Assembly (NCBI GenBank): GCA_021432635.1
Contig: MU270025.1
Span: forward strand, 393,244 to 457,243
Origin: Thozetella sp. PMI_491
Lineage: Eukaryota; Ascomycota; Sordariomycetes; Chaetosphaeriales; Chaetosphaeriaceae
Reading direction: 5' to 3'
Length of the DNA stretch: 64,000 nucleotides
Translations under genes and position numbers: made by a program
In this document: positions 1-64,000 of the stretch, in pieces
How the letters are laid out: every line of letters starts with the position of its first letter
Numbering within the stretch: position 1 is the first letter of the stretch
Notes under the pieces: model-generated
What the model saw: only the letters and a program-made list of their open reading frames with translations
Databases searched by the model: none
Told to the model about the DNA's origin: nothing

Positions 1-1280
1 TTACCGTGGACCAGCTCGAGCAGCTGGACAAGGATATTACATCGTACCGTACACTGGAGAGCGATGCGCGCAACCTGGAATATTGGAAAGCTCTCCTCGC
101 GCTGGCAGCAGATCGTCGCGAGAAGCTGAAGCCCCACGGCCCAGAGGGGCGTGCCGTCAACTCGGTGGCCGCTGATGTCGACAAAATCCTGAGCCCCAAG
201 ACATACGAACAGTTGGAGGCTCTAGAGAAACAAATAAAGACAAAACTTCAATCGGATGAGCCGATCGACACAGACTACTGGGAGGCGCTTCTGAAGAGCT
301 TGCTCGTCTGGAAGGCCAAGGCCAAGCTCAAGAAGATCTATGAAGAGATCAAGTCGGCCCAGCTAGAAAAGCTTGCGAAACATAATCCGGCTATGGCGAA
401 GAAGATACTAGGGAGCGACGGTTCCATGTCCGCTGTGCCCAAAGGATCTGCAGCCAGTGGCTCGACTTCCACCGCAGCCAAGATCGGGCCAGCTATATCG
501 GCCACCCAGGGTTCTAGCAGCGCCGCGCCCCCCGGCACAGCGCGCTTCGCAGCGTCGGAAGGGGAGGACTTTTCTCGTGCGACCAAGGCTCTGTACGAGA
601 GAGAAGTTGCACGAGGTGTGGGCGAGGATGAAGAGATCTTTACTGCAGAGGAGGCGGTGGCGAGCTCCGAGGCGCCTCAGTGGGCTGGCAAGTATCGCCC
701 ACGCAAGCCACGATACTTCAACCGCGTCCAGATGGGCTACGAATGGAACAAGTACAACCAGACGCACTACGACCACGACAATCCGCCGCCAAAGGTAGTC
801 CAGGGGTACAAATTCAACATCTTCTACCCAGATCTCATTGACAAGAGCAAGGCTCCGACCTTCAAGATCATACGGGAACACGGCCGCCGGAGAGGAGAGT
901 CGTTCGCACCGGCGGGCGAGGAGGATACATGCCTCATTCGCTTCATTGCCGGCCCACCGTATGAGGACATCGCTTTTCGTATTGTTGATCGCGAGTGGGA
1001 CTATAGCGCTAAGAGAGACCGAGGGTTCAAGAGCAGCTTCGACAAGGTTAGTTTTTTCACTTGGCTTTCCTTGCCCCCCAACCCTTTTCCTCCCACCCCT
1101 TCCTCCCACCCCGCGACACACCCCAGCAGCCCTTCTTGTTTGTCGCTAACATTAGACAGGGAATCCTTCAGCTTCACTTTCAATTCAAAAAGGTACGTGA
1201 CAAGCGTAGCCAAGGCTCTCTCGGTACCTCAACTCCAATAACTGACATATCATGTCATGTAGATCTACTACAGGAAGTAG
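1..1280 (+). CDS. Cactin homologue, C-terminal part (5' end outside window)
   Basis: The reading frame is open from the left edge, so the gene is 5'-partial; about 364 C-terminal residues are visible. Exons are 1-1046, 1160-1192 and 1263-1280. The first intron starts GTTAGT and the second GTACGT; the last exon codes only IYYRK and a stop. The first ~130 visible residues are a charged helical stretch like the cactin middle domain. The last ~180 residues, with KYRPRKPRYFNRVQMGYEWN, a GYKFNIFYPDLIDK block and a QFKKIYYRK ending, match the conserved cactin C-terminal domain. Cactin is a nuclear protein tied to the spliceosome and to accurate splicing of short introns in animals and fission yeast; that role here is by family. 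The tiny 33-nt and 18-nt last exons are easily missed by gene callers. The antisense frames over it are shadows. Confidence 0.9.
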
Positions 1281-3589
1281 CGTGCAAGCTGCAGGAGCGC
1301 TGCGCTGGCAGTGCCGGGCCTGGATGGGCCTAGCTGTTCGACAAAGTGGGCACTCCCCAAAGCGGGCAATTCCCAACCGGTGTGCGAGTCGATTGGAATC
1401 TCCGTCTTGGCGTGGAACGGTCGGCCTCCTCCTCAAGGCCTACGATGTACCTTACGCGGTTTAAATACGACGAACTCTGGCTCCCGCCGCGGTGCGGCAC
1501 TCACCCGCAGTGCGTTCGGGCCTTAATCTAGGAATTGTTCAAAGCTCCTCGCCCCGTGAAACTCGCCTGGGGAGCGCCTTGCTCTTGTGATCTGACTAGA
1601 TCTCATCGTGCAGCGGTGCAGCTTGCGGCGCGTAGCTGCGAAGAGAGCCCTCTCGCCCAGTCCCCGAGTGTACGACTGGTGATGGTTGCCAGCCGCTTCG
1701 GCTAACTACCTCTACCGCCCAGGGTCACCCATCTTTACACCGAGCTCATGTCACCTCACATGGGCCCCTTCGGCGGCAGGAGGCTGAGTGCATATTGCTA
1801 GAGGTAGCGAGCTCCATGAGTGGAACTCAACCTGGTGCTCCTCCAATCCCGACCTTCGCCGGCACGACGATGCGTCATACGGAGCTCGAGCTAGGCCTAC
1901 AAGCTGCACTTCGTCGCGATTCTATTTGGCTCCTGCTCTACGGGCATTCTGAGCACTTTTTTTTTTTAGAGACGCAAACGGTCAGACAAGATTTCTCCCG
2001 GGTGGCACGCTGGGCTTTTTTCGAGGCCAGACGGCCCTTCCCCAGACTATCTAGCAACTAGGCCACCCACGTGGCTCTTTCTTATGGCAAGCTGAAGCTG
2101 CACACCTCCGGGGAGCATCCATTGTTCTCTCCCGGTCTTTGTCTTATCGCTTGCGTGCGTCTGGGAATGCTATCCCGGGGTACCATCCCGGGGTACCGTT
2201 GCAGGCAGACGGCCTTCCACATCAGGCGCAGCCATGTACCTGCCCAAGACCCCCAGCGGGGACCTCATAACTCACACAGGGACAAGATACTTTGTGTTAC
2301 CTGCTACCGGTATGATGTCCTAGCCTCTCTTCCTGTCTAGGCTAGGCCTACAGAAGATGTCATGCACGGAGTTCCTCCCGCAGCTTTCCCTAGTGGCCTA
2401 ACTCAGACCGGGTGTGGGGGGCGGGAGAGCTCACACCCCTGCCAACAGCACCACATCTCAAGTGACTGCGCACACCCTCTGGTGTGTAAAGAACGAGCAG
2501 CAACCCCCCTCTTATTGCACGCCCTGCCTTGCAGCTAGTCTGGCGGTGATCCCCCTTCTCTGAACCAGCTACCACCGCGGGATTCTGGGGGTGCCCAAAC
2601 CAAACCGGCCCCCTTGCCACACCCACTAGTACATCCAGATCCTTGACAACCGCATTCTTGTCAGGGAGAGTACGTACTCCTGGCATGGGACACCCTAGTT
2701 CGTATCGATCACAGGATCTGGAGGGGGGGTCGCTCTCAGGGCTGGGCTAGGATGGAAGCATCTTTGCAGCTCGCCGCACCAGGTTTGCCAACTTGTCTTG
2801 ACTCCTAGCACACAGGGCTGCTTGCTATACACCGCTCAAGCATGCAATCTCGTATGGAATAGCAATACATCCCCTCGTACGGTAGAGGGTAGAGGAGGGT
2901 ACATGACACACACTACTGTCGTATGCTACTACATATCCCAGCTCTTCGCGCTTTCTGTTCTCGCTATGTAGCCGGTGTTCTGGTACAAAGGCTTCCATGT
3001 ATTTCGCACACGCAGCTCGCCACAGGCCAGGGAGAGATGTGGATGAGCTGTCAAGCACACTCACTTCTGGCGTCACATATCATTCTCGCCGTGCACAAGC
3101 TGCCGGTTCCTAGCCGTTACTGCTTCTGCGTCCTACTTGTGCGGGCCTGGGCGCGTGAATCGGCTGAGGAGTCTGGAGTATCAGAGGAGAAGGTGTTCTG
3201 GTCCTGGGTCTCAATCTCCTGGCTCGACTGCGGGTCATCCATAATTTTCTGTGGTTCAGGAAAGTACATCAAGAACCAACACCCTCTGCTTTTGGTCCTA
3301 GCCGACACTCCCGCGAACCACCGCGCGGCTGCTTCTCTTTGCAAATCCTTTACTGCCTCTACCCTTAGCTCCTTGCTCTCGATTAATTATCAATTTTTTT
3401 TTCTCTCCGAATCTTCATCCGCTTTGTCTCTTGGTCGGCCTCGGCTCCGCGGGTCCTGAAGCTGTCGGCCCAGAGCCCTCACCTACATAGGTGCTACCTC
3501 TTCGGCTACTGCAGCCCCATTTGCCAACCCAGTCGACTTACAGCTCCGCCACAGAGAAGCACCAACAACTGGCTGTGTAGACGAGCCCC
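1281..3589. other. Gene-free stretch upstream of the forkhead gene
   Basis: About 2.3 kb between the cactin stop and the forkhead start. No frame shows domain-like sequence, consistent codon use or plausible splice joins. It contains a short T-run near 1959 and a perfect 13-bp tandem duplication at 2172-2197. It most likely holds the cactin 3' UTR and a long promoter/leader of the forkhead gene; this is inference. Confidence 0.5.
2172..2197. repeat. 13-bp tandem duplication
   Basis: Two perfect head-to-tail copies of ATCCCGGGGTACC occur in the gap upstream of the forkhead gene. No function can be assigned. Confidence 0.8.
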
Positions 3590-5687
3590 ATGGAGTCATA
3601 CCTAGATCAACCGCGTTGCCATTCGTTGTCTGGAGTCAACATAGTTCCCTGTGGCATAAGACGGGCGGGCACGACGCGCTCCGAGTCGCCCGGGACTGCC
3701 TACCATTTCCCGCCCCAACATCCCGACAAGCAGCTCGCCGCACCGATGCGCGAGATGGGCCATCCACCAACTCTCAGCCAGATCCGGACTGCACAAACCC
3801 ACGGTGCCTCAGGCCTGGCCTCGCTTCCGCATCGCCCAACCCTAGCTCAAGCCCGGCCAGCTCTCGACCCGCATCTGACACATCATCCGATGGAAAACAG
3901 TTCTGACCTGCTTTGGGTATCTTCACCGCAGGCATACTTAGGCTATGACGATTTTGAGAACTACTCTTACGCACAGGACTCGCCGGCTAGCGCTGAAGCC
4001 ATGGCTCATCACTCCGGCTCGGACTGCAGCTCGCCCACCGACGCAGGCCCCGCGAGACAGTTCTTGCCTCTTGAATGGAGTGCGCCATCCGCCCAGATGC
4101 TAGCGTCGCCTCTTCACTCCCAACTACCCTTTCAGCTGGGATATGGTCCAGAATTCTCGCCAAATCAGCCAGATAGTGCGAGATGCGTGCCGATGCCTCG
4201 CGCCATGGCGCCGTCGAGATTCTACCAGGTACCATTTCTTCCGCCTGCCAGCACCTTTCCGCCCTTTGTCCTCCCCAATCTCCAGAACCAGCAACACGCC
4301 TCCGCGCAGCCTTTCGAATATCCGATGCCCGTTGTAGACGGCTTGCCGCGTCTGCCCACCAGCGTCCATCGGCTGCGTTCGCCGACCAATTCATCGCCGA
4401 GGTTGGGCCCGGCCACCGAGAGAGACAACGGCCCCGTCTCTCTCGTGTGTAGCCCCGATGGAGATGACCAGAGTCGGGAAGGAAGCCTCCCCCCCGACCG
4501 AGACTCTGACGTCCAGAGCTGCCTCAGCAACGTCGACCTTCAAGAGCAAGAGGACTTGAAACCTAGCCTTCCCGGCAGCAACGCGAGCAAATGCAGTAGC
4601 GAGCCGTACGCGAAGCTGATCTACCGCGCTTTCATCGAGCATCCTCGCCATGCTATGTGTCTGCAGGAGATTTACCAATGGTTTCGCGACAACACAGACA
4701 AGCCAAAAGCTGGAGGCAAAGGTTGGATGAACAGCATTCGGCACAATCTCAGCATGAACAAAGTAAGTTATTCGCACATATAACCATAGTACTCCCATTA
4801 GAAGCATTAAAGACTAATTGCCTTTCCAGGCGTTCAGCAAACGCGAGCGCGGAGGCAAGGACGGCGACCCTGTTCGCGACATTGCAGCGGCCACTGCTTC
4901 TACAGACAAGAAAGATTCCGAATGGTATCTGGAGAAGTGGGCACTGGACCAAGGCTACGCACACAGCACTACCCGCTACCGCAAAGACTGCCCGTCAAGA
5001 CGCAGCTACCGAGGCACCATAGCGCCCGCGAAGGGGGCTCGGGGCTGCCGGGCTAAACGCAAGCGATATCACGGCCCCGGCCCCCAACCTGGGTCGAGGA
5101 ATACAGGCTCTGTGAAGGACGGGCACAAGGACTCGACTGCACCGACTTCGTGCGTCGCTGCCCCGACTTCGTGCATCGCTGCCCCGACTTCGTCCGTCGC
5201 TTCCCAGCCGTACCATTCACCGCCAACCTACAACCACGACACGCTCTCCTTCGTCCGTCAGCGGCACGCAGAGCACGGGCCGCCACCTCCTAGCCAGTAC
5301 GACCCGGGTATCCTCAACTTCAACAATTACAAATATCCGAACCCACAGTCCCTCGCGTCTGGTTCGCCTTTTGGCTTTGAAGCAGGAACCTATTCCGCTC
5401 TTCCCCGTCGGGAGATCAAAAGCGAGCCTCTCGTGGACGAGCCTGCAACGCCTGAGGCGGCTGATTTCTCCGCAATCCTGCCAGTGCTCCACGCAGAAGG
5501 GCTCGTAGGTAGGGCTGAGCAGGGCGGCTACTACGGTGGCAGCGGCAGCGGCAGCGACCACGCATTCGACATAGCCCAGTACAGGCTACAGGATGTGGCG
5601 GGGGTCTACGACGAGGACCCAGTCCTACCGCAGTACGACTGGGAGGGCAAGCGCGAGGCACGGCCTTGTCCGCGGTATCCCCAGTAG
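3590..5687 (+). CDS. Forkhead (winged-helix) transcription factor
   Basis: Two exons, 3590-4762 and 4830-5687, joined in phase 0 by a 67-nt GTAAGT-CAG intron; 676 residues. The forkhead domain spans about residues 340-440: PYAKLIYRAF, then LQEIYQWFRDNTDK, then GWMNSIRHNLSMN directly before the intron, and AFSKRER after it. The recognition helix (NSIRHNLSMN) is intact. The rest is low-complexity and rich in Ser and Pro, as in fungal cell-cycle and development forkhead factors. After the DNA-binding domain a basic GCRAKRKR stretch may be a nuclear signal, and a tandem PTSC-type repeat follows. It should bind DNA in the nucleus; targets are unknown. The start at 3590 is the first ATG of the long frame. 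It has very long empty flanks, common for developmental regulators. Confidence 0.9.
5142..5204 (+). repeat. 21-bp coding tandem repeat, three units
   Basis: Three near-identical 21-bp units in the second forkhead exon encode APTSCVA, APTSCIA and APTSSVA. The unit is a multiple of three, so copy changes keep the frame. Start and end are approximate. Confidence 0.75.
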
Positions 5688-5892
5688 CCCTAGAGAAGCG
5701 CTAGAGGAGGGGGGGCTGCCAGGATGTACGGCGGCTGCCCTACGGTCTTTAGAATCAGGGTGGATCGAGACGCACGCTGCTTGGCTGCGGGCGGGGTGCA
5801 TTTTGACTTAAAAACGGAGCTACCGGACGATTAGGGATAGGCTAACGTTTGTTGGACAGCGCGGCACATATTGCCGAAAGGCAGGAGCAGGA

Positions 5893-5920
5893 AGGGGGGG
5901 AGGGGGGAGGGGGGGAAGGG
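5893..5920 (+). repeat. G-rich tract with several G runs
   Basis: The plus strand carries at least four runs of three or more G separated by one or two A. This meets the simple pattern for a possible G-quadruplex. It lies about 200 bp past the forkhead stop, so it could be in the transcript's 3' UTR. Confidence 0.6.
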
Positions 5921-8231
5921 CAAGACGGCCTGCGCAACGGCCAGGGCAGGGATCAACGGACGGCCCCCTATGACGAAATCAAACTTGTATTGGACGGAAA
6001 GCTAGGTCATCTGCCAATTGGAGGTGGCGGGCACGAAAACGACGGACCGCGCAGGCACCTCGCACCGATAATTATGGGCTAGACGGGAGGGGAGAACAGG
6101 GAGAGAATATAGCCTTTGGAAGGCTGAGGCGGGTTCGCTATCGAACGCCGCCCGACAATCCGATGAACGAAGCTCTCCAACCGGTGCATGGCAACCCAAC
6201 CAACGTGCACACTTGAGCAATAACGTGGGTGAAGGACGTGTGCGAGGCATTCTAAGTGGCAGTGCCGAGCATCCATTCCCGGCGGCAGCGGTTCGCCACT
6301 CACGCTAAGCCGGCGCGGGCTGGGCTGCATTCTAGGGATGACAAGATCTCGCGACTGGATAAGGGTGTTGAAACCAACGGGGGGCCCTGTCTGCATCTGG
6401 AGGCCAATCGACTTCAGGGAATGGGCCTGGGCCTACTACACCTTCCTCGGTGGGCTCGCAGCTCCCCCCAAAGGGCAGCTCGGGCAGCCGTTTCGGAGAG
6501 TTCGCCGGAGCGAGAAACCCGGCCCTGCATATAACTGCGCAACCTGAGCCGCGCCCTACGTGGCGGGCAACGAGGCCAGAGGAACTGGGTGAGAGAGGCT
6601 AGAGGAGGGGGGCTAAAGTGCTGTTGGTGCGGTCTTGCAGCTCGGCATTCTATTAGCGCGAGCCAAACGCCATCTGCACCCTCCGCACAGCACTTAAAAC
6701 GGGTCTTAAGTTTGAGAGCCTAGTGCCCAGGGCTTTGGTGGTCATGTCTCGTCCGCTTTCATCCAGAATGAAATAGGTTGGGAAAAAAAAAGGGGGCGGG
6801 CATGGAACGGAGGGGAGGAGAGAATGGGCGAGGGGGCGAACACGGCCGCTGCTACACGCCTCATGTAGGACGCGGCGCTTACTCCCCCTTGAGTGTTCCC
6901 GCCTTGCAGGGCAGCGGTAGTATTTTGGTATCTAGAAAAGTTCTGAAGCATATGATAGCGATTGGCTTATCCTTACTTCGTTTTCTGGCTTCCCGTCCCC
7001 TAGTATTGGCATAATTAGCGCTGCGCAAAGAGGCCCGCTTAGAACGACGGTGCCAACGAGCCTTGGATGCCGGGAAACGTGAGCGGCGAGGATCCGCATC
7101 AGGCAGTCACATCAAGGCCTGGGCAAGAAAAGCAGAAATACCAAATCATTCTATCTGCAGGGACCTAAACCTGGGATCATGCATGCCTCGAGCCTCGCAA
7201 GCCTGGTTTACTGGGGCTCGCTTTGGCTTCCGGTGTGACGGGACAGGCCTACGGTGCATTTGCTCAGCCCAGTTTCCGTCCAAGGTGAAGAGCTCGCAAT
7301 CTCCCTCATTTTAGCTGCCCGAAGTCGCTACCGATCCCCATATCCGTCCTCCATCGTAGCGATGATGCCTTCTTCACCCCCGCCTTCAGTCCTTGTACGG
7401 CCGGATAGCTCCCGGGCTTACTCTAGACAAAAACACGACACCGCCGACGCCTACTATCTTGTCTTTCCTAGCCATTTCGCTCCTCACCGTTCATCCCTGC
7501 GTGGAATCATCTTGGCTGCGCCCAGCCCGGGACTCTCGGCTCCCATTGGCGGTCTTGGTTCTGTTGGTTGTGTGTTGGCACCAAAACGGTCTTTCCCACT
7601 GGCTGATACTACCAAGAGCTCGAGCACTCTGTGCAGGGGCGGGGGACGGGGGGATATATCGTCTCCAGCCGAGCCAAGGTGGTTATTGAGACTGGGCACC
7701 TGGATATTCCGACAGGGCAAGGCCAGCGTAGACCATCCTAATGGCAGCCCCAGTCCGCCGCGTCTGCAAGCTTGCATCGTCAATGCGAATCTGCTGCATT
7801 CTACAGTGCGGAGCCTGTCGTCTTCCCCTTTTCTCCTTTAGTCTCCAACTGGTAGCGTCTTCCACGCAGCATCGCTAGTCGCTACGCCTCCTCGCCTCTC
7901 TTCATGGAGGCCCGTGGAGCCGTTGGTTTAGGCTACTGTGCCATCTTGCGGTGGCCGCTGGAGATTATTTGAGTGCTTCGTCCCCGCGTCTTTTCCCGGC
8001 GGTAGGAATATGCAGCCCACGCTGTCTGATTAACCAACGCCTCTAAGCCTAGCTCCTTCAGGAGTATTTACCATTCTGTCGGGTCCGTTGCTGGGACATG
8101 TTTCGCTCGCTAAGATTAGGGCAGATGCGGTGGCATTGTGATAAGCTTACCTACCTTGACAGCGGTCTTGGGGGCCAGAGACTATTTGATGGGAGGGATT
8201 AATAGCGCGGAAAGGCAAGTTCCATTTTTTT

Positions 8232-8258
8232 GGGGGGGGGGGGGGGGGGGGGGGGGGG
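8232..8258 (+). repeat. 27-base G homopolymer preceded by a T run
   Basis: Seven T are followed by 27 uninterrupted G. The true length is uncertain because such runs are hard to sequence. It lies in non-coding DNA. Confidence 0.85.
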
Positions 8259-10016
8259 CGAGGTGTGGGGTTAGATGCACGACCCAAATTGGGTAACAAA
8301 GTTCTCGCCCGTTTTCTCTCCTACAATAACCCATCCAAGTGCTAAGGTAGGGAGACATTCCGACCCCAACAGCAGTCATAACAGTCCAGATGCGAAGGTC
8401 ATAGACCTGTTCTGGGGGCCGCGACTTGCGCCCGCACAGGCGGGGTTGCCGACCCAAGGGAGGGGCGGGGCTGGGTAGTTCTTCAGCAGCCGGAATGTGG
8501 GTGTTACAATAGCACGCACTAGCGTTGCCCGGGACTTGCGCTGGTCTTGGCACCCCAACGAACCTCAGAAGCAGCAACAAAGCAAGCTGGAAGCTGAAGA
8601 CTCTCTGCTCTTTCTCGTTCGAGTCGCCCATCCCTGCCCAGTCGTCTGGATCGAGACGAGCGATTAGAGACCCTGCCGGGGTGTATGTAGTCAAGCCCCT
8701 GCCCTCTGGGCTTCCCCCTTCTTCTACCTATCATTCTACCTAGCAGCTTATCACGTAGCCCTACAGGCGCCTCTCGTTGCTACTGCCGCTACTACAAGAC
8801 TATCGCTAAGAGTAGGACAATACGAGAAAGACTGTCTGTCATTAGCATGCACCAGTGCCAAGTCGCATAGTGGGCGTGCGATAGACCTAACCCAGCCTGA
8901 TATCGAGTTCGGATCGAGTTCGGCAGGAAAAGAAAGGAAAATAAAGAGGTTCACCGGTGAGAAACTCTTCAAGTGGGTTTCACCTCAGCCATGCTGACAC
9001 GGTGGTAGCTCAACGAATGCGATCATCCTCTCGAAGCTGGGAAAGACTATCCCTCGGAAGCCTCTACAGAGGTTTAGCTATGGGCCAGATGCAAGGGGAA
9101 GCCGTAAGGCTCACTTCGGACGGTGGTCACCATTGCGATAAGACTCCAAGCAGCCAAGGGGCTGGACCGATTTTCGGCAGAGTTTGCATCAGGAATGCCA
9201 TTCAGGCTTCCTCGAAGCCAGAGCCTATCCCGACAGATGGAGGTTGGAACGTATGAGCACAGGGAGAGCCTGAGTGGTGCCGTCGCGTGGGCCAAATGCG
9301 CGGCTGACTCGGCAAGAGCACGACAGTTCATGATCACGGACTATCTCATGCAGTAACACGCTACGGTCTGCCACTGCATCCTCCATGCAGTTTGGTTTGT
9401 TTACCTCAAGACCCAGGGGGGAAAGTAACAGTACATCTGCGAGACGAGAGGAACAAGGCACAGTTGTAAAGTGGGTCTTTGAGGGAGAAGATGACGATGG
9501 GGATAGCCCCTGCGTACGCAGAGAACCGGGATGAATGCTTCTGCGCTGCACAAGGGGGCGCAACATCCCGCGTGGAAGAGGAGGGAAAGGGCGTGGGGGG
9601 TTGGCGGGGAGGTAAACTTTCAACTGTTACCACCGCCTGACACGAGGTGCGTCGATCGCCAACGGCGTGCCATGCGAGGTACCTACTTGCAGAATACATG
9701 GTGTCTCCCACACCGAGTTCAACACCACACTACCCGCAAACAGCAAGGGTGACATGGCGTCATTCCTCTCTGGGCACAACAGGCTTTGACAGCTGCAGTG
9801 GCCGTTCATGTCTCGACGCTGTATCAGGGCTTGTGCATCTCCCCGTCTGGGTCGGACACATCTATGAGAAGCAACCTCCTCTGACCAAACATTGCCTGGT
9901 CCAGCATCGGGAAGACGGCATGCAAGCAATGGCTAGCGGTCCCCCCGCGGGGGTCACATATGACAATGGCAGGAAAACTGACGCATCTCGAGGACGGGGG
10001 GTGACGGAGAGATACC

Positions 10017-10064
10017 AAGCGATGTGCGCTGGGCTAGCCTCCGTTGTGTCAAGCGATGTGCGCT
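10017..10064 (+). repeat. Repeated 14-mer
   Basis: AAGCGATGTGCGCT occurs at 10017-10030 and again at 10051-10064, separated by 20 bp. Function unknown. Confidence 0.7.
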
Positions 10065-10186
10065 ATATCGACCCCCCGAAGGGACATGACAGGTCATCTC
10101 TGGCAGTGACCGATACAGCCACAAGGGCATTCTCCGTCCACCACCCCGCACTCACAATTCCTCCTTGCCAACACTGGGCTCGGAGA

Positions 10187-10231
10187 GGCAGTGTGGAGGA
10201 AGGCAGTGGGAAGGAAGGCAGTGGGGAGGAC
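10187..10231 (+). repeat. 15-bp tandem repeat, three units
   Basis: Three 15-bp units beginning GGCAGTG follow each other with one to three changes each. They are in non-coding sequence. Confidence 0.75.
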
Positions 10232-12784
10232 TCCCCCCCCTCAATCGGGAGCAAGGTACACTATAATTGGGGGTCCCATCGACCCGCTGGATCAAGATAA
10301 GATCGATGGCCCGATCAGATAGACCTGGTTGGTGGGTGCATTTCCCTACGCTCAGGGTTCCCGACAGCTAGTCGGGAAGCGACGAGTTTTCCGCTGTTTC
10401 TCGGGACGACACATTGCTGGCCAGCATCGCCGGCGTCGCCGAGGTCCCTCCAAGCCCGTGTTCCCTGAGCTGGCGGCTGGGTAGCACTGTCGTTCAACCC
10501 CAGTCTCATCCAGTGAGGTGGCAGGAGACGCAGCAGCGCGAGGGCTGACCGAGAGCATTTTCGCGTGTGACCCGCATTGGCAGTTTAGGGCATCGTTCTG
10601 CTAAGAGACGCGGCCACGAAACACTGGCCTAGTATTGAAAGGGAAAGTGATCGGCGCGGCGTGACGCTGTTCCCCCAGTGAAAAAGCTTGGAGGTAGTTG
10701 TTTCTCCTACCAGGTCATCGAGCGTTTGCATCAGTTTGGCCGCTAGTACATGATCTGCTTCCTCGCGAGGCCGGCGCGCTGCCCCGGTGCATGCGCTAGT
10801 CTCATGCACCTTCGCTCGGCCTTCGGGTAGCGGCCTACCCCAATATAAGATATCGATTCGGGCTGGCGTGGTCTCGCCTAGGCGCAGGCTTTGTCACAAA
10901 AGTGGTCAGTGGCCCTTCTCCAGCCGCTCTGATAGGCCCCTCCGCGAGCCTTGAATGCTGTCTACTCGGCTTCAAAACCCGCAATGTGCAGAATTGAGCA
11001 CCTCCCTAGGATGGAGAGGGAGGGGTCGTGGAGCTTCAATGAGCGCCCTGCTCGCATGCCACCCCAGCAAATAGCAGCCCCTTGAGAGACTTGAGCAGGG
11101 ACAAGGCCTCGACGACCTAGTTACTGAGTTCGCGACATGCAGCATTAGCACCCACCATAGTCAGTAGCGTTATGCACGCCGCCGTCAGACAAAAGGCAAA
11201 CCGGCGGCCTAGGCTGAAAATCGTCCGTGAAAAGGGCCCTCGAGGCCAAAAGCGTGGACATGCTAGGCGTTGGCCCGGTACTTTGGCCGCAAGGCTCGCG
11301 CAACCCCCGAGGGACGTTCAGTTTAAGCATGGCGCTAGGAGCCGAGGTGGTGGGCCCATCGAATCATCGATGGAACCGGTTCTGGCTCCCGTGCCGTCTG
11401 CGGCGGTCTCTCCCGCTGCGATGCTAGCGTTTTTAGCGCTGACGATGCTTCGACTCCACTTGAGCAGGAACATAGGATGATGTGACTTCTTCCGAGTCTA
11501 GACGTTCTATGGAACAACCCGATCCGGTCCAGCTGGGGAAGGTCGGTACAAAGATAGCATGACCAGGTCCTTCACAAAGTGGCGAGCTTGAGGAAAAGAC
11601 CAAGCAGCGTTGCTGCTCGCCTAGCCCAGAACAACAAACCGCATGCAGAGGCGTAGGGAGTGGCGCTATCATGCACCTACAGGATTTGCTTCCCCTTGGT
11701 TCAGTGCTGTGTGGCTTCCGTCAGTCGTACTGCGTTTAGCATCTACGTGGCAGTCTCCCAAGCCTAGCCTTTTGAAATGGTCCGAGGAAAGCCCCTGTAG
11801 CTTCAGATTGACATATGCACAGCTGCCAAGAAGGAGACGCATGCAGGAAGCCACCGCGTATTTGAAAGTTGGACCGACCCCCTCTCGACCACAGGCCAGG
11901 AGTGCAGTTCCTGCGATGATGATGTGTCATGGCGACTCTTACTTAACTATGGCGCTCAGCCATTGGTCTGGATATCCACACCGGCCTTGCGAGGACCCCC
12001 CACCTACAGATGGAATGGACCCAGTCTCAGTAATGCAACGGTACTCTTATCGCACGTATGTCCAAGGAGCGCGTTGAGGGTGTCGAGGCCCGGCGAAGTA
12101 GATCAATGTTGGAAAGATGGCAAACAACAGTTTGTCAGAATAAGTCCCGGGTTCAAATCTGCGCAGTAATTAACCTTGGGGTACCTATCGTTCTCGAGGA
12201 GTATGAAGCTCTACCACGGCACCAGGTATCAGGAACATAGACGGATTACTGCAGAGTAGGACAAGGTTCTATTTCTCATTCGACGGGGGGATATGGTTTA
12301 CAACTACTCCTGCGCTCAGCTACGAGGACCTCGTTGCTCAACGAGAAGGCGCAGCTCTGGTAAATCCTACCAGGCTCTCTTGTACTTCTACGAAACAAGC
12401 CGATGGGTTCTTTGAATAGATACGGGAAGATAAGTGAGCCGAATGCATGCGGGTAGCTGCTCACTGCACCACTGTCTATGACTTTGATCTCATGATTTGT
12501 ACCATTACTCGCTTCCAGTCAAAAGCCAATCTTGGACACCCCCCTCATCCTTTCGACGTGTCACAAAGGCATTCATGATTTTTCCAAAGAGCTCGTGAGA
12601 CCTAACCTGTATTCTTACGACCGAAGTTACGTTACTCCAATCCAACCTAAAGACATGATCCAGCTCACACAAGCACGTGTCGGTCTAGAATAGAGCAGGT
12701 CGGCAGATACACTTAGGATCCCAGCACCCAAGGGTGTCCCGTACGTAGAACACAGTGAATGACAGGTATCTTGAGCTCCCGGCT

Positions 12785-14332
12785 TTAGAATCTTCTCTTC
12801 TTCTTAGCCGGTCCAGCGGCAGCCCTGGCCTGCTGTTCTTGGCGCAGCTCCCGGCGCTTGCGATCTGCTCTCTCTGTTGACGTTTCGCGAGGCTCTTCCT
12901 TGCTGTTTTCGAGCGTCTCGTCATCCTGCTCCTCCTTAGCTTCACGCGGTCGACCCCTTGTCTCTTCCGCTGGGCTTGGAGATGGCGCGGTTTCCGGTTC
13001 GGCCGTCTGCTTTCCTCTACCTCCCAGGCCGCCGATGCTGCCGATGCCGCCAATACGTCCAATCCCGGTCGTTTTGGGCTGAGGAGAGGACACCGCATGG
13101 GAAGGGGCGGGAGCTGAGGCATCCTGGTCGTCAGAATCCGACGCAGTGTCGGAATCGTTCTGGACGGGCTTCTTTGGCGAGACAACGGGGGCGACTGTAG
13201 GCCGGGGGGCCGGCATTGGCGCCTGTTTCTGCCCCCCGATTGCCCCAATCCGAGAACCAAAGCTCTTGGGCTGCGTGGAAGGGGCGGGCCCAGAGTCCAA
13301 GTCATCGGAGTCGTCATCCGTGGTCTCGTCATCGTCATGAACATGGGCAGGTGCCTGTGGTACCGGAGCCTGCGGAACAGGAGATGACGACGGGGCCTGT
13401 CTCCTTTTGCGACCTGGTGGAGTGTCTTGGACCTGAAACTCGTCCTCCTCTACCGAATGCGCCTGGGATTCCACCGTCGGCGGCTGTAGATCTTGCTTGG
13501 ACTTCCCACGATCCACCAGGGTGACATGCTTGCCGCCTCCTAGCTTCTTCCACCATTCGGCGAAAGTACTTTGGTCGGAGATGCCTGAATCCCACTTCAA
13601 GCCATCTCCACCAAAAACACTATCCAGTAGAGTGCCGACATCGGCCGTAGCAGACTCTGCGGCTTCCTTCTGGGTCGCCTTGAATGAGGACTCGTTGAAA
13701 GGCGCGAGGCCCTTGACTCGCTGTTCAGCGAGCGCCTTGGTGACCTTGCGCTTTCCCGCCAGTGCTGAGAAGACATGCTCTAGTCCCGTCCCTGTCGCCT
13801 CCAGCTTGTCCACCACCTTTGCGATGACGCCGTCTTTCCCCCGTAACTCGGAGATCAGTTCATCAATCTCGCGTACTCGTGCCTTGTACACCTGCAGCAG
13901 TGGCAGGACGAGCGCGGTCGAGATGGCGGTCTGCGGCTCCTTGGCCAAGATCATTGGCCACTCTAGCGGCTTCAGGTTCAGCGTCTTGGGCATGATGCAA
14001 GTGAGGTTCACAACCAACGACTCTCGTCCGTCGTCGCTTCCAGATAGGTTGAGCGACGTGTTCCCGTGCTCGGCGTCACCCGGATCAAATGCGGCGCGGA
14101 CGTAGTCCAGCATACGCTTGATCTGATCCGGGCCATCCGTCAGGTCGATGCTGATATCCTCTTCAAGCCCCCTTTTGACTAAAGCCCTCCGGTCCATCGT
14201 CTCGGACCACACGTTGGCCAGGTCTGTGATCTTGATCATGTACGACTGGGAGGTGAAGGCGCACGAGATCAAGAGGCTAGGAATGCCGGTTGCGTAGACC
14301 GGCAGAGGTCGCCATGACGGCTCGTCCGACAT
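12785..14332 (-). CDS. XLF/Nej1-like non-homologous end-joining factor
   Basis: A single uninterrupted frame of 515 residues. The N-terminal head (about 1-135) has the XLF pattern: W7-x-x-L, LLISCAFTSQSYMIKITDL, VWSE, KRGLEEDISID. A helical stretch (about 140-215) fits the XLF stalk. The C-terminus ends KKKRRF, resembling the basic-aromatic Ku-binding tail of this family. XLF stimulates DNA ligase IV/XRCC4 during repair of double-strand breaks in the nucleus. The middle and tail (about 270-510) are low-complexity, rich in Pro, Ser, Glu and Asp with GRIGGIG-type repeats, so the protein is much longer than the roughly 300-residue animal XLF. Family call is strong from the head; partner binding is by analogy. 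It is the first of three DNA-repair genes in this region. Confidence 0.85.
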   Translation of the reverse strand: MSDEPSWRPLPVYATGIPSLLISCAFTSQSYMIKITDLANVWSETMDRRALVKRGLEEDISIDLTDGPDQIKRMLDYVRAAFDPGDAEHGNTSLNLSGSDDGRESLVVNLTCIMPKTLNLKPLEWPMILAKEPQTAISTALVLPLLQVYKARVREIDELISELRGKDGVIAKVVDKLEATGTGLEHVFSALAGKRKVTKALAEQRVKGLAPFNESSFKATQKEAAESATADVGTLLDSVFGGDGLKWDSGISDQSTFAEWWKKLGGGKHVTLVDRGKSKQDLQPPTVESQAHSVEEDEFQVQDTPPGRKRRQAPSSSPVPQAPVPQAPAHVHDDDETTDDDSDDLDSGPAPSTQPKSFGSRIGAIGGQKQAPMPAPRPTVAPVVSPKKPVQNDSDTASDSDDQDASAPAPSHAVSSPQPKTTGIGRIGGIGSIGGLGGRGKQTAEPETAPSPSPAEETRGRPREAKEEQDDETLENSKEEPRETSTERADRKRRELRQEQQARAAAGPAKKKRRF

Positions 14333-15556
14333 GACAGGTTATCTTTCCCGGCGCGGGGCAGCAAGGAAAGATATGAGATGGGTCGGGACGAGCCGGAGTA
14401 ACCGAGCTGACGACGCCGTCCCAGATCACCCGTGTCTCAGTTCCCCGGAGAAGGACTGCCTTCACGCCGCGGGGCTTAGACAGGGTGCTGTGAGACGGAG
14501 TGGCTGGTGTGACTCTGCGGGGAACTGACGTATTCACGCCTGTCTCTGGGATAAAGAAATTCCTCGTGTCAGCAGCGTGTCGACGGTGAGCCTAGTGTTG
14601 GGTGGGCGTCGGGCGTAGAAATGGTTCCAAGAATCGGCTAGAATCCCAGTAATCCGGCACCTTCGGCAGGCAGCAAACTGAGCCGGGTATACAATCTGAT
14701 GTTCAGGAACGGTCAAGACAATCGCGGAGCGGGAGTGCCATGTGGGAAGGCCGCTTCATCTCCGTGAGCTGCAGACTGCCTCTCGTGGTCCGGTGTCGCG
14801 CGGGGCCTCGTGGGATGTTCCACGCACCAGGTGTGCTAGATGGATGTTTATTTGGAATAAATCTGACCGCTCAGAAAAAGGCCGATGCCACGTCGGACGC
14901 TGAACGTGCCGTAGCGAACCGGTGAAACCGAGCAGAGCTGGCGGAGAAAGGGTTTTGGGAACAATGGCCCGTCAGGGTTGTACTTGTGTTGCCGACGCAA
15001 CGCGCTCTCGACGGCGGCAGGCGGTGTCGCGTCAGGCCCCCGGGCTTGCTTCCGACTGGGCCAGGCAGCTACGTCTGCCTGCCAGGCCCCGGGACACCCT
15101 AACCCTCAACTGCCACAACCCTTGTCGCCGCCGGCTCCAACAGCGCCTCAGGCTCCAAAGCCTAAGGTAACTAAGCACACTTGGATTCTTACTATAACTG
15201 CCATCGCTATGCTGACAGTCGAAGGCAATATGGCGGTCCGACAAATCATCTAGCCTGCCACGGCACCAAAAAGGCTACGGCATGTGAAACTCAATCATGT
15301 TTTGGTACCATATGCAAGTATGAGGTACTATGAGGGTAGACGCTGAGACCACGGCAATAGATACCAAATTCGACTAAACTGTGGCGTCGGTATCTAGCAA
15401 TATAGCTATTGGTCTCTTGTAGAACCCAATCGCTAAATGTAAGTTAGTTAACTAGTTATATCACCATCTCGGCTACTCCGTCGGTTTCTGCCCATGCACC
15501 ACAACACTGCGCCGCCTGGTCAGAAGCAGATCCTATAATACGAGACTTATTCGTAC
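14333..15556. other. Gap without a supportable gene
   Basis: Upstream of the XLF start and downstream of the methyltransferase. Short open frames near 14920-15250 on the plus strand have no family likeness and no good start context. Probably the XLF promoter and the methyltransferase 3' UTR. Confidence 0.45.
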
Positions 15557-17273
15557 TCACATCTTCCAATAAGCGTGTATGTTTTTGTTTTTGAGGTCTT
15601 TTCGAACTTCGACCAGAAATTCCTCCAGCTGCTGGGGCGCCCACTCCAGCGCCCTAGTGAAAGAGCTAAACTGAGAGCTTGCAAACCCTGCATGATATTT
15701 TCATGGGTCCACGCTCCTGGCACTGTTTTAGCGCAAACTCGATGCATGTCTCCGGGCTGGGTATATTAACCTAGCTCTTTGTGTTTTGCATTCCTGGGCC
15801 ATGTGTTCTATCCATTGCGGAGTGTTAGCAGTTTCCTAGGACGGATGTATATGTAGCTACCCGGAGCATGTTTCAAGGACAGGAGCTCAGATGCCCCCGA
15901 TACTCGACAAAAATGGGAATAAATAACACGGGAAGGCGGACCATGGGCCACTTGTATACCGTCTCGGTCACGTTCTGGAATCCTGCGTCAGTGAGTTGCT
16001 GCTTGTAGGACAGTGCCGAGTCTAGACTGCTCCCAAGCTTCGTGGCGGCTTGGTTGAGGAGGTCGCTCCATCGGTAGACTGCCGAGTCCTTAAGGAGGGT
16101 GCCATCATCTGAGCACATGGGGTAGACTGGATCCAGCAGTTCGAGGTAGCCACCAGGCTCCAGGTTGCTTTCCCCCCGCAGGCGAGTCAGCATCCAGCAG
16201 CTTGATACCACTTAATTAATATGGGGTCATACTCGTATGCTTGTTTCCAGAGCCTTTGCCAGTCCTTAATAGAAGCTGATAGCATGCGCATATAGATGAA
16301 GTCGAACGGTTTGTTGTATGCCCAGTCGGCCTCAAGATCGTCCACATAGAATGCCACGTTTGGGGGCACACTGTCCAGTCAGATAATTGGCGTCAAAATT
16401 CAGGTATAGCGTTCACTTACAAGCCCGGCTGTATAGGGCTTAAGTCGATCCCAATGACCTCGGCATCCGGGTGCTCGTCGGCTGGGCTGGATCAGTCGTT
16501 CGGGGTCTTCTCGCACGAAAGAATCGAGAAGCTTTAGATTACTTACCAAAGTCCAGAGTCCAGATACCGGTGCCACATCCGGCATCAAGAACGCGCTTTA
16601 TCGGCCTGTCCTGTCCCGCAGGACAGATGTAGAGTTTGTTATCCAGCGTTAAGAGACAGCATGCATGTTGCAAGTCTACGGATGTCTAGAAGTTAGAATT
16701 GTCCTTGAGTCCTCCGTCATCCGGGCACTCTTACCGAGACGATCATTCTCCATCTTCAAGATAGTGGTTCGTTAGCTATGTCGAAGCTGATAGCCCGGCG
16801 AACGCACCGCATCATTTGGCAGGATGTAAGCTGTCGACGTTCGTATCAGTGAGTTGCCTTCACGTTGCGATACGGGGAATACTGAAAGTCTCACTCACAT
16901 CCTTCCTTGTACGCATGGTATGTGCGGCCGTTCTCGACACGGTATTTCAGAACGCTAGAGGCCAACGACGTGCCTCCACCTGTCAAACTCTATGAGATGA
17001 TTTGATGAGCTTGCCTTCCCTGCTTAATTTGGATCCTATATCCTAAATCTTACCTCACCGAGCAAAGCATCTTCATCATCGTTTGGTGCTGTCTGTGCCG
17101 GTTTCAGTACGCTTTCTTGTCCATGTGTGCGACAGCCCAACTGGGCTGTCACGGCCTAGGGAAGGTCTCACGTCCGGCTCAATTGCGCCGATAGTGGATT
17201 CCCCCGCGGCGGCGGGACCGATGGCCCCTGGGGTTGAGGAAGCTACCGTGGGTCGGTCGGCAGAGGCGCTCAT
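15557..17273 (-). pseudogene. LaeA/UMTA-like SAM methyltransferase, ten introns, late frameshift
   Basis: Eleven exons can be joined: 17273-17172, 17092-17054, 16989-16899, 16830-16808, 16753-16735, 16675-16547, 16481-16421, 16370-16233, 16167-15942, 15807-15771 and 15716-15557. The predicted protein (about 341 residues) follows the fungal LaeA-like pattern: YRVENGRTYHAYKEG, LPNDAMENDRLDL, SAM motif VLDAGCGTGIW, ADEHPDAEVIGIDLSPIQPG, VPPNVAFYVDDLE, FDFIYMRML, LEPGGYLELLDPVYPMCSDD, YKWP, WPRNAKHKELGAWTHENIMQ. Nearly every junction keeps phase. In the last exon the frame breaks at about 15661, inside the usual ALFTR motif; one base appears missing. Past it the next frame reads ALEWAPQQLEEFLVEVRKDL and ends HAYWKM at 15557. 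Read literally, the frame instead ends at 15547 with a non-family tail. It is either a very recent pseudogene or a one-base sequence error. The first intron could use another donor nearby. Family members regulate or modify secondary metabolism; substrate unknown. Confidence 0.75.
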
Positions 17274-18714
17274 CTTTTTGTAGGTTTCACAAGGACACAG
17301 TCTTGTGCGGACTTAGGCTTCACGACATCGGAGGTGGGGAGTTTTGTTGCAATGCCTTGGCCGCGCCGGCTGTGAGCTAGGTTTCCGGTGGCAGCCACAT
17401 TATCGGATGGGCAGAGCCCGCGTGATATTGATGATCACTACGTAAGACGGAAAAGCATGTTCGACAGGGTTTGACAGCCCTCTAGCACTGTCATTGGCTA
17501 ACGGATGGATATTGGGGTTGCAATGCAAGCTGCTTGAGGCTAGAAGTTGACCCGCTGCGAAGCCTAAGCTTCTGCCCCTCGCCGGTTTTTAACGAACATG
17601 CCCGGCAATTGGGCTACAAGCAGTAACTATGGTGAAGGGTTCGCCAAGTCATTGCTCCCAAGTTGTTACCTAACCCAAACTGCACAGGTAGAATTAATCG
17701 TCGGGAGACACCTTTGATATACTCCACGACATGTATGCACGAGTTGCATCTAGATAGTTGACAAGCACCTAAACCTACCCTATGTCTAGAACACGCAATC
17801 CTATTCTCAGTCGCATTTATATCATTGTTAAGGAGATTCAGAACAAGCTTTTCGAACAGCCTGTCACGGAGTTGTTTCCTTCTGCCACGGCACTGCTGTG
17901 TGAACTGAGATCGTCACCAAATGGGTGCAGGTAGATGATTAGGATAGCATATTTTTAGTTATCCTATGCGGATAGGTCGTTAGGTTTTTATTTGTATCAA
18001 GCCTCGACATCAGCCATAATAATCCGAGACCGAATATCCAGCGCCTTACGTGCGTTGCATGGACCCTAGGCCGGTAGCAAGAGTCGCCTATTTTTCCCGG
18101 TTCAAACTAGACAATCAGTAACTTGGGCAAATTCCCTTTTGGGGGCGAATCGACCGAGCTAGAGGGTTAAGCAGGTAGGTGGTGTTCTATTTACATTGTA
18201 AGCCTACCAGGCCTCTGCAGCATCCGGGGTTGGGACATCGTCAATAGCAAAGGAACTCAAAACATAAGCAAGACAGCGGAACAATAGTTATACCTTTCCC
18301 AAATATTCGCTATAATAGCAGATCTCAGGTTAGCTTGATTGCTAATGCAGTGGCAGCGGGATTAAGCGGCGCAGCTCAAACCATTATATTCTGTGGGCTA
18401 ACATCTCTCGTCAACCGGCACGGCGATGGCGTGCGAGCTGGATGTCTCATATCCAGGCTGCCACCTGCCACATTACACCATCTCGCACAATGCTCATCTG
18501 ACTCTGACCAGATAACCCGCGCAGTGATTACGTCCGGCGGATTGCTGATATGAGCACCAACTCTGGAATGGAACTCGTCCACTCTAACCTTAAAATGGTC
18601 AAATATCTCAACCGCCGTGGCCGGTAAACGAAGACTGCGAATTCCTCTCGCTAGACGCCGTGACACGTCAACACGAAAAAACACGACACGCGCCATTAAA
18701 CTTCGATCGCACCT
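17274..18714. other. Gap between divergent methyltransferase and permease genes
   Basis: About 1.4 kb, more AT-rich than its surroundings from 17650 to 18350. No gene, RNA or repeat was recognised. It probably contains both promoters. Confidence 0.45.
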
Positions 18715-20514
18715 ATGGCCGGCGATGACAGACCAGAGGCAGCTCCTTTGCTGCAGCCGGAATCGCTCCTGTCTCCGGAGACACCTGGGCCGAGCCATCG
18801 CAAATCAAGCGACTCTAGCAGATCGAGCAGTCTAGAATATGGCAGCGTATCTGTGGTCGACGACGACGCGGTACGCGCCTTTGAGAACGATGTGGTACCC
18901 GAGACATCAGCTCTGGGCAGAGACCTGAGCTGGCAGAGCGCCTATATTCTCGTTATCTCGCGGGTGATAGGGAGCGGTATATTCGCAACACCTGGGACCA
19001 TCATTCGTTCTGTGGGCAGCATCGGCCTCACTCTTCTGCTATGGGTGGTGGGTGCACTAGTCGCCGGCTGCGGGCTGTCCATTGCATTGGAGTTTGGCTG
19101 CATGCTGCCTCGGTCGGGCGGCGAGAAGGTGTACCTTGAATATGCTTATCGATACCCCCGGTTTCTGGCCTCAACCTATATCTCCGTCGTCGTCATTCTC
19201 CTCGGATTCACGGCTAGTAACTGCATAGTCTTCAGCCAGTACGTCCTGTTCGCCTTTGGTGTGGAGAACCCGAGCGAGTTCTTGCGGAAGGGCCTCGCCG
19301 TCGGCGCTTTGACGACCATCACGGTGATCCACGGAGTCTTTCGGAAGACCGGTATCCGCATACAAAACTTCCTTGGCTGGATCAAGGTGGGCCTGGTCAT
19401 CTTCATGATTCTCTCTGGTCTCTACGTGGTTGTGTTCCGGCACAAACCGACGATGACGTCCTCCTCGAGACCTGCCGAGCAGTTGCGTCCGTTTTCTGAC
19501 TGGGATGACCTGTGGGCCGGCTCCGACTGGAGTTGGGGCGTAGTAGCGACTTCATTGTTCAAGGTTTTCTATTCGTACGCTGGACTGGAGAACGCCAACA
19601 ACGTGCTGAACGAAGTCAAAGACCCCGTGCGAACCCTTCGGTCCGTGTCCATCACGGCGCTCCTTACCGCCTGCGTCATGTATCTTCTCATCAACATCGC
19701 ATACTTCCTCGTGGTGCCGGCGGATGACATCAAGTCTAGCGGAGAATTAGTCGCTGCTCTTTTTTTCCGAGGCGTCTTTGGTGAGCAGGTTGGTGGCAAG
19801 CTCCTGCCGCTAGCAGTCGCCTTGTCGGCCTTTGGAAATGTGATGGTAGTCACTTTCGCTCTAGCAAGCTCCCCTGTAGATGATCTCTAGATCAAGATAC
19901 AACCTTCTAACATACTCTAGTCCCGGGTCAAGCATGAGATAGCTCGCCAGGGATTTCTCCCTTTTTCTGAGATCCTGTCCTCGACAAAACCTTTCGGCTC
20001 GCCGCTTGGAGCACTCCTTGTCCATTATATTCCTTCCTTTCTTGTTATTACACTGCCCCCGTCACAGGAGATATACTCCTTCATCTTAGAAGTTGAGGGA
20101 TACCCTGGCCAAATCACTGCTATTGCTGTGGCGTCGGGCCTAATATGGCTTCGGTTCAAGCGCCCGGAAGTCAAACGACCATTCAAAGCCTGGCTCCCGG
20201 CAGTATTCCTTCGGATCGCCCTGAGCTTTAGTCTGCTTGCCGCACCGTTCTTCCCTCCCAAAGATAATCGGGAGGGCGGATTGTGGTATGCGACTTATGC
20301 TGTTGTGGGCATAAGCATGTAGGTTTCCCCACATCTTGATGTGAGATAGCGGCTAACGATTCCTTGCAGTATTTTATTTGCCGTTTTGTATTGGTATATC
20401 TGGACTGTCCTCATTCCTAGACTGAGAGGATACACCATAGAAGAGAAGACGGAGGTCTTAGACGATGGCATCACGATTACTAAACTTGTACACATCCCTA
20501 GATTACCTGAATGA
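18715..20514 (+). CDS. LAT-family amino-acid permease, methionine permease (MUP1)-like
   Basis: Three exons: 18715-19863, 19921-20318 and 20370-20514, total 563 residues. The protein has an acidic cytosolic N-terminus and a core of about 12 membrane segments. The first carries the APC-family signature SRVIGSGIFATPGTI, and later motifs include FKVFYSYAGLENANNVLNEVKDPVRT. It most resembles fungal high-affinity methionine permeases, so uptake of methionine or a similar amino acid at the plasma membrane is likely; substrate is inferred. The first intron is best read as GC-AG (donor GCAAGC at 19864, acceptor TAG at 19920), which joins FAL directly to SRVKHE as the family expects. A GT donor at 19876 would insert four residues. 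The second intron (20319-20369) starts GTAGGT and ends CAG. Confidence 0.85.
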
Positions 20515-20864
20515 ATCCTAGAAGTGGCTTATGGGAACTTGCATTGAAGGATTTAGCCCCGCGCCATCGTTCTGCAAAGGACAATGCTACGATGTCGTAA
20601 AGGTCGTATTGGTATTTATAGTTGTTGATGAGCCGAATGACTCTCAGGCAAAGTTTCACTGCATATCCATATCCTATGAGGATGTTGCTATTTCTAATCA
20701 TCTGAGACCAAATGCGAACCTAATCGATGCGCCTATGATAGCAAGGAGTAGCAGCCACAAAAGCACATCAGCCCGACACCCCAACTTCCCCGCGAACACA
20801 GTCGAATGCGGACGCTTTCAGGACATAGAAAGATAAACTAAATTCATCGAGACTCGATTCGAAA
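20515..20864. other. Short intergenic stretch
   Basis: 350 bp between two same-strand genes. Nothing recognised; presumably permease 3' UTR and the next promoter. Confidence 0.4.
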
Positions 20865-21887
20865 ATGGCTTCCCTAGTCCTTCGTCAGGTAGCACCCACC
20901 GCCTTCGGTGCTAACAGCCAGGATGACCTCCAGGCCAAAGTAGCGACCAAGGATAAAGCGCAGCCGCGGGACGTTCATACTACGCTCAACTTCTTCAAGG
21001 ATCCTGAGGGTGGATCTACCCCGGACGTGTTGTACGGCGAAAAGCCGGAAACATTCGATCGCCCTGTCGATGTGCAGCCCGTCACTATTCATGATGTGAC
21101 CGGACGCGAGAGTGAATTCACTCTGGACGGCGCTGGCTTCCAGTTTCACAAGTATGCTGTGACAGAAAAGGAGTTCAGTGATGACGATCAGATAAAGGCG
21201 GGGTATTATGCAGAAACGGAGCAGATGCTTAAGGACGTGTACGCCGAACTGATCCTTTCTCTCGAGCTTTGCTATGCCTTGCCTGTGCTTCCTCTCTAAC
21301 AACTCAGCTCCTGCTTTTAACTTAGTCGCTAACATATGCCTTATGATAGGACCGGGGCATCACGCGTGCACATATTAGGTCATATCGTCCGCAAGAATAT
21401 TATCGACCAGCGAGGGAGCGGCAGCGGCTCCCGCGGGCCGCTGCATTCGGTGCATGTCGACTTCTCGTACAGCGCATCGCTCGCTCGCCTCTTCCTCGTC
21501 TTGCCCGATGATGCCGAGAAGCTGGCCAAGGGACGTGTGCAGATTATCAATGTGTGGCGGCCCATTAAGCAAGCCTTCCGCCACCCTTTCGCCTTGGCCG
21601 CAGCCGACTCGGTCGCCGAGTCGGACCTAGTGCCCATCCCAATCGTCTTCCCGACGCACAAGGGCGAGACACTTGGGGTGCGGCACAACCCTGGAACTCG
21701 GTGGTTCTACAAATACGGGCTCAAGCCGGACGAGGTGGTGCTGTTCAAAATATTCGATACCAAGACCGACGGGCGGGCGCGCAGGGTCCCGCACTCGGCG
21801 TTCGTGGATCCGGAGACGGAGGACTTTCCGGCTCGGGAGAGCATTGAGATAAGAACCTTTGTGTTCCACGAGTATGACACTGAGTAG
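20865..21887 (+). CDS. CmcJ/AsaB (GA4-desaturase-like) family oxidoreductase
   Basis: Two exons, 20865-21238 and 21350-21887, joined by an intron with donor GTACGC and acceptor TAG; 303 residues. After the join the family pattern TGASRVHILGHIVRK appears, followed by VHVDFSYSAS, RVQIINVWRPI and DLVPIPIVFPT. KYGLKPDEVVLFKIFDT and GRARRVPHSAFVDP come next. These blocks are typical of fungal AsaB-like proteins related to the cephamycin enzyme CmcJ and called GA4 desaturases in many annotations. Members are thought to be oxidoreductases of secondary metabolism; the HVD motif near residue 165 would fit Fe(II)/2-oxoglutarate-type metal binding, which is inference. There is no signal peptide, so it is probably cytosolic. 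No cluster backbone enzyme lies beside it. Confidence 0.82.
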
Positions 21888-22140
21888 AGTAGTCTAGCAT
21901 ACGGTTAGTGTATGGCTTGTCGCTATTGTCAGTTTTAAGTTGGTAGGGATGCTCTACATCTCGGCTTTTCCATAAATTATTAATGTTTCAAGAAGCTAAT
22001 GACTAGATCCCGAGCACATGATCCTTGTAATTTACAAGTATACGGCTAAGCCCGCCATGATACGTAGCCAGCTGTACAAATAGAACGGTGTCTTAGCAAA
22101 CAGGACCTGGTAACAATCTGTCGATGATATACACATATAA

Positions 22141-24069
22141 TCACATATCTGTCTCAATTCCCTTCTTATACGCTGCCAGGGCCCTCTCCCTAGCCCCTTT
22201 ATGCTGCACGATCGGCTTAGGGTAACCCGCCTTCTTGGCCTGTGGACCGGCCCCTCTTGCATATGGGTCGTGAATCGCTTTCCCTTTCACGGCCTTAAGC
22301 TCCGGCACCCATTTTCGGATGTAGTCCCCATCCGGATCAAACTTCTCGCTCTGGAGAAGCGGGTTGAAGATGCGGAAGTACGGCTGTGGGTCGACCCCGA
22401 CAGACGCAGCGAAGCCCCAGCCGCCATTGTTGCTCGCGAAGTCGCCGTCAATCAGATTCTCCATGAAGAACCGCTCCCCCATACGCCAGTCTAACAATAG
22501 GTCCTTGGCTAGGAAGGAGGCAACGATCATGCGGCATCGGTTGTGCATCCAGCCCGTATGCACGAGCTGCCGCATGGCGGCATCCACGATAGGGAAGCCA
22601 GTGCGGCCTTCGGTCCAAGCTTGGAAGTGGGAAGTATCATAAGACCATTCAATGTTGGAGTATTCTGGCTTGAAAGGCTTGTTCATACTGCGTATGCTGT
22701 CAGCGCGAATGCTGGAAGATGAGAATTTGGGCATTTACCAGACATAAGGCCAGTTGACCAGTACGTGCTTGTAGAAATCTCTCCAAGCAACTTCGCTGAT
22801 CCAGGTTTGGATACCTTCGTTCCCTCCGTCAAGCTTCTTGGTCTTATTACAGTCTCGTGCTGTCCTGACTGCCGTCCTTGCGCTCAGCGTTCCCGCTGCG
22901 AAGTGCACGGAGAGTGACGATGTGCCCTCGACCGACGGGATGTTACGATTGTCGGCATAACCACTGATAGCATCTTCGCAAAACCTGTCTAACCTCCTCT
23001 TGGCATCATGCTCGCCGGCTGGCCAGCTTTCTTGTAGTCGTGACCGGTCGGAAGTGCCAAGCAGCTTGCTGTCTGGCGCATCCGGAACGTCGCACTGGAA
23101 TAGCTCGCCGAACTTCTCTCGCGTATCACTAGGGTTCTTTCCAGGTGGGTCGGAGAGCTCGAGAAGCTCTGGATTTTTGTAAACATGCACGACCCAAGAT
23201 CTGAACCATGGTGTATAGACGGCATATTGCTTTCCACTCCCGCTGGCGAGCTGTCCTGGCGGCACAACACAAGTGTCGTGTACTGCTTCTAGCGATAGAC
23301 CATTGTCGGTAAGTAACCGGATGAGCTCTGCTTCGCGGCGGAGTTCGTCGACCTCGTACTCTATGTTGGCGAAGATGTGGCTGGCACCCCACTTGGTCAT
23401 CAGCTCCAAGATGCGGTTGGGGACCTCTCTTCTCTTGTGCACAGTCTCGACCCAGAGTGGAATGTCCAGCTTGGCCAAATCTTCCTGCAGAACTTGCAAG
23501 GTTCGCAGCATGAAATCCACGCGGGCTGGCGATGCCAGATGCGCCTCCCAGTCCTGTGGGCTGACGATGTACAACCCGATTAAAGGCACGCTGGCCTCTC
23601 GCGCCTTCTCGCTTGCCTGGAACAAAGCTCGATTGTCGGCAGTCCGTAAGTCAACCTTGAACCAATGTACAACGGCCCCCTTGGCTTGCACCTTCCTCCG
23701 GGCTGCAGACGTCTCCGCAATGGCAGAGTTGAGGACCTCTATGGGCCGGCGGATCTCATTACTGCTGTACGCCCGGGCGCGCGCATTGGACATCTCGTGA
23801 GGATAGAACTTGCGTAGGATGATGCCGTGCTCTTCAGCGTCTTGATGAAATGGGTGCGGCTCGCGCAAGGGATCGCCGCTCTGCTTCTTCTTCTTGGCCG
23901 TCGACGCCCCATTCGCTGCCTCGTCTGAAGGCGCCTTGCGCTTCGAGGATCGCTTAGGCGGCATGATGGAGAGTCTAGCGACCACCAATCCAGGGCAAAA
24001 TAACGACAGTCGGCGGGGAAGCCAAAAAGATGGATCTAGAACGTGGATTCGGCGCAGAATTGATCGCAT
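22141..24069 (-). CDS. Class I CPD DNA photolyase
   Basis: Two exons, 24069-22739 and 22687-22141, with a 51-nt intron (GTAAAT to CAG) that joins WPYVC to MNKPF. The protein strongly resembles fungal cyclobutane pyrimidine dimer photolyases. An N-terminal alpha/beta antenna domain starts at VVHWFKVDLRTADNRALF. The FAD-binding helical domain includes YAVYTPWFRSW, LSVHFAAGTLSARTA, GNEGIQTWISEVAWRDFYKH, GRTGFPIVDAAMRQL, GWMHNRCRMIVASF and LIDGDFASNNGGWGFAASVG. It uses blue light to split UV-made dimers. The likely nuclear start is the ATG at 23964 (MPPKRSSKRKAP, basic nuclear-type region). An in-frame ATG at 24069 adds 35 residues resembling a mitochondrial presequence. SLX4 lies divergently to the right. 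Confidence 0.93.
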
Positions 24070-25249
24070 AAAGGAACTAGTATGTAGGATATCTAGGTAG
24101 TGTAGGATGGGAAAGTGTGAACGGTATGGAACAGGAGCTTTTCACCTGAACTGGGGCCACCACTCATGACGTCGGGCATACTTAAAAAGTGATTGCTGGC
24201 TGAGACTCGCCTGAGTGGCGTTCCTAGCGTGTTTGGCTGTTCGTAGGAATGGAGCTTGGGGAGAATGGCAGCATCCGTCACGACAAAGGAGCACCTGCAA
24301 CGGCTCGATCCGGGCGACGATCCAAGATCGTGGGTCCCCTCGGCCGATCTCCAGATCGGTGGTCGCCCCTGGGGAACGCAAAAGAAATGCCAAAAATAAA
24401 ATGTTAGACCCGTATCTGTGCCAAGACGCGGAGCTCTTCCGTCCCGGCTCACTGAAAGGTCTGTTTAATCCACGGCATGCGGGCTATCGATGTAGCGCGA
24501 GAATGCTCGGTCAAGGTAGTGTGAATCCGAGCAGACATTTACTAGCCGCCATCACGGTCTCTCCATCCCAGATAATATTGTGAACGAATGAGGTGGGCTT
24601 GGCTCGCAATGTAGAACCTCCGCCCTCGTAGAAATCAGTTTTCATCAGTTGAGAGTAGTGGTGAATATACGAGATCATATTCGTCAGTGAATAGCGTTGC
24701 TCTGGAACAGAGGCGGGTTGTTTGCCCTTCCTGTTGAGACCCTGGCGAGGACACGTCCAGGGCAGCTGCACCACCAGTCCAGGAGGGCATAAGTTTGGGC
24801 ACAGAGAGTCAGCGAGAAATAGATGGGACTTGGATAAATAAACTGGAGCCGATTCGACTATCGCTTAGTACCTCATCTTGTAATTGGCATACTCGGCTTC
24901 GTTCATTGGCATCTTTGGATGGATGAAAAGGGTGATCGGGGGCGACTGGGCGTGACGCATTAAAAGCTACTAATCCATTCAAGGGTTAGGGTCTAGTGCA
25001 TGATTGTTCCATGTGATCTCGCGGTTTAGTCGCGACGCGCTCTCCGCCCCGCTCGAATCGAGGTCACTCTTGTTACCGCCATATACGATCGCAATATCGT
25101 CTACACAGCCGAGCCACCCGGCTCACCCTCCCTCGAGGGCCGCACCTACCGGTACTCTTTATGTTGCGTTCGAGATCGTCACCACCCTGTTGCTATCAAC
25201 GAAGCTGGGGTGCGCTTTGCGCATCCGACCCTCTCCAGTTAACTTCGCA
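24070..25249. other. Divergent promoter region, photolyase and SLX4
   Basis: Nearly 1.2 kb between two divergent repair genes. Apart from the GATC cluster no feature is recognised. The SLX4 frame is open back to 25004 without an ATG, so that part is probably leader. Confidence 0.5.
24307..24357. promoter_or_regulatory. Cluster of five GATC motifs upstream of the photolyase
   Basis: GATC occurs at 24307, 24319, 24326, 24346 and 24354. The cluster lies about 340-395 bp upstream of the internal photolyase start (23964) and 240-290 bp upstream of the outer one. White-collar GATA-type factors bind paired GATC-like repeats in fungal light-response elements, and photolyase genes are classic light-induced targets. 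Binding here is inference. Confidence 0.45.
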
Positions 25250-28200
25250 ATGGCGACTCCCCTCCCCCGGTTCTCGTCGCCGAGGAGAATGGTCCAGCAT
25301 GATTCTCTGATTGTCATATCTTCGTCACCGGAGCTTCCCTCCCTCAGCGATCTCCTTGTGAAGCCCCCGAAGAAAGACCCTTTGCGAAGCGGCAGCAATG
25401 CTGCGCCCATCCCCGAAGACGCAGCCCAGGCCTTCAGGAGCGCCGCGAGTCTCTACAGATCCACCGTCTGTCAGGGCGATGTATCTGTTGATAAGACAGA
25501 TAGCAGAGCCACGGCGGTATCCCCAAAGCGGCGCGGCCGGCCCCCAGCGAACCGAACTGCGCCGAAAACAGTGATTGCGCGGGTACCAGCGGCGGACGAG
25601 TTGATCGAAGAAGAGCCCCAAGCACCACCGCCCCCCAGAGCACGAGGTAGGAAGAGGAAAGTGAAGGAAATACCAGCGGAAGAAATACCAGTGAAAGAGA
25701 TGCCTGCTACACCCGAGAAGCCGTGGCTAAAGTTTAAGGCGAGCCCCGAGGCCAAGGTGCATGAGCAGAGTGCGCTACAATCAGGCGATGTCGCGACGTC
25801 ACCACCGACACAAGGTTCGAACAAAGCGGCCGAGCTTGTCAGTCGGCATTTCCAGACCAACCGAAGGGATGCCGAAGTCAAGACTGTGACAGCACTACAA
25901 GATCCAGTGGAGCTGGATGCACCTCTCGAGTTGGAACCCGCTATCAAGAGAAGAATGGATTGGACGCCTTCCAAGGACACTACTATGCATCCCTGCAGCG
26001 ATCCATCTGACATCCACGAGATATCCTCGCCTTATGGGGCAACCGATCGGATTACTGGCAAGGTTAGGAGCAAAATATTCAAGAATCTCTCCGACTTGTA
26101 CGGCCGGAAACCTGATGAACCGCAGCCACCGAGCGCTCCCGTTCCCCCCGAGGTCGAGGTCGAAGTGCTCAGGAAGCGGAAGCTAGTGGAGATGATTGTT
26201 ACAAGTGATACGAAAGCCCCTGCCGACGAGCCCGAGCTATCCCCATCTAAACCCAAGGCGCAAAAGAAGAAGCCGAAAACAATCACGGAGCTGGCGACTG
26301 CAGCGTATCGCGTGGCCGACGAAACCTTGAACGAGCCTGCCCCGTTGCTTGACTATCTTGAAGTGGAAAATGATAATCCACCTGCCGAAGAGCATGGCCC
26401 CAAGTCTAAGTCGAAAAGCACGAAGAAGGCGGCGACTAAGTCGAAGGCGCCGAGGAAGAAGGCGGAGCTCCCAAAAAGGCTCCTCCTTTCACCGTCGAGT
26501 GCACTGAAACAATCGTCCAAACAGGACATCATATTTGGTACTTCTAGCCAACTTGCGGCGGAAGATGACCCGATACTCCTACGGGCTCTTCATACGGCTA
26601 TGCAGGTGTCTAATACTGATCCCTATAGCCCGTTCGCTACCTCGAGCCCGCCTGAAAGTGACCTCTGGGCCCGGTCAGGAGGCGGGACGAAGCTGTGGAA
26701 AGCCAGTGCCCGGGATATTGACGGCACTTTGCTCGAAGTTATTGACTTGGCCGACTCACCTGCTGTATTCCTGCCTCCCGTCGCAAACAGGCCACTAGTT
26801 GAGAGCCAAATGACAGATCCTACGTCGCCAAGAGTAGGTCAGGTCTATCACGACGGAACACTTGCCGGTGTTGAAGTGCTCGACCTCACCGATACCCCTG
26901 CGGTAGCCAAGAGCCTTCATATCCTGTCTCAGAAGGCAACTGTCCACAAGACATCTGCACCAGATGGCCGAGAAGTGGTAATGATGGCTACATCAACCGT
27001 TAATGCGAATTCTAAACTCGAGTCTGACAAACTTGCTCGACTGTATGGGAGCCCAGACGCGAAACTTGCGGAGGTTGGAGTGCTTGATCTTACCGACACA
27101 TCTGCCATCGCGAAGAGCTTAGATTCCTTGTCTCAACGACAGTCAACGAGGCTGCCAGCATTCAACTTGCAACAAACACCAGGGGCGGTCACGACTCCAC
27201 CGATCGACTTGCCGGAGTCAGATTCGGAGCCTCCAGCAAGCAATCAAGAGCTTGCATGTATGCAATACTCTCAGCGGTATCTCTCGCCCAAGAAGCCCAT
27301 AAACGCACCAGCCCCCAACTACGAACTGTTCACAGATGCACAGCTGGCCAAGGAGATCAAGTCGTACGGGTTCAAGCCGGTGAAACGACGCTCTGCTATG
27401 ATCGAGCTGCTGAATCAGTGCTGGGCCAGCAAGAACAAAACAGCTGTTGGAAGGACCACGCAGGAACCGCAGGAAACCTCGGTTGCAAGGAGGAAACACA
27501 TGGAGAGTCCCGAGCCCGAGGCTCCGTCGACTCGCACTAGGAGCAGGCCTAGAAAGGACTCTGTAACAGCTTCTGCATCTACTGCTTCGGTAGTCGCCAA
27601 AGCCGCGTCTCCAAAAAGGCGGCGTCCTCGGTCGACGAAGTCCTCTACGACGGGAGATGCTTCGACTGTTCCCACCGCGCAGTCCCCCTCCCCTAAGCGG
27701 CCGCGTGGACGACCGAGAAAAGAAATCTCCCCGGCCCCCTCGGGGGTCGCCAAAGATAGCGCCTCTACCCTCCCACCGGACATTCAGCAGTCTCGCCCAT
27801 TGACAGTATCAACCCCGAAGCGAGGGAAAGCAGCCAAGAAGGTGGTCATTGAGATCGCCGACTCCGAATCTGAGCCCTCCCCAATGTCTTCTCTGGAAGA
27901 TGCCCACGTGTTCAGCTCTCCGGAAGCCGTTGACATCTCCATCGGCGACGACACCGAGATCTCGCTAGCCGCCAGCCCGACGAGCCAGGAAGCTCAGCTC
28001 TTCACCTTTATCACCAAGGCGGTCACGAGCGCGCCGCCCACCAAGGACCCGCAGGAGCCATCCTGGCACGAGAAGATGCTCATGTACGACCCTATTATCC
28101 TCGAGGACTTCGCGGCGTGGCTCAACGCGGGGCAGCTGGATCGTGTGGGGCATGACGGCGAGGTTACGCCGGCCGAGGTCAAGAAGTGGTGCGAGAGCAA

Positions 28201-28258
28201 GAGTGTGTGCTGCCTCTGGAGGATGAACCTTCGTGGAAAGGAGAGAACGCGGTTTTAA
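25250..28258 (+). CDS. SLX4 structure-specific endonuclease scaffold
   Basis: One exon, 1002 residues from the first good ATG; the upstream frame has only non-ATG starts. The start MATPLPRFSSP and early VISSSPELPSLSDLL match fungal Slx4 N-termini. The C-terminal 85 residues carry the conserved Slx4 domain that binds the SLX1 nuclease: EKMLMYDPIILEDFAAWLN, KKWCESKSVCCLWR and the final RGKERTRF. A SAP-like helix pair lies at about 692-725 (FTDAQLAKEIKSYGFKPVKR). Most of the rest is disordered. Two AT-hook-like motifs (GRPPANR near 97, RGRPRKE near 819) and three acidic SUMO-interaction-like motifs (VIDLADSP, VLDLTDTP, VLDLTDTS at about 494, 541, 609) are visible. With SLX1 it resolves branched DNA such as Holliday junctions. 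No SLX1 gene lies in this window. Confidence 0.9.
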   Translation: MATPLPRFSSPRRMVQHDSLIVISSSPELPSLSDLLVKPPKKDPLRSGSNAAPIPEDAAQAFRSAASLYRSTVCQGDVSVDKTDSRATAVSPKRRGRPPANRTAPKTVIARVPAADELIEEEPQAPPPPRARGRKRKVKEIPAEEIPVKEMPATPEKPWLKFKASPEAKVHEQSALQSGDVATSPPTQGSNKAAELVSRHFQTNRRDAEVKTVTALQDPVELDAPLELEPAIKRRMDWTPSKDTTMHPCSDPSDIHEISSPYGATDRITGKVRSKIFKNLSDLYGRKPDEPQPPSAPVPPEVEVEVLRKRKLVEMIVTSDTKAPADEPELSPSKPKAQKKKPKTITELATAAYRVADETLNEPAPLLDYLEVENDNPPAEEHGPKSKSKSTKKAATKSKAPRKKAELPKRLLLSPSSALKQSSKQDIIFGTSSQLAAEDDPILLRALHTAMQVSNTDPYSPFATSSPPESDLWARSGGGTKLWKASARDIDGTLLEVIDLADSPAVFLPPVANRPLVESQMTDPTSPRVGQVYHDGTLAGVEVLDLTDTPAVAKSLHILSQKATVHKTSAPDGREVVMMATSTVNANSKLESDKLARLYGSPDAKLAEVGVLDLTDTSAIAKSLDSLSQRQSTRLPAFNLQQTPGAVTTPPIDLPESDSEPPASNQELACMQYSQRYLSPKKPINAPAPNYELFTDAQLAKEIKSYGFKPVKRRSAMIELLNQCWASKNKTAVGRTTQEPQETSVARRKHMESPEPEAPSTRTRSRPRKDSVTASASTASVVAKAASPKRRRPRSTKSSTTGDASTVPTAQSPSPKRPRGRPRKEISPAPSGVAKDSASTLPPDIQQSRPLTVSTPKRGKAAKKVVIEIADSESEPSPMSSLEDAHVFSSPEAVDISIGDDTEISLAASPTSQEAQLFTFITKAVTSAPPTKDPQEPSWHEKMLMYDPIILEDFAAWLNAGQLDRVGHDGEVTPAEVKKWCESKSVCCLWRMNLRGKERTRF

Positions 28259-29208
28259 CCGATACTAGGAAAGAGCATTAAGTCTTATATCTAAAGAGCT
28301 GTAGGCTAGGCCTTAGGCAAAGGGGCAGGACAAGAGTGCTGTGAAGCAAGATGCTCGATGAAAGCGTACTTAGTGGTTGGATACCGCAAGAAGCAGTGAC
28401 GAATTCTGGTTGACATGCATTCGAACACATGGGCGCACTTAAGGCGCCTCTGCTTCGAACACAATAGCAATACCTATTCCTGGCATTTCTACAGCTCATT
28501 TGGGTCTACCATTAGGATTATCGAATGTGGACTGAGCCAGCCAAATTGACCCCGCTAGAAGCCATCTCAAGAACTAGAGTGCCACGATCTAGGGGGCGAT
28601 TTAACTAAGCGGAATGTCGATACAGGGGGATTACGTGGGATTCCGCTTGATAGCATCGTTAGAACACTCCCAACCTGAGGCTCTGATCTGCATCCCCAGT
28701 GCTCTAACAAATACAAGCCATGCTTTCCGGACCTGGCGACATCAGGAGCAGCGACTGTGGTGGCTGAGCAACTTTTCTTCTAAGCTGCATCATAGGAGAA
28801 CCCGGCTAATGCGGGAGTATCACATCAAAGGAGCAAGACGATGCGGGGCTTTACCTACTTCCCGAGAAACTACCAGGTGCTACTTAACATTATCCATCAT
28901 CAAGATGTGGGGACCGTACAGAAATAAGTTACAGTCAAAGATGAGTGGGTTTACATTGTAAATCTCGAATACTATGGCTATCTATATGAGAACATGAGCC
29001 TTCCGCTAGCATCTTCTACACCGTCCAGTATTGCGTGATTTTGGGGGTAACTATGGAGCTATCCGGTGGAAACTTCGCGAAGGGCCAGTTCTGTATCTGC
29101 ATACTTGTTGTGTCAGAAGTATATCAACAGCCGTAGTAGAAGCATGGCAGTAGACTCATATCAACCTCTCGGTGCTGTCTATGGGTGTTTCCATCTCCAA
29201 TTCCGTTA
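28259..29208. other. Intergenic stretch after SLX4
   Basis: About 950 bp between convergent genes. A 115-codon frame at 28614-28961 has no family likeness and was not accepted. Confidence 0.4.
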
Positions 29209-30601
29209 CTATTTAACTGTGGCTCCCTTTTCGAGAAGGAGCCTAACGATGTCTTCATATCTCCTCTCTGTTGCTATTACGAAGGGCGATATCCTTGACC
29301 GACGAGGACTTTCAAGGTTTGGGTCGGCTCCCTTGTCGAGGAGTAGCTTGACGATCACTTTATGCCTCATCTCTACTGCTCTTAAGAGGGGCGTTGAATG
29401 TCCCCAGGAATTTAGAGAGTTAGGGTCGGCTCCCTTGTCAAGGAGGAGCTTGACGATGCCTTCATACCTCCCCTTTACTGCCATTTGGAGTGGCGACGAT
29501 TCCACTGTCGTATAATTTTTTAGATTAGGGTCAGCTCCCTTTTCAAGGAGGAGCTTGACGATGCCTCCATACCCCTTCTTTACTGCTGTGTTGAGGGGCG
29601 AAAGAAAGAGCTCCCTCGGTGTAAGGTTGGCGTCAGCTCCCTTGTCAAGAAGCAACTTAGTAGTAGCCTCAGCTCCTACTCTAATTGCTTGCAATAGCGG
29701 GGAAGAGCGGGTCATTCCGTTAATATTCGCTCCTGTATTGAGCAAGAGCTCTATTATACCTCGATGGCCCTGAGCCGAGGCCGCTGACAATAATGAGGTC
29801 AGGCTAGCTTGAACTCCTGCCCCCATATTGATCAGCAGTCGAGTGAGTGGTTCGTCCCCAACATTAACCGAGGCCGCTAGTATGGGTTCGTTCCGAATGT
29901 CGATTCTGGCTCCCCTATCGAGGAGAATGTTAATGATGGCCTGGCGTCTGGATGGCGTTGCAAGTGATGTCGATGAACAATCACTAGTACTCTCTGGCTC
30001 AATATCGGCACCTCTTTCGAGTAGAGTTTTGACAACATCTTCGTGACCATTGACCATGGCCAGCCATATTGCTTTTCGGCCCTCGATATCTTTATGCTCC
30101 ATATCGGCACCCTTCTCGAGGAGGTGTTTGACAATGGCCTCGTGGCCATATGCTGCGGCAAGGGAGAGCAAAGTCCTCCTATGCTGAGGGTCTCTTGTTT
30201 CTATGTCGGCCCCCTCGGAGAGTCGCATCTTGACGATATCCAGATGACCATTCGACAAGGCAACTAAGAGCTCGTTTCCATGTAGCTTGTTGATGTGCCT
30301 GTCAAGATTGTCTCGTCGTCTGGCAAGCTGTGAACAGTATGAGCATCTGAGGCTGCTCTTCCGGTGGACCTGACTTTGATGTCTTGCGAGATCCTTTCTA
30401 CTTTGAAAGCTGACTGGGTCCTCTTTTCGAAGGCAAGAGCCTTCTTTGCATAAGAAGCTCTTCTCATGACAACGTTTGTGCCAGCTGCAGGGGGTTTCAG
30501 CACAGTGATGGAAAAACGAGAATGCCAAGATGAACGGTTAGATACCTGAGGTGCCTTGAAGATTGGCAGATGCGGCCACATGTTTTGCAGATCGCTTGCA
30601 T
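29209..30601 (-). CDS. C2H2 zinc-finger and ankyrin-repeat protein
   Basis: Two exons: 30601-30546 (start MQAICKTCGR) and 30484-29209, joined by a 61-nt intron with donor GTATCT and acceptor CAG; 443 residues. The intron splits the first zinc finger: CKTC before it and WHKRCH after it. Two further C2H2-type fingers follow, one with wider Cys spacing (CKEGSC) and one regular (CSYC...HINKLH). From about residue 90 to the end there are roughly 11 ankyrin repeats of the form LLLEKGADPN. Ankyrin arrays bind proteins, and zinc fingers bind nucleic acid or protein. The combination is known in fungal NACHT and ankyrin families, but no NACHT domain is present here. The last four repeats are very alike, suggesting recent internal duplication. 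Partner and role unknown. Confidence 0.78.
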
Positions 30602-31172
30602 TTTATTCTCACCGTCACCGTCACAATGGTGGGGGGGGCTATCGAGGTTGGGTAGGCAACATCCAGCGGTGCCACGAAAAGAGGCTTAGGTGACGCGGGC
30701 AAATGCTACTAAAATGACGTATGCAGGCGAATAAGACCATCTAGAATGATAGCAAGGAAGAAAAGTCTCATCAAAAACAGAAAGATAATCGTGCCGCAAA
30801 TCGCAGGAAGAAAGGGAGCCCGTGGCAAGAGAGGCCAGTATATAAACAAATTCTTTAAAAATGCATAGTTATTTGCAAGGAGACGGAATTACAGGTGCCC
30901 GAGAGCTGGCCATTGTTGGAATAGCATATGTTGTCGCCAACCACTCAGCGGACTTATCACTCCCCGCATGGCTGCAGCCTCCACCCTATGCACACCCTGT
31001 TGTCTAAGGTACCTTGTATGTACTAGGAGACAATTCACTTGGCGGTATCCTGCACAAATTTTATTTAGTAGTCGCACCCCCTAGCATTCTTTTCGGTGTA
31101 GTGGTTGCGGTGTTATCGCCCCTCTTTCTTCCAAACGCGACTGCCTGTAAGCTCTGATCTAAGTACCTCGCC
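30602..31172. other. Divergent intergenic stretch
   Basis: About 570 bp between two divergent zinc-finger genes. Nothing specific recognised; probably both promoters. Confidence 0.4.
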
Positions 31173-31687
31173 ATGGACAGCTACTTCGACAGTACCGCCT
31201 CCATGTCTTGCGCTGACAGCATCTCTGCTCCGTGCCGCATTGTGAATGACTTGAGTAGCCAATGGGTTGACAACACGGATTCCGCTAGCCTGCGGTGAGT
31301 GCCTTTTTTTTTTTACTGACCCGCTTTTTGAGGCCGCAACAATGGGTTCACGTAATGCACCAAGACTACTGGGTAGGCCTGATCATCTGCGACTCTTGTT
31401 TACGTGGCTTCTACACACTTGCGGCTCTTGTCAACCACGGCAAGGAAGCTGGCCATCGCCCGTTCAAATGCCAGTGCAATAAGACCTTCACTAGGCGTGA
31501 TGCACTTACACGTCACGTCAAGGTAATGGGGATGGTGGAGGACGCTATCTGTCCGCTTTGCCCTGGCCGCAGCTTCCCTAGGCGGGATCACCTCCAGCAA
31601 CACCTGGAGGCCTTCCACAAGGTCGAACGGGCTCGAGTCGCCTCTATCATGCCCCCGGCCCGTGGTCGGAGCGGTCAGGGCAATTGA
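31173..31687 (+). CDS. Small C2H2 zinc-finger protein
   Basis: Two exons, 31173-31294 and 31333-31687, joined by a short 38-nt intron (GTGAGT to GAG) holding a T run; 158 residues. The start MDSYFDSTASMSC opens a short Ser-rich N-terminus. Three C2H2-type units follow: ICDSC with His at the usual spacing, KCQCNKTFTRRDALTRH (a short CxC form with the second His missing), and CPLCPGRSFPRRDHLQQHLEAFH (regular). This arrangement is common in fungal small C2H2 proteins, probably nuclear DNA binders; no target can be named. The intron is very short, so the join should be treated with caution, though the frame is open on both sides. Confidence 0.65.
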
Positions 31688-31873
31688 AGGCTTGCATGTC
31701 ACGACGCAGCCGCCAAGGAAGGCGTGATTGGAATCGGATGGACCTGCTTTCAATGATTTCTAGCACATCCACGTTATCACTGCAGATCGAATTGGAATAA
31801 AACACAAGCTGCATTTCCTTTACCTCCAAACGCCTGGCCTCTTTAGTTGTCTAGCTTTAGCAACGATCTAGTC

Positions 31874-33094
31874 TCACAGCTTTGAGTCCCTCGACTCTTC
31901 CTCCTGCTCTGCTGCCCTCTCCTCGGCGAGAGCATCGTCTCTCCACTTCAGCTCAAGCCCCTTTGGCCCATCCTTGCCAAATTTGACCAGAACCACACGA
32001 TCGTAGTCACCGCCCCTACCCGTTCCCTTGAGCTCCAAACCGGGCTTGTCCAGCCCGAGCACCACGCGTTGATCCTTGCTCCGCATGAACAGTACTGTCG
32101 GGCTCATGACCTTGTCGGCCCAAGGTATATTCGCGGTAGGCTGCTTCTGCGCCTTCTCTCCTGCGCCCGGGCGTGTGACAGGGGTCTTCGTCAGGAACTC
32201 TGTCAACGCCGCTCGCTGAGACCCATAGTGCGCTGCCGCATCGCCTGCCGGAGGTGGGGTTCCAGGCATGAAATCCGCGATAAGCGACATGAGGAACATC
32301 TGGGGCGGGTAGAGCACGATCTTCTCTTCGCGGCACTTGGCCAGCCAGGCTGTCGCTGAGTCAAATGTGGCGGCAGTATGCTCGAGACCGCCGTCGTGTG
32401 TGGGCGTGGGGATCAAGCTCTCCTGAGACGACCCTGGCGCCCCGGTAGCTGCTGCCTGTCCGTTGAGTGGGAGCATATACAAGTACATTTGTGTTGAAAA
32501 GCGCTTCGGGACGTTCGGCGGCGTTACCCAGCGCGTAAAAGGGATGAGCCCCTCTTTAGTCGGTATGTTAGTTGGGAAAAGTCAGGGTCAGCACGACATG
32601 GCATCGTACCTATATCTGGAACACCGCCTACTCGCTTCAGCCACTCCGAGAACTTGACCTGGTTGCCGTGAACCTCCTTACGCCCGGCCTCTCGTACTTC
32701 GTCGGGCAGGCTGAGCAGCCCGCTATCCTGACTGCTGGCCGCTGGCCGGGCTAGGAGGATACCGCTCTCTTCAAACGTTTCCCGTACTGCCGCAAGCCTG
32801 TAAGGCTCACTATCTTTGTGCCGACCGGGTCCCTCGGGCAGCGCATCCTCGTGAAACGAAGATAGGTTCCCGCCGGGGAACACGTGAGCTGAGGCGAATG
32901 AGGTGGATGTCTGCACCCGGTGAAGGAGCAAGATCTGGTTGGTGGGGGAGAGCAGGATAATACTGCGCGTGTCAGACTGCATGCGTGCAATAAAAAGAAT
33001 GCAATGAAGTTGCAGCACAAGTTGTATACCTTGAGCTTGGCCGGGCCGGCGCCGGCCCGTCCTTGTCCTTGCCTTTTTGGCCTGGTACCGGCAT
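31874..33094 (-). CDS. Nudix hydrolase, NUDT19-like, with peroxisomal SKL tail
   Basis: Three exons: 33094-33030, 32962-32610 and 32553-31874; 365 residues from the ATG at 33094. Introns start GTATAC and GTACGA. The early block IILLSPTNQILLLHRV and SSFASAHVFPGGNLS match NUDT19/RP2-like hydrolases. A complete Nudix box lies near residues 75-97: G-x5-E, then E-x7-RE, then RETFEESGI. The C-terminal half (FTRWVTPPNVPKRFSTQMY) is typical of the same subgroup. The protein ends DSKL, so the last three residues SKL form a classic type 1 peroxisomal signal. Known relatives split CoA and its esters; that activity here is inference. An in-frame extension upstream, ending RYSSN just before this ATG and starting as far back as 33367, looks like a mitochondrial presequence, so an alternative longer form is possible. 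Confidence 0.82.
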
Positions 33095-33757
33095 GTTGGA
33101 ACTATACCTTGCTCCGGTGACTCGGCGCGAGTATGCGAGACTTGCTCCGCTAGAGAGGTCGCGCCTATGCCGAGACCCCGGACACGAATATATCGTGTCT
33201 TGTTTGTGTCCTGGCCGCTGAGCAAGGAGTCCTGAGCAAGACTGTCGAGGGAGGAACGACGGAGCCGAAGAAAGAGAATGCAGTGTTCTGCCGCTTGAGC
33301 AAGGGCAATAACTAATAAACTGCCTCTGTAAGAAGCGAATGCCCGGTCTCCTCGAAACCGAAGACATGGCAGACACCGAGGCGGGCGGAGGATCCGGGGT
33401 TCGTGATGCCTCGACGGAGAGGGGCACATGAGCCGAGGTCCACGACGCCCGCGCGAGGACATCGGCCGGAGTGGGGTCAAGTGGGGCTTTGCTTCAGGGG
33501 GTAAGCCGAACCATTGCCCGCTAACTGCCTTACTCTGGGGAAGCCTGTAGACGCTCCCTCTAGCTACCGGCCAAGTCCCTCATGGCTAACATTCCGGTTC
33601 GAGAAAGGTGCTGCCTCGACTAGGAGGTGAATTGGTTCTTGGCAAAATTGCTTGCATGAAATAGGTACCCGCAAATGAGATGCAGTGATTATTGCTTTCA
33701 CCTATGTATAAAAAGACTCTAGGTCGGAGAGCGTGCTAAACTAATGGCCAAAGGATG
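33095..33757. other. Gap upstream of the Nudix gene
   Basis: Contains the possible Nudix N-terminal extension (to 33367). The rest shows nothing specific; probably Nudix promoter and the membrane-protein 3' UTR. Confidence 0.4.
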
Positions 33758-35578
33758 CTATGACCCATTCGGATACTCCTCATCCTGATACGGGGGCAGG
33801 TCGTCATCCTCCAGCCCCAACCGCCGTCGCTCGATGTACCGCTGTTCATCGTCATTGAGGTCATCGTCAAGGAGCAGAGGGCTGATATTGTTGGCATCCC
33901 AGGCCGGTACGAGACAGGCCAGCAATACGATCCTCGTGAGTGCTACTATGGGCATCGCGGTCAGCAGGCCAATGATCCCCACCCAAAGCCAGCCGCCGCC
34001 ACCGACCCTCAGGGCGCGACCGGTCAGCTCGCCACCCGACCAGTCCTTATCGTATGGGCCCGAATAACCCTCGGCGCCCTGTCGGCGGAGTGTGAAGTAC
34101 CCCTGCGTGGCGTCGGTAAGTATATCTTCTAGCAGGCGAACCATATCAATGTCGTCCCTTTTGGCCTTGTGCAAATCGCGCAGGTATGTCTGGATGCCCG
34201 CATGCTCCAGGCCATCCATCAAGGCGCCGCCATCGCCGCCCCTGGCGCCCGCCTCGAGCCCGTCGCGGCCAAGAGCGAGATTGACGGCCGTAGCCGCCGG
34301 CTGCATATCTTCGAAGGCCAGCTGAGCGACGGGCTCTAGTTCCTTAAGAAACTCTACTGGCGCTGTGGGCTCATTCAACGCTATGAAATGTGGGACATCG
34401 CTGCCTAAGTAGAGGCATTCGATGACGACTAGTTGTGGGACGACGCGGTTGTACGGGTTCTCGGGATCAGCCCCTTGGGTTGCGCGAACGAGCCGAGCAA
34501 TAACGAATGTCTGTCGTAGTATTTTGGACTCCGAGTCTCGCAACACATCCTGCCATGTCTTCATACCAATCTCAGCATTTTCTGGGATGAAGACAGTCAA
34601 GCCGTCACGGTACCCCGGCACGGTCCCTGCGACCTCAAAACGATATTGGAAGCCCATCTTGCGGGCCGCTGCGTCGCTCGGGACCACGCTGTGTGTCCAC
34701 TTCCAGTTCGATTCATCCGTGGATTTTTTGCAGGTGGCAGTAATGTTCGTGCCGATCACTACCCCACTGAACGATGTGACTGTCCAGCCTTTGGTCAACA
34801 TGCTCCAGGGATACGTTCGAGGGGTAAAGGGGGCCTCGTGTGCTCCAATACCGCGTGTTCGAAGATCTGGGAACCAGCCTTGGCCGACCCTCAGAGGCGG
34901 GCTATCCACGCGGTAAAGCGTGCTCTGAGGGCGGCGAAGTTTATCGCCTTGGATCTTATCTAGCGTTCGCATGTAGGCACTACGGTAGACCAGTGGCATC
35001 ATGTCGCTACTCGAGACCTGTGGCAGCTCCCTGTTGACGGGTTGATACGTCCAGGCCGATATGTCTCGTGTCAGGAGCTTCGGCATGGGGCTGCTAACGC
35101 TGAAGGGGACGTTGTTCATCCCAAACGTCGCCAGCGAGGCCACGCAAGTGAGGGCCGAAAAGAGCGAGAGCTTCATCAGGGAGGAGCCGCCAAGCCGGAA
35201 TGGTGCTTTGTCGTCCACGGTGGGTCTCGGGGCGCGCGTCATCGGCCGCACGAGGAAGGGCAGCTGGGGCTCGCCACGCAGCCCCCGACGGCGCGTGACA
35301 TCGTGCAGGTATCGCTCGTGCACTGCGAACGACACGTAGACAAGCGCGCCGAAGAGAGAGCCGCCGCAGCCGAACATGAAGTTCCAGATATTGCGGTCGA
35401 AATACCTCTCGAGGTCAACCAGCGAGACACCCAGCACGACGCCACAGCCCTCGCGGTCCCACACGAGAACGACGTTGTGGTTGAGAAAGATGCCGAACCC
35501 CAGGGCCGTGGCCAAGAGGACAGCGGCAGCGAGGTTGAGGAGCACATGCGGCATCGTGGACGTCGTGAGCATGAGCAC
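33758..35578 (-). CDS. Large membrane protein of unknown function
   Basis: One exon of 606 residues. I do not recognise a named family. Visible features are three N-terminal hydrophobic segments (about residues 12-32, 65-88 and 133-155), and a long hydrophilic middle of about 370 residues with one NIT glycosylation site. Near residues 535-565 there is a strongly hydrophobic C-terminal segment (WVGIIGLLTAMPIVALTRIV). The acidic tail is rich in Asp and Pro, with DDDLPPY. This layout of TM cluster, large middle domain and C-terminal TM is shared by several fungal proteins of unknown role, including the DUF3176 group at 53314-55262, but no sequence match between the two was seen. The frame is clean with strong codon use. 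Start could also be the second Met (residue 3) or the third (residue 9). Confidence 0.7.
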   Translation of the reverse strand: MLMLTTSTMPHVLLNLAAAVLLATALGFGIFLNHNVVLVWDREGCGVVLGVSLVDLERYFDRNIWNFMFGCGGSLFGALVYVSFAVHERYLHDVTRRRGLRGEPQLPFLVRPMTRAPRPTVDDKAPFRLGGSSLMKLSLFSALTCVASLATFGMNNVPFSVSSPMPKLLTRDISAWTYQPVNRELPQVSSSDMMPLVYRSAYMRTLDKIQGDKLRRPQSTLYRVDSPPLRVGQGWFPDLRTRGIGAHEAPFTPRTYPWSMLTKGWTVTSFSGVVIGTNITATCKKSTDESNWKWTHSVVPSDAAARKMGFQYRFEVAGTVPGYRDGLTVFIPENAEIGMKTWQDVLRDSESKILRQTFVIARLVRATQGADPENPYNRVVPQLVVIECLYLGSDVPHFIALNEPTAPVEFLKELEPVAQLAFEDMQPAATAVNLALGRDGLEAGARGGDGGALMDGLEHAGIQTYLRDLHKAKRDDIDMVRLLEDILTDATQGYFTLRRQGAEGYSGPYDKDWSGGELTGRALRVGGGGWLWVGIIGLLTAMPIVALTRIVLLACLVPAWDANNISPLLLDDDLNDDEQRYIERRRLGLEDDDLPPYQDEEYPNGS

Positions 35579-36196
35579 GAAGAGGAGATTCTCTACGGCA
35601 AAGCTCTGCTGAGACGCGGGCTTTGGCTACCTAAATTTCAGACTCCTGTTCTCGTATAATCTGATGACTCATCCGATGGAGCCGACTGGCCCATATCGCT
35701 ATAACACACGTTAAGTGTGCGGCACAATGGGGTAGAACAGCACGAATAGGACCGAGAGTGCACAAAGTATGCACTAGTTTGTTCTCTAATTTCTCATCTG
35801 TTTCTTTCATCGCCGGTTTCACAGAGCCTCGCATCGAGGACATGCGAAAAGTAGCTACTTTCACGGAGCATAGTTTTTGGCCGAGTTGTTACTGTGAGCT
35901 AACACGCGACGAACATTTGCCTCACTTCGATTTGTGCATAATCAGGAACGTAGTAAGATGAAAACCCGGCTTCCGGCACTAACTTGGCGGATATTTTTGT
36001 AAGCGCAGAGCAAGGGGGAGATACTGCAAAAAGAGATGCGGCGAATCAGCAGAGCAACGGATACTGTGATATTCTACACCACTAAGAGAGAATTGACCTG
36101 CAGAGGCGCCTTTTTGCCCTATAACCTGACGATGACATATTATTCCCGCATGACAGGTGTTCCCATGCAGAGTTTAAGTTTTGACCTCAATAGGCC
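35579..36196. other. Gap upstream of the membrane-protein gene
   Basis: About 620 bp, AT-richer toward the right end. No gene or RNA recognised until the tRNA-like element terminator. Confidence 0.4.
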
Positions 36197-36206
36197 AAAA
36201 AAAAAA
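36197..36206 (-). terminator. Pol III T10 terminator of the tRNA-like gene
   Basis: Ten T on the minus strand, three bases past the discriminator base A73. It is a typical strong RNA polymerase III stop. Confidence 0.8.
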
Positions 36207-36228
36207 TATTCCCCTCGACCGGATTCGA

Positions 36229-36290
36229 CTATTGGTATTGTTAGTGAATGATTCACTAAGGCTGTTATTTCTTGGGTTAGGGTACTAACG
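36229..36290. other. Insert within the tRNA-Tyr T-loop
   Basis: 62 nt that break the T-loop and the Pol III B-box. It holds a perfect 9+1+9 palindrome (36241-36259) able to form a hairpin, and a short CCCTAACCC-like piece (minus strand) resembling 1.5 telomere repeats. No clear terminal inverted repeats or target-site duplication are seen. Confidence 0.6.
36241..36259. repeat. 19-bp palindrome inside the tRNA insert
   Basis: TTAGTGAAT-G-ATTCACTAA: nine-base arms with a single central base, perfectly self-complementary. Confidence 0.9.
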
Positions 36291-36354
36291 CCGGTGACCT
36301 GCAGGTTACAAGTTCTATTACAGCCTGTCGCGCTACCAACTGCGCCACAAGGGG

Positions 36355-36984
36355 TTGTTGTATTGCTTAGCAGTGACCACTACCCTGTTAATCAATCGCA
36401 TAGAATCAGCATTTCCGACTCGAGCTTATGGTTGTGCGGCCAATCAATTGCCCACCTTGGAATGGCTGCTGGGGCAGTACAGGGCAGATTGCGGGGCTAA
36501 CGCTAACTCCGACAGGCTCGGTTCCTCCGCTTCTGGGTCCCTGGTTCAGGCCCATGCGGGTGCCCGCTTTTCTTTAGGGGTGGACTTGGTCCGCCAGCTA
36601 CTTTGCCTGGAAACGCTGGCCCACGCCAGAGCTTTCATGGGTGCATACAGCCACGACTACGCCCTTGAGATGCTCCCTCGCTAGCTCAGTTGCCTGGCGT
36701 CAAAGCCTCGGACGTTTATACACGATGTCCGCCAGTGGCGCTGTCTGCTGTCCGAACCGACCTACGGATAAGCGATGGACTGCCATTGGGAGGCCCGTTT
36801 AAAGAATGGTTCATTCTCTTGACCCCGCCATCCAGTCCCACACAACCGAGTGCATCCCCTTGCTAAATGTTCTATTTGCCGCAAGCCGAAACCAAGCCGC
36901 CTTAACTGCAGCTGCAGTCGCTCTCCCTCAATTCACTCTTTGGCTCGTAAGACTAACCACTTCCGCCTCTTGTCCGAGACCCCT
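36355..36984. other. Gap between tRNA-like gene and small protein gene
   Basis: Open frames here are short and compositionally arbitrary. A frame upstream of the next start reads a Cys pattern (CSICRKPKPSRLNCSC) without an ATG and might be a missed 5' exon. Confidence 0.35.
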
Positions 36985-37479
36985 ATGTTGGTGGAAGATA
37001 TTTTGATCAGCGTGACCGAGGAGGTGGCCAATTATGAGGAGGCAGTCGACTACGAGGAGGACGAGGTCGATGACCAGACAAGGCCGCAGACCCGAGTCAT
37101 GCCCGAAGACTATGGGGAGCTTCCAGCGATAAAAAAACCTGCCTCTGCTCCCTGGGATATGATCGTCCCTCACTCGGAGTTAAACAAGCTCCTCAACGGC
37201 TTTAGACCCAAAGACATGGACGACCACTGGTTCATAATATCCGTGGGGCCCGATGCCCAAGGAAATCTCGTCGTTCATATGCACCGGAGCTGGACCAGCT
37301 ATAAAATATTCGAGGTGAAAGTCCAGGTGCCTCTTGACGAGCATGGACAACCAAATGAGGAGGATTCAACAATTACCGAGGTGACGTGGGAATCGTACGG
37401 ACACGAGGATACTCCCGAGGATGAAGATGAAGCGGATGCCAAGGATACAGTCGAGCTTCTCTCATGGAAATCGAGCTGA
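36985..37479 (+). CDS. Conserved fungal protein of unknown function
   Basis: A 164-residue frame from the ATG at 36985 (MLVEDILISVTEE). An acidic N-terminal part rich in Glu and Asp precedes a globular core: APWDMIVPHSELNKLLNGF, then RPKDMDDHWFI, NLVVHMHRSWTSYKIFEVKV and TITEVTWESYG, and an acidic tail. I recall a similar GFRPxxMxDxWF / HMHRSWTxYK pattern in uncharacterised fungal proteins, but no function is known to me. No signal peptide or membrane segment is visible, so it is probably cytosolic or nuclear. The frame stays open leftward to a non-ATG start near 36850, with a Cys-rich stretch, so the 5' end may be longer with an unseen exon. Confidence 0.65.
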   Translation: MLVEDILISVTEEVANYEEAVDYEEDEVDDQTRPQTRVMPEDYGELPAIKKPASAPWDMIVPHSELNKLLNGFRPKDMDDHWFIISVGPDAQGNLVVHMHRSWTSYKIFEVKVQVPLDEHGQPNEEDSTITEVTWESYGHEDTPEDEDEADAKDTVELLSWKSS

Positions 37480-37951
37480 AGACGTCCACAGTCTAGAACA
37501 TGGCAACCTGAGCCGTATGCGCTATCTTCTTTTTCTGCTCTGCTAGAACAAAAGTTGGAGTGGAGGTTCCAGCTCGCTTAATGCAGCACTCCTTTTCTGT
37601 GTTGAGAAGCGAGCCTAATCACGTATTGGTTGACATGCCGCCAAACTCGGTTAGCCTGTTGCCGCCCAGAGAGCGATAGCCTCTGGATATTGAAGGGCCG
37701 CGTCTGTGTGCCCGCACGGTTACAGTTACACAGAAAGAGGCACCTGCACTCATGAGTGGTTGGTATGCCCCACCTGATAAAGATGCCTCGCAATATTGCA
37801 ATGCAGAGAAGCCACCGATGATACGGCAGTGGTCGTGTCCTTGGCAAGGACGCCTCCCCCCTCATTTTGTCTCTCATTAGTCGGTTTCACCCAAGACATC
37901 GCGCTTAGCACAACCTCAAACTAAGATTTATGCGGTGCACTAGTCAACAAA
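37480..37951. other. Gap upstream of P450 gene
   Basis: About 470 bp, nothing recognised; presumably the P450 promoter. Confidence 0.4.
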
Positions 37952-39907
37952 ATGCCTTTGGAGCTTAGAAACCTCTGGTCTGCGCCCGGCGAGGTGAGCG
38001 TGACGACCATCGCCACCGTGGTCGCGATATGTATACTCATTCGCCTGGTCCTGGGAAGACTCTGGTCTTGGTATCGCCTAAAACACATCCCGGGCCCCTT
38101 TCTAAATTCTATTTCCATCATACCTATGCTTCGAATGATAGCAAGTGGCAGGATGTCCTCCCTCCAGAGAGCTCTCGGGGATAAATACGGTATGACGAAA
38201 CCTCTATCTCGCCGTCTGGTGGCTGCTCAGCTCAGTGGCTTTCTTTCCGCCTCCCTCGTTCCGCTGCTTTAGCTAATATTTTATTACCAAAAAAGGCCTC
38301 CTGGTCCGTGTCGGGCCGAACGAACTGCTTTTTGGGGACGCTGATACCTATCGTAGAATCACGGGTGCGAGGTCTGATTATGTTAAGTCGCCTTGGTATG
38401 AAACCGCCCGTTTGCTTCCCGATCAACACAGTGTCGTATCGATGGCCGATGAAGAACAACACAAAGTTCTGAGGGCTAAACTGGCTTCTGGAGTAGGTGA
38501 TTGTTTTATTTTCACGTCCGCATCTCTTACTTACGCATTGTTGCCGCCAAATTGTCAAAAGAAGACGAGCTAATCTTGCATAACTCACAAAAAGTACTCT
38601 GGAAAGGAAGGCATCGATTTCGAGGTCACTGTTGACAAATATGTCGCTGTGTTGGTAGACCTTATCGACAGCAAATATCTCTCAACCCCTGGGGACTACA
38701 GGCCCATGGAGCTTTCATACAAGGCTCAATTCTTCGCTCTCGACATTATAACGGAGCTGGCGCTTAGCGAGGCCTTCGGTTTCCTTGTAAACGATACGGA
38801 TATGTACAGCTTCATCGAGATCAACGACTCGTATCTCGGTGTGCTAACCACGGTGATGGAAGTGGCCTGGGTCGACAGACTAATTCGGACTTGGCCGCTC
38901 AACAAGATGCTGCCTAAGGAGGTAGACGACTACGGCATGGGCAAGCTAATGGGGTAACCTCTCCTCCTTAGTTTTTACCATTTTCCCTATAGCTACTGAC
39001 GGATAACCCAGTTTGATGTCCGAAATAGTCGATGAGCGGTTCAAGCCCGGCGCTGAACCCCGTAACGATATGATGGAGTCACATATACGCAGCGGGATGA
39101 GCCGAAAAGAGATTCTGGCGGAAATGATGATAAAAATGTTTGTGACCCAGTTGATATTGGCCACCAATACTCAACGCATCAGATCAAGTAGCTCACAATT
39201 TGCTCAGTATGGCCGGTGCAGACTCGACTGCCATGGCGATCAAGATGGCAATTCTCTTCCTCACCGCCAGCCCCCCTGTTCTCGCCGCTCTCCGGTCTGA
39301 GATAGATGCCGCTGTTGCTGAAGGAAACGTCAGTTGGCCTATTCGCAACGCCGAAGCTACCCGACTTCCATATCTGCAGGCAGTGATCAAGGAGACCCTG
39401 CGGATGTACCCACCAATAACCGGCCACAATTACAAACTGGTTCCGAAGGGAGGAGACACAATTAACGGCTATTTTGTGCCAGGGGGAACACAAGTCACAA
39501 TCAACCATGTATTCATGCTTCGCACTAAAGAGGTATTCGGTTCTGACGCAGAAATCTTCCGTCCGGAGCGCTGGGTCGAGGCGTCCGAATCCGACCCGGC
39601 TAGGTATAAGGAGATGCTCAAAACGGTTGATTTGGTGTTCTCCCATGGTAAATATTACTGTCTAGGGAAGACCTTGGCAGAAATCGAGCTTAATAAAGCC
39701 ATTGCCACTGTGAGTTTTACAGACACCCTTTTCATTTTGTTTGCTCTCATGGATGGTTATATCGCTGACATGAGGATTGCAAAGCTGGTGAGCCGATACG
39801 ACTTCTCCATCGCCAATCCTCTAGTACCGCTGAAGTTGATGGAATGTTCATTTTGGGTCGGTACAGATTTCTGGCTTCGCATCACTAAAAGGCGCGACTC
39901 AAAGTAA
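37952..39907 (+). CDS. Cytochrome P450, pisatin-demethylase/benzoate-hydroxylase-like
   Basis: Six exons join in frame: 37952-38189, 38296-38492, 38595-38953, 39012-39137, 39208-39709 and 39785-39907; 514 residues. The N-terminus has a membrane anchor (VTTIATVVAICILIRLVLG) followed by KHIPGPFLNS. Family motifs in order: I-helix AGADSTA, ExxR as KETLRMYP, RPERW, and heme-binding FSHGKYYCLGK with Cys as iron ligand. The FxHGKYxCLGK form is typical of fungal pisatin-demethylase and benzoate-hydroxylase-type P450s in the ER. Substrate unknown. The fourth intron uses a less common donor (GTTTGT at 39138). The last intron (39710-39784) is 75 nt without an in-frame stop, so retention would add 25 residues. 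A MFS transporter follows on the same strand 680 bp away. Confidence 0.87.
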
Positions 39908-40590
39908 ATTGAGCCAAAAGAGATGCTAACGTAGCCATCAATTCTTTTTCTTTCCACTCATGAATCTTTTTGGAGGCGCTACCGATGAGGGTCGCTTTCT
40001 TTGGAGACAAGAGGTGGGGGTGGAGGGGCTTCCTGCTGGCTGTGATTCGGGTTGACTGGGTTGACTGGTAGGAGTGACTATCAGTTTTCGACGACGATGA
40101 ACGAGTGCCTTTCACATAATCTAGTTCCTACTGCCTATTGCATTTTGCGCCATGATGAATGTATTTAGTCGAATATATCCTCTTTCCACTTCCTAATGAA
40201 CTCGGACCCTTGGATGAATCTGATTTTCTTTCGGGTCTGACTGTGTACTAACTAACTGGGTGCTAGGCAGGATAGTGTAGTTACCTGTAACTATCTACCT
40301 ACCTGAGTTAGCTTAGGCCAGCGCGGTAAATCTACGGCAAAGACGGCGGATTTCCAGTGGGTGAAACGGCTTGGGGGCCGTAGAGCCGTAGCATCCCGCC
40401 AAACATGGCTTAGTGGGCCCGGCCGTCCAGGAACACGGCCCAAACCCCAGTTTCCCATAACTATTCGGACTTCGTTCCATCCTCCATCTCACGGCCTACC
40501 CCCTCGGTCATTTCTGGCCCCCACCTCGCTTCACTCTGTAAATGAAGTAAAACCTGTCCGACGACGACACATGCAACACCGTCGATAACA
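39908..40590. other. Gap between P450 and MFS genes
   Basis: About 680 bp. No feature beyond likely UTR and promoter. Confidence 0.4.
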
Positions 40591-41994
40591 ATGGCTAACA
40601 TATCCGCCAGCGCTATAGTGCCGGAGGAGACGGCCCCGCTGCTCGGCCAGCGGGGTCCGATCAACGGTCACGCACCTCCATCCGCATCCTCGAATGGCAT
40701 TCTCAACGAGCACCTTGCAGCAGCACCGGGTGCGGACGGTCGTCTGGCGCAAACCCCCCTGCGATTGCGAATTGCTGCGGCCATGTTTTCCTTTGCTGTG
40801 CTTGGCCTGCTTGCCTCGAGCGTCGGCGTCGTGCTCCCTGCGATAATGGAGTACTACGAACTCAGCCACGTTCAGGTGTCGTTCATCTTTCCCACCGCCC
40901 CGATAGGATACTTTGTGGCCGCGTTGAACGCTGATCGGATCCACCAATGGTCTGGTCAGCGTGGCATCGCTATCATCGCTTCTCTCAGCCAACTTGTGTT
41001 CGCGGCGGTCGCAGTGATGCACCCTTCCTTTCCTCTCGTCTTGGCATTCTTTATGATAGGCGCTTTCGGCACGGCCCTCATCGACAGCTCGTGGTGTGCT
41101 TGGGCCGGCGGCCTGGAGAAGAATACGCACATGGTCCAGGGCCTTCTGCACGGCTCGTACTCGGGCGGCGCCTGCCTTGGGCCGTTCCTGGCCGGCCTGC
41201 TCCTCAGAAGGGATGGCGCGCGATGGTACCATTGGTATCTTGTCATCATTGCATTCCTACTGGTGCAGCTGGCCTTTCTACTCGGGGCCTTCTGGTTCGA
41301 GGATGCGAACCGGTTTCGCGAAAGCAAGCGCGCTCACCAGGCTAATGGTGAGGCAAGCGGCGAAGCCTCCATTAGCTGGCGCGAGATGTTCCGCTACCGG
41401 GCGACCTGGGTGTGTGCTGCCTACTTCCTAGTCTATGTCGGCACCGAGGCGGGCATCTCCGACTGGGTTGTTTACTTCATGACTGAAGCTCGTCATACAT
41501 CACCCTACTTCTCCAGCTTATGCTCCTCCGCGTTTGGGGCCGGGATGGGGATTGGCCGCCTTTTTCTGGGTGTTGTAACCGACAAAATTGGCCCTCGTCG
41601 GGCTGTCGTCTGCTATCTTATCTGCGCCATCATCTCGGAGGCGCTCTTCGCTACCGTGACCGACCCGAATGCGTCCATGGTCTGCATCTCACTCACTGGC
41701 TTCTTTGTTGGGCCTCTATATCCCTCCGGTATCGTGACTCTTGCCCGACTCATTCCTAAACACCTACACATCTCAGTCGTCGTATTCGTGGCCACGCTAG
41801 GCCAAGTCGGAGCCGCCGTATTTCCCTTCGGCATCGGAGCTCTGGTCGACATTCTCGGCGTCCAGGTTTTCCAGGCCGTAATCCTAGCCCAGCTGGTGGC
41901 CACATTGGTGATCTGGTTTATGTTTCCGCGCGTTAAAGAGTTAACCCTTGCAGAAGAGACGGTGGCAGAAAGGATAAACCCCGCTGTTGCTTAG
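40591..41994 (+). CDS. MFS transporter, fucose-permease/BSC6-like
   Basis: A single exon of 467 residues. After a cytosolic Ser- and Ala-rich N-terminus (about 50 residues) there are about 12 hydrophobic segments in two sets of six, split by a hydrophilic loop near residues 235-270. The second half contains GTEAGISDWVVYFMTE and GIGRLFLGVVTDKIGPRR, a typical MFS loop motif after the eighth segment. The overall pattern resembles fungal proteins near yeast Bsc6 and bacterial fucose permeases, with no drug-resistance signature noted. Substrate is unknown; sugar or metabolite transport at a membrane is inference. It is parallel with the P450 upstream and convergent with the alpha-glucuronidase, but co-regulation cannot be judged. 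Confidence 0.82.
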   Translation: MANISASAIVPEETAPLLGQRGPINGHAPPSASSNGILNEHLAAAPGADGRLAQTPLRLRIAAAMFSFAVLGLLASSVGVVLPAIMEYYELSHVQVSFIFPTAPIGYFVAALNADRIHQWSGQRGIAIIASLSQLVFAAVAVMHPSFPLVLAFFMIGAFGTALIDSSWCAWAGGLEKNTHMVQGLLHGSYSGGACLGPFLAGLLLRRDGARWYHWYLVIIAFLLVQLAFLLGAFWFEDANRFRESKRAHQANGEASGEASISWREMFRYRATWVCAAYFLVYVGTEAGISDWVVYFMTEARHTSPYFSSLCSSAFGAGMGIGRLFLGVVTDKIGPRRAVVCYLICAIISEALFATVTDPNASMVCISLTGFFVGPLYPSGIVTLARLIPKHLHISVVVFVATLGQVGAAVFPFGIGALVDILGVQVFQAVILAQLVATLVIWFMFPRVKELTLAEETVAERINPAVA

Positions 41995-42498
41995 CAGATC
42001 TGCCGGGATGCATACAAGATGATCGGATTTGTTGCTACCATAGTGTCATCTTAGATAAACACAGTCGGGGCCCAGGCGTTCGGTTGACTGCTAGACGGGC
42101 CAGTACGTATGGAGTTGCTCAATCGTGGGACGGTAGGAAACCATCGGATAGATCCTCTCCAAATTTTGTATGGACATCAGTATAGACCGGCTGTAAACGT
42201 TGCTGATAGACTGTTATTCATCTGGGAAAGGGCTCGTTTTAGAGAAAGACCAAGTACTAAGGCAGCGGATCTATTTTTAGTGCCGTTTATATTCTAGGCG
42301 CACTCCGTGAGGCATGTAATTGCCTCGGTGGGATCGATGAAACGGTCGCTCTGACCCTCGCAGCAATGATGGAAATACTGAAACAAATAGTATATACATG
42401 GAATAGATCTAAGATTCCGGTTTTGTTGCAGAACCAGGACAGAGCGTCCAATTTTCAGTTAATTGTTCCAAGTAATAATTATCGAGGGCGTTGTGACA
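41995..42498. other. Gap between convergent MFS and alpha-glucuronidase genes
   Basis: About 500 bp, probably both 3' UTRs. Nothing else recognised. Confidence 0.4.
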
Positions 42499-45030
42499 TT
42501 AGTCGATAACTCCCAGCGGTAGTATAGAAATATAGTCGATAGGCGCCGGCTCTAGCCCATCTGGTGTTCCCACAATCTTGAGCACGTCCCCCTGGCCGAT
42601 ATGCACCTTCTCAAAGGTGATCCGAGTCGCGCTATGCCCATCGATGTATGGCGAGGGAGCATGACCCAGGACATACTCACTATCGCCTTTCCACCTCCCC
42701 ACGAGCCCATCGTTCAAGTAGGCTTCCCATGTCGAGTTGCCGATAGCCATGTCATAGTAATTGACTGCCAGATTGTACGTGCCCGAAGTTACATTAAGCT
42801 TTGTCGAGAGAGAACCCTTCGTGGAGTTGGTCGATATTACGACGCAAAGAGAATTAGAGGCGGCTTCAAACGGAGAAACCCTGTATACCTTGTACCCATC
42901 AAGATCCATGCTCTCGGCTTCGATGCGGTATGGATGAGTTCCCACCCTTCCATGTGCATCAGGAATACCGGATTTGTTGAAATAGAAGTTGTTAATGCTG
43001 TCCCTCCAAACCAAAGAGTGCCCGGCTTGGTACACAAGGCGGTGGAGCACATGTTCGTATCGCTCATCGTCGATCTTTCCCTTAAGCGACTGCCATGCCG
43101 CAGGATAGGTCTGAGCAACAGCCGAACCGTCATAGTGGGCGTCATAGAAATGTTGGATCACTGTCTTGCCCGAATGTAGGACCTGGGTATAGGGAACATG
43201 ATGAAACCACAGCATTAGGTTATCAGGCGTGGTCTCGACTTTCTCGTACGCAGCAGCGACCTCGGCTGGATACTGGCCCGAGAAGCCTGTACCGTTCCAC
43301 ACCGTCCGATCCATACCAATGGTTTCGTGATCTGCGCGCGTCCACTGGCCCCAGGGGTTGCCGTCCTGCGATGCTGGATTTGGGCCATAGTGAGAGAACA
43401 GGATATCCGTCAATGTCTGGATGCCGAGATTGCCAGTATAATTCTCGTAAGCCGGCCATGACTCCATAGAAATTTTTGTAACGGTGTCAATCACTTGCTC
43501 GTCGTGGCCAAATGTCAACCGAGTCCAGGAGCGGAGCAGCTCTTCGGCATCAGATGATGGGTCCCACGCTAAGCGCCCGTATGCGTACAGGTTAGACATG
43601 GCAAGATGGCTCCCTAGCCAAGTTGTGTTGGTACCGACATTTACGACTCCTGCATACCCGCCAGGCTTCCGGTTAAACCTCTTTCCGTTCAGGATATCGG
43701 TCAGATACGAGTCTTTGCTGTCTACCCGCAAGTTGAATCCGAGTAGCTCTTTCCACATAGGAGCAAGATACACTAGGTGGCACTGTTGGCCGAGGTACTC
43801 CTGTGTGACTTGGAGCTCGATCGAGGTGGTAGTCTGGATCAGGTGTGTGAAGAGGGGAGAGACTGGCTCGCGAACTTGGAAGTCGATGGGGCCGTATTTG
43901 ATCTGGACGATTACATTGTCCAGGAACTCGGTGTCAAGGCCATTAAAGAACTGGACAGCGGCATTGGCTCGGTCCGCCTTCCAGTCCAGAGTTTGGTTCA
44001 GGCTCGTCGAGTCGTAGACGAAGGCTCGAAACATGACAGTTCCTCCGTGTGGTGCAAGAGCTCGCGCAAATAGGTTCGCGCCCTGCGCCAAGGTTCGATT
44101 GTATGTCAACGGGCCAGGCTGGCCTTCTGAGTTGGCCTTGACGAGATATCCAGCGAAGTCGGGAACTACTCGATATAACACATCGGTTTTGTTGTGCCAC
44201 CAAGCGATAACCTTCTCATCCAGCGGGTCAAAGGTGTCAAGATCGCCAAGTGCCTTGGGTGATGCGAAGTAGAGTGACATGCCTAGCTGCACACCATAGG
44301 GTCTGAAGGCATCAGCGATTCTGCCGAGTCCTGCGATATTCTGGTTGCTCCACATGGTTTCGTTGGCGTTGACATTGTTGACCACTACCGCGTTGATACC
44401 GATGGATGCTAGTATACGAGCGTATTGGGCCACACGCGTAAGATCGCCACGAACTGTCCCATTCCAGAAGAAGATGGATTGACCGCCGTAGCCACGCTCG
44501 ACACTCCCGTGGGTGCCACCGTCCCGAAGGTTGTCCCACTGGTTCACCCATCGTACCGGAACATCGGGGTTTGAGGCATAGGATGTGCTGGATAAGTTTC
44601 CCTGGGCGAGGCGTGAGAGATAGTCGAAGGCACCGTACAATGCGCCCCTCTCGTTCTGCCCCAGGATCAAGACGCGATTGGGGCTACTCCGTAGATAGAA
44701 GCCATCTCGAACGAGATCGGGGATTCCGTCAATATTCCCACCCTGGCTCGAGTACGCATCGACAGTGCCCACTACAATGCCTCCCGCGCACGAGCTAGTG
44801 CGGTTGGTAACCGTAAGAGCCTTTCCTAGGATGCCGCTGATTCCACTCAGCAACTCCTGGCCCGCGGTGTAAACAGGACTCGAGACAGATGAATTGAGCA
44901 CCGTTATGGTCGACGGGATTGAGGCGTGATGATCTGCCGCATTGGGTATTCTCGCATAGCGCAGCCAAGCGTTGATGCCATTTTCCGCGGCTACGACGCC
45001 AAGCTGCAATAGAAAGGCGAGTTTGACCAT
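42499..45030 (-). CDS. aguA: Secreted GH67 alpha-glucuronidase
   Basis: One exon of 843 residues. A short signal peptide (MVKLAFLLQLGVVAAENG) is followed directly by the mature start AWLRYARI. The sequence matches fungal GH67 alpha-glucuronidases along its length. It includes RWVNQWDNLRDGG, the GINAVVVNNVNA block, YGPIDFQVREPVSPLF, LQVTQEYLGQQ and HHVPYTQVLHSGKTVIQHFYD. By alignment from memory, E302 (in SEGQPGP) would be the acid, and D383 with E411, spaced 28 apart as in bacterial relatives, the base pair. The enzyme removes 4-O-methyl-glucuronic acid from xylan fragments outside the cell. There are numerous N-glycosylation sites. It is the clearest plant-cell-wall enzyme here. A GST-like gene lies divergently. 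Confidence 0.94.
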   Translation of the reverse strand: MVKLAFLLQLGVVAAENGINAWLRYARIPNAADHHASIPSTITVLNSSVSSPVYTAGQELLSGISGILGKALTVTNRTSSCAGGIVVGTVDAYSSQGGNIDGIPDLVRDGFYLRSSPNRVLILGQNERGALYGAFDYLSRLAQGNLSSTSYASNPDVPVRWVNQWDNLRDGGTHGSVERGYGGQSIFFWNGTVRGDLTRVAQYARILASIGINAVVVNNVNANETMWSNQNIAGLGRIADAFRPYGVQLGMSLYFASPKALGDLDTFDPLDEKVIAWWHNKTDVLYRVVPDFAGYLVKANSEGQPGPLTYNRTLAQGANLFARALAPHGGTVMFRAFVYDSTSLNQTLDWKADRANAAVQFFNGLDTEFLDNVIVQIKYGPIDFQVREPVSPLFTHLIQTTTSIELQVTQEYLGQQCHLVYLAPMWKELLGFNLRVDSKDSYLTDILNGKRFNRKPGGYAGVVNVGTNTTWLGSHLAMSNLYAYGRLAWDPSSDAEELLRSWTRLTFGHDEQVIDTVTKISMESWPAYENYTGNLGIQTLTDILFSHYGPNPASQDGNPWGQWTRADHETIGMDRTVWNGTGFSGQYPAEVAAAYEKVETTPDNLMLWFHHVPYTQVLHSGKTVIQHFYDAHYDGSAVAQTYPAAWQSLKGKIDDERYEHVLHRLVYQAGHSLVWRDSINNFYFNKSGIPDAHGRVGTHPYRIEAESMDLDGYKVYRVSPFEAASNSLCVVISTNSTKGSLSTKLNVTSGTYNLAVNYYDMAIGNSTWEAYLNDGLVGRWKGDSEYVLGHAPSPYIDGHSATRITFEKVHIGQGDVLKIVGTPDGLEPAPIDYISILPLGVID

Positions 45031-45130
45031 GGTTGCGATGCCCTGGAGACAGAGAAGGAACTGCTCCGCGGTCTAGACATGGCACGATACACGTCGTATT
45101 TACTTCAATGTTTTTCTTTCTTGTTCTACT

Positions 45131-45136
45131 GCGGGG
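45131..45136 (+). promoter_or_regulatory. Possible CreA/Cre1 site upstream of aguA
   Basis: GCGGGG fits the SYGGRG carbon-catabolite repressor consensus, about 100 bp from the start. The motif is short and degenerate. Confidence 0.3.
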
Positions 45137-45254
45137 TTCTAAAAGCCATGTCTACCTCCGTACTCCCGTCCCATCGCATGTGGATTGGTGGAACATCTAA
45201 GCCATTATAGGCCCGGCACTGGAAGATCCGCAGCCAAGAGCGTAGGCGGATATC

Positions 45255-45261
45255 GGCTAAA
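45255..45261 (+). promoter_or_regulatory. XlnR/XYR1-type site GGCTAAA upstream of aguA
   Basis: An exact GGCTAAA lies about 225 bp upstream of the alpha-glucuronidase start. This is the consensus of the xylanase regulator XlnR, which controls aguA in Aspergillus. A single site can occur by chance, so regulation is inferred. Confidence 0.45.
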
Positions 45262-45721
45262 TGAGCTGAGGGGTTCTCCTAGCAGCTCTTGGCCACGCAT
45301 TGTGCGAAATTTTATACTCTCCTTTCGTGGTTTTGCGGGTATTCATCCACGTTTGCTCGGTTGTATGCTTTGTATGCGGTGAGAAGGGGTAAAGAAAGAA
45401 CAAAATCTCGGTGGGAGCCAAAGCTTTAGTCAGCCAAAATGTCCCCATCTCTATAAAATTTCACCGCTCGCTTTTGTTTGGTACAGGGTAACTCCCTGAT
45501 AGGCAGCTGTGCGAAGGATGCCTTACCTTAGACAACCCTCCGGCGAGCTGAAGATAGGCGAATCAAGACACCAAATGACTCCAGGCAGCTGACCAGAATA
45601 GGAACTTATGTGCATGCGATTCTGGGCTCTATACCGCATAGAGCAGGTAATGTACTGTACTTTTCGGGCCTATAGTGCGATTGGATTGGTCATGATGAAT
45701 CATCAAGGGGAGGGAGGTGCC

Positions 45722-45727
45722 TATAAA
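45722..45727 (+). promoter_or_regulatory. TATA box for the GST-like gene
   Basis: TATAAA about 100 bp before the ATG at 45825, a normal distance for a fungal core promoter. Confidence 0.45.
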
Positions 45728-45824
45728 GAGTCGGCCGTCCACTCCAGACACCCCGGATTCCAGCAGACAAACGCTCCCAGGTCAAGAAACTCTGTCAGTT
45801 TTAGCGTTATTTTAGTGATTGAGA

Positions 45825-46691
45825 ATGGCGCCTATAGGCACCGTCCATGCCCCGCCGATGAGAGGTCATCCTCGCATCCGCAAGGTCCGTAAATATACAT
45901 CGTAGTAAATGCATCCATGGCTTACCCGCAGCGGGGAAGCCGTGCTTGCCTGGGCTCGCCGAGCCCAAGAAATTTTCGGCGTCGCTCGAGACCCCGAAAG
46001 AAAATACATGTTCTGATCGTGTTGTTTCTCGCACCAGATCTTCGCAATTGCGGCTCTCGCATCCGTTGAGCTCGCATCGCCCGAGCCGGATTTGGAGCCC
46101 GACGTCACCAACCGAACGCCCGAATACCGGGCCAAGTTCCCGCTCGGCAAGATCCCCGCCTTCGAGTCCTCCGACGGTTCATTTCGCCTCGTCGAATCCG
46201 AAGCCATTGCCGCATACGTCGCCGGATGCGCCAAGGACCCCAAAATCCGCCTGGCGCTGCTGGGGGGAACCTTGGAAGAGCGGGCGCTAGTGCAACAGTG
46301 GACCTCATTCACTGGACACCACTTTGAGCCAACAGTGCTGAAGATCGCAGAATTTGTATATGGTCCTCCGGAGGCCCGTGGGAGTTCGGAGGAGAAGAGT
46401 CAGATGCAGGACTGGGACAGATGGCTGACCTACCTAGAGAACCACCTCCGAGGTGATGGATCTGGTGGTACGCCAAGGAAGTGGCTTGTCTCCATAGGTG
46501 GCGGCGCAGAAGACTGCCCGAGCATCGCAGATATCACGGTGGCCTGCGTCCTGTGGGGAGGATGCAGAGTGTTCATGGACCCGGAATCCCGAGCCCGGTG
46601 GCCAGAGTCCATTAGATGGCTGCAGCAAATCCGGACCACCCCGGGAATTCACGAGTCGTTCGCTGGGTTGATGTTGGATGAGAAGGAATGA
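45825..46691 (+). CDS. Glutathione S-transferase, EF1Bgamma-like
   Basis: Two exons, 45825-45884 and 46038-46691, joined in phase 0 by a 153-nt intron; 237 residues. The first exon codes MAPIGTVHAPPMRGHPRIRK, matching the beta-strand start of the GST N-domain in EF1Bgamma-like fungal GSTs. After the join come IFAIAALASVEL, NRTPEYRAKFPLGKIPAFE (the cis-Pro region) and the ESEAIAAYVA helix. The C-terminal helical domain includes LVQQWTSFTGHHFEPTVL and CPSIADITVACVLWGGCRVF. Such proteins conjugate glutathione or form part of elongation-factor complexes. With no EF1Bgamma C-terminal domain, a stand-alone GST is more likely. The intron is longer than its neighbours' and its donor GTCCGT is weak, so the first exon is less certain than the rest. 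Confidence 0.82.
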
Positions 46692-46813
46692 AGGGTCGTT
46701 ACATCTTGTTTTGTTAGGAAAGTAGGGTTTGGGTGGTGGCACCAAGTATGCTTGAAACAGCCTTTTCATTATTCTGCTAGCTTCAATACCAATTCAACAT
46801 TGGTCACAATAAT

Positions 46814-48271
46814 CTAAACCGGGGACAAGATACATCTTGCGCCATCGTTCGATAAGCTCTTCGGGCCCGTGATGATGTACTCAGGTGCCTTCGGAGGTGT
46901 GGCGAGCGGGTAGAATCGCCAGATCTTGCCGCTCCCGTTGTCCGAAGCATAGAGCGATCCATCATTGCGTCCATACATAGCCCCAATGGCATCGGTGGGC
47001 TGAATGCCTGGGTAGCTTGCCACAGTGGTCCACGTCTTGGAGGCCTTGCTAAACTTGATGAGCGTGACGCCACTCGTCGGCGTCGTAAGGTTTCTCGCAA
47101 CGGCGTAGAGGTATCCGGGGTCTTGCTTCAAGTAGACCCAGTCGGCAACCTGCAATTTGTTTGGGAGCGTGACTGTGCCATTGCCGATGAGCTTGCCGTA
47201 GGTTGGGGAGCCAGGCTTCAGGTCTATAGCCGCCCAGTTTTGGCCGCCCGCGCTGTACCAGTAGGTTCCGTTCTCGTCGATGTCGCCCATGTAGCTGTTC
47301 TTGATAGCATTGATCGGTGCAATCACCTGCGATGAGCCGTCTGCCGAGATTCGAATCAAGCTGTCCCTCTGGCGGGCATACAGGTAGTCATCAAGAGGGT
47401 TAAAACCCATGGCATTGATGCTACCGCCGTTACCAACGCTCCTCTTGACCAGGGTATTCCTGCCCGTCTCTACATCGACGGAGTAGAGCATGGCGTCCTG
47501 AACCAGCCATCCCTTGTCGTTGCAGGTAAGTTTGGGACCAGTTGGTTCCGGAGGAGGATATGACACCGACGAAGTGCTAGTCGTAGAAGAGCTGGAAGAG
47601 CTAGTGGTGGGAGCACTACTAGTGGTAGGAGCGCTTGTGGTAGGGGAGACACTGGTAGTGGTAGGAACACTCGTGGTTGTCGGCACACTGGTGGTTTTCG
47701 GCACACTGGTGGTTTTCGGCACACTGGTGGTTGTCGGCACACTGGTAGTTGTAGGTGCCGCGCTAGATGGCGCCTCGGAAGAGGGCGCCTCGCTAGATGC
47801 CGGCGACTCGGATGGGCCGCACACGGGCGTCGTAGTCACAGTCACTGTGCTGTTTTGCGGCACGCAGGCGTTGCAGCCGCCCCAGCCGGGCCAGAGGTAG
47901 ACCACGGTTTGCTGAACCCAGGACGTTGGGGTTGGGCATGGGTACATGGTCACAATCTGGCCGATTCCCGTGATAGGCACCAGAGCTGGTACTTGGGGAA
48001 TATACGTCACCTGTCCAATGCATCCGAGCGGCATGCCACAGCCCTGGAAGCCGAGAGTATGAGTGCCTGGTTGATTGATAGTGACCGTCTGCACGTTGAA
48101 AGTATGAATAGTCTCGGTTTTTGTCGGTGGCGTTGTTACCGTAACGGTCTTGAGCCCCTGGGGGTTACCCGCTTTGTCGCCGGCAGCTTTGGCGGCGTCA
48201 CCAGCCGGGACAGCCAGAGCGACGCCGGCGAGGGCCACCATACTGCCGAAGACGATTTGGGAAAGAACCAT
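46814..48271 (-). CDS. Secreted propeller-like protein (DUF6923-like) with Ser/Thr stalk
   Basis: One exon of 485 residues. A signal peptide (MVLSQIVFGSMVALAGVALAV) leads into a cysteine-containing N-domain (GTHTLGFQGCGMPLGCIGQV, PCPTPTSWVQQ, YLWPGWGG). A low-complexity Ser/Thr/Pro stalk at about residues 155-245 includes SVPTTT/SVPKTT repeats and is probably O-glycosylated. The C-terminal 240 residues repeat LYSVDVETG, NAMGFNPLDDYLYA, GDIDENGTYWY and GSLYASDNGSGKIWRF motifs, fitting a propeller-like fold of the DUF6923 kind, and end NDGARCILSPV. It has a divergent paralogue at 50088-51308. It is likely a cell-wall or secreted protein; function is unknown. Antisense valine-rich frames over the stalk are shadows. 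Confidence 0.8.
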   Translation of the reverse strand: MVLSQIVFGSMVALAGVALAVPAGDAAKAAGDKAGNPQGLKTVTVTTPPTKTETIHTFNVQTVTINQPGTHTLGFQGCGMPLGCIGQVTYIPQVPALVPITGIGQIVTMYPCPTPTSWVQQTVVYLWPGWGGCNACVPQNSTVTVTTTPVCGPSESPASSEAPSSEAPSSAAPTTTSVPTTTSVPKTTSVPKTTSVPTTTSVPTTTSVSPTTSAPTTSSAPTTSSSSSSTTSTSSVSYPPPEPTGPKLTCNDKGWLVQDAMLYSVDVETGRNTLVKRSVGNGGSINAMGFNPLDDYLYARQRDSLIRISADGSSQVIAPINAIKNSYMGDIDENGTYWYSAGGQNWAAIDLKPGSPTYGKLIGNGTVTLPNKLQVADWVYLKQDPGYLYAVARNLTTPTSGVTLIKFSKASKTWTTVASYPGIQPTDAIGAMYGRNDGSLYASDNGSGKIWRFYPLATPPKAPEYIITGPKSLSNDGARCILSPV

Positions 48272-50087
48272 TCTGAATACGGGACAGAAGCGAGGAAGTC
48301 GAGGAAAAGCTGGCCGGTGCCAGTGAATGAAAGGTTGTTGCTCGTATACCTGATTCTTGGGGGAGAGCGGCTGCTACTCATATAGACACTCGAAATTTCA
48401 ATTTGCCCATGATTACCTTGGTTGGCGCATATCGTTTTTCCTAATGTCGGCTGAGAAGCTTGCTTAGACAAGTCCTTACCCAGGAAGAGGCGGGATGAGG
48501 CGGGATGAGGCGGAATGCGAGCTGCGCAATGCCGGGGAAAAGCACCCTCCTGTAGATCGCCAACGGTATGCGGATCTTTGACTGAGACAGATCGTCCTTT
48601 GAAGAACCGTTTAGCTGATGCGGTGGGTTTGTAAGCCAGTTGCCCTGGCGATCGGGCGAACCCCTTAGACAGACCTTCTTGCAGGCAAGTCCTCTCTTAC
48701 CCGATTGGTCTACAAGGATTACCACAAAAATATTGCTTCACACAAATAGGAAGGCGCTACTCTCCAGGACCAACTATGTGTGTTTAAGCTGAGGCTCCCG
48801 TCCCGAAAAATCAGTGTGGCAGATGGGATAGCAGCTCCCCGCCCTTTTGACAGTAAACAACATTTTGAAGAGCTTTAAACAGGCCAAAATGGTTAAAAGA
48901 GACCAAGCCTCGCCTATCAGACGATAGGGGTTGCTGGCATGCTCCTTGTTCTAGCTGAGTCCCAGCTGAGACCCGTTACATATTTACCATCGCTTGGCAT
49001 CCACGATGCTACTGAGCGAGATTGTAAGGTTGGACAAAGCATAGGATTCATAGACAAGTCAACACGGCTCCACTAAACCCTGGGGGGAGGCTTCCCTTGT
49101 TGAAGAGAGTATGTTTGTGGAGGGTTTCTCCCGCTGAAATGCGCCCCGACTCCCGAGATGCTGTTGCGTAACTGATGGCTACTGAAGGGTAGTACAATAA
49201 AACAAGGTTCTGATGAATGAGCACTCAAGGTACACAAGCTAGATAGATGCCTAGGGCGCATTTCTGTCTAGTCCCCAGACCAGTACTTCGATGCCTCCCA
49301 ATGAATATGCGCACTATAGAGAGGATTAGAGGCAACGAGGCTACCTGTAGGCCAACAAAATGGGGCAATGTTATTCGCTGGCCCAACTTCTGGAAGAGGG
49401 TTGAGCCTGTCTTAAACAAAGCATACCTACTTAACTGCTCTCGCTATGATTTGATTCCAAATGCCAAGATGCCCCGAGACCCTGAGTCCCATTCCAAGGA
49501 ACCGGATTCCCGGTTCCGTCCTCGGCAGACCCATCCCGCGTACCCGTTTTTCCGGCCGTGTCTCAATCGCCCCTGAGCTCGAGGCTCAAGACACATTGCG
49601 GGCTTCAACGGCTCCAATGATATTCGAACGTGCGGCAACGGCGCTTCACCTTCGGCCCATTTATTGTCTTTAATAAACGGCTCAGGATCAACGGTGGTAC
49701 AAGATTTTTTCTTGTCAGTGGCCGGTTTAGACGCGACATCCGCATCCCCACCCTGATGCGCCATCTTGTGGCCACAATGCGGTACCTGGATGCAATCCAA
49801 CTCTATTCGGAGGCATGCGGCGCGATGGCGGCCTGAATCCGAAAGCTGAATCGTACCCGGCTGTGCAGCATCCCCGGATCACAAGATTTCATTCCTCTGA
49901 GCTCAATTTTCGTGTCTTGCTTTCTTAATACTACAAAATCCTTACCAGGCTTCAAAGAAGAGAGTCGTATAAGATGGCGCTTCTTCGCGCGAAGGCTCAA
50001 CCTGTCGCCTTTTCACCGCATCACGATTTATCGGCTGACCTAGAACTACTCTTCCCTCCTATATCTATCTAAGAAGAGACCCTCGCC
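48272..50087. other. Divergent region between the two propeller-like paralogues
   Basis: About 1.8 kb. Contains a short tandem CGGGATGAGG repeat at 48491-48510. No gene recognised; small frames (such as 49247-49576) are not convincing. Confidence 0.45.
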
Positions 50088-51308
50088 ATGCATAGTTCCC
50101 ATACCATCTTGGGCTCTGTGTCAGCCCTGCTGTCCCTGGCAAATGCCAAGCCCAATGCCGTCAAGCCTAGAGGTGTGCAGACTGTCCATCTTCAGGAGGC
50201 TCCTATGGTCACGGAGACAAGGGCGTACACCAAGGACGTCCAAACTAGCCTCACCGCTGCGGGCACCTACACACTGGGTGTCGACGGCTGCGGTGGTCTC
50301 CAGTGTATCGGCCAAGTGGTGAACATTGGTCAGCCTGGCGTTGTCTGGCTGACTGCTGTTGGTGTCACGACAACCATCTACCCGTGCTTCACGCCGACTT
50401 CGTACAGTCAGGGAACAACGGTTTTCGTGTGGCCAGGATTCGGTGGCAATCCCAACCCGGTAACCGTTACCGCAACGGCCGAGTGCATTCCCACGGATGA
50501 GGTGGCGTCCTCTGCTCCACCAGCTACATCTACCCAGGCTACAACTCCAGAGCCTTCACCTACGGCTGGGCCGAAGCTTTCGTGCGACAAGAGCGGCTGG
50601 CTTATCCAGCAGAGCACATTCTACAGAGTGAACCTGACTACCGCACAGATTTTCCCAGTGCTGAGCAGTGTCGGCGATGGCAGCTTGACCAACGCTATGG
50701 GATTCAATCCCACGGATGACTACCTGTACGCCATACAGAGCAACAAGATCATCCGTATCAATGCTGCTGGGCTCACCACACCAGTTGGGCCACTTAGCAC
50801 GAGCTGGGGCTCCAATTTCCTGCCTAACCAGGGCGATATCGACACAAATGGCGTTTATTGGTACGGCTCGAACGGTGTTTATTGGGCCTCCGTGGACCTG
50901 AAGCCAGGCTCGCCCAACTACGGAAAACTGATCGACAGCGGCAAAACGACCAGGCCGGCCGGCATCCAAAACATCATTGACTGGGTTTATTTCCCGGACC
51001 TTGGGAACAACGTTGGAAACGCTCTCTACGCCATAGCTGTGAGGACGATGGGAGGTGTAGCGTTGCTGAGGTTCGACTTGACCTCCAAGCAGTGGACGAT
51101 TCTTCAAACGTATCCGAATGTCCGGCGCACCACTGTGGGCTTCGGCGCCATGTACGGTACGAAAGATGGAACCTTGTATGCTTCTGACAACGGCAATGGC
51201 AACATCTTTGCTTTCAACGTCAAGACTCTGGCCAGCCCTACTGGCCCAACTACCGGGCCAGTGTCCCGGCAAAACGACGGCGCTCGCTGTATCTTGGCCG
51301 ATTCCTAA
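50088..51308 (+). CDS. Secreted propeller-like protein (DUF6923-like), paralogue
   Basis: One exon of 406 residues, in mirror orientation to the gene at 46814-48271. It shares the same plan: a short signal-like N-terminus (MHSSHTILGSVSALLSLANA), then a Cys domain with GTYTLGVDGCGGLQCIGQVV, PCFTPTSYSQG and FVWPGFGG. After that come GPKLSCDKSGWLIQ, NAMGFNPTDDYLYA, GDIDTNGVYWYG, LKPGSPNYGKLI, GTLYASDNGNGNIFAF and the ending NDGARCILADS. The Ser/Thr stalk is only about 20 residues here, against about 90 in the paralogue. The pair clearly arose by duplication with inversion. Function unknown; probably extracellular. Confidence 0.83.
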   Translation: MHSSHTILGSVSALLSLANAKPNAVKPRGVQTVHLQEAPMVTETRAYTKDVQTSLTAAGTYTLGVDGCGGLQCIGQVVNIGQPGVVWLTAVGVTTTIYPCFTPTSYSQGTTVFVWPGFGGNPNPVTVTATAECIPTDEVASSAPPATSTQATTPEPSPTAGPKLSCDKSGWLIQQSTFYRVNLTTAQIFPVLSSVGDGSLTNAMGFNPTDDYLYAIQSNKIIRINAAGLTTPVGPLSTSWGSNFLPNQGDIDTNGVYWYGSNGVYWASVDLKPGSPNYGKLIDSGKTTRPAGIQNIIDWVYFPDLGNNVGNALYAIAVRTMGGVALLRFDLTSKQWTILQTYPNVRRTTVGFGAMYGTKDGTLYASDNGNGNIFAFNVKTLASPTGPTTGPVSRQNDGARCILADS

Positions 51309-51551
51309 GTCAGATTTACTTTACCTGCCAAATGATCTGGCTTCGGAGACCGCGGAACGGCGGAGGGGTCTGCGCTGTTAACTCGATGTAGTCCTAGGCA
51401 GTTTAACAACATGGTCCTTAGTAGGGCTTTTAGCGTACAAGTCAAATTTAAAAAAGCTTAGGAAACTGATTCCGACATCTTAGCCCGGCTCAAGAATCAG
51501 CCGTACTCTTAAGACCTTTGCCTACTAACCCTATCCAGGTAGCATATCGGC

Positions 51552-52538
51552 CTAAGAACTGGTATTAGAAAGAAACGACCCGCAAATCTGAATGTATCGC
51601 TCGCGATCCTCAAAATGGGCCATGTGACTTGAATTCTCCAACGTAACCCATTTGGCCTTGGGGATAGTTTTGAACCAAGGTTCCATGGAGAGGTCCGTGA
51701 CTTCGTCGTATCGCCCGTTGAGCAACAAAGTCTCAACCTCAATGTTGTGAGCATCTTGCCAACCCTCCCAGCTCTTTATGGAGCCGACAATGATAAACTC
51801 GGACGGGCCTTGTCTGCATATAACCCTTAGCATCTGCAGGGTCACGCTGTAGCATAGAAATACTCACATCACCAGATAAGATGTCGGATCGTCTTTGAGA
51901 TTGGCGAAGGTAGCTTGAACCTCGTCTGGGAAAGGATCAAGTCGGCAGACGTGGCGCGAGTAGAAGATAGCCGAAGCCTCTTCGAATTCCTTACTCTCGT
52001 GATCACCCCGGCGGTCGCAGTCTTCCAGGGTTTTTCGGACATCGGGCGGCAATGCGTCAAGTAATGGTGTAAGACCTTTGATATACAATGGTATACTCGC
52101 TGGTCCGCTCGCTATGATGGCCTTTTTCAAGCCCATGGGGCGGCGAGAGGCATATGCACTACATAGAACTCCGCCCCAACTCTGTCCGAGGAGGTAAAAG
52201 CCTCTCTCGCGTAGCCCCAGATGATCGATCAGGTTGTCTAGCTCTTTGTAGAAGAGATCCAAGGACCAAAATGCGATGTCGTCCGCCTTTTCTCGCAGAT
52301 GGGTTGAGCGACCACAGCCGATTTGGTCATAGAAGACGACAGGTATTCCATACTTCTCATAGAGGTCCGCGAGGGGGGCCAAGTAATCATGGCCGGCCCC
52401 GGGGCCGCCGTGTAAGGTGACCAATGGCTTTGAATCCGAATCGAGATTACCAACAATCTTGTACCATGTTTTGCACGCCTTGCCGGCCCCGGGGGCGTCA
52501 AAGTCAACCTCGCATTCTACAATGGGAATGGTGGCCAT
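51552..52538 (-). CDS. Proline iminopeptidase-like alpha/beta hydrolase
   Basis: Two exons, 52538-51868 and 51813-51552, joined by a 54-nt intron (GTGAGT to CAG); 310 residues. The oxyanion motif HGGPGAG lies near residue 43 and YDQIGCGRS near 70. The nucleophile elbow is GQSWGG with Ser120. After the intron come GPSEFIIVGSIKSWEGW, LLLNGRYDEVTD (acid, Asp) and NSSHMAHFEDRERY (base, His). This is the S33 proline iminopeptidase / L-amino acid amidase pattern, and the triad is complete. There is no signal peptide, so it is probably cytosolic. Substrate could be N-terminal proline peptides or an amino-acid amide; some fungal relatives act in secondary metabolism. Confidence 0.87.
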
Positions 52539-53313
52539 CCTGACACTTTGGATTGGCAGATGAGAGCCGTGAACTGCGATGATACTAGCTTTGCGATGCT
52601 AAAGTGCCTGGCGACCTGCTGCCAGCGATAATCATTGACTCGATTTCTTCAGGATGAGGCAATCTTAAAGTCGAACGATGGAGAGGAGAGAAGGGCCAGA
52701 CGCATAGCCCGGGAGATTCATGGATCTCCCATTGGATAAGGCCGCGTGATCATGCAGTGTTAGCCATCAGGACAGGGCGGGGTATATGCATGTATTGCTT
52801 AAGGTAGTGACTTTTTGACTAACGCCAGGGCGAATGAGAAGCCTACGAATACAGCCTGATCTCACACTTGTCTACTGTAGCAATCTGGTTGAGACCCACA
52901 TGGCTATATTCGTAGAGCTTGCTGATATGCATCACTAGATAAGGCGTTTCTATGGTGTAACATTATTGCCGGTGTTTGTACTGTTGGCAGTAGCTATGGG
53001 TTTATAAGTATCACGGCTGGCTAAAGCTCTGGCTTCCCAAAATCCCCAGCGTTCTCGGCAGTGGGCCGGGGAAAGAAAAAGACGGGGGATCGAGGAATTT
53101 CTTGTATGAGCACATACCCCAGCGCCGAGCCATCCAACGTATTCAATCATGGCTCGTAGCGGGGTACATCAACTGACGAGTCTCCTCCTAGCCTACCCTT
53201 CGTAGGGCTGCATGTGCTTGGTTAATCACATATGCTGGGATATCGCCACCATTTGTACAGGCTCTGCCTGGCCGATCTGCGAAGCTCCTGAAGACTGAAT
53301 GCGTCGGTCCATA
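52539..53313. other. Gap upstream of the iminopeptidase-like gene
   Basis: About 775 bp with no recognised feature. Confidence 0.4.
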
Positions 53314-55262
53314 TTAGTTCCTGATGAATTTGTATTCACCGTTAGCGTCCACATCTAGCTTAGCAGTAAGCCTGGATGCCGCATTCTCTGCCTGGAGCGC
53401 CGTATGCCGCTGCTTTACTGTCTCCTCCGTCGATGATCGACCAGCCGCGTCCCTCGTCTTGAGTCCAAGAAACAGCAAGGCCACGGCCGAGTCCTTGTAT
53501 AACAGGGGTCGCGCGGCACTGCGGACTATGGCGATGGCAAGCATTACCGCCGTCACCAGGAGGATCAACAGCGGGCAGACCATCCAAAACCAGTCCACCA
53601 CCACAAAGATCTGCGGCTCCATGGCAACGCCGGCCATGTTTTGAACTGCTGAGTTGTCATCGTGCCGCATCTGCGCGGACAGTACGTCCGCGAACGAACC
53701 CAGGATTTGACCAGGAGGGTTCTCCCCGAGGACTCGAATGATGGCGGCACCGAAAGTCGCTTCCTCCGCGAAGGTGAGAGAGCGGCGGACTCGCGGAACA
53801 GACCCGCTGAGCATGGTTCCCAGGAAAGCATTAAGTGTCATTGCTGACGGGAAGTCGACGGTCCAGTCCAGAGCGGCTCCCGCCTCATCAGCGTGGTAAC
53901 GGAAGGACGGGTCCGAATTAGCACCGGTGGTACCTGGGATGAGCCACACCTTTGTGAGATTCCCCTGGTCGTATACTCCATTCCGGACGGTCACATTCTT
54001 GAATCTGTGGATACAGGGATGCATTCGACAGAGTGTATAGTTAACCTTTGCGTCATCCTTCCATACCCACTGGGTGGTATTCTCGCTCTTGTTCTGAAGC
54101 TCGGCGTAATTCACCGCGCCAAATGCCAAAAAAGAAGCGTCGACGGCAGTTCCGAGAGTGTTAGCTGCCGAGGTAAAGGTCAATACCTGCGGTTGTATAG
54201 TGACGTTCGGAAATTGATTGTCCTTCAGCGCGGGACCGACGCTGAAGTTTGTCGGTGGAACGGCAGTGAAGTTGAACGCGCCGATCCGCTGCAAGCGTGA
54301 TGCTGGAAGGGGTCCTGTCGTACACGCTGTACAAGCGGCCAGGGTCTCGACGGTTTCCCAGAGACAAAACGAGCCCGTGCACTGGAAGTTCGGAACAATG
54401 TCTCTAGTCTGTAGGTTGACTGCGCCGAGGAGGGTGCTCTGCAGTGCTATCTGTCCTGGTAAGGTTGCACGTGTTAGTCTAAAAGATACCACGAGCTTCC
54501 CGAAAAGGCCTTTTCCGACTCACTCTCTGGGCTATCATCATTTTCCAAGGCTCTAGATGTCCAATTGGTTGCGACTGATAGCACCGCTGTGGCATTGGTA
54601 GCCACAACTTCCCGTGTGTCGAAGCTGATAACCTGCTGGGCGGTAGGCTCAAAAGCTAGGGAAGCGATCGTCAGGATGCATCCCACCTTGGCTATCCACG
54701 CCTTTCCCTTAGTCTTGAAGATGAGCGTGAACGCTCCCCAAGGACCGCGGCTGGCGCTGTCGAATGCCTGAAAGTGGCCGAGGTTCTGTGGTTCCTCGAA
54801 CCATATCCACTTCATCTGGCTGATAACGCTGGCGATGGGAATCATCAGAGCCGTTCTTGCTAGGGTTGAGCACACCGAAACCAGCGAGTTGGGCTCGATC
54901 GGCAATTGCCAGTCTTGAAGCGGGCGGTCGCTGATGTGATAGAGAATGACCACAATCGCTGCGACGCAGACGGTGGCAAAAACCATTGAGATGACTTCCA
55001 GACTCCATATCCAGTCCCGGGCTGCACCCCATAGTCCTTGTTGACTATGGGACGTCGGTCTCTCGGCCTCCATCGTCACGGCGTCCTTTGCGTCAAGGGT
55101 GGGATAGACTCCAGCTCTGGCCGTTCCTGTCGAGTGGACTTCATGTTCGTCGTATGCAGCGGTAAATGGGTGCGTCGTACTTGTGTAGAGTGGCGGCGCT
55201 GGGCCCAAGGAAGCTCCCGGGTCACTTTGCATCGCTGTGTATGATTGCTCTGTTCTACGCAT
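53314..55262 (-). CDS. DUF3176-like fungal membrane protein
   Basis: Two exons, 55262-54524 and 54455-53314, joined by a 68-nt intron (GTGAGT to CAG), giving 626 residues from the ATG chosen at 55262; an earlier in-frame ATG at 55346 is possible. The N-terminal half shows the family pattern: WIWSLEVISMVFATVCVAAIVVIL (first TM), RPLQDWQLPIEPNSLVSV, IASVISQMKWIWFEEP, LGHFQAFDSASRGPWGAFTL, then a second TM and FEPTAQQVISF. The long middle is probably outside the cell or in a lumen, with many NxS/T sites and Cys pairs (CTGSFCLWETVETLAACTAC). A C-terminal TM lies near residue 545 (WFWMVCPLLILLVTAVMLAI). The family is common in fungi but has no known function. Confidence 0.83.
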
Positions 55263-56610
55263 GAGCACCGTGATGCCGAGAACTGAGCACCTGCTGTTGG
55301 TTGGACGAACTGAGTTGGCAAATTCACGAAACCACCAAACCACCAATATCTATACAATTTCAGGGGAAATAGGCAGCGCTTTAAGGGTCTGCATTTGCCT
55401 TCCTATCCTGCCCCTGCCCAACACGAGTGTGGGGTTCCTAGCTCTCGGGTACGGGCTTGGACCAGTAGGATACGGGATAGACGCGCAGGTCGGCTCTTCG
55501 TGTTGCACCATGGGAAGGGAATTCTTTATGCGTTGCCCCATTCGTCATGTCTAACTCGTAAGGCCTACACATCGAGCACCATATACGAAGCGAGCCCGGG
55601 AGCAATGCCCAGAAGCCCCACACTCCTCATTGGTTGCCCGTATCGCAAGCCCCAGCTGCTCGCCATACGGTGATTACCTCTGTACTCTCCAACTGGACAA
55701 AATAGGGTTTCTGGACTGCAAAAAAATCCCGTTGCGTCTACCAAGAGAACGCGAGGGACGCAGGCAACCTGAATCGCAGCTGCTTGTGAACCGTAGGTTG
55801 GACCGAGTACTCACATGGCTCGCTGGTCTATCTCGGTGTCCCAGAAACAATTGGAGAGGCCTGCGCCCAGAGGAAAACAGCTCTGTGGTCAAGAAATTGG
55901 AATGTGCTATGCTTCTTTGGGATGCCAGAATATATAGGCGGCACTTCTAAGAGTAGAAGATGTGAAGTAGCTTATCAGTTTTATGGACGACTGTATTGGA
56001 GATCGCCGGCTCGATGCTTTCGCCGCCTGACTATCCCAGACAAGGTGCCTTAATGTCTCAAGTGTACAGAGGCAATTAGCTAGCGGGCAAGAACTAGAGT
56101 CGAAAAATATGTTTATTGACCGCGTGGCGACCAACAAGCACCAGCGGTGCATCTAAGAGCTATATATCGGAGGTTTGGGTCGGCCGAGCAAGTTTGGGAG
56201 GGCAAACCGTCTACCCTTCAAAGGGAAGGCGCTAGGGCCCCCCGAACACAACGGCACCCTCGGGGATGAGCAGATCAAGATGCGATAGCGATAAGTGATT
56301 GTATCGCTGCCTGTCCAGTCGGGCTTCCCAGCTGCTAAGCCGTACACCCTGGCAATCAGTGGGCCGGCAAAAGTCCAAACAGAAGCGCGCGCGAAACGTG
56401 CAGGGCTTAATTAGCGGGCTGTCACGTACGAACGAATGGCCCTATCACAGTGACTAATTAAACGACTGTGTGCGTATCACTAGGCGTTGTCCTATCTACT
56501 ACAGAGTGCATACCTCCTCGCCACTTCGACTTTGGGCTGGTACAATCCAACCACTGTTTGTTTGCTCGTTTGTTTGCTTGCTTGTTAACGTGGGAATTAA
56601 ACGACCACTC

Positions 56611-56670
56611 GAGCCAAAAGGGCCAACAGAGAGCCAAAAGGACCAGCAGAGAGCCAAGAAGGCAAAAAGA
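56611..56670 (+). repeat. 20-bp tandem repeat, three units
   Basis: Three 20-bp units beginning GAGCCAAAAGG or GAGCCAAGAAGG follow each other with a few changes, just after a TTTG-rich stretch. Non-coding. Confidence 0.75.
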
Positions 56671-57589
56671 AACTCAAACGACGACCGTTTACTGGCTCTC
56701 AAGTCCTCATATCCTGCTGGACTCCGTCTCGTACCAAGCACCCAGCAAAAATACAGGGGCCGGGTTGTAGGATCCGGCCCCTGAGGCACATTGCATGTGA
56801 TGTTGGCTTGACTAGCTGGTGTGTGATGTCCATACCTTAACATTGCTTTCCCCAAGAAGACTTTCTGCCCCTCTAGTCCTCTAGGGCTGCATAAGTGGGT
56901 GCTTTAGCGAGTGACTCTGCCAGGGATCTTTGTCCCGCCCAACCCGGCCTTCCTGGGACGCTTCCAGGCTTCCAGACGCCCTAGTCAAATTCTACACGCC
57001 CCAGGCCTGGGGGTTGTGGAGCCTTGATGACGTGTGCTGTACCCCGGATAAAAAATTCACTGGTCAAGCGTTCTGGAAGCTGTCAATGAGTTTCACGGTC
57101 GTTCCTGTCTCAAGGCATATGATCTGGCGTCTGCCGGTCAAGCGAATACGCGACGATTGCTTCGCGCCGAAATCGTACAATGTACCTTCGCCAATTGCCG
57201 AAGCATGTTCGGAGAGTGCCCCAACCTTGCTAGGATGGATTCAGGAGATTAACAAGGCGATGTCAGCTTACGCCAACGCCTGAATTAACGTTGTCTTAGT
57301 GCATGCGCACAAGCAAAATAGGGAAAATCTACCAACCAAGGGGCACTGGGGGAGACTGTGGTCGGGCGTTCGGCAGAAGCCCGATTTTACTAACCCTCAA
57401 ACGGGGATAGGTCCTCCAAACCAACGGACATTAAGCGAATCAGCCACTCACCTTGGGCTCTTATCCACGCGCGAGGCACAGCCAATACCTAGTGTATGGA
57501 CACAGCGATCCTCATCCCTTACCCAAGCAAGACTAGATAGGTGGTCGCAATGCTTGTAATTATATCCCACATAACTTAATGTTAGTGCT

Positions 57590-57597
57590 TATAAAAA
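57590..57597 (+). promoter_or_regulatory. TATA box for the second P450
   Basis: TATAAAAA about 105 bp before the ATG at 57702. Confidence 0.45.
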
Positions 57598-57701
57598 AGG
57601 GGCCCTCCCGGCGTCGACACCTAACTTTTTGGCGTGATGTCAACTTTCCTACGCTCTTTCTTTTCTCTGTCAACGCTGCCACGAGCGATACGGCCAACGA
57701 G

Positions 57702-59343
57702 ATGCAGCTCTCTATGCTGGCCGGGACGGTCATTGCAGGCCTCGTCGCCTGCTACCTCCTCGACTCCTACTTCCTCTGGAGGCGGGTTCCTAGCGAACCG
57801 CTGGCGGTGCGGTCTCGGGTTCCACTCGTAGGCCACATCCTATCCCTACTGAACAGCCCGAGCGAATATTTCCAGCAGCTCGACAAGGAGATGCCCGGCA
57901 GAGGCGCATTCATGCTCTCCATTTTCGGCTTCAAGCTATACGCCATCACCGACCGGAAACTAGTGCTGGCCGTACAGCGCGCCGCCAAGTCCATCTCCTT
58001 CATCCCCTTCTCGCACCGGGCTTCGGTCGCCCTCAGTATGCTGAGTCCTCAGTCGGGCGAGATCCTGCGAGACACGACGGCAGGCGCTGAGATGAAGACC
58101 GTCATGAACCAGGGCATGCTGCCGGGTCTAGATCTAGACGTCCTAAACCTAGCCACGATCCAGGAAACGGTGCGGGCTGTCGATCAGCTCGCGTCGCAAG
58201 CCTCCAAGGGCGAAACAGCGATTGACCTGCTAGCGTGGGTCAAGCACCACATCTCACTAGCTGCTTCGGATGCCTGGTACGGCCCGCACAACCCGTTTCG
58301 AGATAGCCAGCACGAAGCAGATTACTGGTACGTCGTTGGAAGTCTTGCACTTGTCCCTTGAGCTTTGTTGACCTTCCGGCAGGACTTTCAAGAACTCTTT
58401 CACGGTTCTTGTTGCCAACATCTTCCCCAACGTGTTCGCTCCCGAAGGCGTCAAGGCCCAAAAGGCGCTTCGTCGTCGCTATGAGGAGTACTACCACCGC
58501 GGCGGAGTCGAAACTGCCTCTTCCGTCGTGCAGCGCCGGAATGCAATTCTTAGGCAGCACGGCATGACCCCTCTAGATGCTGTCGGGATCAACACGGGCA
58601 ACGACGCGGCGCTCCTAGGAAATCTCTATCCGGCTGCTTTTTGGAACATTTGGAACATATTCTCGCGCCCGGATCTGCTCCGAGAACTCCGCGCTGAAGT
58701 AGCCAAGGCTGTCGTGAGGGAGGAGGCCAGCAGCCCCGAGGCCGGTCCCACCTTTACTCTGGATATCTCGGTTCTCCGCACCGCCTGCCCTTTGCTGGTC
58801 TCGACATTCCAGGAGACACAGCGTCTAAATTCACTGTCCTTCCAGATCCGCGAGGTCCTCCGAGATACCACTGTCGCCCCCACCGACAGCAAGCGCGATT
58901 TCTTGTTCAAGCAGGGCAATATGGTCCAGATATCGGGTTTGCCGGCGCTGCACAGCAAAGAGACATGGGGCCCCGACGCCGACGAGTTCGACGCACATCG
59001 TTTTATCCGCCTGCGGAAGGATCCGGAGTCTCAGATCGTGAAGCCGTCGGATCTGCCTAGCGGGGCATTCCCGGTCTGGGGTATTGCGCCTCACGTCTGC
59101 CCGGCGCGTCAGTGGGCCAGCACAGCGTGCATGGCGATGGCCGCGCTACTCATCTTGCGGCTCGACGTTGAGCCAGAAGGGGATAAGTGGACGTTGCCGA
59201 AGCTAACCTCGCGCAATGTATCAATGGCTATGCCGACTAAGGAGGTGAACATACGAGCGAAGAGCCGGGAGGAATGGAACCGAGGGGGGTGGAAAGTGGT
59301 GGTGGGTCAGCCGCAGACTAGGGCACCCCTTGCTATAACTTGA
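57702..59343 (+). CDS. Cytochrome P450, CYP7/CYP8-like fungal type
   Basis: Two exons, 57702-58327 and 58383-59343, joined by a 55-nt intron (GTACGT to CAG) that splits a Trp codon; 528 residues. N-terminal anchor MLAGTVIAGLVACYLLDSYF, then a VPLVGHILSLLNSP entry. The I-helix reads GNLYPAAFWNIWNIF without the usual acid-Thr pair, as in the CYP7/CYP8 branch. ExxR is QETQRLNS, and the heme loop is WGIAPHVCPARQWA with Cys as ligand. Related fungal enzymes often hydroxylate sterol-like or polyketide substrates, or act without normal oxygen activation; activity here is unknown. The frame is also open upstream to 57579. The next genes are a Zn2Cys6 regulator and an Old Yellow Enzyme, suggesting a small metabolic group. 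Confidence 0.85.
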
Positions 59344-59846
59344 TCACTGCCGTGACTCAAGATGTGTCCTAGCAAGGCCTGGATAGGCTATCATATGCGA
59401 AGCTGGCTCGGGGGGCGGCTACCGGAGGAAACGGGTCCTACACACGCAGGATCCTTCGCTCGTTTCTGAAGACCCTTTCTAAACCTGAGACTATGCCTGT
59501 TTTCAGCAACCAAATCGATCCTAGCTCCTACCGAGGAAGAGAGCAGCAGTCTGCTGTTCTGAGTTACGTTGGGACCATGGTTCTATCCATGATGCAAGAA
59601 ACGCTATTGGGTTTGATAGAGAGTTCCAGATCGCCGCCTTGGTCTATAGAAATGCATAATAGTGAGAATACCTTTAGCCAAAGCTAGCACTCTTTCGTGT
59701 GGGAATGACTACCCCAGTTGTCGAGTACAACAAGTCAAGGGTGAAGTATCCCCCTTGCTCATGAGACACGATTGGTCTCGTGCTATACTCCTCTCAAAGG
59801 CTGGCTTTCTAGTTTATATCGCTTCCATTGAGCTTTTAAGCTATAA
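59344..59846. other. Short gap between convergent P450 and regulator genes
   Basis: About 500 bp; likely two 3' UTRs. Confidence 0.4.
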
Positions 59847-61501
59847 CTATCTAGCCATATTTAAATCCATAGGTACCTCGTAAGCTCCGAGTTCCATTCT
59901 CGTGGAATCCGTCAAGGCCGTGAGCATCGATTCCCATGCAATGAAGCTCCTCAGCTCGGGCTGTTTCTGGAGTACGCAATACACAATTCCCACTGGAGCT
60001 TGAACCAATATGACCTTCCCCCGTTCTGCGATCCAATTGCGATGCAGGTATGGCAGTATCCTAACAGCTTCCACGGCGGGTTGACAGAAGAACTCTATCT
60101 CCCCTGGGGCTAACAAGACGGCCTCCCGGCTACCGCTGGAGGCATTGACGATGGATTTTAGGTCGTCTTCCGAGAGCGATGCCCTCTTTGGACCACTCCC
60201 GCCCAACACCTCACCCAACTGCATGAGGTACAGAAGTGCAGCATTGTACACAAAGATGTCCATTGCCTGCTCCAACGTCTGGAACTCTAATGAGCTGTGA
60301 AGAAGTCGCTCAATAGGCTCCTGCTGGGTTTCTCCGTCGATCCAAAGGGGAACAGGTCGCTGCTGTGCCGCTTCTGGGTTCTTCCGTCCCCACGCCAAGC
60401 GCCAAAGCCCCAGCTGGCTGGTGAGAGAGCTGACCTTGCGCACTAGCTCGTCCCGGGATACCTGCGAATCTGGCTGCTGTAAATTCGCAATGTCTTCCAC
60501 GATTCCCGGCATGTGGGCGAGCATGTCGAACAAATAGTCGGATGCCTTTTTCTGATTGACTTCGAACGGCAGCGTCCTCCATTCCTCATACTCCAAGAAG
60601 ATCCGACGGCGCAGGGCGAAGGATTGGCATATCTACCTTGTTCAATAGACGTTCGGAATGGAACAAACGAAGGCTTTTCCGCGTTAACTTACTGTCACAC
60701 ATCGAGATGACCGGAATGCGCTGAATAGAGGCTCTTCTTTAAAATAGCTTGGGCCACAGTACTGGAGAATTTGGACAGCGCCCAAGTGGTGTTGTACGTC
60801 CCTCTCTTTATCACGGCATACTATTTTATTTCTCCATGTTAGCAACCCAGATCTTTTGACAAATGGCGCGGGATGGTGTGAAAAACTCACGGTGAACATG
60901 CCCAAGATCAGGACTGAAGCCGTCAGTTTCGCAAGCTCATCTTTATCGCCTCGGACAAGGACTGATTTCACTTGACGAATCAGATTTCCATATAGCTCCA
61001 AGCCTTTCACCTCCGTAGCCTTATCCTGGTTTCCAAGACCAAAATAGCCATAAACCAGAGCCAAGCTGCTCTTGTACTCGAGGTGGACATCATTATCGGC
61101 ATGAAGCCTGATGAGCGGTTTCCAGAAGTGTCCCCATGTGTACCTTTCAAAGAAGTAGGTGAACGCCATGGTCTCCCGAAAGCCGCTGAGATCCAATTCC
61201 ATTGTGGGATTCGGTGATCCGGGTCTACTGGACTGTAGCAATGGACTCAGGCGTTTGCTTCCCCCTGCGTCTGTGGAGACGCTGAGGTTATGCATACGTA
61301 GCTGGTTCTCTGGCTCATAACCTCTGCAGGAATGGCCTGATCTCAGACAGCGCTGGCAGGATGGACGTTCTCTGTCTGTAGCAGCATTTTTAGCGGGGAA
61401 GATCACGCATTTCGCAAACCGTGCGAACAAAAGACCTACCGCATTTGACGCGCCTCGCCCGGCAAGTCAGGCAGTATCCGCTGGTCGAGTGTCGGCCCAT
61501 G
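59847..61501 (-). CDS. Zn2Cys6 fungal-type transcription factor
   Basis: Exons read as 61501-61441, 61375-60891, 60803-60693 and 60632-59847; about 480 residues. The first join completes a textbook Zn2Cys6 cluster: YCLTCRARRVKCDRERPSCQ, then RCLRSGHSC, with six Cys in normal spacing. The rest resembles the fungal regulatory middle domain, with TYFFERYTWGHFWKPLIRLH, VQILQYCGPSYFKEEPLF, RRRIFLEYEEWRTLPFE and an acidic loop. The second intron is odd: donor GTGAGT, branch site GCTAAC and a good TAG acceptor (60821) give 70 nt and shift the frame, while an AAAGAG acceptor ending at 60804 keeps it. The protein probably activates or represses a nearby metabolic gene. P450 (57702) and OYE (62234) are the obvious candidates. 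Confidence 0.8.
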
Positions 61502-62233
61502 CTGGGAGCGGGGTACGGCAGTTCGACGGAGGTTTCCTAAACAGGCTTCCACTATCTCGCTTCGCTTTTCCGAGCCCAGGTATCTCGGAATGGGTGCTGT
61601 TTCGCAAGTTTGTAGTCGGTTTTTCTAGACGAAGCCCCTTGGGTTGAGAGCGCCAATCATAGAAGTGGCGCTTCTCGATGCTTACTACGTACGCGGAAGT
61701 GGGAAGCGCCTAGAGAGGATCAGCACCTTGCATGATGCACCTCGACATAACTTTCCCTTTTGGTCCGAACTCCGCTGCGAAGCGAGCGACCCAGCAGCTA
61801 GAGCCGCATACCAATGCGCTTGGTACAGTGGCATCCGGCTCCACACCTAATTTGGGATGAAAAGTACTTTTTAGTCGACCTCTGGGAAAAGCCGCGAAAA
61901 CCTAACACTGGGTATGCACGATAGCATGTCTCAATTCGCCAAAAGCCATAAATGAAGTAGTTGCAGAGCAGAGTTAGACGAAATGTAACGGGCTAGGCAT
62001 GTCGTACAAATGGGAAGATATTACGACTGAGAACTGTTCCATTGGTGACGATCAAATGCTAGATAGTGACGAGAGAGATGCAACTCGTCTCTGCATTGTC
62101 TCGGCATATAAACATATAGCAGCCCCCACTGTAGACTTCCCAGAAACTTTTGTATTCTCTAAGCTACTGCACCCCTCCTTCCCCACTAGCTCAGGTATCC
62201 TCGCAGCCACTTTGCCGCTGTCCATCAAGGAGC
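61502..62233. other. Gap between regulator and OYE genes
   Basis: About 730 bp between two minus-strand genes. The plus-strand frame at 61999-62349 overlaps the OYE coding end and is a shadow. No other feature. Confidence 0.4.

Positions 62234-64000
<1,767 letters not shown>

Follow-up and report, generated by a model that had tools for sequence, protein, structure and literature searches.

How does a tRNA-Tyr gene come to be interrupted twice, once at the standard 37/38 site and once inside the T-loop, and could its transcript still mature into a working tRNA? This question is raised by a locus on the minus strand of the window, by which we mean the whole 64-kb stretch of DNA analysed here. 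A first-pass annotation had offered two explanations of the T-loop interruption, a second tRNA intron or an insertion that killed the gene. The anatomy behind that choice stands, but the choice leaves out the reading that fits best, a GT-AG intron of spliceosomal type.

A tRNA-Tyr gene with two interruptions

The locus is a Pol III gene of normal make-up, as seen from its match to the Rfam tRNA model RF00005, its cloverleaf positions, its A-box and its T10 run (Table 1). Only one Rfam match in the 64-kb window reaches the gathering threshold, and this is the tRNA gene itself, which aligns to RF00005 end to end (minus strand, 36354 to 36210) and scores 31.7 bits where the gathering score is 29. 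The covariance-model match sought by the first-pass annotation is obtained over the full length with the insert in place. ARAGORN reported no gene, whether run on the window or, with anticodon-loop introns allowed, on 400 nt around the tRNA gene. If the case is real, the lack of a match from ARAGORN and an Rfam score barely above threshold would suggest how such genes get missed. In the available part of its description, tRNAscan-SE 2.0 treats noncanonical introns for archaea (PMC8450103).

Walking through the standard tRNA positions, we find the anticodon GTA, the C1-G72 pair, A73 and the parts of the cloverleaf; with the 37/38 intron, the A-box, the T10 run and the Rfam score, these bear out the earlier claim of a real tRNA-Tyr gene. 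Twenty of the 21 stem pairs are standard, if the T6-G67 wobble is counted as such, so that the earlier statement that all stems pair holds except at A27·C43. Of the invariant and semi-invariant positions, 19 of the 20 checked carry the expected base, the exception being C54 under the GT-AG cut. A T at position 54 is near-universal among tRNAs, and the departure from it lowers our estimate that the gene yields a working tRNA.

The B-box is broken by the T-loop interruption, as had been claimed: its best remnant keeps 7 of the 10 consensus letters, and across the window, both strands counted, 0.37% of positions do as well. Base 73 is separated by three bases from the T10 run, one of five runs of at least eight T in the window, both strands included. 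When the whole 145 nt are folded, the minimum-energy structure contains the acceptor and D stems but lacks the anticodon and T stems.

Table 1. Features of the tRNA-Tyr locus, in window coordinates
Feature	Position	Strand	Basis
tRNA-Tyr(GTA) gene, two interruptions	36210..36354	-	Rfam RF00005 full length and position walk
A-box TGGCGCAGTTGG, bases 8-19	36336..36347	-	full match to consensus
11-nt intron at the standard site, 37/38	36307..36317	-	position walk
T-stem 5' half, bases 49-53, ACCGG	36291..36295	-	Rfam match and position walk
Base 54, C (normally T) once the 61-nt GT-AG segment is removed	36290..36290	-	position walk
Spliceosomal-type intron (by signals), 61 nt, between bases 54 and 55	36229..36289	-	signals and boundary fit
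Donor GTTAGT	36284..36289	-	sequence
Palindrome TTAGTGAATCATTCACTAA centred on a single base; 8-bp hairpin (predicted) holding most of the branch site	36241..36259	-	fold
Branch site ACTAAC, branch A at 36241, 12 nt from acceptor G	36240..36245	-	sequence
Acceptor TAG (61-nt segment ends ATAG)	36229..36231	-	sequence
B-box remnant TAGTCGAATCC, 7/10 consensus letters	36221..36231	-	comparison with consensus
T-loop remainder and T-stem 3' half, bases 55-65	36218..36228	-	Rfam match and position walk
T10 run, Pol III terminator	36197..36206	-	sequence scan

Beside the gene, a match to the snoRNA sR44 at 36416-36365 scores 15.3 bits against a gathering score of 45 and was taken as chance. A 10-nt direct repeat, TGACCTGCAG, occurs at 36094-36103 and at 36295-36304, with starts 201 nt apart and one copy in the part of the gene that runs from the anticodon stem to the T-stem. 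Further away, Pfam matches were obtained for 7 of the 10 window proteins scanned, and they would suit a filamentous ascomycete. By Pfam, a single open frame (42499-45072, minus strand) is a gene of GH67 alpha-glucuronidase type, and it adjoins an MFS transporter (40546-41994, plus strand). Two neighbouring open frames, at 46814-48373 on the minus strand and 50073-51308 on the plus strand, encode proteins that look similar by eye and are perhaps an inverted duplicate.

Boundaries and splice signals of the T-loop insert

Between G53 and C61 lie 68 bases, versus the normal 7. The first-pass annotation had reported a segment of about 62 nt splitting the T-loop; the loop is split, but with 36290 kept as base 54 the segment is 61 nt long, from 36289 to 36229. 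Its removal would leave a 7-nt T-loop, C-TCGAAT, in which C occupies position 54. The earlier remark that the loop is one base short after removal does not hold generally, as it depends on the cut: the GT-AG cut leaves seven bases, not six.

The fungal branch site has been described as RCTRAY, 6–36 nt from the acceptor, with a mean distance of 15 nt in U3 introns (PMC5832005, available part). The 61-nt segment has GT...YAG ends with a donor of the form GTNNGT (GTTAGT...TAG), and an RCTRAY branch site, ACTAAC, lies 12 nt before its acceptor. These signals, their spacing, boundaries that fit the tRNA, and 61-nt registers in which no tRNA-type splice motif is seen together suggest that the insert is probably an intron of spliceosomal type (U2-type by its signals). 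It is possibly introner-like.

We estimated how often such an arrangement occurs by chance by counting 62-nt stretches which, if they stood in place of the insert, could be cut within the T-loop to give 61 nt with GTNNGT, RCTRAY at 6–36 nt and YAG. Four of the 127,876 window 62-mers fit when both strands are taken: two are registers of the insert, and two are registers of a single further place, at 34007 and 34006 on the minus strand. This count, like the shuffle figures, flatters the spliceosomal reading because the idea was formed after the insert had been read, though the criteria follow published consensus. Among shuffles of the insert, 4 of 100,000 dinucleotide and 0 of 100,000 mononucleotide shuffles fit. 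When any GT donor is accepted, without GT at +5/+6, the numbers rise to 24 of 127,876 window 62-mers and 13 of 100,000 mononucleotide shuffles.

The strength of the spliceosomal reading lies in these boundaries, not in the motifs alone, which are common. A loose donor-branch-acceptor scan, which we set aside as uninformative, showed no enrichment: the window gave 71 candidates (47 and 24 by strand) versus 48–67 per strand in six random sequences. A search for the pattern GTTAGT..CTAAC..TAG, itself drawn from the insert, returned the insert only, with a mean of 0.06 expected and at least one occurrence in 5 of 100 shuffles.

For comparison with introns of neighbouring protein genes, eight window introns were placed by hand, guided by reading frames and protein families; they are inferred, not annotated. 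They measure 45–70 nt, a range that includes the 61 nt of the insert, and their most consensus-like branch candidates lie 10–18 nt before the last G, an agreement that is partly built in because the introns were placed with such signals in mind. By strict letters, GTNNGT is present in five of the eight and RCTRAY in five of the eight, and the nudix intron, which ends AAG, is the least certain of the set. Donor position +3 is T in the insert versus A or G in all eight. A coding-statistics gene finder, tried for training an intron model, was rejected: one run yielded 11 candidates, every one an in-frame read-through, and another yielded 13, few of them credible.

Symmetry of the insert and the competing explanations

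With T at donor +3, the donor GTTAGT and the branch site ACTAAC are reverse complements of each other, letter for letter. Because of this complementarity, the plus strand from 36240 to 36304 also reads GTTAGT..ACTAAC..CAG over 65 nt, with its far end in the tRNA body and not at a tRNA boundary. Folding of the insert predicts two hairpins, one of 5 bp on the donor and one of 8 bp on the branch region, with a z score of -3.31, and none of 200 shuffles folds as well. The predicted hairpins may mask both the donor and the branch site. A telomere-like 10-mer, ACCCTAACCC, has three sites in the window on two strands (15096, 24992 and 36283), one of them in the insert, where about 0.12 would be expected by arithmetic. 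A search of a viral contig collection with the insert core found nothing. Searches of viral and bacterial/archaeal contig collections with a tRNA-Tyr pattern also found nothing. These negatives carry little weight, as the collections by their descriptions hold viruses, bacteria and archaea.

The main rival to a spliceosomal-type intron is a pseudogene, in which one of several tRNA-Tyr copies was recently broken by a short unrelated insertion (a mobile fragment with a palindrome, or filler from repair) and the splice-like signals are coincidental. The split B-box, C54 and A27·C43 agree with such a history, as do three properties of the insert itself: its 19-nt palindrome, a fold better than that of every shuffle and the presence of the telomere-like 10-mer. 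tRNA genes are usually multi-copy, so the loss of one tRNA-Tyr copy would be tolerable. Against this, a donor, branch site, acceptor, spacing and loop length that all agree rarely coincide by chance, and by eye we see no target-site duplication at the ends of the insert. We consider the pseudogene explanation unlikely on balance.

A second intron of tRNA type, a substrate of the tRNA splicing endonuclease like those of red algae, is highly improbable. A tRNA-Ile intron of Cyanidioschyzon merolae lies at 53/54, one base from the site of the insert (PMC9602550, available part), and position alone is therefore compatible with a tRNA-type intron. All four central pairs of a bulge-helix-bulge can be formed in one 62-nt register, one 64-nt cut and one 58-nt cut, but these would leave loops of 6, 4 and 10 bases, respectively. 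The GT-AG register forms two of the four central pairs and the other 61-nt registers within the loop at most three, in a test that has little power because its 37/38 control did not single out the known cuts: in a wider scan the parsed 37/38 cuts fall outside the six best, and the scan of 61- and 62-nt registers has no such control.

If the insert is a spliceosomal-type intron, its most likely source would be a pre-mRNA intron of which a mobile copy entered the gene, whether through reverse splicing, as an introner-like element or in some similar way. Pol III would transcribe the split gene from the A-box and the upstream region, stopping at the T10 run. From the T-loop of this transcript the spliceosome would then excise 61 nt, while the 11-nt intron at 37/38 would fall to the tRNA splicing endonuclease. 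An intact A-box, an intact terminator and stems that keep 20 of their 21 pairs speak for function; the split B-box, C54, A27·C43, the placement of the donor and branch site in predicted hairpins and the anticodon and T stems missing from the predicted fold of the 145 nt speak against it. A working tRNA matured by two splicing machines, the spliceosome for the 61 nt and the tRNA endonuclease at 37/38, is on this balance possible but doubtful. If it were true, the new intron would also separate the two halves of the internal promoter. If the 61-nt intron is not removed, this tRNA-Tyr copy is a recent casualty of a spliceosomal-type intron.

Comparison with known systems

Among the open-licence papers listed, including those on introns of rDNA and U6 and on introners, none describes a nuclear tRNA gene with a spliceosomal intron; a case may exist in older papers or in those behind subscription. 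The portions examined of PMC4457414, PMC6726248 and PMC11782384 describe no spliceosomal intron in a tRNA gene. If the present case is true, even a very small gene with its promoter inside it is open to mobile introns, and the action of the spliceosome on a tRNA precursor would become testable.

Extra introns at ectopic positions of tRNA genes are described for Cyanidioschyzon merolae and archaea, and one of those in C. merolae lies in the T-arm (53/54), as does the insert (PMC9602550, available part). Unlike these ectopic introns, the insert ends GT-AG, and by the weak test given above no bulge-helix-bulge fits its 61-nt registers.

The introner-like elements and symmetrical introns of Pezizomycotina share internal symmetry with the insert, in which it takes the form of complementarity between donor and branch site (PMC8469720, available part). 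In contrast to the insert, they carry long inverted repeats (45–55 nt in Hypoxylaceae), are described in protein genes and are multi-copy, whereas no second copy of the insert was found within the 64-kb window. In the available part of a large survey, the introner families of ascomycetes are an outlier without TIRs or TSDs (PMC9860276).

The 57-bp rDNA intron of the lichen Cladonia grayi is also short, ectopic and in a structural RNA gene, and it is removed there by the splicing machinery (available part of PMC8527467). Its host is transcribed by Pol I, unlike the tRNA-Tyr gene. Aligned over 21 letters with a single gap, the 3' ends of the Cladonia intron and of the insert agree at 17 positions; we claim no kinship between the two, as 466 of 20,000 random tails with the branch site and TAG held fixed reach the same likeness.

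Small non-coding RNA genes that harbour introns of spliceosomal type, as the insert probably is, are the U3 snoRNA and U6 snRNA genes of fungi, and U6 is likewise a Pol III transcript (PMC5832005 and PMC10484740, available parts). According to the same portions of these sources, 138 of 310 fungal U3 genes are interrupted, and the branch pattern RCTRAC is present in 129 of the 138 introns. Unlike in the U3 and U6 cases, the host of the insert is a tRNA and the insert splits the B-box. A sequence resembling a B-box reportedly lies within the U6 intron of Schizosaccharomyces. Spliceosomal introns are known from the rRNA, U6 and U3 genes of fungi, and a tRNA host for one appears to be new among the open-licence papers listed.
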